From: Ulota crispa
Taxonomy: Eukaryota > Streptophyta > Bryopsida > Orthotrichales > Orthotrichaceae
DNA: 64,000 nucleotides
Direction of reading: 5' to 3'
Assembly: GCA_963920765.1 (NCBI GenBank)
Contig: OY987251.1
Span: forward strand, 6,574,501 to 6,638,500
The stretch's first letter is position 1. Each line of letters begins with the position of its first letter. Positions 1 through 64,000 of the stretch are shown here, piece by piece. A model generated the notes under the pieces. The model was not told the origin of the DNA, made no database searches, and saw only the letters and a list, made by a program, of their open reading frames with translations. A program made the position numbers and the translations under genes.

Positions 1-959
1 TGAATTCAAAATTTCTAAATTCAACTTTTTGATGGTAGAAATCTAAAATTTACCTCATGGTGTGGTATAGTAATTGGAAGGGTGTGGTACACATATCAAT
101 TCCCATCTTTTAAAGCTTATAAAAATATTTTATAAGATTGTTTTTTTTTAATTCATTTGGTTAGTAATAGAAGGAAAATTACTAAAAATACCCTTTAAGT
201 CTTTCAAAATATTGAGTTTACGCTAAAAATATGTGAAACATAAAAAGTAGTCCTTATTTTTTGTAGGAATATCAATTATACTCCTATTATTTTGGAAAAT
301 TAATAAAATAACTCTTCTATTTTGAAATGTTAAATATATCCTTGTGTTCTTTGAAATATAAAAATCACCTTTGGTTTCTTGTAAGAATTTGCATTAAACT
401 ATACACTTGGTTATCATGTAACACAAAGATATTTTTGGTACTTTTAATCCTTAAGGGACATTTATGATTTCTTCAAAGAATTGAGGAGCATCATTTACAT
501 CTGTTTGTAAAGAAATTTTGATATTTAAAACAACAAAATGTTGTACTTTTTATATAAAATTTTGTTGAATTAGTGAAGTTGTGTCCAAAAGTATGTAGAT
601 CAACAAAAAATTGTTGAGTTTTTTGTTATTATGGTCATGTTTTTACTTGACTTTAAAGGCTGCTAAGTTTAAATCTTACCAAATTGTGAAAAGTAAAGAA
701 AAAAAACCAGTCATTGTACACTCAAACTTCTAAAAGATTCTTTTTTTTAGAAAACTTCTTTTATTTTTTAAAACTTCAAAAAAATTTAATGAGGTTCAAA
801 AAGATTTTAGAAAGATTTCAAAAACAAACCTAAACTATTGTGATAGTTTTTTTGAAAGTATTTTGATGACTTACAAAAAGATTCCCAAAGAACTCTAATT
901 CAGTCTAAGAGATTCTATTTCTATAAGTATTTTGAAGTACTTTAACAAATTCCATAAAG
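1..959. other. AT-rich intergenic DNA, no gene seen
   Basis: Very AT-rich sequence with many short A and T runs. I see no coding exon, RNA gene or paired terminal repeats. Towards the right end AAGATTCT-like words become frequent and lead into the minisatellite that follows. Confidence 0.6.
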
Positions 960-1672
960 ATTTTAAAAAGATTCTCAAAGATTCCAAAAAGGTTCTTGAA
1001 AATTCTTAGAGATTTTCAAAGATTTTTTGAATTTCAAAAAAGATTTTCAAAAGATTCCCAAAGATTCTCAAAAGATTCTCAATTGTTCTCAAAGATTCTA
1101 AATTGTTCTCAAACATTCTCAAAGATTCCAAAAAAACTTGAGAAGATTCCAAAAGATTCCAAAAGATTCCAAAAGATTCCAAAAGATTCTCAAAGATTCC
1201 AAAAAGATTCTCAAAGATTCTCAATTGTTCTGAAACATTCTCAAAGATTCCAAAAAAACTTGAAAAGATTTCCAAAGATTCCAAAAGATTCTCAAAGATT
1301 CTCAAAGATTCTTGAAGATTCTCAAAGATTCTCAATTGTTCTCAAACATTCTCAAAGATTCTAAAAAAACTTGAAAAGATTCCCAAAGATTCCAAAAAAT
1401 TCTCAAAGATTCCTAAAAGATTCTCAAAGATTCTCAAAGATTCTCAAAGATTCTCAAAGATTTTCTAAGATTCCAAAAAAACTTGAAAAGATTCCAAAAG
1501 ATATCCAAAGATTCATGAAGATTCCTAAAAGATTCTCAAAGATTCTAAAATCTCAAAATGATTCTCAAATATTCTTAAAAATCATGAAAAGATTCTCAAT
1601 GATTCCCAAAAGATTCTTGAAGATTCTTAAAGATTCACAAAATATTCCCAAAAGATCTTCAAAAGATTCCAA
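960..1672. repeat. Degenerate 10-13 bp minisatellite (CAAAGATTCTC type)
   Basis: About 700 bp consist of imperfect tandem copies of CAAAGATTCTC and CAAAGATTCCAAAA, with occasional CAATTGTTCT and AAAAAACTTGA variants that recur at a longer spacing and suggest a higher-order unit of roughly 120 bp. Because the repeat lacks stop codons in some frames it creates open frames on both strands; their Lys/Phe/Ser-rich translations are only the repeat read as protein. Divergence between copies suggests an old array. Confidence 0.85.
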
Positions 1673-1946
1673 AATTTTTGTTGATTTAGATAATGGTATC
1701 CAAATCAACAGAACGTATTTAGTTTTTTACAGAATTCTGTTAAATTAGTCAATTAGCGTGGGCAAGTGCCCAAATCAACAAGAAACTGTTGGTTTTCTGT
1801 TGTTTTGGAAGGAGTTTTCTACTAGTGAGTGTAAGTTTGTATGGTTACAATTGAAAAAAACTTGATGGAATTTATGAAAAGGTTGATTGATTGTTTAGTT
1901 CCATGGAAAGCCCAAGAAGCTCAGATAGGGCTTGGGCATTTATGGG

Positions 1947-2256
1947 TTAACGCCTAAAGGACCAAGTGGCTATTCAATATCCAATAAGCTAGATTCTATA
2001 TTTGCATCTGAAAATTTTCATGAGTGAACCTAACATCATATACTTGTGAATGGTCAAAAAGCTCAAATTTGTGTAGAGCAAAAAATATATTCTAGGAAGG
2101 CTCAAAGTCTCTTGACCTTGTTTTGCAGGAATGAAAAAAAGCTATTTTTCTCACTTCAAACGTTATAATTTTACAATCTATGGGGTCAAATGGGCTGAAA
2201 TTTTTTGCACATATTTATTTATCTGTTTGACTAACTTTTGTACGGTTGGAATTGAG

Positions 2257-2292
<36 letters not shown>

Positions 2293-2372
2293 CAATTTTG
2301 GACAAGGCACTAAAAGTTGACAGTTTCTGAAATTTTTTCTCAAAAAAACACCCTTGGTCCTTTAGGGGTTAA
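1947..2372. mobile_element. TTAA-flanked MITE (piggyBac- or Kolobok-like ends)
   Basis: The element is bounded by TTAA at 1947-1950 and 2369-2372. Its ends are inverted repeats: CGCCTAAAGGACCAAG at 1951-1966 and CTTGGTCCTTTAGGGG at 2353-2368, one mismatch. TTAA target sites with CCC/GGG-type ends are typical of piggyBac and resemble Kolobok. There is no transposase, so it is non-autonomous. A run of 34 T lies inside at 2259-2292. Related copies lie at 13117, 21880, 23948, 40632 and 45656. Confidence 0.8.
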
Positions 2373-2540
2373 CCAATTTTTCCTTACCTATGCGCACTCT
2401 GGGGTGCAAGTCGCTCTACCTTGACAAAAGCTTTAAAAAATCACTGCCTGTGGGTAAGGGTCATTGCACATGCGGTCCACGTCACAAATATCGAGGGGAC
2501 ATGCGGGTATCGAATAAGCCACTGCAAAGCGCACTGAGAG

Positions 2541-2610
2541 CCGTGACGCCCGCTCCGGCGTCACGGGTCCCGTGGCTCCAGCGCTCCTTCAGTCCCCACT
2601 CTCACGTGAG
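2541..2610. promoter_or_regulatory. TGACG/CGTCA hairpin and palindromic G-box upstream of OPR
   Basis: Bases 2541-2550 (CCGTGACGCC) and 2557-2566 (GGCGTCACGG) form a perfect 10-bp inverted repeat with a 6-nt spacer. It contains TGACG in both orientations, the core bound by TGA-type bZIP factors. Thirty-five bases downstream is the 10-bp palindrome CTCACGTGAG (2601-2610), a G-box (CACGTG) of the kind bound by bHLH factors such as MYC2. Both lie about 1.8 kb before the OPR start codon. A role in OPR control is inference. The segment is clearly more GC-rich than its surroundings. Confidence 0.4.
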
Positions 2611-2812
2611 AGAGAAGCCTGACCCCAGGAAAGGCAATAAAATCCGCAACTCTCTTGGCCCCATTTGCAACACAAGGCCTCTTCCACGCCTGCCTAGCTT
2701 GCACTTCAGCTTCGTTTTTGCAGATCCAGTCCCATGCCGAAATCCATCTCCCACTGATCAGCTGCTGCTTTCAAAAAGCTTCTCATGTTCATAATTCTCT
2801 CTCTCTTTCACG

Positions 2813-3099
2813 AATGCCATATTCGTTAATTTGGGTCAAAACGGTCATTTTGGGACTTTTGAAAATTTGGGAAAATTGGCTTGATCACCCAAACCAAGCC
2901 CCTTCGGTACACGTGTTCTCACCGGGGTTCTCACCTGAGAGGAGGAATTTGTTTAGGAAAAAATCTTAGTGGCTCAGACTGAACTTGATACTTTTGAATC
3001 TGGTTTGAGGTGACTATTTTGGTTTGAGGTGACTATTTTGGATTGAGGTGGAGTACCAAATGGTACCTTTGTCTTTCCCAAATTAACGAATATGACGTT
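2813..3099. mobile_element. AACACCATATTC-family MITE, copy a
   Basis: Inverted ends are AATGCCATATTCGTTAATTT (from 2813) and the complement ending ACGAATATGACGTT (to 3099). The inside shares with other copies a GTACACGTG G-box-like word, a CTCACC...GAGGAGGAATTTG block and an AAAAATCTTAGTGGCTCA block. Flanking 4-mers (CACG and TTTG) do not match, so this copy has no clean target duplication. It lies 1.3 kb upstream of the OPR start. Confidence 0.75.
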
Positions 3100-4357
3100 T
3101 TTGTCTCCCGTGAGAAGCTTCAATCCTCACTTCTGTCCCTGCCAGCTTCGGTCCAGATAAAGCTGCTATGGAGCCGGTAGAAATATAACTGCGCTACTTG
3201 GACAGCAAAAATTACTTCACCTTTTCCTCTCACTACTCAAACCGCCAGTCGCGACTATTTCTAGCTTTGGAGTAGCTTGCTCTCGGCTCTCCCCAATTGT
3301 ACCTCGGAGACTGAGTCAGTCGAGATGGCTCACTGCTTGTAATACATAAACGCGTTGTACTGTGTAGACTTCATCCTGTACCAGTCCTTGTTGAAAGATC
3401 GCTAGCAATGGCTTTATAAGCAAGCTCGTTCGTTCAACCGTGTCTGAATGCAAAGTCTGTCCTTCGATCTCTTGTTAGTTCAAGTTCCTACTTGGCTTGT
3501 ATGTGACTGTCACCATTGGAGAGTAATCGTCCAATATTGCAGAAGTTTGTCGATTTTCGCAGAAATTTGCAGCAGTGAGCAGCTGCTTCAGAGTGGGTCA
3601 GTTCCTTGTGGTTTTGCAAGTCTAGCTTCTCTTGCGTTGCTTTGGTTTGTTTCGTAAACTTCTAGCTAGAGTAAGTTGCGCCGTGCAAGTTGTTGAAGGT
3701 ATTATTAATAGTAATTATAATAACAAGGCTGAACTGCAGGAAGAATTCATTTGTTTGCTCTTCTTGTTAGTTTGCATACGATATTCTTCGCTGTGTTGCC
3801 GAAACGGGTTTTCTAAGGTACACTGATTTTGCTGTTGCTGGTACTTCGATACAGACATACTCAAGAGCTGGACGACGAAGAGTTTCTGAGCTAGAATAAC
3901 TTTACTTTACGATATTAGTGACAACTTTATTTCTGGAAGATTGTAGAGCCTGATTCGAACAAATTAAGTTACCGATCATTGCAAGTATTGGAATCCTGAG
4001 TTGCATATCAAAGTGAACCTTAGGTACAAAACTTGAGTACGTTGCTGCAGCATAACTTCGACTTCTTCTACAAATAGTTGCTCCATAAAGATCAAGAATC
4101 ATTGAGAGACGCGTGTTCCAATATTCAAGGGTCAGCTAACTCGGCTTGGCAGCTTTACGCCGTTCCTAGACTGATTTAGTGATAATTATAGATCTTCGAA
4201 TACCAGAGTCCAGACCATAATGATGGAAGCACTGGAGTGTTTGCAGAGGTGTGAATGATGTGATCTGTCACTGCCTGCATTTGCGGTGAATATTCAGTTT
4301 TTTTTCCATTTTGGAAACTTGAGCATCCGAATCTGTTCATCGAAGAGGAATCCTCCG
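3100..4357 (+). other. OPR upstream region and probable 5' leader
   Basis: This 1.26-kb stretch precedes the OPR start codon. It is of moderate GC content and carries no long open frame or recognised protein. It should hold the promoter and 5' untranslated leader, possibly with a leader intron, but I cannot place a transcription start or TATA box with confidence. Confidence 0.4.
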
Positions 4358-11523
<7,166 letters not shown>

Positions 11524-12878
11524 TCTAGATTCTAGACCAAGTTTTGCTAGTCCGAATATGAAACAATTAACATACTCTTACCGACGTACCACGTGCCCCA
11601 CGAACATAATAATAGTAAGGACTCCTCCACACTACATTTGAGTTGTTCAAAAACTTCTTCAAAACAATACTAAAGTTGAGTAGTTCAAAAGCTAGTGACA
11701 ACGGACAAAAGTTGTCCACAATATGGTGACTCGCTGTGGTATGCCGACACATTGTCCAAACTTCTTATCATTATGATCATATTCGTTAAATTGGGATTGC
11801 TATAGCTCAAAGTTGAAAGTTATTTGAAATTCTTGTAGGCAATCACTGAGACTTCAATTCAATATTGTACAAAAAAATTGCATGCTTTTGTAATATGCTG
11901 AATTTCACATAATGACAGAAATAAAGAAAGTCACAGAATGTACTCTTTTTCCCAATTTAACGAATATGGTGTTCATAGCTACCAACACACCAAGGGCAAA
12001 ATACATATGCATCCAAATTGAAACTTTATCTCGAAGTGTTATTCAGCATGTAAAGTAGGATCACTCAAGTCCACGAACGTTTCCACCAAAAGCATGCCCT
12101 GATAAATCTAGATAAATAATACAATTTTTTTGCACGATATTCAAACCAAGAATGTGGAAATTAGCACTCAAATTTGAAAAATTTGGTATCTGAATTTTGA
12201 CCTCTTATATTTATTTGCATTTTATATTCAAATATAAACCGTGGACCTCAACTACTCTTAGTTGCAAAGGACCTAGGTGTGACCAAAAAAACCAGACCAA
12301 ATGACACACTAACAACCTTGTCATAGAAGCTTGATCAGGAATCTATCATCCAACCTTACGTACAATAATGACAAGTTAGAGTGAGGCTCCTGAATAACAG
12401 GAAGTGCTAGAACACTTTAAAATGCACGCTAGTCGGAAGGACTCCTGAATCCGATCAAATTTTTGATTAGCGACAAAGCTTGAAGTTTCAACACACAGCT
12501 AGAGTGCGTGCTTCAATCATACAATGAAGGCCATTTTTACTGAAACAAAGAGTGTGTTTATCAACATCAAAGTTGTGTAGCTAATATCTTTTAAAACAGT
12601 TTGATAATATTGCTCAGTTAAATGAGTTAGCTCTATTTCATGCAAAGTCAAAGAGCACACAAAACTACCTCTTAGAACTGAAAAGAATCTACTCTGCAAG
12701 TAGGCATATACCAAGAGATTTCAAATTCTAAGAAAATTCACAATGAGAGGAAGGCTTTACTGAAGAGAAATTTGCCTAAATGAACAAAAAATAACAGAGT
12801 AAGCACCTGTATTAATTACGAAAATTGGACAAACCTGCCAAAGAAGAATCTTGAAACGATATTTTAAGTGGAAGGGTT
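11524..12878. other. Intergenic DNA between convergent OPR and UTR2-like genes
   Basis: This AT-rich stretch should hold both 3' untranslated regions. Apart from a MITE at 11773-11973 I see no gene. The OPR stop is at 11523; the transporter stop on the other strand is at 12879-12881. Confidence 0.55.
11773..11973. mobile_element. AACACCATATTC-family MITE, copy g (diverged inside)
   Basis: The ends match the family (CATATTCGTTAAATTGGG and CCCAATTTAACGAATATGGTGTT, the latter at 11951-11973), but the interior differs from copies a-e and the element is only 201 bp. Flanks CATT and CATA differ by one base, in keeping with an older 4-bp duplication. Confidence 0.7.
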
Positions 12879-15800
12879 TCAAAAGCACCACTTCGAGCAG
12901 AGCATCCATTGTCTAATATTCCCATTTTCATCTTCAGCTTCTAAAATAATTGAGAATGGCTCCCCAGATCCACGTTTGTATCTTACAACTCTGCATTTCA
13001 AGCAATTGCGTAAGGTTACACTTTTGAGCAGTAGTGAGGCATAGATCCTTTGAAGAAACTGCAAAAAAATTACAAGTTATTTAAGAGCAAAGTCATGCCA
13101 ATTTACTTGTTCAAATTTAACCCCTAAATGCCTGCGGCACCAAATTTTGGTGTTTGCAATACTTTGAAGTTCAATGAACCTAGCTAAGTTACTATTTTTA
13201 GAAGTTTGCATTTTGGACTTTTTCTTTGTGAAGTCTAATTTTAGGATCAACAATCTGATTTTGAAAATGATCAATTATGAGTTTTTTATTCAAGCTTTTG
13301 TGCAAGGGTCTTGACTTTCTCTAGTGTTGAGAGCTCTTGGAAATGAGCCTCAAATACACTAGATCTTGGAGAAAAGTTTACATTAAAAATTCATTTAAAA
13401 TAATTGTAGAAAAGATTTTGAAAAGCTATAAAGTGATTGGGGTTATATATGTTATTTCCTTTAACCTTATATTTTTTTGATGGTCATTTTTTTAGATCCA
13501 TCATGTGAAAAGAGGATTCAAAGGCTTCAAGTCATTTTTGTAGTTTTAACACCCTCATGATCAAACATTATAATCTTTCAATCCACTAGTGATATTGTTG
13601 TGTTTTCTTTTCTTGTGTGACCTCTAACATATCTATATTGAATTTGTACGGTTACAATTCAAAAGAACCTGATATAGCTTATTATAATGTTGCCTTTCGT
13701 TCAATTTGAAGCAAATTTCTAAAAGCCGAAAAAAGGCCTCAGGCATTTAGGGGTTAAGCTCAACTTTGCAAAAACAAGGTGTAAGGGTTCCTCTAAAATG
13801 TGAAAAAATTAGAGAGAATACTTCACTCTACAGTCTAGAACTTCATGACCAATTCACCAAATCGGAAGATGATACTCACCTTGTTCTAATTTAGATATTC
13901 CATCTGTCGGATTTGATCGTGATGAGGAAGCTTCAGTTTGCAATGGGCTGTATTTGGCAGCACCCATAATCCGATGCTGACAATGGTCTGGCAACATCTT
14001 TAGGGTGATTCCCATTCCGATGAAAATTAGTCCAGTGCAATGTTGTCCTAATAGTGGCTTAGTGAAAATGACGTAAGAAAGAAGTAGCGTGGTTGCCTTG
14101 CGAGCGGTCGTCACCTAAACCAAGACAGTTCATAACTCAAAAAAATTATAGAAAGTGGTGAGTAACGAACACTGATATAAACCTAATTTCAACAGCAATC
14201 AGAAATCCTCATTTACGGGAAGTCCCAATCTACATAACTCCTGCAAGGATGCTTTCAAGTGGCAAAAAGCATCCACATGAACCCCGACAGGACCAAGGAC
14301 TTGACAACGACAAATTTGATTGTGAAAAAAAAATTAGATGAGACCAAATTTTATATATGTAGAATAGATGAAAACACTGTATGTGCTGGTGAAAAGATAT
14401 CTGACAGAAAGTCCTTATATGAACAACCATACAAAAATGCTAAGAGTATCGTGGGGTAAAATTTGGACCGCTTGATCTTCTAGGGGTTTAGAATAGAGGT
14501 GAGAACTGTGCGCGCTTACCATAGCTGTTGTAGCAGCACCGAACAAAGCAATGAGGCAAAGGACAGATAATTGTCCAATGAACGTCGCGCACGCCTCGAA
14601 AATAAGCACGAGATAGATGTACGGATGCTGCAACAACAATACCATGAACCCCAATTATGATGCTGTTGATGTTCAATCAACACTTCCAAACACAATTTCT
14701 ATGGAAAACGTTACGTTGTATCTTGTACTCTTTGACCCCATCTCAAAGAGTACAAGTTATTGGTGTTCGTTCATAGATTTCACCCTTGAAGATTTTTAAT
14801 TAAATCAAGCGTTGTTGATGCACAACCAGAGCTACCAGGGGCGGATAATGAAAATCAATTCAAACCCTCCTTTGTTTTGCACATTTACTTGCACCTCCTA
14901 CAATGAGAGTTTCTGATGAATCGATTGAGTATTTCATCGTATAGCAAACGAATAGTAATTCAAATCTTTAACCAAATCTAGCACCAGAGTTGCGCAACAT
15001 GAAATATAAAAGTTAGAAGATGAAAGCGAGGGTGAAACTCAAAATCTAACGAGTAATACATACTCAAAAGGAAAACAATAACATATATTGCGTATGGTAT
15101 CGCAGAAAAGTAAGTATCCTCCACCTGAAAGCAGTTGGACCAAGCCCGAAAAAATTCGCCCGTGATGAGCATCGGTGGGATAAGGAATGGAAGACCCACT
15201 GTTGTCGAACAGAAGAGCATCTCCAACTGTTGAAAGCACGAAAGAAATCAGTCGCATTGTGGGCAAACATGGCTCTCACCAAACATATCCCCAAAGCAGG
15301 CACCATGGCAAATTTCTCCTTACTATTCTCCGGACATGTCAATTTGGCTGGTTGTGACAAGAGACATAAATGGCACAAGGCTTGCCTGAGTGGTAGCAGG
15401 ATTGATTGTGAAGATAGCCTCTTGAAAGTTTCCCACAAACGAGTCCAGGACAAGCGCTCCCACAACCATTACCACACCCAAGATGCTGAAATTTGGAGAA
15501 GTTTGGGCATCCGCAAGAGTAAAAGTCACAAGTCCCAGCACCAGCAGCACTGCAGAAACGTATTCCAGTATGGAGTATCGACGTCTCAACCCCGGTACAA
15601 ATGCACCCATTATCATCACCGGTAAAACCTGTTCAAGAAATATAATCACCGTTGAAAAACGAAAACCAAGGGAACATAGAACACAAGTAGCACACAGTAC
15701 GTATTTGCACATCCGCATACTCAATATTGTAATTAAAGCAATTGAAGACAACAGAGGACACCTACAGATTAAGCACGAATGGGCAAGTATGTCCACTATA

Positions 15801-17486
15801 GAGCCCAAGCTAGAATCAAATAGTATAAGTTCATCGCAGCTGGTAAATTGGCATGGAAAGAGAACATAAAATAAAACCTGAAGCAGGAAAAAGATCTTTA
15901 GCGTTGGGGGGTCTGCTGTCAATTCTATGTAAAAATACTTGTAAAAACCATTAACCTATATTGATCCCGTCTGTATTTTTGACCAAGTTACCAGCAGAAG
16001 CTCATCTATTCATGCACTTGGTTGAACTTAGTAGCATGTAGCGTAAGCAAAGACTTAACTGAACGTCTATGCCCACTATTCCTTGAAGGGGTTTCCTACT
16101 GTCACTTATAGAGGTCTTTAAACTCTCGCTTCAAAATTCCATGAAGTATTATGAAAGATTTGATTTCAACTGAATTTTGTAACGAAAGTGATGTCTTCAT
16201 AAATCTCCCAGAATCACACTTCCGCATGTATTAAATGCTTTAAATGGCGCAAACAGTGTGCTCTACCTTAATGGCTATGCAAAGCTTCGAAAGCGTTAGT
16301 CAGAACAAGAACAGCTAACAGCATGATGAACACAATGAGTAAGGGAAGTACCTTGGTGGATTTGAACATGATCTGTGCAGGGTAGTTGAGGAACATGAGA
16401 GAGCCTTTGGTAAGCCCATGAGATCCCATCAACACAGCTGACAGCTTGATATACGTCTTCCAGGGGTTGACCATGTGTTTCGGTCGGAAGCCATACCATG
16501 AAATCAACCCCAAGTAGACGAAGCCTTGAATGAAAGTAAAATACCAACCGTAACTGCCAACCATCAAAGCTGAATGTTAAATATTGCATTTCCAGCTTAC
16601 AACCGGACCACAGGAGAAACTGAAGGAAAATTAAACAATAGAATGACATTCAAATCTTTGAGATACACATTAATTCTCTGTTACAGGTGAACATATTAAC
16701 CATTTTTGCTCAAACAACAGCAACTTAGGAGAAAGGAAGAACGGAGGAGCGTGGAGTTGTAAACTGACCTAAATTGAAGTCTGTTGTACACATATTCCTG
16801 CATCCAGATTCTGTGTTAATAAAGGCAAGTAACACTAACAACGTATACTTTGATACTCCAGATCTCATTCTAAAACCTGAAAAATATCCTTGATAAGCCA
16901 ATTGAGTCTTTATTTAGAGTTTAGATAATCGAAGTACGCCAAGAATCGAATTCTTTTGAGACCATGGAAATAATTGTCAGCCTCAATTCCAGCGCAACTA
17001 GTTGAATTTCAGACTGAGCTGTTTTAAAACTTTTAGGAAATTTTCCACACTTGGTTCGTCTTCAATGAAGGTAGTTAAGTGTAAGTAATAATTGACTAGA
17101 TGACTACGGTCACTGGAATTGGAGTGGAAATTTATACTATCTATGGTCTACAAGCTCTCACTCTGGAATTGCATAAGAGGTTTGTACGAAGTGATTAAAA
17201 GTTGACATCGAGAGAGTGTGGTTCTTGTACCTGAAGTGATGTCTCTGGAATTCTATTGTGTAGTCTCCCATGAAAGTACAAATGCTTGAAGTGACGCAAA
17301 TAGTATCAACTCTGTTAATCAAATAAGAAGCTCAAGGTTGCTGATGGTACACACCTCGCAAACACCGTTAATCATGTAGCCGAAGAAGAAGCCGCCACCA
17401 CAAATGAGAAGCTGCATCCATCTGGACTTTGAGCTCACGTTGCACCCAAGCAACCACACCTCATTCTCCTCTGCTTGTTGTCCCAT
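12879..17486 (-). CDS. UTR2: UTR2/UTR4-like UDP-galactose/UDP-glucose transporter (SLC35B family)
   Basis: Multi-pass Golgi/ER nucleotide-sugar transporter of the UTR2/UTR4 plant group, related to animal PAPS transporters. Minus-strand exons in order: 17355-17486, 16769-16797, 16352-16553, 15386-15628, 15125-15226, 14520-14627, 13880-14114, 12879-12940; joined 370 aa. Family signatures: [22 protein letters not shown], split across exons 1-2; [68 protein letters not shown]; and FTKPL near the C terminus. Exon 2 is only 29 bp. The exon 4 donor is CAG|GCAAGC, a GC-AG intron, and phase agrees on both sides. The last exon gives an acidic-then-Trp/Cys tail and is the least certain; without it the frame stops at 13854. 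A TTAA MITE sits in the last intron. Substrate preference cannot be read from sequence. Confidence 0.9.
13117..13757. mobile_element. TTAA-flanked MITE (in UTR2-like last intron)
   Basis: Bounded by TTAA at 13117-13120 and 13754-13757, with inverted ends CCCCTAAATGCCTG (13121-13134) and CAGGCATTTAGGGG (13740-13753), a perfect match. The inside is closely related, in opposite orientation, to 40632-41285, and also to 45656-46993. No transposase frame. Confidence 0.87.
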
Positions 17487-18103
17487 TTCTCACTGATCAC
17501 AACAGCCTGTCTCTTTCTCACTCTCTATGTTTCCCTCTTTATTTTGAATTGCAATTTATGTTAAAAAGAAGATACTGCTCTCCAAGAAGCGTTTCTCTCA
17601 AGACTGTGGCCAAGCTCTTCGACTTCTCCCCCGTGGACATCCAAACCCTAACATAACTAATCCTTATTCAAAAAATCTAAAAGTCGTGAAGGTATAAAAT
17701 AACAACGGCAGGTGCACTTTCCAAGACCTGGTGAATTTGATTACCATCGAGATCCTAACAACATCAGTACTTCGAAAATTCACTGATCTCGAACGGTTTC
17801 TTCCAAGAAGCTCAAACCCCGACGTGAAGGTAAACCCTCATATGCCTACGCAGAGCCTCCAAACACACCAGTAACGTAAACTTCCTCTCCACAATGTTCA
17901 CTACTTCACATTAAGACGACATAACCATACATGCTTAAACTAAATTCTCTAACACCTTCAGAAAAACCTCCACCACTCACTTTCCTCTAAAACAATATCA
18001 GAACATTTAAGTAAAAATCGCCACATAATCTTCTTAAGTTACAAGTGAAACATCCTATGCACGAAGCTCACTGCTCTTCAAACAATTAAAATCTTACTTA
18101 TGA
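17487..18103. other. Upstream region of the UTR2-like gene
   Basis: Sequence 5' of the minus-strand transporter start codon. The first 100 bp are CT-rich on the plus strand (AG-rich as a leader). I see no exon of another gene; it probably contains the 5' leader and promoter. Confidence 0.4.
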
Positions 18104-18672
18104 ACGCCTGCAACTCCGAAACAAATAAAGAAATAAAAAGTCACTCAATTCTTCCAAAAGAAAAAATTCACAGAAACCGTCACGGCTTCAATTTCTACAC
18201 AGCGGCTGACGTACTACTAAGACACTTCTGCCACTGCTCTGACTTAAGCTTAAGCTTATTTCTCATAGCCAACGCATGCCGCAATAGAAATGCCGCCATG
18301 AGAGTTGAAAATTTTGAAACAGACAATTGCTGCCTCCTTAGGAAGCGATGCTTGGGAAAGCGGAAGCCATCAATTGTTCAATCGATCTACGCCTGCAACT
18401 CCGAAATAAATAAAGAAAGAAATAAAAGGTCACTCAATTCCTCCAAAAGAGAAAATTCACAGAAACCGTCACGGCTTCAATTTCTACACAACGGCTGCCT
18501 AAGTTACTACACTTCTGCTACTGCTCCGACTTAAGTTCAGTTTTACATCACATAGCCAACGCATGCCGTTATAAGCTTAGAAATGCCGCCATAAGAGTTA
18601 AAAATTTTGAAAACAGACAATTGCTGCCTCCTTAGGAAGCGATGCGTGGGAAAGCGGACGCCGTCAATTGTT
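18104..18672. repeat. Two-copy tandem duplication, unit about 286 bp
   Basis: ACGCCTGCAACTCCGAAA starts at 18104 and again at 18389. The following 280 bp repeat with scattered changes, including CACAGAAACCGTCACGGCTT and TGCCTCCTTAGGAAGCGATG blocks. The open frame at 18100-18534 spans both copies and is not a recognised protein. It lies upstream of the transporter gene. Confidence 0.85.
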
Positions 18673-18908
18673 CAATCGACCTACCCTGGCAATAGTCACA
18701 CATTTGTGCTTTCCTGCTTGATGAGTGCTCATCCTTTGGCTGTGAACACGGCGAAAGTGTGAGACTGTACGATGATTGTGGAATTGTTGTAAGTTATCCA
18801 TGGTTTTGAGTGCAGAGTTCGGTGTTTTGCAACCGTCTTGGTTGTTGTGCCATCTTTATGTAGGCTGCTGCATACCTAAAGCTTAAGTAGCTAGCGGACG
18901 CAGGCGGA

Positions 18909-19106
18909 GTGGCGGAGGCGATGCGTGTGTCCCTGCGAGGCGAGACGGCTGCTCCGTCGTCATCGTCACGCTTGGCTTTGCTTTGCTTGGCGAGAGTGCT
19001 CTTGCAGCAGTTCTGGTGGGGATGCTCATCGCTGATGATGCCCTTCCCTCCAAAATCCTGGCCTGAGGCCGTCCGTGAGTCTCGAGCAGGGATTTTTTTT
19101 TGTTAA
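18909..19106 (+). CDS. Possible short exon or gene fragment, unrecognised
   Basis: A GC-richer island with a 65-codon open frame, rich in Ser, Leu and Ala. A good donor-like GTGAGT occurs at 19075, which could make it a first exon, but I find no partner exon downstream. I do not recognise the product. Chance is the main alternative. Confidence 0.15.
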   Translation: MAEAMRVSLRGETAAPSSSSRLALLCLARVLLQQFWWGCSSLMMPFPPKSWPEAVRESRAGIFFC

Positions 19107-19277
19107 AATAATAAATTTCACCTATAAATGGCCCTGCATTTTAACCTTGAAAAACTTGCTATTTTTTAAATTGATTTATTGATTTTGAGTTGAGACTCCA
19201 TTTCTGCTCATAGAATCTTGGATCCCCGCTTATGGCGCACCATTTTAAACTCACCAAATAGAGTCGTCCATATGAGG

Positions 19278-19951
19278 CCCAGTTTAGACTAGCGGCCGGA
19301 TGAAACATGAAAATCGGCACCGTGTTTGGTGATTTGTCAGCTGCATGAAACTTTTCCATGTCATTGTGTGCAAGTGAAAATATTTTGGATGAAATGGCCT
19401 TAGTTTTTTTTTCTAACCAAAAAATGGTTGAGTAACAAGGATGGCCTACATTATTTTTTTATAGATGTCAAGTTGGATGCTTCCAACCTTTCATCAAACC
19501 TAAATCTCATGACGGTTTTGTGAGAAATTAGAGTAATGCACCAATAGGGTGAGGCAACATCAAGTGGAACCTTGAAAACTGGGCTCCTACTCCCAAACCT
19601 GTGTATAAAAGTTGTCTAAATGTTTTACAGTTTTTCAAAAAATACTATAAAACAATTAGCTACACCAATTTTGGTGTAGCAAAAAAGTAATAATTAGCAA
19701 AAATAATTTCACTGATTGTATGTCATTCAATAGTGTACTTCTACCAGACAGTTTTGTACCACCCTTGGAACAAGCCCCAAAACTTCACTATCTTGGTCAT
19801 TTACCTGGCTATATTGATTGATGAACATGAATGTTAAAGTATTGGACAAAACCCTCAACTTTAACCCTCCAGCAGACAAAAGTCATATTTCAATCAATGA
19901 AGTTTGAAAAAAAATTGTCTGGCTAGATCCAGCCGCTAGTCTGAACTAGGC
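19278..19951. mobile_element. Inverted-repeat element, hAT-like ends
   Basis: CAGTTTAGACTAGCGGCCGG near 19280 is matched in inverse orientation by CCGCTAGTCTGAACTAGG ending near 19950. The 670-bp interior has no protein. The ends resemble hAT-type termini, but I could not find a clean 8-bp duplication, so the class is uncertain. Confidence 0.5.
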
Positions 19952-21879
19952 TTGACGCCTCGCCAAGGTAGGATTTTGGTACTGTTTGTATGCTGATTGT
20001 ACACCTATCGTATTGTATTTGTATTTGGGATACATAATGCATGTTCATAAGTTAGTTAGGGCAGACTTCCATATAAGACAAGATTCGGGAACTTGTAGAA
20101 AGATGAAGTCTTGGCTGGCATGGAAGTTTGTAAGGTCATCTCTATCGGTGGCTCAAACACGTTCAAGGTAGATGAAAAGTGTTGAGGTCTTTTCAAAACC
20201 ATCTCAAGACACTTTGTCCTATCGTGTCTAACAAGGGCCTTTCAAGCCACTATTTATGCACTATTCACCTTAAATTTAGTGAGTTTTATCCTTTACTTTT
20301 TTTAATAAGTGGTCAACTGCTAATTTATGGGGCATGTTGGAATATACAAACACCTTTTTGAAGAGCATGGGTGGAGATCAAGGGGCTTGAAGCTTGCCAA
20401 AATTGAGATGGAAAACTTTGAAAGAGCCCGGACCAATGGAGATGCTCTAATGTTCTGCAAACTAGAAAAACAAGGATAGTAAGTTAACTCTTAAATTGTG
20501 ACCATAAGGCATAGTTTATATGATGTCGTATAATTGGCATTTGCTACCAATAAGAAATTTTGATTTGGGATCTCAAGTAGCTCCCTAGAACAGCTTTTAT
20601 ATATTTTCCAACTTCTTTGTTGATCTCAAATGTAGTAAAGGTATGAATTTATTCCAAATACAAGAAAAATACCTCATATTGTATTGGTCGCAATGGCACA
20701 CTCAGACGTTCAAGGATTATCACTTGATGAGTAGGATTTAGGCTTGCCCCTTGCACAAAAATACCTCTTGTCAATTCAACCTACCTTTAATTTTTTGGCA
20801 AATTTTTGTCAAAATATCTTACTTCAATTTGTCAGTGGCTACTATAATACTAGGTGAAGAAATGGATGAAATTGCCTATTGCCAAATTCCTGCTCAAGAA
20901 AACATTAGGTTTGTTAGTATTTGGATGAAATTTACTAATATTAGTAGGTTTGATGGATGAATGTGTACATGTTGTTGATTCTATCCAATTTTGTCCACTT
21001 TTTCCTTTCTTACTTGCATTGTTTTGGGTGCGTGTTGGGCTACCTTTGGTAAAATATAATTTAAAGTTTGTGTCAATAGACTAATTTCAAAAGTGGAGGT
21101 TCCTATCTTGGAACTTATTCCATATTTTTCTCTCTCCATTTACATGGAACTAGCTAACGGATCTCTTGAATGGCACTGCAAGAGATTACTGTAAGGTAGT
21201 TGCAAAAAACATTTGTCCTGCTTTCTGTTCCCTTGCTGCACGGCGTGTGGTTTTAGGGGTATATCTTTTGCTTACTAACTTCTTTTCACGTGAAAATTTA
21301 GAAGAAGGTTCACACCAAAGTTACAAACCTACTATATTTTTTTGGATTTTTTTAAAAATCATTCACTAATTTTAAATGGACCTCGACAGCATGTCTACCT
21401 TGGCTATTTTGTGGGTTTTCAATACTGCATTGAGGCAAAAAAAAAGAATGTAGAGCCACAAATTTGGGAAGTAGTTCATCATTCATCATTACATGGATTT
21501 GCCAAGGGGTTTTAAGAAAATGTAAATTATATGCCATCCACTTCCCCTCAAAGTGGGCATCCATTGGACAGGCTTTAGGGTTTGGAAACAAACATTCTTG
21601 ATAAATTATTTGCATCAATCAATGCCCTCATGGTGGACCAAAATGGCTATTATTTGTTTTAATGTTTTGAATTCTTTTACTATTTTCTAAAAAGAAAAAA
21701 AGAAATTATCTTTTGGTTGGTCATTTCTGTCCCTCTATTTTTGTGCATAACTTTTAGAATAAATTTTTTCTAGGTTTGAATTTTCGAAAGTATGCTATTT
21801 TAAGTGCTTTACAATTTTTCCAAAATTTATTTTATTTTTATAAATTTATTTCAAAAGCTCATAGTACTACCTAGTACTA
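19952..21879. other. AT-rich intergenic DNA, no gene seen
   Basis: Open frames are short and of low-complexity composition. A GGAGATGCTCTAA word at 20427 resembles the end of the GGGCATCTCC MITE family, but no partner end is visible nearby. Confidence 0.5.
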
Positions 21880-22064
21880 CTAAATTCATTTTTAACTTCT
21901 TCAATAAATGTTGGAATGAGGGAAAAATTAGATGCCCGCATAGATCTTTGAATTCCCCATCTTCCATAAAAGTTTCAAAAAATTACACAAAGTAGTTATG
22001 TCATAAGTACATGCCCAAAATCCCATTTGTCCCCCGTAGGGACAAGTGGTCCTTTAGGGGTTAA
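21880..22064. mobile_element. TTAA-type MITE, truncated right half
   Basis: The sequence aligns with the right half of the element at 23948-24384 (TTCATTTTTAACTTCTTCAA, ATTCCCCATC, AAGTTTCAAAAAATTACA) and ends CCTTTAGGGGTTAA at 22064. No left end is seen. Confidence 0.7.
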
Positions 22065-23947
22065 GGGGGTATTTTTTTAGCATGGAAGATGTGCATATGG
22101 ATGTTTCCTTCATACCCATGAAATCAAATCTCAAAAATTCATCATTAATTGTTTTTAATAAAATACCATGTAAAACCATGGAATTTTGCTTCAAAATTTC
22201 ACCACAAATGAAGTTTTGCTTTTCTAATTTGATATTTGGTATGCTTGATTGGGATTATGTGAGAATGCAATGATAAATTTTTGAACAAAAATATACCAAT
22301 TGTACTCCATGTTTCATTAAAATTTTTGAATGCCTCAGAAAGGCTGTTTGTAAGATTAATGGACCTGATTGTACAAGTCCTCCCAAACTCACAATCTTAA
22401 ATGTAAACACACAAGCCGTCTAGATGTAGATCAATTGAAGGATACTGCAATTTTTTGTTTGAATTGTTCTAAAAATATGCTTTGCTGAAGAATCCCTCTA
22501 GTTCAAAATACAATGTTCAACCAACATGGAGTTATGCAACTGATTGTGGAGTGTTAACTACTCTTAATTTAATTTGTTGTAACTAGTTCTTCACCTCCCT
22601 TTAATATTGTATTGTAATATGTTTTTGTCAGTTTCAAGTTTTATTTATTTTGTTGAGTCATTTTCCAAAACCTTATTTTACTTGTGAATAAATTAATATT
22701 TTTATTACATCCTCTTAAATCAACTTTGCTTCAAAATATCTTCTGTTCCTATACAATACCGGGAAAGTTGCAAAGGCTTTACGTACAAATTCCACTACTA
22801 CATGGATGGTTGTATTGTATATTAAAATTGTTTTAAATGTATTTACTCCAATTTTCTTACAATTGGCTCTAAAAAATGCATTGGCACTTTCTTTTAATTG
22901 TTTTTCTAATTTGTCATTTGATATTGTATCACAAGCTTTCAATGTTGCTAAAATAAAAATAGCACTAATAAAAAAATTATAAGATCAAATGTACCAACAA
23001 AAAAAATCCAATTTTAATATCCCAAATACATTACTTAGTATCTAAAGTTATTGAAATATTCAATAGTTCACTTAGGCTAACCCATTTATCACTTTTTACA
23101 ACATTAACAGCTTCAGTATATTTCCTTTGCAAAGAATGTTTGTTTAGTTTTGTTTGTTGCTTGCAAAAAATAGAAACAAAATTTGCTACCGTACTCCAAA
23201 AATTATTTCTTGTTTGCCAAAACTTCATTTGTTTGTAATTTTTTATTTGTTGTATAATATTCATTGTCTATTGTTCACTGTTTTTTAGTTGTGTTCATTT
23301 TTTAATCATGTTTTGATTCAAATGATAAACACTATGTGTTCCAAAATTGTTAAAATTATTGCAAATCCAAATGTCATTAAAACAAAAACATGTTTTGTTA
23401 TGTTTAAATATTATGCCATGTTGAGTCAAATGTTACCTATGTTTGCTAGGTTGTTATGAAAATTTAAATTTTTAAATGGTACTATGTTTGACAATTTTGT
23501 TAACCCCTTTACTAAGGTTGAAACCATTCCAATAGATCGACTAATAACTTAAAATTTTGTTAAATTTACAGGATAAAGAATTTTTCTCTTTATACATGTT
23601 TTTGCATTACAAACAATCAAATTCATATTGCTTTAGTTGTTGCATTTCATATACTTAATTCATTTTTTGAATTTTTGAATGGAAAAATGCCGTGTAAGTC
23701 AATGTACATTTTAAAACTACACATTAAATGGATCTCTTTTATGTGAAAGTAGCTTCTAAAACTATGGTTAAATCACAAATTTTCTCATCTTAAAATTTGT
23801 TCACATGCTTTAGCATTTGCAACATGTTTTTATTTACTTAAAATTGACTGTGCTTTCACCCAATTAATATCTTTTTAGGAATAGATTTATAAATTCATTG
23901 GAAACCTTTTTAATTTGTTAGTATGTCAAAGACCAAATGCTATCATG
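22065..23947. other. Very AT-rich intergenic DNA, no gene seen
   Basis: No splice-consistent coding exons, tandem arrays or paired termini. Minus-strand open frames at 22715-22942 and 23031-23264 are Lys/Asn-rich and match nothing I recognise; they could be decayed transposase pieces, but that is not supported. Confidence 0.5.
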
Positions 23948-24384
23948 TTAACCCATAAATCCCTGAGTGTCCCCTCGGGGGACAAATGAGATTTTGGGTA
24001 AGTACCTACGACTAAACTCCATATCTACTAGTTAATTAAAAGTCCTCATAACTTTCATTTCATTTACTGGAAATGAGTGATTCAAAGCTTCCCATGTACA
24101 TGTAAACTCAAATAACCAATTTCAGATTTTTATTTCAAAAAAACGTTAATTTTTAAAAAAGTTTTTGGGCTGCCCAGACTGCCCCATCTCCAAAAAAATT
24201 CAGAAATTCATTTTTTACTTCTTCAAAAATGTCAGAATGAAAAAAAATTAGATGTGCACACGGATCTTCAAATTCCCCATCCAATATAAAAGTTTCAAAA
24301 AATCACATAAAGCAATTTAGTCATAGGTACTTGCCCAAAATCTCATTTTTCCCCCAAGGGGACACTCAAGGATTTAGGGGTTAA
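23948..24384. mobile_element. TTAA-flanked MITE with inner CCCC/GGGG hairpin ends
   Basis: TTAA at 23948-23951 and 24381-24384. Inverted ends are CCCATAAATCCCTGAGTGTC and the inverse GACACTCAAGGATTTAGGGG. Just inside each end are CCCCTCGGGGGAC and CCCCCAAGGGGAC. The truncated relative at 21880-22064 shares the right half. Confidence 0.82.
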
Positions 24385-26250
24385 CTTGACATTGCACATT
24401 TTTTTGAGCCAAATGAAGACAAAGTTTATTATTCTTGATAAATCTTCATTTTGTAGAATTGCAATTGCGTAGTTTGTTGCCAGTTTTGTTGCAATCCTTT
24501 TCAAAACTTAAGAAGAAGATGGCATGATCATGTACATGATTAATTGTTTCAACCAACGTTTGAGGAGAACCATTGGTTGATGTATTGTCATCCACTTGAA
24601 ATTGAAATTGCAAAAAAACCGGTTGAAACTTGAAACTACTAGAAAAAAATTCACAAGTTTTCTCCAAAAATCTAATTTGAGAAAAAAAATCCATGTTTCT
24701 CCAAAAATTTAATTTAAAAAAATCCATTTTCTCCTAAAATCTAATTATACTACATTTTATTAAATTGATAAAAATTTCAAAAGAAATAAATGGTCCATGC
24801 TAGTAAAAAGTTGGTTGAAATTGGGAATGCCAGATTTTAGCCGAAGAAGCTAAAATTTCTCCCTAAGCACTAGTTTCAACATGCATTTTCCAACATTCTG
24901 ATTCAATTATGCTTATAGATAATGACAAATTCTAAAATCTAGATTCTAAAATCTAACCCAAATTCAACTCAAGTACTATTGACCCATGATTTCTAACATT
25001 CTTAACACATTTGTGATACGGAGTAGCTTTTAAAAACCTTAAAAAAAAACTTGGGAAACATACACTTCTATTTGGTGAGCATAAAACGGTGAGCCATGAG
25101 TGGGAATTCAAGATTTTGTGAGCAATAATAAGTTCTCAACTAAAATCAATGAAATAACTAAAAACACCATATTCATTAAAATGGGAAATTTCCACTGAAT
25201 TGAGAGGTAATTGAAAGGAAATTTTGACTAAAGGTTTTATTGTAATTTAGCTTGAGTCAAGCTAAATTGCAATAAAACCTTTCAAAATTGACCTAAAATT
25301 CAAAGGATTAACGTCAATTGAGTTGAAAGTTCCACTTTTTATGGAAATTGCCAATTTAGGTCAAGATCAACATGGTTATTTTGAGAGGTGCCCAATCTCC
25401 CATTTCAATGAATATGGTGTTTAAAAGAATGGCAATTTTTTCAAGAGATGATAGTTTAAAATTTACAATTATAGGGCCATATGTACACAATTATAGGTGG
25501 AATTCATTGTTTTGGCAAAAAATCCCAGCTCATGGCTCACAGATCCACGCTCATGAAATAGCATTCCCCTTGGAAACAAGCCTTAACCCCTAAGCACCTA
25601 GACTTGAAACCAAAAAAATCTGACCTACTTGCAGTCAAAGTGCCCTTGTGGACTGAAAAATACAATCTACAAGATTGGAACCATACAAATTGTTAGTAGG
25701 AAGCATCTCCATCATGATGGGCTTGATTGGAGGTGGTTTCACCAAAGGAGCAATGAGATTACCTTAGTCAAACTTGCGTTCACCCAGCTTTTGGAGAGAC
25801 ATTATAATGTCTCTTGGACGCTCAGGGGCAATGTTTGGGGAGGTTTAAAAAAAAACTTGGTACATTTCCTACTCTTCTTTGGTCTACTCGTTTTTTTTTT
25901 TCTTTAGTCTGCCATGGCCTAGACATGTATTTTTTGGTTGGCCAATAACCTTAGTTTTTTTTTTTTCACTTGGATGATTTCCTAAGTTGAGGAAATTAGT
26001 TTGGTTGAAAACTAAATTTCAATGTATTATATCAGGTTTCTTTTTTTTTACTAATGCTGCAAACAAATTCATCTTTTGCTTACCATGTGCAAAGCATAGC
26101 AAAGCAAGGCAATGATAAAGACAACAACAACTTGTCAAGTTACCTCCAATCAATGCAAATTTCTTTATACTTTTAATGAGTTTATTGTTGACTTCTATTA
26201 CTTAAATATCTTTGGCTGGATTTTAACCAAGTCAAGTCCCACTCTCCCAT
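24385..26250. other. AT-rich intergenic DNA with one MITE and one TTAA end
   Basis: Apart from the MITE at 25163-25421, the only feature is TTAACCCCTAAGCACC at 25583, which looks like a TTAA-element left end without a visible right end. No coding exon is supported. Confidence 0.5.
25163..25421. mobile_element. AACACCATATTC-family MITE, copy h (second subfamily)
   Basis: Ends AACACCATATTCATTAAAAT and the inverse ending ATTTCAATGAATATGGTGTT. TAAA flanks both sides (25159-25162, 25422-25425), an exact 4-bp duplication. The interior (AGTTGAAAGTTCC, GATCAACATGGTTATTTTGA) matches copy j at 46106, not copies a-e. The middle holds an AGCTTGAGTCAAGCT palindrome. Confidence 0.87.
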
Positions 26251-26329
26251 GGTCACCTACTCTTCCACTCACCCTCTCACCCTCTCAATTACTCACCCAT
26301 TCACCCTCTCATTTAGTCACCCACTCACC

Positions 26330-26562
26330 CACTCACCCATTCATCCACTCACTTACCCACCCACTCACCCATTCATCCACTCACTTACCCACCCACTCAC
26401 CCATTCATCCACTCACTTACCCACCCACTCACCCATTCATCCACTCACTTACCCACCCACTCACCCATTCATCCACTCACTTACCCACCCACTCACCCAT
26501 TCATCCACTCACTTACCCACCCACTCACCCATTCATCCACTCACTTACCCACCCACTCACCC
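26330..26562. repeat. 32-bp minisatellite, about 7 copies
   Basis: CCCATTCATCCACTCACTTA followed by CCCACCCACTCA recurs every 32 bp from 26336 to about 26555. It is itself built from CAYY-type 4-bp words, and more diverged copies precede it from about 26270. The strong strand bias (C-rich plus strand) leaves two plus frames open, with His/Pro/Thr/Ser-rich translations that are not genes. Confidence 0.92.
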
Positions 26563-26950
26563 ACATGGCCACCTCACCCATATTTCTTGTTTTTTTAATT
26601 TATGAACTTTTAGCACTGTGTAACTACTCATGAAATAAAAAAACATCTGATTTTTATTTAGAAGGTCAAAAAAATTCCTTATCAAAAAAAGTTAATAGGT
26701 TGATTTCTCATAATTTCAATTTTCATTTGGCCCATTTCCTCATCTACAAGTGCATGTTTGGTTAAATTTCCTAAGGTTGAAATTATAACTCGGCTGATTT
26801 CCTCAAACCATACTTTCATGGTCGGAAGTAAATCTAGCAACTTTTATTGTCTTTTGACAATTCCAAAAAAATCGACTACCTTGTAACTAAAAGTTGGTTC
26901 TCTCTGGAGTCTGGACACTGCTCAAGGGTTCAGAGTGAGATGGAAGTAGG
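26563..26950. other. Spacer between two minisatellites
   Basis: AT-rich DNA with no feature I can name. It separates the C-rich 32-bp array from the 22-bp array. Confidence 0.5.
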
Positions 26951-27533
26951 GATGAACATGGTATGAGCATGGGATGAACATGGTATGAGCATGGGATGAA
27001 CATGGTATGAGCATGGGATGAACATGGTATGAGCATGGGATGAACATGGTATGAGCATGGGATGAACATGGTATGAGCATGGGATGAACATGGTATGAGC
27101 ATGGGATGAACATGGTATGAGCATGGGATGAACATGGTATGAGCATGGGATGAACATGGTATGAGCATGGGATGAACATGGTATGAGCATGGGATGAACA
27201 TGGTATGAGCATGGGATGAACATGGTATGAGCATGGGATGAACATGGTATGAGCATGGGATGAACATGGTATGAGCATGGGATGAACATGGTATGAGCAT
27301 GGGATGAACATGGTATGAGCATGGGATGAACATGGTATGAGCATGGGATGAACATGGTATGAGCATGGGATGAACATGGTATGAGCATGGGATGAACATG
27401 GTATGAGCATGGGATGAACATGGTATGAGCATGGGATGAACATGGTATGAGCATGGGATGAACATGGTATGAGCATGGGATGAACATGGTATGAGCATGG
27501 GATGAACATGGTATGACCATGGGATGAACATGG
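26951..27533. repeat. 22-bp minisatellite, 26 near-identical copies
   Basis: The unit GATGAACATGG+TATGAGCATGG repeats 26 times between 26951 and 27522, plus a half unit. Only the last full unit shows a change (GACCATGG). Each unit is a diverged pair of 11-bp halves, so CATGG occurs every 11 bp. Because 22 is not a multiple of 3, all three minus frames read through the array and encode the same 22-residue repeat, giving open frames of about 200-260 codons with no support as genes. The array ends about 600 bp before the GILP-like start codon. Confidence 0.95.
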
Positions 27534-28132
27534 CATGCAAGATGAACGAAACTAATGAGCAGATCAGTGGACGAGAAGGCGCTTTAAACCACGGAAGGAA
27601 AAAAGACGGGAGAGGACTTCTCACCAACGTCGTGCCGAACTGCGGAGGAGCTCGCGATTTGGATCGAAACTCGGGCACTATCCATCACGAAAAGACTGAA
27701 GTCTCTCGCAAAATCACGACGCTCCTGTACGAGGTACACATTTTTTCTTCAAACATTTCTGAGTCTGAAAAACTATATACCCTCATATGGTATTTCTAGG
27801 GTTTCAAATTTTCAAGGTTTCCTCCTTCGCCGTTACTTGAATCATTGCAGTCCGTTCATCGAATCCTTTTAGCTTAAGTTTCAGCAAGTAGTCACGAGAA
27901 TCGGTTACTCCTTGCGAAGGTCCAAAAACTCGAAAGATCGTACTATTAGGGTTTTGAATCCGCATTTTTTCTGCAAGCTATCTGACGGTGCCTTAATTTG
28001 ACCAGGTGAAGAGTACGACAAAATTGTGGAGAAGCTGTGAACAATATTTTTGTTGGAGACACGAGAAGGAGAGAAAGAGCGGTGAATTGTACAAGAGCTG
28101 TTAGGGTTTGAGTTTTTAGTGAAAGGAGCGCG
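27534..28132 (+). promoter_or_regulatory. GILP-like gene 5' region, possible leader intron
   Basis: GC-richer DNA between the 22-bp array and the start codon. GAG|GTACAC at 27734 and a T-rich tract ending CCAG|GTG at 28005 could bound a 5'-leader intron of about 270 bp. This rests on splice signals only. Confidence 0.35.
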
Positions 28133-30310
28133 ATGGCGAATGCTGCCAAATCAGGTGACTCCATGGGAAATGGCGGTGAAACGCATCTGGGAATTCCGTA
28201 TCCAGGTCCGGCGTACGGGTACCCGGCGGCTGCTGCAATGACGACAGCTCCGGTGCAGCAAATGCCGCCGCAGTATTACGTGCATCAGAATCCGTATTCG
28301 GCGGGCATGAGGCCTCCGAATGCGATTTATGGCGCTCCTTCTCCTGGAATGGGGTTGCAGGAAACCTTCTTCGCTGACACTCCCGCTCCTTTCGAGTGCC
28401 CTCATTGTGGCAAACCTGGCCTCACGAATGTCAAGTACGTTCAATCGCCTCCCCTTTTTTATCTTTTTGTACTCCAAACTTGGCTATTTTAAGATAACTC
28501 TTACTCCCTCTGTCCCTTTAAAAACGTCCAAAAAGCTTCCTTGCAAAAGGATTCACTGTGTTTTAGTCTGTGTGCTAGTGACACATGCATTCTAGAATCA
28601 ATATACCAACTTCCAAATGTATGCCAAATCTCCAGTTTTGATATCGACGTTTAGGCACCCAAATTCCATGCAAAAAGTACCATATTTGTCCCTTTGTCCC
28701 TCTAAAAACGTCAAAAAGCTTCCATGCAAAGGATCAACTGTGATTTTAGTGTTTGTGCTAGTGACACATGCATTCTAGAATCAATATACCATCTACCAAA
28801 TGCATACAAAAGCTCCAGTTTTGATGTTGACGTTTGGGCACCCAAATTCCATGCGAAAAGTACCATATTTGTGCATAGTTTGTGAATGTTGCCAGCTCCT
28901 CATTATTTTAGTCTTTGTGCTAGTGGCACATGCGTTCTAGAATCAATATACCATCTACCCAAATGTATGCAAAATCTCTAGTTTTGAAGTCGCCGTTTAG
29001 GCACCCAAATTCCATACAAAAAGTACCATATTTGTGTATATTGTCAGCTTCTCATTATTGACAATTTAAAGATTAGTAGCAACAATAGTACCTCATATGG
29101 GCAAGGCTAAGCTTGTTAGTAGAGGAATGCTCCCTAATCGCTCAACTTGCCCCCATGAGGTCATTGAACATGGCAAACGCTTTCTCAGCGTTTGAAATCA
29201 GCAAAAGGGAGCTTTTTAGTGGTATAAGAAATGTGTCTGATTTGGAGCTTTTTAGAGGGACGGAGGGAGGAACTGTTTGTGTGACTCAGATTTGTTGTTG
29301 TGCAAATTCCTCCTTGCAGGTCCTCTCTTAGCACGGCAGCTTGGGTGGGATGCTTGGGGACCTTATGCGGATTATGCTTCCTCACCCGTACCTGTGATTG
29401 CTTGTGGCACAAACACCATTACTGTGATCAGTGTGGACAGAAGGTAAACATTCTTCTTTACTTTCTGTCGTTTCTGCTTAATAGCTTTGTGTTGGATTTT
29501 GGCGACCAGTTTTCCTTAGGGAATATTACATGGATACCCCTGAAGTTTGCAATATTTGCATAGATACTCCTGCTTTTTCAGAAGTTGCACAAGTACCCTT
29601 GGACCATAATTTTCAGGCGTTTGTTTGGTTGTGCATGCCATTTCCCTACTTCCTTTGTATGCACATTGCTTCTTTTTTGTTTCATTACATTCCCTTCTTC
29701 AACATTGGTTATGAAGGAAGTACGATCACAACAAATAAATGCCTAAAAATTATGGTCCAAGGGTATTTGTGCAATTTCTGAAAAAGCAGGGGTATTTCTG
29801 TAAATATCGTACATTTCAGGGGTATCCATGAAATTTTCCCTTTACTTTATAGGTCCTGGAGGAGGAAAGCCAACGTATTTTTGGGCTATGTTTTTTCGTC
29901 TAGTATTGATGCCTTTAAGACACTCAAATTTAGATCCAGTTTTCTCTTTGAAGTCCTTATAAATCATGAAACTACCGAGTGAATTGGTTATGGTTTGTGG
30001 TGCAAGCCTTACTGCTAAGGCTTTTTTTACTTTTTCTATGAAAAGGGGGTTGATCTCATTAACATCTGGCTTTTTGTATACGTACTTCGGATTGGATATT
30101 GCCAGATCTGCTTACTGGTTCATTGTACTCATATTGTTCCTGGGATTGGCTTGTTTCACTGGCAAGCAAGGGTGCCTAGGTGGATGTGGTAAAGTTTAAT
30201 CTAAAGATTGTTTCCGTGGTATACAGGTGGCAGACTTTACAAAGGACGATCCATGCATATTTGCTGATCCTATGCATTGGACGGAGATTAGTTATGCCGT
30301 TCCTGCTTGA
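28133..30310 (+). CDS. GILP: GILP-like LITAF-domain protein
   Basis: Small membrane-associated zinc-binding protein, homologous by recognition to Arabidopsis GILP, which interacts with the cell-death regulator LSD1. Exons 28133-28434, 29320-29443, 30227-30310; 169 aa. The N-terminal 80 residues are rich in Pro, Tyr, Gly and Gln. The LITAF domain follows: CPHC at 89-92, a hydrophobic Cys/Gly/Leu-rich segment at about 107-126, and CDQCG at 136-140, then VADF and a DPCIFADPMHWT-like tail, as in plant GILP. The two CxxC pairs form one zinc site that folds around a membrane-inserted segment. Intron 1 carries a Stowaway-like element and intron 2 a Mutator-type MITE. The start is in good context (GCGATGGCG). 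Confidence 0.92.
28502..29270. mobile_element. Stowaway-like element with three internal repeats (GILP intron 1)
   Basis: The left end TACTCCCTCTGTCCC and the right end GGGACGGAGGGAGGA are inverted repeats of the Stowaway (Tc1/mariner) type. The interior holds three tandem copies, roughly 180 bp each, of a block with GACACATGCATTCTAGAATC, CACCCAAATTCCAT and AAAGTACCATATTTGT. At about 770 bp it is larger than most Stowaway MITEs. The right-hand TA is not clean. Confidence 0.72.
29519..29840. mobile_element. Mutator-type foldback MITE, copy 2 (GILP intron 2)
   Basis: Inverted arms of about 110 bp start GGGAATATTACATGGATACC and end as the inverse CCATGAAATTTTCCC. Flanking 9-mers TTTTCCTTA and TTTACTTTA agree at 7 of 9 positions. 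Same family as 10445 and 48446. Confidence 0.78.
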
Positions 30311-32231
30311 GATTTTTGCTCAACGCTTTTGCTTCATCAAGCTTTAGTTATTGTGTAGAAAATATTATGAGTGTTGTTTATTATTCTGAGAGATGCGTTA
30401 TAATTAGCGAGATTCATATGTACAGATGATGTATTATGTCGTGTTAAGTATTTGTTTTAGTGAAAAGAAACCACTGCAGAGTATTGTCAATTTTGTTTCC
30501 ACACTTTTCGCCAAAGATCTTTGCGTGCTTCTCTCCATAACACTTTTCTGGAGTACACTCCGTGCCTTTTCCTTGAAATCTAAAAAGAAAATCTGAATAC
30601 AAGGTGGGGGGTATGTTGGGGGGAGATCTTTGAGTTCAAGGGACAAACCCTCTGAGATAAATTTATTCTGTTTTATACGTGAATTGAGGAATACAATTCT
30701 CAAAGTTGGAGATTGTAAATGAACATTGTAATCCTAAATACATCATATTTGAATGTGACGTTTTTTTTTGGTGAGATTGGTAAAATACAAGCATGTAGAC
30801 AATGAATTTGGTTGGTTTGCATGCAAATGTTTCTTATTATTTTATGTCGATGGATGACTGTACTACTGACATGTCAGTTACTGCGTTTTTTTTAACTGAC
30901 ACATTTTTCGCCAAATCTGTCATGCAACTAGTAACTTCTCTTACCTCGAAAAAATCGTCATATGATAAGTGGACACGAAGTCATACTTTGCCATCTGTGT
31001 CAGTTAAAAAAAACCCTGACTCAGTTGTTTCATAGAACATGCTGGTCTTTAAAATTTTCCCCAAATTGTCCCCAGATTGTGGCTAGACTTCCTTGAATTT
31101 GGAAAATATGTCACTTGTGCTAAATTTTCATGTGCCATGTGACGTGTTCACGAATAGGATGTTTATCCTTAAAATCAACATTATGTAAGTTAATCCACAT
31201 TTTGCTCTTTGATGAACTTGACCAAGCACTCCAATTTCGAATAAGCAAAAAATACAAGCATATATGGAAATTTGATGTTTTCATCCTTCCATATCCATAT
31301 GACATAAGATATTTGTAATAGAGTTGTAACACTCACATGATGCTGATTACTAAATTATTCTCTGTAAGTTCTCAATTGTTCAAAGAGTAGGTCATATCAA
31401 AAGCCATTAATAGGTCTTCAAAAACAATTTATCAGAAAACGTATGTGCGAACCCAAATAACCGCACCATACAAAAACCGTTCAATTTGAAATCAACATGC
31501 TGCAATGAAAGGGATTTCTCTGATAATATTTGTTGATTGATAAATGTTAATGTGTACACTGGTAGGTTTAGTGGTAGAGGATATGATATAAAGCCATACT
31601 CTCAAAAACTATGATTTGGAAGCCATTGTTTACTGATTCTAGTAGATTGCAAGTTATTGCACACTTTCACATTATTGGAAATCTAAGAGACCCTTAGTAT
31701 GAAAAGGATTGTTTTGGATGTGTAGATATTAGCATGCTTTGCGAGAGACATTAGACTGCACTTCCACACAAACATGACCAACTCATTGTCGACCGCTACC
31801 ACTTAAAACAGTCAAGGTTTTTGACAACCAAGCAATAAATTGATAATTTTCTTCCCGAATCAAAAGCAAGTTAGTCAAGTACGCATTCAAAACTGGTGAA
31901 GTCTCGACGTATTTGCAGGGGCATCGAATAGGAACAAATCAAATGTCCTTGAGTATTAGACATAAATGTGAGAATATACAATCCCAAGGTGAAGAATCTC
32001 TGGTACCAGACACAGTACCTAACTAAACTCGTCCGCATCCAGGACATAACTTTCCGACTCAGGGGGGAAACTGTAGATTCTTCTTTTTCAAGCTCCTGAA
32101 GCCCAATTTACTATTACACTCTGGGAGTTCATCAGGTTGGTCACAGAGTAAGTGATCACCTTCATGTGAGCCTCACAAAAGCAGGGTGATGCCAGAGGGA
32201 TTGGTATTGTCAACAGCTGTTGAGCGCACTA
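30311..32231. other. Intergenic DNA between tail-to-tail GILP-like and TPX2 genes
   Basis: Contains both 3' untranslated regions. A short inverted repeat (GTTTTTTTTAACTGACAC at 30885-30902 and its inverse at 30997-31014) bounds a 94-bp spacer. No coding exon is supported elsewhere. Confidence 0.5.
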
Positions 32232-35200
32232 CTACCGCATTTGAATCGTTCTCTGTACAACTGGAGTTTCTTGTGCCCATGAACGACCACCAGGTCTGAC
32301 GTCGGCTTTGGGAGTTTTTACGTTGAATTTGGGCGAGACAGGCCTTGTTGGTTCTTTCGAGGACCTGCAGCAGCCAGACAGATGATTTGACCTGATAAAT
32401 ATTTACTCGATAAGGTAGCAACAATCATAACCGTCAAATTAAGGGTTTTGAACATGATGATTATGAATAAACATCTAGCAAATTCTAGGATCCTATTAGC
32501 AAGAGAAAAAATATGACTTTGCACTTTTGAATGTATTATTTGAATATTGTGAGAATAAGTTCTGAATTTTTAAAGAGCCTACTGCAATAGCACCTAATCC
32601 CAACACTAGGGTTTCATGTTCACATGTTGTACATCCTTGCATTACATCTATTCACTTCCACATATTTTCCAAGATTTTAGAGGCGATGGTTATGGGTACA
32701 ATGATGGTTATGGGTGTTGCTACCTTTATATGCTTAATCCTTGCAGGTTTGTTACAGGGTTTCAAGTCCATTGAAATAAGCTCGGGCTACAGAGGGTAGC
32801 ATACCTTAAAGGAATGAAAGGCTTATCAAATTTAGGAACAGGTCGTGCCATCACGACCATCTCTCTGCGCATTGCTTTGATGAACTTTCCTTCTTCAGCC
32901 TGCACGTGTACGAAGTGGTTAGACAACGTCCAGGGAGAGGTAGAGGTTCCAAAAATGTTGTAGATTGTTAGTTTCCGATGTCGCTAAATACAACCTGGGT
33001 GGAGACTGACTTACCTTTCTGGCAGCTTCATATTCCTCACGATAGTGCTTGTACATGTTCTGTTTCTCAGCCACCTGCTCAGATTTCAACGTATTAAAAT
33101 CAATGCACCATGGACAAGAGGACGAACAGCTGTGCAGCTTCGGCTGAAACTCATTCACAGTGCACGGCGAATCCGTTCACTGGACAACTGGTGATCCCCA
33201 CGACTCAACTCCACAAAATCAAGATGAAACTGAGATTACTGTCATTGACAGAGGTTGTACAGAAAACGACACTGAAAGAGTAATATTGTTTCAGTTCCAT
33301 TCGATGAATTTCTTTTGCAATGGAAAGTTGTGGTACCTTTTTGTCAAATTCAGCACGCTCTACGGCTCGAGAGTCTACGTTGAATTTGAATTCGGATATC
33401 TCTGTCAAGGGCTTGTTCGATCTTACTGGCATGAAGACGGGCGCACTGTTCATAACATGTACAAAAGATATGAGACTACGTATTACCCTCGTTGAATACC
33501 GAATTTATCAGGTGTTGGGATCGCAACGCCAGAGAAACGTGTGTGATTCATAAGAATGAAATATTTACTTACTTAGAAAGATTCGGTTGCGCTCGGAACT
33601 CTTTCAATGATGCTTCTAACTGGTCAGCTTGGGCACGTTCTGCTACACGCCGTTGCTGTTCCTCCTCGTGTCTCGTGAGGCTCACTAACTGGAATGGCTC
33701 CGGCTTTGTGCATAACTTGGGTGCTGGCTTATAAGGAATCTACATGACGCGGAAAACGAAAAAGGATTAGTTTCCGTCAACAAGAAACGCTGATTAACAC
33801 TACAAACCCTGCAGTTCATGCTGTCAATAGTCGAGGTTCACGGAAATGAAAAAAATTCTCCTAGTCTAAAAGATCATACTTCAGTAGAGGCTTACAATGG
33901 GGGACTTGGTAGTGTACGGCAATGGTTGAGCCTTTGGAATACGGGCTTCTGCTTCCTTCTGATTCCTTTCTACTTGTTCCTGAATCATCTTCATCTTCTT
34001 AGCGAGACCTCGGTCCTGAGTCAGCCAGAAAACCACGTTAGCCGGTTTTCTCAGGTACGATTTAACAAGAGTTGTGATATTTTGGAAATTTAGTTGCAAA
34101 ATCTCTAGTTTCTAGGAAAAAGGACCATCCGATGTTCGTTTGAGTATTATTTCTAAACGTTCACAGTTTCACGTCGTACACCACAGGGTTGAATCCTCAA
34201 GTTTGACATAAAATTCCAAACAAATAATAATAAAGAACACCAAGCGTGTATTAAAATCCCGCACTTACGTCTGTCGCGAGGTGGAATGGTTTTGGTACGT
34301 GTGGAAGCTGCAGTGATTCCGAGCTCTGTTCCTGCTTTAGCGATAGCTGTTAAGAGAGCAGATGTGAACGCGTAAGCCACCGTGCGTGATTCGCAAGATT
34401 CTTGACAGGTTCTGTTTGACAAAATTTGAAATGCCGCGTATTATATGTAAAGTAAAACATATCTGACCTTATCAAACTCCTCAATTGGCAGAGCAGGGCC
34501 TCGAACTTGAGCTCGTTCGCCAGTTTGAAAACGAAATTCCTGCAAACATCAGGAACAACAATCAGGATTCAGGATTATTGAGCGAGGCGAATGTCACAAA
34601 GATCGTAATCGAGGCAGAACACAAACATCGTACTCGAGCCAGATACGGAAAGACAGAAATTGGACAAAAAAAGGAATAAATTACCACAGGCAACGTAATT
34701 TGACGCTTGTGGTTACGAGGGACTCCCAAGTCACCCTTGCTCTTGAATATCTGGTAGCCATTAAGCTGAAGTTAGAAATAGATGGTCCAGGAGTCATACA
34801 GAGAGAACTACATTATATATTCTTGGAAGTTTAAAGATCGGGTACAGTTTCATACCCTTTTGTTGAGAGGACGAGCCTTGAATTTGGGAATCGCTGCAAG
34901 CTGCTCAGCCTCTATCTCAGCAGTACTCTTGATCCTACAGGCGAATGACAGTTAGTCCGGTTCACTACCCAGCAAAATGAATATCGGACTTCTTGAAACA
35001 TGACAGACGCGGAAAAAAGAGAAAAAATATGGATAGAGAGGTACGTTGTTGGTCGAGCTCGAAGAGCTGTCTGAAGTCGAGGTGGTCGCGACTCGCAAGG
35101 CAAGCCCAGTGTCTCACCAGGAGCAGAGTTTCGCCTCTCCTTCCGCGCAATATCCTTCACGGCAACATTCTGTGAGTAAACATGTTTATGCAGATGGTTG

Positions 35201-38200
35201 CACTGCAAACTGAGTTCAGCCAGTAATATGTGTACATCATTGATCATTGCGCATCACGAATGAAGAAGGGTGAAGGACGATACCAAGTCGGAATGGGCAT
35301 CTTGCGAGGTGTTCATCAAGAAAGTAGTTTTGGGATTCTGTTGGGCACGCTCCGTAGTATGAAAGTGGAATTCCTGCAGGAAACAGCAAAAAAAACTTTT
35401 AAAACAACCTGTTCAGCAAGGATACATAGGAAAAAAATAACGAGGACTCGATAAATTAAATAGGTGAAAGTCATTGAAGTATGTGCATACCTGGAACTCA
35501 GGAACCTGAGGAGTAGACTTGGCCACGAACGGTAGAGTAGGGGCCTCCAGAATCTGCAGTAGTCTTAGAGATTTAATTCCACACCCGGTACTTTAAAGAA
35601 AATTCTCAACACAAACGAATAAACATTTAACAAACCCTTCGTGCTTCTTTCAAGACGATGAAGCGGTTGAGAGGTGCGAATATTAAAGCAACCTTTTTTG
35701 GTAGAGGACGGGCTTTGAACTTGGGCAAGCTTGCCATCATGTCCTCCTCGACCTCAGCAGAGCTTTTCACCCTGCAGTCGCAAAACATTACCAAGAATGA
35801 GTTCAAATCAATTACACACCGAGCTCAACGGCGAGACAGGCAAACGCTTGGTAATGCTTCACACTCTGGGTCAGCATACCTTGTAGGACGCATCCGCTGC
35901 ATAGTCCCTAATTCAGGTGTTTTAGGCCTTGTTAACGTAAGCGGCTTGGGCTTCTCAATTTCAGTATGTTGAGAGCTGCCAGCTCCAGACGGCAGTAGAT
36001 GAAAGCGCTCTGGGGTCTTCTGCTGAAACCTCTGCACACGCTCGGCCATGGATACAAATGGAGATACTTCCCTGACTTCCTGAGCTGATAGTGATCTTCG
36101 CAACATCTGCGGAATGCACAGAATGGTCAGGCATTTTGAGCTTCAAGAACAGTGGCGACAGAATTCAGGTGAATGGACGCCGTAATTCAAAAGCCTGGAT
36201 TATAAATGCGGGGGTTGTGACTATACCTTGTCTGTGGTATGTGAAGTACCCGATTCCGCTCCATGCACTCTAGCTCGAGTGTCAGTGCAGAAACGGAATT
36301 CTTGAGGAACTGTCAGAGAAGCAGTATTCTTCGGCTTCTCCTCAGCAATTTTCACAACTTGAATCTGTTCAGAAAGCTCGGTAAGTTAAAATTTTGAACA
36401 GCGTATATTCCCAGTCACCGTGCACTCAAATTTCAGCATAGTTTATCAGATCCTAACAAAAGACCTATCAAGTTATATAGGGAATTCGACATGGAAGCAA
36501 AAATCGCACCTGTTTTAGCCTCCCTCCGTCAAGCTTTTGCTTCTTCCTAATCCGAGTTTCTTCCAAGGCGTGTGCCTTTCGTATCATGCTTTTATCACGT
36601 TTGACGTTTTGAGACCGCCTGCACATATGAGGTTCAATGAGGATCCTCCAATAGTTTCACGATCTTCTGTTAAGCATGAATTGAAGGCGTCATACGATTA
36701 AATGGGGTGAATCGAAATACAAAAGAACGTACTGAATCCAGCGAATCGGCAGTAGTATCGATAACAGCTGAGCGAGTACCAGGCAAAAGTGCAAATAAAA
36801 TGTACCGGACTACCAACCTGACAGCAGAGGACCTCTTCGAGGCAGCTCTGGGCTGATGAACTGGAGCTAAATCACTTTCAGTCCATGCCTCCGAATACAA
36901 TCGCTTCGCAGGAAGCGGAGACAGCACAAGTGCTTGGATGGGACTCATAACTAAATTGTTCAAACCTTGACCCAGCCGATGGCCAGCTGGAGTACGCGGA
37001 TCAAGTTGTTCATTGATCTCACCTAAACCCCACAAAAATCACTGCATATTATGAAATATGTTCTTTTTTCTTTCCACCGACAAGGGCTTGTGTTCGTTCT
37101 TGCTCGCAAAGAAATATTCACACTTTCGTTGTATTCTACACATTAGACGATATATATTACTTCGATGAGCGTAGTTTCCTGAGTATTAGCCAACTTTTTG
37201 GTTTCAAAGTTCCAATTACTCTATCTCGCCCATAGCAGTGTAATTTCGTGGATTAATCAATATAGCAAAATCAAGCTATACAAAGATTCTAACAACTCAC
37301 CCAAAGGTACGATGGTTGTGTTGGCAGGAAGTTCTTCATAAAGGGAGGCTTGTTTCTCAGAACTCGAATCCTGCTTGGTCAGCTGCTTCGGGGACGGCGA
37401 TACGTGAGCCAGAATCTGAACAAACACACGAAAAACTTCACTGTCACTACTACGGTACACCGAATCCTGCACACTGCTCACTTCACTGCTCACAGAGGCT
37501 TAAGCTGTCGAAGTGCTTGTAGAGCAAGTTCACCCTTAGTTGTTTACAAGTACCATGGACGCAGTAGAATACCTGCTGAGCTTCCTTATCACTCCTCTGT
37601 CCAGATTTATTTGCAGCAGTAAACAGCTCGGCAACTGACCTTGTCTTCGACGCATGAGCTGCATGGACATTCCAAGAATCTTTACAATTAACGAGTAGCT
37701 CTCACCAGTACTACGCGTTTCCCATGCCAATTCAACCGGTCATATGCATGTAGTGGAATTCCACCTAGTCCATATGGTAGAGGCTGCATGCATATTGGAC
37801 AGAGACTTTCATGTAAAGATTAGAACAAACAGCGGAAATCCTAGGACAATCCCTATGATGTGTTGCAGCATTTAACTCCAGATTTCAATGCGAAGGACAT
37901 TACAGCAGAGAATCAAAAGTACTGATTTAATAATTGGACTGTCCAGAATCTCAGCATTTATTAAATTTAATGCTAGACCTGAGGCTAGCCATAGATTCAT
38001 ATGTGTTCAAGGAAGAGAAGGACATAGGCGGGTAAGAGATTTACGTGAAGCTTCATACGGAACTGCACTACGAAACCAGCTCTCGGCGATGTCAATATCC
38101 AGCTGAGTCTCTTCGTATGAAAAATCGAAGTACTGAGGAGCGGAAAACTCATACTTCGGTTCGATGACCGAGTAAACCACCGTGGTTTCGGTCTCAACCT

Positions 38201-38204
38201 CCAT
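32232..38204 (-). CDS. TPX2: TPX2 spindle assembly factor
   Basis: Microtubule-nucleating, Aurora-activating protein of plant spindles. Minus-strand exons: 38045-38204, 37573-37658, 37301-37415, 36818-37022, 36510-36618, 36227-36364, 35880-36106, 35693-35771, 35491-35553, 35284-35373, 35045-35169, 34856-34934, 34685-34765, 34468-34539, 34269-34346, 33896-34015, 33573-33739, 33337-33445, 33015-33074, 32805-32899, 32232-32364. Joined: 796 aa, close to Arabidopsis TPX2. The N terminus (YEFSAPQYFDF) matches the Aurora-binding region. LTRPKTPEL at about 329-337 precedes paired PKFKARPL modules in exons 8 and 12. Exons 14-15 join as EFDKLSL; exons 17-20 carry the TPX2 C-terminal domain (RAVERAEFDKK, KHYREEYEAARK, RPVPKFDKPF). 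Phase fits at every junction. Many introns are short (70-250 bp) and free of MITEs. Confidence 0.95.
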
Positions 38205-38709
38205 CTTGATACCTGGTCAAACGCGCCACAAATTTACAACCCCTGACATTGAGTGACTTCACAGACAGTTCATAATCAGCCACATCAAACACATTTTCAA
38301 CATATTTCGAAGCACAAGTTTCAATAAAAACCATGAGGTCGTAAAATAGGCTCTAAGTTAGTTCATCCAGGTGATCCTCGGCCGCTTTTTTATCTCTAAA
38401 TATCCATTCAATGCCTTTCTCGAAGACTACACCATTGATGAATTTTCATAGTACATTCAGCCTCAACAGAGGAAGTGGATCCACCCGTGAGGGAATATAT
38501 AATCACACAGGAACTATAATACGGAAATCCATTTATCGCGCTTGAAAGTGGAACTTTCACTTTGAATTGATACAAGATTTTGAAGCACCAATGACAACAA
38601 TAGCTTCGAAATTAGGAATGTACGGAGCTGTAGCGGATGTTTCTAAGCATTTCAAGGATTGTGTTCTTCGTTGAAACTCGGACACCTAGAAACGATAACA
38701 ACGGCAGTT
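38205..38709 (-). promoter_or_regulatory. TPX2 5' leader and proximal upstream region
   Basis: Directly upstream of the TPX2 start codon on the minus strand. No other exon is recognised. A leader intron is possible but cannot be bounded. No confident TATA box or MSA-type (AACGG) cluster was identified. Confidence 0.35.
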
Positions 38710-39475
38710 AATGAAACAGCTGGACAAGAAACCTTACCTTAACTCAGCTCAAAGAGCAGTCTGCTGCGTGTTTACGTAAGAATGCAGTCGAATGCTGGAT
38801 GAGGATGTTCGAGAATCAATGCCAGGCAGCAATTTCCACCACCTGGTCGTTAACTTCAGCATATAAGATGCTGAACTCGGATCAAATAGGCGACGCTAAT
38901 TAGACATTCCTCCACTTCAAACTATCAATAAACCTCAAGAAGATAAGAGAAAGAGCTACAGAAAGGGCAGAACAAAGATACTATCAATTTACCTCACCGA
39001 ACCTCTACATCACTCCGACAAGAATATCCTTACACACAAATCCCGACCTATTCTCATTCCAGGAACAGAATGCCAGCCCGAAGTGTCAGCTCTGAATGCA
39101 AATGAAATAGCTGGACAAGAAACCTTACCTTACCTCAGCTCAAAGAGCAGTCTGCAGCGTTTTTGCGTAAGAATGCAGTCGAATGCTGGTTGAGGATGTT
39201 CGAGAATCAATGCCAGGCATTAAATTTCCAGCACCTGGTGGTAAACTTCAGCATATAAGATGCTGAACTTGGATCGAATAGGCGACGCTAATTAAACATT
39301 CCTCCACTTCAAACGATCAATTAACCTCAAGAGGATGAGAGAACAAGACACTATCAACTTACCTGAGTTTGACTCCTCACCAAACCTCTACCTACATCAC
39401 TCCGATAAGGATATACTTACACACGAAACCCCGACCTATTCTCATTCCAGGAACAGAACGCCAGCTCTGAATGCA
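38710..39475. repeat. Two-copy tandem duplication (unit about 391 bp) upstream of TPX2
   Basis: AATGAAACAGCTGGACAAGA at 38710 recurs as AATGAAATAGCTGGACAAGA at 39101. The next 370 bp repeat with roughly 10% change and small gaps, for example GCAGTCGAATGCTGG and TCAGCATATAAGATGCTGAA, the latter an imperfect palindrome present in both copies. The copies are directly adjacent, so this is a tandem duplication and not a pair of LTRs. Confidence 0.88.
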
Positions 39476-40126
39476 ATGACACCGAAACCACATCAAGAGC
39501 ACCGAGTGAAGAGGAAGCAATGAAGAGATCCGTGAGTGGAGAAGTGAGTATTAAAAACGAAGAGAGAAACAACACATTTAGAGCTCCCTTTCAGAGACAA
39601 AGCCAAGCAACATGACGGACTCGGAGGGAAGGCGAGATTGCTGCGAAAAAGGATCGAAAGGGGGAAAAGATAAACCGAGCCAATTCAAAACATGCACAGC
39701 GAGCGAGCTTTGAGGGACGCAAATCCCAATATACACACCGCCATCAACGCTTCGTTGTCGCCTTCGGAGCCACAACGGCTCTCTTCCACTCCAACGGTCT
39801 TTCTTTCTGTGGGCCTACCGGGAACTACTGGGAGCTGATGGGAACGTTGGTGAGAACTCTTGTACGAACTTCTTGGGATCAGTGCCGCTTGGCACGGTCG
39901 AATTATCATTTGTATCGTTAAGAGTTAAGACCCTGCAATCAATCATTGTCACAACCATAGTATCGGCATGATATCAACTTGTAAATTATCGTGTACAGCC
40001 GTAGCAACGTCGTAGTATCGTCCACGCTGTCACTTACGATGTGGGAACTTCGTTGGGAACTTCTTGGGAACTGTTCCATTTAGTTTGGTCTCATCACAAA
40101 GTTGGTGAACATCGAGGCCCGTGTAA
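39476..40126. other. GC-richer spacer upstream of TPX2
   Basis: Purine-rich at 39480-39680 and moderately GC-rich. Several short open frames on the minus strand (39578-39909) have no recognisable product. It may include distal TPX2 promoter or leader. Confidence 0.35.
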
Positions 40127-40544
40127 GGGCATCTCCACCGGTTGGCATTGGCAGCGGCTCGCCACCTGAGCTTGAGCGGGCCCTCAGCTACTGTTGAGCG
40201 TGGCTGAGCTCTCGGATCTCCACCCATTGAACTCTCCTGCGACGCACTAGAAGATCTGGCTTGTGGAGTCTTGCACCAGTCACCTAGCTGGCCGTTTGGG
40301 ATGGGCCACAAGTGAGGGTCCGTTGCAGCAAAAGGCAGCTTGGCATGGGACTAGAGGCATCGAACCTAGCTTTCAAGCACGCTAAAAACACTTTGTATCC
40401 CGCTGGCTCACTGTCCCCGAAGCACAATGTAGCGAGGCCTCTCACAAACTCATCCTACCAGTGTCACCGATGGAAATTGCAAAAGTGAATAGTGTGAAAA
40501 TGCCTCGCCACTTGCCAATCTCGAGTCAATTGATGGAGATGGCC
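40127..40544. mobile_element. PIF/Harbinger-like MITE with TAA duplications
   Basis: Ends GGGCATCTCCACCGG (from 40127) and the inverse TGATGGAGATGGCC (to 40544), flanked by TAA at 40124-40126 and 40545-40547. A 3-bp TAA/TTA target is the PIF/Harbinger rule. No transposase. Confidence 0.75.
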
Positions 40545-40547
40545 TAA

Positions 40548-41337
40548 GAGCTTCTCCACTCCAGCCCATAACTAGACCAGGAATACCAAGCTTCCCATAT
40601 TAAGAGCCATCAGCTCATGATCTGATGCCTCTTAACCCCTCACCGTCCTTAGTATTTTTGAGTATCTCAAAATTTGCTTGAAAGTGATTAAAATGCTGGC
40701 ATTTTGATCAATCTAATCAACTTTCTTTAAAGCACAACTGTACAAATTCGAAGTAGACATGTTATAAATCACATAGGAAAAGAAATCATAGCAATATCTC
40801 TTGTGGATTGAAAGATTATAATGTTTGATCATGAGGGTGATAAAACTGCAAACGTGATTTGAAGTCTTTCAATCCTCTTTTTGCATCTCAAACCTAATAT
40901 TGAGGGTACCAAAAAAATATGAGTATGTAAAGTATAACAAGTATAACCCCAATCAATTTACGGCTTCTCAAAATCTATTCTATAATTTTTTAAATTGAGT
41001 TTTTAATGTGATTTTTTCTCCAAGTTCTAGTGTACTTGAGGCTCATTTCCAAGAGCCTTCAACACTAGAAAGTGAAGGTTTACAATGGACACCCTTGCAC
41101 AAAATCTTGAATAGACAAATCACTTTAATTCATCTTCAAAATGAGACTCCCAGTGCTAAAACTAGACTTCAATAAGAATTTAAAGCTAATAATAATCACA
41201 CAAAAAAATCTTGAAAAAATGTCACGCATCTCTAAATAAAATTTAGAGATGCCTGATTTAGGCCCCTTGGATAGTGAGGGGTTAATATGTGAAGCTCAAT
41301 ATTCCAGGTCTGGTTATGGGCTACAGTGGAGAAGCTC
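40548..41337. mobile_element. PIF-like MITE split by a TTAA element
   Basis: Ends GAGCTTCTCCACTCCAGCCC (from 40548) and the inverse GGGCTACAGTGGAGAAGCTC (to 41337), with a continuing ATAACTAGACC/GGTCTGGTTAT pair. Left flank TAA is shared with the preceding element; right flank is TAG. Without the 654-bp insert at 40632 the element would be about 140 bp, a near-complete hairpin. Confidence 0.72.
40632..41285. mobile_element. TTAA-flanked MITE nested in a PIF-like MITE
   Basis: TTAA at 40632-40635 and 41282-41285; ends CCCCTCACCGTCCTTAGTAT and the short inverse GGATAGTGAGGGG. The interior matches 13117-13757 in opposite orientation (for example AAGATTATAATGTTTGATCA). It interrupts the inverted arms of the element at 40548-41337. 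Confidence 0.82.
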
Positions 41338-42160
41338 TAGGAGGCTCAAGAACTGTGCAGTTATTTTGAACCGCCCTATAGAAGTTTCAAAAATTGTGCA
41401 CTCAGCTTCTTAAAATTAGTCTAGTTTTTTAAGTTTAAAAATTGTAATAGTGCATGCATTGTTTTAGAACCTCAAGAGAGTGATATGAGCTATCACTAAG
41501 TGTGCTTATTGTCATAATTGTGTTCAAATTTGACTTTCAGTAAAATATAAATATACGTCATACTAAGATAAATGAAAATTTGTTCTCAATAATGATTTGA
41601 GTATTAGAATATGGAATGGGTGCTTGCACTCTTTAAGGGTCTCATTGGAGCATTCTTGGTTTTGAAATGGTTGCTTTTTGGACTCAAGTGCTCCATTTAC
41701 AAGCACCCTTTGAACCATGAATGTTACAACTTATGATCAAAAATAGCTACCTATGCACCTTTTGCTTTGATAAATTGTAATTAATTCATACCAACTCAAA
41801 AAAATCAATTTAAAAGGTCATAAAATTGTTTCTTCTTTGACTTTCTACTAAAGATATTTCTAAGCTGCTAAACTGCTAAACTGGCTTGATTTTCATACAA
41901 ACGTCATCTTTCCCTTAGAAGGTCGGTTTACAAGCCTCCTACCTTTACATCATCATTGCATTGTCATAGTATCACCACGATATAGTTGATGTATTACCAT
42001 GGTATACCTACTCAAGTCATAACCATATGACCTGGCCGTGACAGGTCAGGTTCCGGGTATAAATCTTTAGAAACCGACCTCTGTAAGCAACCCGAACAGA
42101 ACGATAGGATCTGCAATAGGATGTTCGAAGAATTCGACGAGGACACAGAGCTGATTGAGG
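41338..42160 (+). promoter_or_regulatory. Upstream region of the AlkB-like gene
   Basis: AT-rich DNA with the probable promoter and leader within the last 150 bp, where GC content rises. No element can be named with confidence. Confidence 0.35.
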
Positions 42161-42910
42161 ATGGCGATGACCGACGCCGCAGCTCAGGAGCTTTTCGCAG
42201 CAGTTTTTGGCACGGATTCGGACTCGGAAGATGAACATGAAGGAGTATGTGCGAATGTGAATGTCGATGCAGAGTGGGAAGGGTCACAGGAGAGCAAGCT
42301 TACGCACCACATGTGGCGAGCTGTGGAACTTGTGGATGGTTTGTGGCGATGTGAAAGGTTTCTGAATGTCACGCAGCAGGAGAGTTTGGTATCGGCGATA
42401 GAGGGCGAGGGTTGGTTCACTCAGCCTTCTCATAACCAAGCGATGCGCTTTGGCGTGCTCCCGGGCTGGGCGCTCACCTTGTCTTCTTTAATTTCCTCTT
42501 CTATTTCCAATTACGTGGAGTTAGGGTTAAAGGCGCCTCTGCCAGAGGAGATTCTTCGGAGAATGCCTCTGTTCGATCAGATGATCGTGAATTCTTACCA
42601 GCCCGGTGAAGGTATTAAACCGCATGTGGATTTGGCTCGGTTTGAGGATGGCATTGTGGTGTTGTCACTGTCGTCGTCGTGTGTGATGCGGTTTCGGAAG
42701 TGCGACATGCTCTCGCAGACGGTGGATGTGTTGTTGTTGCCTGGAGATTTGATATTGTTGTCTGGCAACGCGCGGTATAAGTGGACTCATGAGATTAATC
42801 GAGAGCAAGCTGAGGAGCAGGTTTGGGCTGGGAAGGTGTTGGAGCAGGAGAGGCGCATCTCCGTCACTCTCCGACGGCTTTGCCCGGAGAATGATGTACA
42901 TCCCTCGTAG
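42161..42910 (+). CDS. AlkB-like 2OG-Fe(II) oxygenase, ALKBH8-like core without RRM or methyltransferase
   Basis: Single-exon protein of 249 aa, matching the plant stand-alone AlkB family that resembles the oxygenase core of ALKBH8. Iron ligands H155, D157 and H210 are in PHVDLARFEDG and KWTHEI; the 2-oxoglutarate-binding arginine motif RRISVTLR is at 231-238. The region GWFTQPSHNQAMRFG (84-98) and FDQMIVNSYQPGEGI before the HxD are typical. The first 45 residues are acidic and probably disordered. There is no RNA-recognition motif and no TRM9-type methyltransferase domain, so the substrate is unknown. I start at the ATG at 42161; an ATG two codons on would change little. The codons are GC-rich against an AT-rich background. 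Confidence 0.9.
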   Translation: MAMTDAAAQELFAAVFGTDSDSEDEHEGVCANVNVDAEWEGSQESKLTHHMWRAVELVDGLWRCERFLNVTQQESLVSAIEGEGWFTQPSHNQAMRFGVLPGWALTLSSLISSSISNYVELGLKAPLPEEILRRMPLFDQMIVNSYQPGEGIKPHVDLARFEDGIVVLSLSSSCVMRFRKCDMLSQTVDVLLLPGDLILLSGNARYKWTHEINREQAEEQVWAGKVLEQERRISVTLRRLCPENDVHPS

Positions 42911-43338
42911 TCACGAGTGGTTGCCAGTTTCACAATCACATCCTCATAACCCTAACCCTAACCCTTGCAATCGTAAAGCCTCAAGCACGTCATCTCGTTC
43001 ACGAGCATGTGAAATCGTAGATGTGTTGGATCTCGACCGTCGATTCGACCGCACATTTGTAGAACTCTGCAATACGACCTTTGGACGATCCTTGAAGAGT
43101 ATGCAAGAAATCGAGTGGACCTAAGATTCTTAGAAAGGGAAAGAAAATATAAAGAATAGGAGCTGCATACTCCTGCCAGCGTGTGCTTCTTCATGCTTGC
43201 AAACACAGCATTCATGAGACGATTGAATTCAACTTCCGACAGCTGGATCGCCCAACCACTCAGTTAGATTTGAAGAACTATCCCGCCACGATTGCTCAAC
43301 GTTAGCAATTCCATTGTACAAGATTCAAAATCTCTATA
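42911..43338. other. 3' region of the AlkB-like gene with telomere-like words
   Basis: Three AACCCT units at 42948-42965 resemble plant telomere repeats (telo-box) just after the stop codon. The rest is 3' untranslated or intergenic sequence without a recognised gene. Confidence 0.4.
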
Positions 43339-43620
43339 CGAAATACTGCCTTTAGGTTGCCCACATTGATATCATGACATTTTATACTATGAAAATCCTT
43401 ACTTTTCATCAATAATAACAGCAGGAAACAATATTTAACGGGCCTCATATTGATAATGAAGTTGTGAAAAAATAAAGTAGTGGCGTCCAAGTTGTAAACC
43501 ATGTGTATCTTTGTATCTAGAGAGTTGCATGCATCTCCAAATGGTCAAGTTATGAGTCACGAGGTAACTTCATAAGGTATGGTAACCTAATTGTTAAGGC
43601 AACTTACATGCAATATCTAT
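43339..43620. mobile_element. CACTGAATATTGC-family MITE, diverged copy
   Basis: AATACTGCCTTTAGGTTGCC near the left end and GGCAACTTACATGCAATATC near the right are inverted repeats. Interior words (GAGAGTTGCATGCATCTCCA, AGTTATGAGTCACGAG) match the copies at 6364 and 55873. The left flank is TA. Confidence 0.62.
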
Positions 43621-44292
43621 CTATTTATACTACTAAGTGAAAGGGGGATTTTCATCACTACTCTCTTTTAGAAGTGGAAGGGGGATTTCTGTCACTGCGC
43701 TCTTTTCTAGAATCTTCTAAAACTTTTTGTGTAAGTTGAAACAACAAAGGATGCCCAAAATACAAAACATTAGGCGCAATCCAACCATGTCCTTTTCAAA
43801 ATTTTCTAGAATTTTTTGGTGGAAGTTGATTGTCCTTAAAATGTGATTTTGATATTAAAAATGATTCCTTCTCCTCTAGAATTGATTCAAATAAATGAAT
43901 CCTTTGTATTTTTAGTTAATTTGTTGTCTACAAAAAATAATTGGAATGCAGTATGGAGGACATCAATATCAAAAATTGAAGCTAACTTTGAACAACAACT
44001 TTTCCAAATTAAAAAAAAAAAAACAAAATAATCTAATATTTGCTTTTAGCAAGGGTTCAAAGTTTAGAAAACACCCAAATTTGGTGCCTTGGGCATTTAG
44101 AGGTTAAGATAACTTCAAATCATTACATAGCATTATAAAGAAGGTGAAAACTCTCCAATTAAACTTTTTGGCTTATAAAAGGAATGAAAAAGTGGTTTAT
44201 CTCTACACATTGAAAGTAAGAACTTTTCCATTCATAGTAGCAAATTAGAGCATTCTAGTTGAGAGGTTTATATTTTGCTTACAAAAAAATGA
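43621..44292. other. AT-rich intergenic DNA, no gene seen
   Basis: Open frames are Lys/Asn-rich and short. GGGCATTTAGAGGTTAA at 44090-44106 resembles a TTAA-element right end, without a clear left partner. Confidence 0.45.
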
Positions 44293-44602
44293 AACGTCAT
44301 ATTCAAGTCATATTCATTAAAAGGGAAATACATGGGTCCCATTTGTATTTCACCTGAATCCAAAATAGCCACCTTAATTCAATTAAGAAGGTCACCTAAA
44401 ACTTGTTTAACCCATTAACGCATAGAGGTCTAGAAATACACGGGAAATTGACCATATTCTAGTTGATCGGGCGTTAATGGGTTAATGAACTTTTGTCCAA
44501 AATTCTAAACTTTTTTTCCAAAAATAGCGTATTTTTGGATGATATATATCTCATTTCATTGGAAAAGAGTCACCAGATTCCCAATTCAATGAATATGGCG
44601 TT
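44293..44602. mobile_element. AACACCATATTC-family MITE, copy i, with a nested micro-element
   Basis: The left side carries the terminal word twice (AACGTCATATTC then AAGTCATATTCATTAA); the right end is TTCAATGAATATGGCGTT. Flanks do not match. A 79-bp TTAA-bounded element lies inside at 44407-44485. Confidence 0.65.
44407..44485. mobile_element. 79-bp TTAA-bounded micro-MITE
   Basis: TTAACCCATTAACGC at 44407-44421 is matched by the exact inverse GCGTTAATGGGTTAA at 44471-44485. The ends follow the CCC/GGG rule of the larger TTAA elements, but only 49 bp lie between the two 15-bp terminal words. Confidence 0.68.
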
Positions 44603-45655
44603 CTTGGAAAAAAAAAGCCAAAAGAGTTGTTTTTTTTAATGAATACGACTTTATGAACTATGCCATGCTAAATGATTTTGAAATTTTGATTTTTGAGGAA
44701 AAAAAGTTCATATTTTTATAAATGTTGCATTATGTCCGCTTCATAAGTAGTCTAGAGTAGTATTTTTTTTTGTTCTGGCATCACCTACGTGCCCTTGTAG
44801 GAATGGAGAGTTTCCCAAGGGAGGCAAACACATTTCCTAAATTTTTTACAAGATGGTCTTTGAGGCCCAATAAAAACACTAGTCTAGAGTAGTGACAAAA
44901 CAAAAAAATTACTCAATTGTTGCTTGAACAAAATCCTTTACATTTTTGTTGTTCTTAAATTTGTCAATGTAACAATGGAAATTGCAAAGTGGTGTCACGT
45001 TGCACAATGTCACTCTTGCTATAGTGCAAGACAACATAAACCAACAAAGATGTAACTATCGTATTTACTATTTATAAAAAACCTCAAAAAGTTATAACTC
45101 TTTGGACCTACAAGCAATTAGATATTAGGAAAAAAGCTACAAAGACAAACTAGAGTTATGGTACACCAAAAAAATTATCATCATTCAAAAATGGTAACTA
45201 TTTGACATTTTACACTAAGAGAGCAAAGAATTGGCCGCCTTGGCACTTGATGCCCTAAAATTAATAATTGACTTGAATCCAATTGGGAATCTGACATACT
45301 GAATTGATTGAGACATTGTCAAGGCATTGATGTCCATTGCAACGGATCTAGGAATTCACCTATGAGATTGGTACTTCTTTGAACTTACAGGGTAGATCAA
45401 GGCAAAAAAGAAAAGAAAAGAAAAAACTGCCTAAGAATTTGGCTGCTTCTTAGGGTTTACAAGCTTATGGTGTCACACACCCTAATAGAAAGGACCAGTG
45501 ACAATATTTTTTCAAGTAAATTTTATGCAGGCTAAGGCCTCATGCAAAGGACAATCTCACATTTATACCATTGATAACTCAACTTTTACCCTTGTTCCTA
45601 ATGGTTTAAATGTGAGAATGCCCTTGCATGAAACCCTTCCCTACACATGAAAGGG
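44603..45655. other. AT-rich intergenic DNA, no gene seen
   Basis: No coding exons or paired termini found. Short open frames are of low-complexity composition. Confidence 0.5.
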
Positions 45656-46105
45656 TTAACCCCAAAATGACCATGAGGACAAATGTGTCCTTGACCAATT
45701 TTTGAAATAAAATTGTACCTTACCAAGTTACTATTTATAATAGGTTTTTTTTTAAAATTCTTTATAAAGCTTAGTTTTAGCTTCAACAATGTGATTTTGC
45801 AAATGATTGATTATGATTTTTTTATTCAAGATTTTGTGCACGGTTGTTCATTGCAATCTTGACTTTATGTAGAGTTTAGGGCTCCTGGAATGAGCCTCAA
45901 ATGCACTAGATCTTTGAGAAAAAATCACATTAGAAATTCATTTAAAAAATTTGTAGAGTAGATTTTGAGAAGTCATAAATAGATTGGGGTTATGCATGTT
46001 AGGCCCTTTAACCTCATACTTTTTTGGTGACCAAATTTTCAAATTTGATATGTGAAAAGAGGATTGAAAGACTTCAAATCACTTTCACAGTTTTAACACC
46101 CTCAT

Positions 46106-46364
46106 AACACCATATTCATTAACATAAGAGTTTTCCATTGAAATGAGAGGTAATTTAAAGTAAATTTGACAAAAGGTTTTATGTCAATTCAACTCAATTT
46201 GAGCTGAATTGGCATAAAAGCCTTTCAAAATTGACTCAAAATTGGAAGGTTTTATGTCAATTTAGCTAAGAACTCTAATTTTAATGGAAATTGCTGATTT
46301 AGGTTGAGATCAACATGGTTATTTTGAGAGGTTCCCAATTTCCCATTTTAATGAATATGGTGTT
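46106..46364. mobile_element. AACACCATATTC-family MITE, copy j, nested with TCAT duplication
   Basis: Ends AACACCATATTCATTAACAT and the inverse ending TTTTAATGAATATGGTGTT. TCAT occurs at 46102-46105 and 46365-46368. The uninterrupted relative (about 13549-13566) reads ACACCCTCATGATCAAAC; here it is ACACCCTCAT + insert + TCATGATCAAAC. This fixes the duplication at 4 bp. Confidence 0.93.
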
Positions 46365-46456
46365 TCATGATCAAACATAATAATGTTTCAATCCATAAGA
46401 GATATTGTTGTGTTTTCTTTTCTAATGTGATCTCTAACATGTCTAGTTTGGTTTTA

Positions 46457-46901
46457 GGGGAAATTACAAATAGGGGCACAAAAATGAAAAATATTACAAA
46501 TGGGGGCACAGTTTCAAAATAATTACAAATATGGGCACAATTTGAAAAAAAGCTTGTAAACTCCAATAAAATTTTGGTTTGAACATTGGTTAATTTAGAT
46601 ATTTACAAGAAATTGTGTCCTAATTGACATGTCCAAATTGACTAAATGTGTCCAAAATGACAAAAAATTTGTCAAATTGGACAATTTCTGTAGATTTAAC
46701 CATGTTGATTTGGACATAGTTTTGTTATTTTGGACAATTTCCCTTGTAGTATACATCACATTAAATGTTTATTAATTTCCAAAAACTTAAAGGTCTCTCC
46801 AAATCAAGCCTAAAGAAGAATATTTTAGTAAAGGGGTCTTGAAATTGTGCTTCTATTTGTAATATGTTTTTCATTTTTGCACCCCTATCCATAATTTCAG
46901 C
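46457..46901. mobile_element. Mutator-type MITE nested in a TTAA element
   Basis: Ends GGGGAAATTACAAATAGGGG and the inverse CCCCTATCCATAATTTCAGC, with the repeat continuing through AAAATGAAAAATATTACAAA. Flanking 9-mers TTGGTTTTA (46448-46456) and TTGATTTTA (46902-46910) differ at one base. GGGAAATT ends plus a 9-bp duplication fit Mutator-like elements. Confidence 0.83.
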
Positions 46902-47081
46902 TTGATTTTATACGGTTACAGATCTGATACAACGTATCAGAATGTTAGCTTTTTGTTCAGATTAGAGCAAATCCTAGGTCGTTATAGGGTTAAACCAAAT
47001 TTTGTTGACTCCATTTTTCATGGAATTTCCATTTTTATTCGAATCTCCCGTTCCTGTCCCTAGGTCTCCGTTCTACCCTTC

Positions 47082-47285
47082 ATGTTCCCGAAATCCACCG
47101 ACGGCAGAGATTACTACAGAAGATCTAACGGCCCTCGTCGACGTTGCGGGGACCTCAAGCTTGTTGCACTGAAAGCCCTGGCTGAAGAAATCATCGAGAA
47201 TTGCTCAAGCATTGCCACTCCAGTCCCACTCCCACCGGCGATCACGACACCCCCCGCACTCCCATTCTCGGGGAGCGAAATTTGA
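47082..47285 (+). CDS. Possible upstream ORF or small gene before GFA2, unrecognised
   Basis: A 67-codon frame with a basic N-terminal half (RRSNGPRRRCGD), a short helical stretch (LVALKALAEEII) and a Pro-rich end. It lies 109 bp before the GFA2 start in the GC-rich leader region, so it could be an upstream ORF of that transcript. The opposite strand is also open over most of the interval (47114-47353). I do not recognise either product. Confidence 0.25.
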   Translation: MFPKSTDGRDYYRRSNGPRRRCGDLKLVALKALAEEIIENCSSIATPVPLPPAITTPPALPFSGSEI

Positions 47286-47393
47286 TTCCCAGGAGCCGCC
47301 ATAAAATTTTCCCGATCATCTTTTCCGAATCCGCGATTATTGCAGGATTCCATATTGTTTCTGCCTAATTCTTATTGTTTTTGGCTACCCACC

Positions 47394-50300
47394 ATGGCGC
47401 GCATGCCGTGGCGTCGCTCGCTGCACCTGTTGCTGCAGCAGCGGTCGTTGCTGCCTCCGCTTGCTGCTCGTCGTAACCCCTTCGCCGCTTCTTTCACTGT
47501 AAGTTCAAATGCTCACAATTAGGGTTTAAAGGTTTCCTGTTTTTGCACTTGTTTTGAGTTGACCTAATGTTGCGGCTTTTTTAAATCTCTTGCAGCGGAG
47601 GATTGTGAGGCTTGTTTGCTTGGTTATAGAAAGAATCATAATTAATTGAACTGAGATTTTGTTGTTTCTTGATTTTTAGGGTTTTGTATTGAGTCCGCGA
47701 CTTTTTTAATTAGGTCTTCAAGATTTGAACTGTTTTACAAGTGGTCAGCTTTTTTGAAATAATTTAGCATCGCTGAGGATGAGACGTATTCTGAGAGAAA
47801 ATTCTAGTGTTTTGAAAATATAGATCCTTAAAGGACCTGTTCCGTTGCTATGGATGTAATTCTCAAGCTTACGGTGTTCTGTGCTGATTTCGTTTTCGCT
47901 TACGCTCGTCACGTATTTTACACTAACGGGCTGTTTTTTGGATCCATTTATAAAGATTTATCTTGCTTAGAGCAATTTGTCACAGCACCGTTTCTTTATG
48001 TTTTGCTCTGGCCTACGGATTGATTATATAGCCATGAGTAGAGAAGGGTGCAATTTCTGAGATTGCTTGCTTTTTAGTCCTTGTAATTGCGAGTTTTGGA
48101 AGGTAGAAGGTGACTTGCTTAATAAATTTTGGTCTTGGTTTGCATGACATGCAGCAGGATGAGATGTGCAGTAATACAGCATCATGGGAAGCTACGAGAG
48201 AAGCGCATTTTTCCTCTCGAGATCATCGTTCAGGTACGAGTGTTGAATTGGTGGGAGGACCTTGAATGTCTTCATTTTATTGCCGTCCGAAGATTAAAGT
48301 GGATTTGCGGAAGGTTGAGGGGATTTGTTCACGGTTTTGACCCTGAAGCATCTGAGGTCATGTTATTGATGCACACGTCAATGGAATGTTTATTTTTTGG
48401 AAAACATGCAACCAAACTCTAAGGGTAGTGGTCGGTTTTATAATAGGGAACATTTCATGGATATCCCTGAAGTTTGCTATATTTTCATAGATACCCCTGC
48501 TTTTTCAGAAATATCACAACTACCCTTGGACCAAAAAATTTAGGTGTTTGTTTTGGTATGCATGTCACTTCCTTTTCCCTTTTTGCGCACACTACTTCTT
48601 TCTTGTTATGTGTGCGCACAAAGGAAGAAGGGAAGTGACATGCACACCAAAACAAGCACCTAAAAAGTTTGGTCCAAGGGTAGTTGTGATATTTCTGAAA
48701 AAGCAGGGGTATCTATGAAAATATTGCAAACTTCAGGGCTATCCATGAAGTTTTCCCTTTAAAATATGTGTAAGGTCCTGTAAGAGTAATGGTCTTCGCT
48801 GTAGTGGCCCAAGTCAGTTGTTGTTTCTTAATTGCATGAATGTGGGAACTAAATCATTCTTCAAGACCCGTTTTTGAATAAGATTTGGTTCTCCACAGGC
48901 AATTGCAGTCAGATCTGCGGTAGTAGGAGTGGTGACGAGTGGGGTATGACAAATGGCCGGCGGAGCTTCCATGCCACAGGTATTGTAGTTTATTTGACAC
49001 TAGACGTTCTTCTTATGGATTTTTGTGTTGCTCATCAGAATAGTGCACTCACTACCTTATACCGCTATGTTACCGGCTTCGCTTGCATCAGTGGATGCTG
49101 TAAGGTTTGAACTTTAAATTATTTATGATAGTGGACATGGTTGGGAGCCGCAGGCATCCAAAACATGGCTCGACAGAATTTCTATGAGACTCTAGAATTG
49201 GAGAAAGGAGCTAGTGCAAAGGAAATCAAATCTGCCTATTATCAGGTACTTCATTTAGGATCAATGTTGTTTGCATGGAGGGATGATTCATGCAAGCTGA
49301 ATTCTTGAAGGTTTTATTGGAATCTTTATCTGGTACTGGAGTATAGCATATTATTGAATTTATTTTGATAGTAGGCACTTCGTTCGAGTGCTATTTTGTA
49401 CAAGCAATTCTATTCGTCGATCATCTTGTTCAAGGTTGATTAAGTTCATGGATTTCAAGTTTTATGTACGTTTCTAAAATCATAGTTACTTGATTTTGGT
49501 TGCAGTTGGCAAAAAAATGGCATCCGGACGTGAACAAAGGAAATGCAGATGCAGAGAAAAAGTTTCAAGAGATCCAACAAGCATATGAGGTTTGCGAGTG
49601 CAGTTATTGAACAGATCAGACTTGATGTTTTTGGGAAATATTTGAATTGGTTTCATTGAAATGATTTAGTGCTATTTAGGTTGAAATTTCAATAGAACTA
49701 AGAGTTGGTTTTCAGATTGCTTTTTATTAGTGCCTTTTTTCAATTAAGCTTAATCATTTTTAAGACTTCTGACGATGTATGTCAGTGAAGTTTATTTGAA
49801 AGGTTCCACTTTTTAATGTGAACATGCTTGCGTCTCTATAGGTTTTGAAGGATGATGAGAAACGAGCTATGTATGACCAGGTGAGCTGTCTTTTGCTTTC
49901 CGATCTTCTCTTTTCTAGAGCTCTTCTCCTTTTTTGCATGCTGGAATGCCTCTTTCCGATATTTTCTCCTACGGTTTATTAAGATATCTGTTTCAAATAT
50001 TTATGTGTCAGTAATGCTGCCTTTGCATAGCGCATGTTCTTGTCCATGCTCTGCATCTTTTCGCTTCAATAGTAGTTTTGTTTTTCTTTTCCTGTTTGTG
50101 AGTTGCTCTATGAGGTTCGTTTATATGCTACATCAGGTTGGGCATGAGGCATTCGAGCAAGCAGCTGCAGGAGGTGCTCCTGGTGGGGGTCCTGGTGGGT
50201 TTGGAGGGTTTGAAGAAACCATCTTCGGTGATGCTTTTGGTGGTGGCGTGGACGATGTAACTTTTTCCGTCATTTTTCCTTCTTTTTTGAAGTTTTTACT

Positions 50301-53236
50301 CTGATCTCTGTCTAATTGCCGTCCCCTGTTGTTGGCAAGATTATTTACCTTGATGTTTAGTGTTACACTGTTTCTCATCATAAAATTTATGATTTTTTTT
50401 ATCTGTCGACAGATGTTCAATCGAGTGTTTGGAGGAGGTGCTCGAGAAGGCCGACCACATGTGCAGGTTAATGCTTTTTGTTGTTTAATTGAGATTAAGT
50501 GAGACATCTCGTAGCACTTTGCTGTACTATTCCCTTAATCGAACATCTGTGGTCGCTCCACGTTCATGTCATCCATTTTAGATGAGCTTTTCTGTTTCTT
50601 ACAATGTTCACTAGTTGGTTTCTATCAGGTTCAATTGGATCTGACTTTCAGGGAAGCTGTGCAAGGTTGTTCACAAGTTGTGAATTTTCAGACATCCGTG
50701 CGGTGCCAATCTTGTAGTAAGTCCTTTCTGTACCCATCATGATCGAATGTTTACTGGTCATTTTTCTAGTTTATCCCCTTGCATTTTCCAGCGTAAGAAG
50801 AATATAGGTGATCTTGTGCATGACACCAGCTCTGTATGCATCGTTCTTTGTGGCGACTTTTTGCAGATGGAAGTGGCCTGCCTCGAGGAGTGCAACCTCA
50901 GACATGCAAAACGTGTAAAGGACGTGGCAGGGTAAGTTCATGTGTTCTACACTTCCAAGATCTTTGTTATATGAGACTTTCAGGAAAGCTTGATGTCTGC
51001 TCAGTATGTTGATTTATCACCTGGTTAGCAAGAGGATTTCTATGTAGATCTTTTGCAAGGCCCTTCTATCAATCATGGTTTTTGAAGATTATCTTATAAT
51101 GGCGTGGTCCTTTGTTTCTGCAGGTCGTGATGCAGCAAGCTTTCTTCACTTTTGAGTCAACTTGCCCATCATGTGATGGATCTGGCCAGAAGGTCAAGGT
51201 ATTGTTTAACTTCCGTTTCTCTTAGTGGATCTGTACTTTTAGTTATGAAATGAGGGCTTAGTTAAATTTCGTTAGTTTCCAGGATAAATACCTTTCTGAA
51301 CGATCACAGTAATTCGTTTCATTGAGCATTGAGGGCTGTATGCAGGATCATTGCCGTTCTTGCCAAGGGGCTGGAGTTGTGAAGGGAAACAGAGAGGTCA
51401 GAGTGGATATTCCGGCTGGTAAGTCTTTGATGCAAGCTCTCTTCGTTGCTCCTCAATTTGACCTTTCGTTAGATATTTGATTCTCAATTTTAGAAACCGT
51501 GTACGGTTATCATCTGAACCTGGCCAGCTCATATAGCATTCTACATTGGAGGCTAAATCCAAGTTCTCAATCGTCTTCCAGTTTGTGGTCTAATTAGAAT
51601 TGCAGAACTACTTCTTTCCAAACACTTATTGTATGGTTTCTGCTTCATTTCTTCCACATGAGCTACCTGTCTATTATGTCTTTCACACGACAGACCACTT
51701 AACTGTGCCAGCTACCTGGGTCTATCACTCGTCCTCTTGAATCATTCCGAATTTGAATTTCGGTGTATTAGGGATGTAAATGTGACAATGACCATAGGTG
51801 GCTTGTGAATTGCCTTCGGTATCAGGTGTGGAAAGTGGTACAACTTTGAAGGTGCATGGGGAAGGTGGGGAGGGACCCAAAGGTGGCCAACCTGGAAATC
51901 TTCTCTTGCAAATAAGAGTGAGTTTCGAGACCATATTTTGTTCATTTGTTGAATGGATAGTTGTTCTACTGTTTCAGTTTTTCGCAGTACGGAACGTTTG
52001 GAACAGGTCTTCTGGAGGCGGTTTTTTTTTTTTTCAATCCAGTAACTCACATTCTGTTTTCTTGATTGGTGAAGGTACAACCTGACAAAGTTTTTAGAAG
52101 AGAGGGAGCAGATATTTATGTGGACGTTCCAATTCCCTTCACGCAGGTATGATGTTTTTCCCCTTCCGTCTTTCTTGTGCGGTTATTTTCTCGTTAATGG
52201 ATCTCATCTTTACTGATTATTAGGATGCCTTCACACCTCGAGATAACAGTGAGAATTTGAACTGCTAGATTTGGTGCTACCTTGATGGAGCATAGGGTTC
52301 TGTAGTCTCAAATAGATTTGAAACTGAATGCCAGCTGCTATACATCTTAGAGTTTGGCCTGGTTAAGTCTCTGAGCAAGTTAGTATTTATGACTTGGAAT
52401 TTCAAAGCATGTGTTTTCAAGGGACGCCACTAGAATTGAGAAAAGCCAAGATGCATACGTTATTTTCATTTTTTTTCTATTGCACATCGTGGATCATTGA
52501 TTGTGCAGGCCATCTTAGGTGGTTCGGTGCAAGTTCCTACTTTGACTGGTGATGTGCTACTTAAGGTCGGCTGTCTCCCATATCTGTTCACATTTTTGAT
52601 GATATTGCGAAACGTTTCTCTTCCTTTTCTGTTTAGCTTATTTCCGCAGTTTGACCTGATGTTCAGCATCGGTTGAATAGTCGTTGAATACATGACTAAG
52701 TACCATGTCTCCAATATCTCACATTCCCCAAATTCATTTGTCGTTATGCAGATTCGGCCAGGCACTCAGCCAGGACATAAGCAAGTTATGAGGGGCAAAG
52801 GTACTTCTCTTTCCTGCATGGATGCTAGAAGTTAGCTCACTGCTGATTGAAAGTACTTCTTGGAGCATTATTTCTTTTGTTCCATCTGCTTAAATTCTGG
52901 GGTTGGACAATTCGCGTTTGATTTTTTTTGCTGCTAACTATCTTCTGCTTATTTGAGCAGGTGTAAGAGTTCTGAATTCAAGACACTACGGTGACCAGTA
53001 TGTGCTGATTAACGTGACCATACCATCGTATGTGACTCTATCCTTGATGTGGTTTTAAGCTCCTCAACCCTCTTTCCTTGTTGCCTGATTATTTTCGCAC
53101 TCTTATGAACACCGCAGCTGAGAGTGGTCGGGAATGTAACAGGAATATCACGCAGAGGCAGCGCCAACTTATTGAAGAGTTCGGTGGGGAAGAATCTATA
53201 GAACCTTATAGAGCTGCAGCTGAAGGCAGCGGATGA
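47394..53236 (+). CDS. GFA2: Mitochondrial DnaJ/Hsp40 co-chaperone, GFA2-like
   Basis: Type I J-protein partner of mitochondrial Hsp70; Arabidopsis GFA2 is needed for gametophyte cell death and polar nuclear fusion. Exons: 47394-47498, 48158-48233, 48899-48979, 49154-49245, 49506-49589, 49842-49880, 50137-50256, 50413-50466, 50629-50716, 50867-50931, 51124-51198, 51346-51418, 51826-51917, 52075-52146, 52509-52565, 52752-52800, 52961-53027, 53143-53236; 460 aa. The N terminus is Arg/Leu-rich without acids (targeting peptide). The J domain has HPD at 124-126. A Gly-rich linker follows. All four CxxCxGxG zinc motifs are present (CQSCNGSG, CKTCKGRG, CPSCDGSG, CRSCQGAG). The C-terminal substrate domain has VPTLTGDV and RPGTQPGHK. 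Exons 1-2 are less certain than the rest; exon 2 may start 3 bp earlier. A foldback MITE lies in intron 2. Confidence 0.92.
48446..48757. mobile_element. Mutator-type foldback MITE, copy 3 (GFA2 intron 2)
   Basis: Arms of about 110 bp start GGGAACATTTCATGGATATC and end as the inverse CCATGAAGTTTTCCC. Flanking 9-mers TTTATAATA (48437-48445) and TTTAAAATA (48758-48766) differ at one base. Closely related to 10445 and 29519. Confidence 0.85.
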
Positions 53237-55652
53237 CGCCAGGCCATTTCAAGATTTTTTGGTGGTTAATACCTGAGTAGGTGTTGGATACAAATGCTTT
53301 GTATGGCTTTGAAACTCACAGTTGCTATCCATGGACCGGCAACTTTCCTTGAAGCCTCACTGGTACGTGTTTCATGAACCTTATATCTGTGTGTTATGCT
53401 AGCTTATCTATTATTTCGTAGAGCAGCCAAATCTTCTTCACATCACGCATGAATTCTGAACTTTGAAATGACGGGGTCTAGTAGTTGGTCAAGCTGCTCT
53501 GGTTTAGTTAATCAATATTGAATGATGCATCATATGATTCATCTTTTTAATTGTTGGGCACAATTAGTGTACCAACCAATCCTAGGGCTATTGAAGTGTC
53601 AATCATCACTAGTGTAAAGACCTTGTGGTTGGTACTGAACAATGCATGCCATTGGCCAAAAAAACTGAAGTAATGCGCAGCTTGAGAAGTAGCGTGCGTA
53701 GCAGTGTTCGAACCAATTTATCTTGGTCTTTTGATACTGATGCTAAGTTCTCCGTCTTCGTGACATTTTAACTTGTTATATATGATATCTGCTGAGAGTT
53801 ACTCTTCTGAATCATTATGTTATGTGCAGTCAGTATTTGAAGCAGTACTCAGCAAAGTATGGTGGCCGAAGGAGTATCCAACATTTGTTTGCTCGAACCG
53901 AAGAATTCTTGAATGATCAAACGACAGAGGACACTGAGTTGTTCTCAACATAGGAAATAGAATTGCATACTATTTAAGATGGAATTCTGACACTAGAGCC
54001 GGGAATTATCTGTAGATACTTGGTCACTGCTCTCTTAAACAGGGTGCCAAGCATGAGGTAGATGGGTTGAATTTAATTGCAACGGTGTAACCTGCTGTTT
54101 GCAAATTTTAGTGATTCTAGGCAAGAAATTTTGAGTAACGATGGCATTCAACGTATCCTAAGCATGGATTCGCCCGTGGAATGCTTAATCCACCATGATC
54201 TCTTTGTAAGGTTGTTAGAGAGCTTTATCAGATTTCTGCACGTATTATATTATGCGTTTGGGATAAGGATGTATATATATTTACTGAAGCTGTTTATGTT
54301 GCTGCCAATGAACGAATTAAACTTGTGCATGAAAAGGCATGTGTGTAACGGTGGTGCAGGTGAAGGTGCTACTCATCTTAATAATTGGAAATTCCTCAGG
54401 TCTTAATCACTGCAAGTAGAATATGCAAATCGCCTTCTAAGGATTTTTGAAACTTCTTTTTATACTTAAACAGCAAAGATCTGACACAGTCTCAACTCCA
54501 GAAATTGGGTCCGCTGTGGCCAATCCTGGCTTAGGGTCTTTGTCACATTTTTCTAACATGAGATTTTTTGAATTCAAAAGAACATCATTCAAAGGTGAAA
54601 AACCCTTCACCATGAGGACAAATTGAAAACTATAAGCACATTCTGTTGCAACATGGACACTTCTCTCTCAACATGTTGCCATGTTCAATGTAATTGCATC
54701 ACTAAGTATTTCTAATGTAAAATTTGCAAAAAAAAAATAGAGAATGTTCTATTATTATAACTAGAACCTAAAGATTTGTGTTTTGAGAAAACTAAAATCC
54801 TCTCTTCCACTAAATTTCTTGTTTCCTCATCTATTATTACGACAATGCAATATTTGCAAAAATATTGACACCATTTGTTAAAATATATATATATAGAGAA
54901 TTTTCAAATTCATGTTTCATATAGAAATCAGTTATTTAGTTTTTCTGTTTGGTTTGTTTGGTTTGTCTTTATAGCACTTTGAGAATGTCAAAACCGCTTG
55001 AGCAAAATTCTTTGCATTTTTGGTTGCCCTTACTTCTGAATATAACAATTAGAAATTGCTGAGTGGTGTTACGCTATATAAAGTAACTCTTGCTAGCAAA
55101 AAAGACATGTGATATAATGTTGTTCAAAATACGTTTTTGTAGGCTAAGAATCTCACACACGGACAATCTCACTTGTGCGCCACTAGATACTGGAGCTAAG
55201 GTAGACAGACCCATACCCAATGATTTAAGGGTTTGGGGTATTGCAAAGTCTTGAAAAGTTAAGGCAAAAGATTTGTAGGGTTAGTCATTCAACAAGCTAT
55301 TATGGAACGTCATTTTTGTGGAAAAATATATTGTAGAATATTTTATATTAAATGGCAGAATTACAACTCATAGGGTCCCTAAAAGCAACTCTAAACTAAC
55401 CTTGAAACTGCTTGGGTGTGTTCCTATAACGGCACTTGACAGTCCCAATCCCAACCTTCTCCAAACTAGCCAGTTAACATGTGGCAAGATTTGCTTGTGC
55501 AAATAGTGTTTACTGCTCCACTTTGAGTCCAATAATGTATGGTGGTGATACCCTCAAATCTAGGGTGTGGATTTGGGAGCTGCTCAAGAATGGGTGTGTC
55601 TACCTCACACCCTTCTTCCCAGTAAAAGTGAGAATGCCCTTGCCTGGGACTC
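53237..55652. other. GFA2 3' region and intergenic DNA
   Basis: The first few hundred bases are GFA2 3' untranslated sequence. A donor-like CTG|GTACGTG near 53361 and an acceptor TGTGCAG near 53829 could mark a 3'-UTR intron. Beyond 54.4 kb the DNA is AT-rich with no coding exon that I can support. Confidence 0.45.
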
Positions 55653-55655
55653 TTA

Positions 55656-56258
55656 GGGCATCTCCACCGGTCCGGGCTCTTTCAAAAATTTCCATTTGTT
55701 TTGGCGAGGCCTCAAGCCCCTTGATCTCTACCAATGCTCTTCAAAAAGGTGGCCTTACACTCCAACACACCCCATAAATAAGCAATTGATCACTTATCAA
55801 GGAAAATAGAGGATAAAACTTACTAAACTTAGGGTGAATAGTGGCTTGAAGAGTGGCTTGCTAGACTTGCTACACTGAATATTGCGTTGAGGTTGCCCCA
55901 CACTAATTTCTTGACATTTTGCACTATATAAATATTTATTGTTGCTACAGTAATTTTCATCAAAAACTACTGCAATAAATAGCTTATAATGGGCTTGTCA
56001 ACAACAATGAATTTGTAAAAAGACAAACTAACAACTTCCCAATCACAAACCATGTGAAATCCAAATATTTAGAGAATTACATGTGCCCTCAAGTGATCAA
56101 ATGATGAGTCATGAGATAACTTACCGTGGTAAGGCAACCCAATTGTCAAGGCAATCTTAATGCAATATTCATTGTGGAACAAAAAATTTGAGAGGATTTT
56201 GAAAGGGGCCTCAACACTTTTCATCCACTTTGAAAGTGAGCCACCGGCGGAGATGCCC
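55656..56258. mobile_element. PIF/Harbinger-like MITE with TTA duplications, hosting another MITE
   Basis: Ends GGGCATCTCCACCGG and the inverse CCACCGGCGGAGATGCCC, flanked by TTA at 55653-55655 and 56259-56261. Related ends occur at 40127. A CACTGAATATTGC-family element is inserted at 55873. The right end is 212 bp before the next gene's start codon. Confidence 0.8.
55873..56174. mobile_element. CACTGAATATTGC-family MITE nested in PIF-like MITE
   Basis: Ends CACTGAATATTGCGTTGAGG and the inverse AATGCAATATTCATTG. Left flank TA, right flank TG. This uninterrupted copy is the reference that reveals the insertion site of the MITE at 6576. Confidence 0.72.
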
Positions 56259-56470
56259 TTACCCTACACATTCAGGAGGTCTCGCAACTGGGACGGTACC
56301 GCCACCGGTACCGCCACCGGAGAACTCTGACCGTCTCCCCATTCACCGCCGTCACTTCTCCGCTACTCCATTCTCTACATAACACACGACATCGCCATTC
56401 TAGGGTTTCTTCGACACCATCTCCACTTACCTTCCATCAATCCGGAACAAAACCACAGAATCCCGAAGCC

Positions 56471-58290
56471 ATGTGGACTACTAAACTTACTGCTTACACT
56501 CCGCCCCTTCTACTCCACCATGCTCACCACCGATGCACTTCCATTTCAAATCCCTCGCCACAAACGCACCACATCCCTTCCACACAAGGTAATCAAATCC
56601 CCATCCCCGGAGCTAGAATAAGCCAAAACATATGAGAACATTGCTTTCAAATCGTTCGAGATTGTCACATCATTCGAGATTGTTGCATTATTCGAGATTG
56701 TTGCATTGTAACAGAGAGAGAGATGAGTGTGTTTTGCAGGGGTGATTAGGGCACAAGCAGTAGCCAGCGGAGGTGGAGATGCAGACGTGAAAGTGGAGCT
56801 TCGGACGTGCCGCAATTGTAAGGGAATGTACAATCCATTGGACAATCATCCCCGTGCTTGTCGATTCCACACTGCTCACTTTGGAGGTTTGTCAAAATGC
56901 AATCTGGTTTTCGCTCGTCGAAATTGGTTTTAAACCTTTTATAGAGACACTTTAACAATTTTTATGGAAATTTTCTTCTGTTAAGTTTTGAGTTTTTGTT
57001 TTGGCCGAGACACGCAATGTTCTCTGCTGCTTCTGTTGATATAAATTTTAGCCCTGCCATTTCACATAACGTAATCAATTTGAATTGCTGTTTTTAAAAC
57101 CGCAATCGTTGGGGGATTAATTCGCCGTGGAAATCGCTTTCAAACCTTTTATAGGGATGCTTTATCTATTCCTTATGGAGATTTTGTTCTGTTAAGTTTC
57201 AAGTTTTTGTTTTGACCGAGATATGTGATGTTTTTTTTATATAAATTTTAGTCCTGCCATTTCATATAACGTGATCAGTCGAATTGCTGTTTTTAAAAGT
57301 TTAATACTCAGTTGTTGAGGGATTAGTTCGCCATGGAAATCGCCTTAAACCTTCATAGGGGCAATGATTTTTCTGTAACAATTCCTCATGGAGATTTTCT
57401 TTTGTTCGATTCTAAGTTTTTGTTTGACCGAGACACGCAATGCTCTCCGCTGCTTCTGATGATGTAAATTTAGCCTGCCATTTCACATAACGTGATCAAT
57501 CGAATTGGTATTTTAAAACCTAAAACTCGGTCGTTGAGGGATTGTTTAGATGCTCTTTTAGATTTAAGGTGGTATGCTCTAAAACTGTCACTTTAAGGGC
57601 TGGTCTGCTTTTTCATGGTCTTTTCAAGACATGAAGATTTATTTGTCTAATTTTTACACAAAGAAGAATGGATGCTAAATGTAACACAATTATTTTCATG
57701 TTTTTTGAAGCGTTAATAAATCATTGAATAATTTTCAAAGTTTTCTGTTGTAGACATCTATTTGTGATTCGAAGTCTCCCATAAATTGTCCCCCTACAAC
57801 TAGGGATGAGGAGAAATTGAGGAGTATGATTGACTCTTGCAATAGAATACACCTTTTGTTTTATGACTTAGAGGGGTCCATTCAAAGACCACTTCATATC
57901 CATTCTTGAGAACTGAGGAGTATGATTGACTTTTGCAACAGAACATACGTTTTTTCTATGATTTAGAGGGTTCCATTCAAGGACCGCTTCATATCCATTC
58001 TTGAGCTACTTATGGATTCATTCCTGAGCTACTTATGGGATGCTTTATCAGAGAGGGTCGCAATTAGAGCACACTACCTTGCTTTAATTTTTTCGAAACT
58101 TCTAGTACCTAAGAGTCAGACTGTTTCTGTGGCAGGAGAGACGAAGAGGAAATTTGAGAGTGTTCATACGGGCGGCACGATGGATACGGTCGGGGGTGGG
58201 GAAATCATGCAGTACTGGCATTGCTGCGGCGTTGCTGATGCATTTGACCCCGGTTGTGAAGCTGCTCCACATATGTCGTATGATGATTAG
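56471..58290 (+). CDS. Conserved Cys/His-rich plant protein, probably plastid, function unknown
   Basis: Exons 56471-56588, 56740-56886, 58136-58290; 139 aa. I recognise this as a conserved plant protein but know no function. The first 45 residues are rich in Thr, Ser, His and Pro with no acids, and VIRAQA at 42-46 looks like a stromal processing site, so a plastid location is likely. The mature part has C63xxC66, H76, C80 and H83 (RTCRNCKGMYNPLDNHPRAC), then HTAHFGGETKRKFESVHTGG, YWHCCG and FDPGCEAAPHMSYDD at the C terminus. The Cys/His spacing suggests metal binding (inference). Intron 2 (1.25 kb) consists largely of tandemly duplicated segments. Confidence 0.82.
56925..57545. repeat. Three tandem copies of a 207-210 bp unit in an intron
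   Basis: Each unit runs AAATYG...AAACCTTTTATAG, GAGATTTT(C/G)TTCTGTT, GTTTTTGTTT, CTGCCATTTCACATAACGTG and ends GAGGGATTAATTCGCC or a variant. Copies begin near 56925, 57130 and 57336 and differ by scattered substitutions and small gaps. The first copy starts at the tail of exon 2's donor region. Confidence 0.85.
57815..58036. repeat. Two-copy tandem duplication, unit about 95 bp, plus a 23-bp repeat
   Basis: TGAGGAGTATGATTGACT occurs at about 57819 and 57914 with the following 80 bp repeated, ending TTCATATCCATTCTTGAG. The second copy is followed by TTGAGCTACTTATGGATTCA and a further CTGAGCTACTTATGG, a shorter tandem repeat. Confidence 0.8.
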
Positions 58291-58697
58291 ATTAGGGTTG
58301 GACTTTTCCTTATTCTTTCATGATTCAGTTTCTTTCTGTACACCTGATTTCAGCTTGTATTATAAATTCCTATGTCTGCTCTTGCTGGTATTGTACCAGT
58401 ATGCCATTTCAGCTCACTGCTGTTTTTGTTTTTGGTTTGATTTTTTATTTCGACTGTCTCTGAAATAGCATTTGCTGTTCTGATCAGCGAGTTGTCATTA
58501 GGGTTGGACTTATACTTATTCTTTCATGATTCAGCTTCTTTCTGTACACCTGATTTCAGTTTGCAATATAGATTCCTATGTCTACTTTGCTGGTATTAGT
58601 ATGTCATTTCATTTCACTGCTGCTTTTGTATTTTTGGTTTGGTTTTTATTTCAACTGTCTTTGAAATAGCATTGGCTGTTCTGATGGGCGAGTTTCC
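58291..58697. repeat. Two-copy tandem duplication, unit about 207 bp, after the stop codon
   Basis: ATTAGGGTTGGACTT is at 58291 and 58498. Both copies carry TATTCTTTCATGATTCAG, TTTCTGTACACCTGATTTCA and TGAAATAGCATT. The duplication begins one base after the stop codon, so it spans the 3' untranslated region and could duplicate the polyadenylation region. Confidence 0.87.
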
Positions 58698-60900
58698 AAG
58701 ATTGGTCAGTTGTGTTCTGGAAGTTTTTAGAGCCAATTGCTTCATAGTGGTTGTAGAGTTAACTGTTGCATGAAGGGAATAACTTAGAGCTAGTTGCTTA
58801 ATGTTAATACCTGTTCTACTGCTAGCTCGTGTTTGCAGGAGATCAATCAAGTTTATGGAAATCAGGAGACAGGAAATGAGCGTCCTTTCAAGACTTCACT
58901 AAAGAACTTGCCTAATTTATATATACACTTTGGATGACGTTAGACAGGTTTTGGGATAGTTCGTCCATTCAGAAAGCAAAGCAAAACATTAGCTACCAAT
59001 AACTTTCTCATTGAGAACATGAGAGTTGCATCTGAGCTTTAGTTTGGCATTTTTCATCCAGTTTTTCAAATCTCTGACGTGAACATTGTTGCTGGGTTTT
59101 CAATTCCGCTACCTGGTTTTGTTACAGTGACGTATATAGGACTATTGACTTTCAAATCCTTTTTACACAAGCAATTCCTCACCAAATCTAAATCTAGCAT
59201 GCACCTCAGGTAGAGAGTGTGTTAAAGATGCCGTAATCCTCAAATAGAAAGTGTGTGTAAAGAGTGCATGAGAGATGTTGCATTACAAAAGATGTGCCAC
59301 CAAGTTGCTATTAGAGGAGCAATAAAAGGTTGTGGCCACAACAATATTGAGAGAACAAGTGCTAGAGGCAAACCACAGCTTTACACTAATTAGACCTCAT
59401 TAATCTAAAATTTACCCAAATTTGATTGAAGGGATCTTGCCCTATTCAAACTCTCATTTTAATTGATTTTTTTTTTATAAATACCGAAGTATTTTGTAAT
59501 CCTTTGATAAATACTCTTGATTTTTTTCAATTGCAAGGATACCCTTTAGAGTATAATGGTTGCAAAGAGATTATGGAATGACTTGCTTGCGCTTTTGGTA
59601 ACAAGAACTTTGACCTTAGTGTTGTCAAGTTCTTTTTGTTTGGGGCCACATAGCATTGGCTCATGTGTATAACAACATCCAAGTTGCAATTTTGCATAGA
59701 CAAGTGTTAGAGCTACTTGCTATGTGGCTAAACAATGAAAACCAAGACATTTCTTGTTGCTACATGAAGTGCACATCCCATTGTTGCCATGCATGTACGT
59801 ATGCAAGCAATTTGTATGTGACAAATAGGAGTATTGATAATTCTTCCCTATCTGCAAACCCAAACTCCACAAGGGTATCCTTGCAATCTCCAAAATACCA
59901 AGGGTATCCATCATAATATTGCAAAATACTAGGGTGTCTATCAAGGCATTTTTTTTGGCCTTGACACTTTTTGCTAGTTCACAGATGTCCACAAGTTAGT
60001 GGGTAATAAAACGAGGGACTGGCCCACATTTGTTTAGGTTGGCAAATTTATCACCAGTTTGGTTGCCATTTGCCAAAAAAAATGCCCTAGTGTCTATTCA
60101 CTTTGTATCATGAAATAACTTGTGTCCTAATTTAGAGAAGAAGGATAATCCAAGATGTCCAAGTACTAAGAGAGTTTACAATCAACCTCAAAAACTTCAT
60201 TATTGAGACTCACAATGTCTTTTGTTTCCAGTGTTGACCACTTGTTTCCCCCACTCATCCTACAAAGTAAACTAACTTCCAACCAATGACAAGTTTCCTT
60301 ATTTGCAAAGCAATTAGATTCTCAATCATTGACTATTCAACCTATTTTGTAAAAAAGATGTAATATTTGAAAAAATTGTTGTGCACTAAGAAAATGCAAA
60401 GTTTGTTGTATCAAGGAGAATATTTTGACTAGTCCATGCATTAGTTGCTCCCTTTTCATCCAAATGTCCTCCTAACCTAGTGTTTTACGTAACACCTGAG
60501 AATTTTTTTAACTTCACCAACTAGAATCTAACTTTTTGTATGTCCAATGGAGTGCACAAGATATTTTCTATATTTACACTATAATGTATTGTTTTTAAAA
60601 AAGTTGTAAATTTTGATTGGTTAACCCCTGAATGACCCATCGGCCATCTGTGTCCATATGTACAGCCGTATTTGAGCTGCTATGAGGGCTTTCCAAAAAA
60701 AATTATGTACCCACCATCGTACAACCCTTCAATATGTATTGATTGTAACACTTAATTTCCAGCAAATTCAAACTTCTGAATATTAATTGCAATTGTATTT
60801 GGTACCGTATCTCTAGAGCCCAATCCAGCAAGTTTCAAATTCAACTGGTTTATTTCAATTTGACTCGGCGGACAATACACTAAATATCGGTTCTCACCGG
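58698..60900. other. Intergenic DNA, no gene seen
   Basis: A TTAACCCCTGAATGACC at 60621 looks like a TTAA-element left end without a clear right end. GGGTGGAGATGCTCTAA at 60925 resembles the end of the GGGCATCTCC family. No coding exon is supported. Confidence 0.5.
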
Positions 60901-61105
60901 AGTACCGGACCGTGGTTTACAGGGCGGGTGGAGATGCTCTAATCAATGCGCACTTCTTTATCCAAAACTTTGAAAATGCGGTGGAGAAATCAACGTGGAC
61001 ACATTTTGTGGCTCGCGCTTTCAACAGATTCTCAGCGCTCGGCCTTCGTCCCGGCACACCTCGTTCGCTCCGCTCGCGTACTTCGGAATTTCGCAGGCAG
61101 CGGCG

Positions 61106-62063
61106 ATGGAGAACATCACGGCCAACGAAGTGGCAGGATTGGGAGTGGGAGCTCTCTTGCTGGCTGCTGCTCTCGCCACGCCCAAGGTCGATGCCTTCAT
61201 CGCTCGCGCCCAACGCAGGTACCAACACCGCCCCCCCCCCCCCCCCCCCCCCCCGCCCGTTCGTCCCCCACACCCTAAACCCTGGTCTTCCCCTCCGTCT
61301 CCGCCTTGATGCTTTCCAATTCTTCTATGAATCTCGATCGCAAAATCTGCAACAGGGACAAAGTTCGGCAACAAGCACCGCTTACTACTTGGCAGCATGA
61401 TCCTTTCTACTTTTGTAACGCTTCAGGGGACAAAACAGATGGCTCTCTGCACGCTGTATAGTACAAAAGCCTTCCAATTGTGCGATGTTAACGAATAGCG
61501 TCATTGTTTAAATTCGACCTTCAATCTCAAACCCTAGTCTGCGCACATTTTTGTACTCCCCCTCGTTCTTGACCTAATTTAGGCGTTATTGTTTAAATTC
61601 GACCTTCAATCTCCAACCCTAACTTTCGCTGTTTTTTGGTCCCCCTCGTTCTTGACCTAATTGAGGCGTTGTTGTTTACATTCGACCTTCAACCTCAAAC
61701 CTTAGCCTGTGCATATTTATTTGTCTCCTCCTTTCTTGACCTAATTTTGACCTTGACGTGTTTTTCGAGTGCAGGGAGATGAACTTGTGTGCGGAGTGTG
61801 GCGGTGTGACGAGAATTCCGTGTGTGAGGTGCAAGGCTCGTGGCACTGTCAACGACAGTCTGTTCGGGAGCGGTAAATCAGTGATGTGTTCTGCTTGTCG
61901 AGGCAAAGGCAATTTTCCATGTCCTTGCTGTTGTGGGAATAAATCTTCTTCTTCTTCCTCGTTGGTGCATTTTTGGGGATTGTGTTGTAACCTTTGTGGT
62001 GTGGTCAGTGAAGCTTCTTGCTTATGGTTTTCTTACTTTGAGATGAGTGACTTGTGCTTGTGA
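61106..62063 (+). CDS. FIP: FIP-like thylakoid protein with DnaJ-type zinc finger
   Basis: Resembles plant FtsH5-interacting protein (FIP) and kin. Exons 61106-61218 and 61775-62063; 133 aa. MENITANEVAGLGVGALLLA starts a membrane segment (about 9-24), followed by ATPKVDAFIARAQRR, a family hallmark. The finger has four CxxC pairs: C43/C46, C54/C57, C76/C79 and C87/C89-C91, with KARG and CRGKG resembling DnaJ CxxCxGxG units but not all complete. The last 40 residues (Ser run, then Cys/Trp-rich) are unlike the family and may be intron read-through, so the 3' end is uncertain. In-frame sequence upstream of the ATG is open (SARPSSRHTSFAPLAYFG) but lacks an ATG before a stop; an unseen upstream exon with a transit peptide is possible. 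The intron opens with a 24-C run. Confidence 0.68.
61231..61254 (+). repeat. Poly-C run of 24 next to a splice donor
   Basis: An uninterrupted run of 24 C starts 12 bp after the FIP-like exon 1 donor (GT at 61219). Length at such runs is often misread in sequencing. Confidence 0.95.
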
Positions 62064-64000
62064 TCTCCCTTTTTTACAATTTTTTGCATTCTTATTCCGT
62101 GGTTTTTAGGGTTAGGGTTTCCTGGTGTGTGTGTTTAGTATGTGCAATGGTTTCTGCATTGGTATATTGCATTGCATGCAAAGAGACATTTTAATTATTG
62201 GAGTTAACTTGTAGCAAGTCTACCTTTTTGAAAGGAGGTATGTGGTTCTCACATTCCTGTGGATTGCCTTGTATGGTTTCTAATGCACAGGTTTATTTTG
62301 AACTACGGATTGGAATTTACTTATTATTTCTTCTATGCTGTTTGGGCCACTTAATTTTGAGCAATTCTTTTTATAGAGCCAATCATTATGCATCCAACTG
62401 TTTTAAATTTAATGGATTTTTTAATAGGAATATCACTAGAGTCACTCTTATGACAAGTAAGCTGCCCACCTTATCCTGGAACCCAGGGTAAGTAACTTAA
62501 AGTACATGGTACCAATTTAAGTAGATTATTTTGTAGTGCGTCGTGTTGATGAGTAACAGTGAAAGTCCCATACATTGTTCTCATTATTCAAACAATAAGG
62601 CATTGCTTTAATCAATTTTGTATGTGTAAAGATGTAGAGACACTCAAATGTGCCACCTTAAAATTGTCAGACAATAGCAACTTGTTGATGTAGCCCACCA
62701 AAACATTCAGATGTCTTTCTTGGTTTATCTAACTTTGAGCCTTACCTAGTTTTTGCATAACGTGTTTTTTGGGGGAAGGTTGGTTTGGTCATAGTTTAGC
62801 AACTAAGTTCACAATGCATGGAGTACAAACCGTTTACTCAAGATAATGATACATTAGTCTTATAGAGGGTGGTCACATCATACTATGGCCTCAATTATTG
62901 AAGGTCGGGTTATAACAATACAAAAACGGCAGTCTAGGATGGTCTTTTGTGGAAGATAAGTGGTGGCACTAAGCATGAATACCTTGAATTTTTAGACATC
63001 TTTCTATTTGTTTCAATTGTTGTCTCCAAATTGCCACCTTTGAATGGTAGAAATCTTATCTTCAGTAAGACAATGCATGGACCCTTGTCACCCAATACTA
63101 CAAAAGTAAATTTTTACATGTTTATCCATTCTAAATTGGTTGCTTCAACTCGTGTGTTCTTTAGAAATGCACATCAGCCTGATTTATCTTTGGTTATTTT
63201 ACAAAATCATCTCTACCAATGTCTATAGTTAGAATTTTATTATCACTTCATGTGATTTATATCACAAAAAATAGAGTTTTTAAAATAAGCAACTATGCCA
63301 CAAAAGGCTTTGTCCCTATGGTTTAGAACCAATAAAGTTTAAGATGAATGTTTGAAAACCTAAGCCCCTTTTAGCTATTGGAGGATTTATTTGTAGTCTT
63401 TAGTACAAAGCTTCCAAAATCCGTCCAATAATTTTCAAAAATCCCTTGGAGTAAAACAAAGATGAGCATGGGTTACACTAGTACTCACAAAACCAAAACC
63501 AATTATAGATGAGGGTACAAGGTTTAGCGAATTGAGCACATAAATTCTTTCAAATGTATTCAATACAAATTTATAATTTTCTTTTTGCAACGACCATCAA
63601 CTTTATTCAACAATAATTAGATGTTTTAGCTGCACCTTTGTATTCCAACGCTTATACACTAAATTCAAAAAATCTTCCACAAATCATTGTTGTGCGCTTA
63701 TGGACAACATAATGCTTCTAAGGTAGGCGCACCCATAAGTATGGAAATAAGGGTTTTGGAGTAGGTAAAACAACAGACTAACTTTGAAAAAAATATTGTA
63801 AGTTAGGAAGTGGAAACCAAAAATATTGGCATCAATTTCAAGGTTCCAAGTGCAAGCATTTGTTCACAAAGATTTTTCAAGTCCAAAATCACTGAAATTG
63901 TAGGAATCATGTGTAAGAGATGCTAAAAACAAGGCTTGTTGGTTCTTAAATGTGAGATGGGTACTCAAAACTGTCATGCCACTCACCCCCAACCATCACT
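62064..64000. other. Downstream and intergenic DNA, no further gene seen
   Basis: The first part should be the 3' untranslated region of the FIP-like gene. The rest is AT-rich with short open frames (62198-62491, 62947-63228) that match nothing I recognise. Confidence 0.45.

Follow-up and report, generated by a model that had tools for sequence, protein, structure and literature searches.

A numerous and rather old group of MITEs that duplicate 4 bp of their target

The insert at 46106-46364 of the window (the whole 64,000-nt stretch of DNA analysed here) belongs to a real, abundant and rather old group of MITEs with 4-bp target duplications. A preliminary description had proposed such a family from the letters of the window; the proposal now stands on 50 of 77 end pairs from the window and sampled genome loci and on four paralogous empty sites for three insertions. 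The copies have the usual marks of MITEs: they are short, non-coding and numerous (71 of 83 fall into groups of 119-302 bp, and the genome holds 2,428 exact ends), they carry terminal inverted repeats and they are flanked by a target duplication of constant length (4 bp). Very probably they are non-autonomous TIR DNA transposons with common ends, moved in trans by a transposase with a 4-base stagger. Why would the length of so small a repeat matter? It reflects transposase geometry. The rules quoted for four grass genomes in PMC3579700 assign 3 bp to CACTA, 8 bp to hAT and 9 or 10 bp to Mutator, next to the TA and TAA/TTA types; as they name only classes of 2, 3, 8 and 9-10 bp, the present group is not nameable by them. 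Once its transposase is named, either a known 4-bp superfamily would gain members in grasses, or one of the familiar plant superfamilies would prove to have changed its stagger.

The insertion at 46106-46364 and its empty sites

Read directly, the insert starts with AACACCATATTCATTAA and ends with TTAATGAATATGGTGTT, and TCAT abuts it on both sides (Table 1). Its inverted ends are 95% complementary over 20 nt, and it folds far better than shuffled versions of itself (z -7.5). Are these the true ends of the element? The flanks of the window copies were joined with one duplication and searched against the window. Both relatives of the repeat that this insert entered read CCCTCATGATCAAACAT, gap-free at the junction and with TCAT present once; at base level both run unbroken through CCCTCATGATC, again with a single TCAT. 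Thus the outer AA and TT are part of the insert and the ends are correctly placed.

The paralogous empty sites are distributed over the insertions at 46106 (two), 6576 (one) and 25163 (one). Two uninterrupted relatives had been pointed out beforehand (as 13117-13757 and 55873-56174); both proved real, at 13274-13635 for 46106 and at 55871-56145 for 6576, and the search added the other two. For 6576, with the end placed at 6832, the relative reads AGCAACAATAAATATTT and the joined flanks read AGCAACAGTAAGTATTT, with no gap between the two. The same host repeat has a weaker relative (66%) at 43342-43593, but its alignment is gapped just at the junction, so it proves nothing. The ends of 6576-6832 are variant, with extra A's on the left, and because of these A's a duplication of 4 bp (AGTA) is indistinguishable there from one of 5 bp (AGTAA). 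The same variant end is seen in locus L075 at 6784-7038, where AACA flanks both sides. As to the six window copies first credited with exact 4-bp repeats, the reading holds for those at 4882, 5510, 7600, 25163 and 46106, and the one at 6576 is a real copy whose repeat may be 4 or 5 bp long. Within the window, no uninterrupted relatives of 4882, 5510, 7600, 2813 or 11773 were found, and the empty-site search for 44304 gave a short match on one side only.

Table 1. MITE copies, target duplications and uninterrupted relatives in the window
Feature	Position	Strand	Remarks
MITE copy	46106-46364	+	259 bp; ends AACACCATATTC/GAATATGGTGTT
Left target duplication TCAT	46102-46105		belongs to 46106-46364
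Right target duplication TCAT	46365-46368		belongs to 46106-46364
Uninterrupted relative of repeat entered by 46106-46364	13274-13635	+	single TCAT at 13555-13558
Second uninterrupted relative of repeat entered by 46106-46364	40751-41122	-	no insert; single TCAT
MITE copy, same subfamily as 46106	25163-25421	+	259 bp; duplication TAAA at 25159-25162 and 25422-25425
Uninterrupted relative of flanks of 25163-25421	19146-19262	-	79% over 117 nt
MITE copy, main subfamily	5510-5760	+	duplication GTGT at 5506-5509 and 5761-5764
MITE copy, main subfamily	7600-7844	+	duplication TAAC at 7596-7599 and 7845-7848
MITE copy, main subfamily, left end mutated	4882-5157	+	duplication TATT at 4878-4881 and 5158-5161
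MITE copy, variant ends	6576-6832	+	duplication AGTA (or AGTAA) at 6572-6575 and 6833-6836
Uninterrupted relative of repeat entered by 6576-6832	55871-56145	-	gap-free alignment at junction
MITE copy, main subfamily	2813-3099	+	without exact duplication
MITE copy, left end degraded	11773-11973	+	flanks CATT/CATA, one mismatch
MITE copy, left end disturbed	44304-44602	+	without duplication; flanks TATT/CTTG

Abundance and duplication length

Across the genome (274.8 Mb in 157 contigs) there are 2,428 exact matches to the 12-base end, 1,230 of them on the plus strand and 1,198 on the minus strand, and the reversed 12-mer, taken as a control, has 40 (22 plus, 18 minus). With up to two mismatches, the window alone has 21 occurrences against 7.9 expected from shuffles. 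Ends were paired with a 17-base consensus, allowing at most five mismatches over both ends together and a distance below 700 bp. This gave 77 pairs from the window and loci L001-L072, drawn from contigs C1-C3 and C5 and from the window (C10), with the overlapping loci L005, L007 and L008 dropped and 6576-6832 not among the pairs; the sample is not a random one, since most of the stretches fetched were picked because one of their ends matched a 12-mer or 27-mer exactly. A flush exact duplication of four bases flanks the 50 pairs mentioned above, so the excess of 4-bp identity, whose absence beyond the window was to count against the family, is present in the copies sampled. When the right flanks were shuffled (1,000 permutations), flush 4-base matches averaged 1.3. 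Identity by position at length 4 is 0.79, 0.86, 0.90 and 0.77, and at the other lengths tried (2-10) it lies between 0.17 and 0.45. The 27 pairs lacking an exact match are off at one base (11 pairs), two (9), three (4) or four (3), which decay could account for.

Could the matches arise by chance because the flanks are rich in A/T, or because an end was placed wrongly? The flanks are 63% A/T, which would help chance along, but the permutations never exceeded 6 matches against the 50 observed and the position of the ends is given separately by the empty sites, so that this explanation is hardly credible. The other duplication lengths tell against the familiar classes. Flush matches of 2 bp were found in 6 of 77 pairs, which does not suit Tc1/mariner (Stowaway) with its TA duplication; those of 3 bp, in 5 of 77, do not suit PIF/Harbinger (Tourist) with TAA/TTA and likewise CACTA, whose inverted repeats moreover start with CACTA/G and not with the AAC seen here. 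A length of 5 bp was matched once in 77, and lengths of 6-10 bp never, which does not suit hAT (8 bp) or Mutator (9-10 bp). The duplicated words are A/T-rich and without a fixed motif, with 39 different words among the 50. TTAA is the duplication of piggyBac and also of Kolobok; it accounts for a single one of the 50, which suits neither.

The choice of target is itself symmetric. Adding pairs from L075 and L076 brought the set to 83, and the 53 insertions with exact duplications among them show the preference Y|NWWN|R. A pyrimidine precedes or a purine follows the duplicated bases at 74 of 106 sides (p 5.5e-5, a value that is not independent, as the position was first spotted on mostly the same copies), and both sides conform in 24 of the 53. 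The two central bases are A or T in 87 of 106 cases, against the 63% A/T of the flanks. Of the fourteen positions examined, only one other is notable, the second outside base (p 0.011). With its symmetry about the 4 bp, this preference agrees with two symmetric strand transfers separated by four bases.

Family structure and age

The copies divide into at least five subfamilies, about 120 to 300 bp long, which have their outer ~25 bases (AACACCATATTCRTTAAATTGGGAAAA) in common and differ in their interiors. Clustering of the 83 copies at 80% length and 75% identity gave a group of 46 copies (238-302 bp; median pairwise identity 79.3%), one of 12 (119-142 bp; 87.3%), one of 6 that includes 25163 and 46106 (253-299 bp; 79.7%), one of 4 (242-259 bp; 88.5%) and one of 3 (275-285 bp; 80.2%). 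The remaining 12 copies are singletons, some of them with another repeat inside. Median identities of 79-89% indicate an old group. Grasses accumulate about 1.3e-8 substitutions per site per year, and at that rate the two largest groups would be, very roughly, 9 and 5 million years old.

How would such elements have spread? A cut-and-paste transposase, supplied in trans, would recognise the shared ~25 bp end and link this end to target DNA whose strands are cut four bases apart, after which gap repair by the host would leave the 4-bp duplication. We infer this agent from its footprint, since none of the copies seen carried a transposase. A single type of transposase, presumably of the DDE/D kind, may have served all subfamilies, and it would by now be rare, decayed or lost in this genome. 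It could come from a 4-bp superfamily, of which Sola is an example, from one of the known plant superfamilies after a change of stagger, or from a superfamily still to be described.

Search for the transposase source

The preliminary description had suggested looking for a full-length element with the same termini and a transposase, and in limited sampling none was found. Longer exact patterns were used to look for long-spaced ends, and candidate loci were fetched and read. The end places compared amounted to 100 of 2,428, 100 of 157, 100 of 265, 100 of 209 and all of 75 matches, and within this sample no coding element with a transposase between long-spaced ends turned up. Two candidates owe their length to other repeats: L013 4171-5809 (1,639 bp) has another high-copy repeat in its middle, and L027 5004-5623 (620 bp) is split in the same manner. 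The repeat inside the L013 copy, at 4420-5630, has a near-full relative at C7:21498575-21499811 with 85% identity. Six wider spans turned out to be separate short copies (C5:7233789-7237156, C2:21650036-21653408, C2:8126137-8135780, C1:29260592-29267529, C1:7209438-7215241 and C3:29223159-29225074).

A scan of 358 kb, counting the window and loci that overlap, looked for pairs of ends at a distance of 0.7-10 kb and flanked by flush 4-bp duplications. It returned three cases, none of them convincing: two pair poor ends, and the third, L027 91-1239, is a long palindrome apparently unrelated to this MITE group. That stretch, an element or palindrome of 1,149 bp, includes the flanks in its inverted ends (ACACTTAA.../...TTAAGTGT).

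The subfamily-specific 39-mer end accounts for the 75 genomic matches that were compared in full. Compared by eye with the matches listed, nine of them are paired over about 120 bp, one over about 470 bp and one over about 414 bp; the others have no partner there, and no version of this subfamily several kb long was seen. Within one copy of the 120-bp type, at L072 137-619, lies an inserted sequence that ends in CTCCCTCCGTC/GAGGGAGTA and that we take to resemble Stowaway.

What do the proteins say? A Pfam search (E 0.1) with 20 stop-to-stop open reading frames of 90-315 aa, drawn from L013, L030, L071, L072, L075 and L076, found no transposase; its matches were two Stig1 domains and one SRA1 at chance level. 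The two Stig1 (stigma-specific protein) frames, at L075 623-1567 and 4698-5510, look like a tandem duplicate amid several MITE copies. Such domains would suit a flowering plant, and contig sizes and the style of the genes give the impression of a grass genome. Transposase domains of the PIF type (PF13359) and the CACTA type (PF02992) are plentiful in the genome, with at least 150 matches each (the best 150 of 278 and of 596 first-look candidates, respectively). In a comparison by eye with the end places, which covered these two domains, none lay between paired ends among the matches listed.

Which superfamily moved these elements?

In being short, non-coding, hairpin-forming and present in high copy number, these MITEs resemble Stowaway and Tourist; they differ in their duplication, which is TA or TAA/TTA in those families, as given in PMC3579700, and 4 bp without a fixed sequence here. 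It is possible, if somewhat doubtful, that one of the known plant superfamilies, be it the PIF/Harbinger-IS5 group, CACTA or another, has a lineage with an altered stagger and that this lineage moves the MITEs. The abundance of PIF-type and CACTA-type domains in this genome speaks for it, as does the account of the PHIS group as a whole in PMC10045372, where duplications are described as absent or of 1-4 bp. Against it are ends that start with AAC and not CACTA/G, a duplication of 4 bp in place of TAA/TTA or TA, and the outcome of the comparison by eye described above, in which no PIF or CACTA transposase sat between paired ends among the matches listed. Sola is rather unlikely to be the mover. 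Its elements are mostly 2-9 kb long with a DDD transposase, and here no transposase was seen. Nothing seen here conflicts with Sola: its 4-bp duplication and very variable termini, as the plant review PMC10741241 presents them, are features that the present group shares. The same review indicates that Sola seems not to be common in flowering plants. As no full-length element with a transposase was found in the sampled loci, Sola is a name reached by elimination. A broader reading, which we hold tentatively and regard as possible, is that the transposase belonged to a superfamily undescribed from grasses, either a grass lineage of Sola or a new one, which was once very productive, has since died out here completely or almost so, and left only its MITEs.

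Chapaev (CMC), which had been named beside Sola at the outset, makes a poor candidate and its involvement is improbable. Its duplications of 3-4 bp (PMC4079192) agree with ours and a CAC is present in our ends, but only from the third base; according to the same source Chapaev termini are invariably 5'-CAC and GTG-3', and the insert here runs AACACC...GGTGTT, with the outer AA and TT lying within it. Even less can be said for an integrase-type transposase of the Ginger or IS481 kind, a very remote prospect. Duplications of 4 bp are described for Ginger1 and most Ginger2 elements (PMC2836005) and for some IS481EU families (PMC10045372), and Ginger is said to have been reported in plants. The termini disagree, however: Ginger ends in TGTNR (PMC2836005) and IS481EU in TNT..AYA or TGT...ACA (PMC10045372), and our insert begins with AACACC. 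The targets disagree as well, being CCGG/CCGT for Ginger1 or RTATAY in the Ginger descriptions of PMC2836005, and A/T-rich here.

Is there any precedent for a MITE of this type? A 4-bp duplication had been called unusual in plants, which is fair as far as it goes; a precedent exists in one sugarcane family, sugarcane_1_2650, entered in Table 1 of PMC6331000 with a 4-bp duplication, the superfamily 'n.d.', a length of 155 bp and 13 scaffolds. This is thus a grass MITE with the same duplication length, the likeness being one of table entries. The available parts of PMC4595727, PMC4234012, PMC11560428 and PMC8449440 contain no 4-bp MITE. A literature search with the end sequence returned unrelated titles, an absence that weighs little, most subscription papers being outside its scope. 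The rice repeat database reserves a code for elements whose superfamily is uncharacterised (PMC4508813), so nameless entries for the present group may already exist in it or elsewhere.

Other features of the window

Two tandem arrays lie in the window. The one at 26949-27537 consists of 26.8 copies of a 22-bp unit (GGGATGAACATGGTATGAGCAT) with 99% matches, and is so homogeneous that it must be young or homogenised; the other, at 967-1673, is a degenerate array of the AAAGATTCTC type with higher-order periods of 51 and 122 bp. Gene fragments are found at 10034-10486 (Oxidored_FMN domain), at 15326-15922 on the minus strand (UAA transporter domain) and at 42155-42907 (2OG-Fe(II) oxygenase domain).
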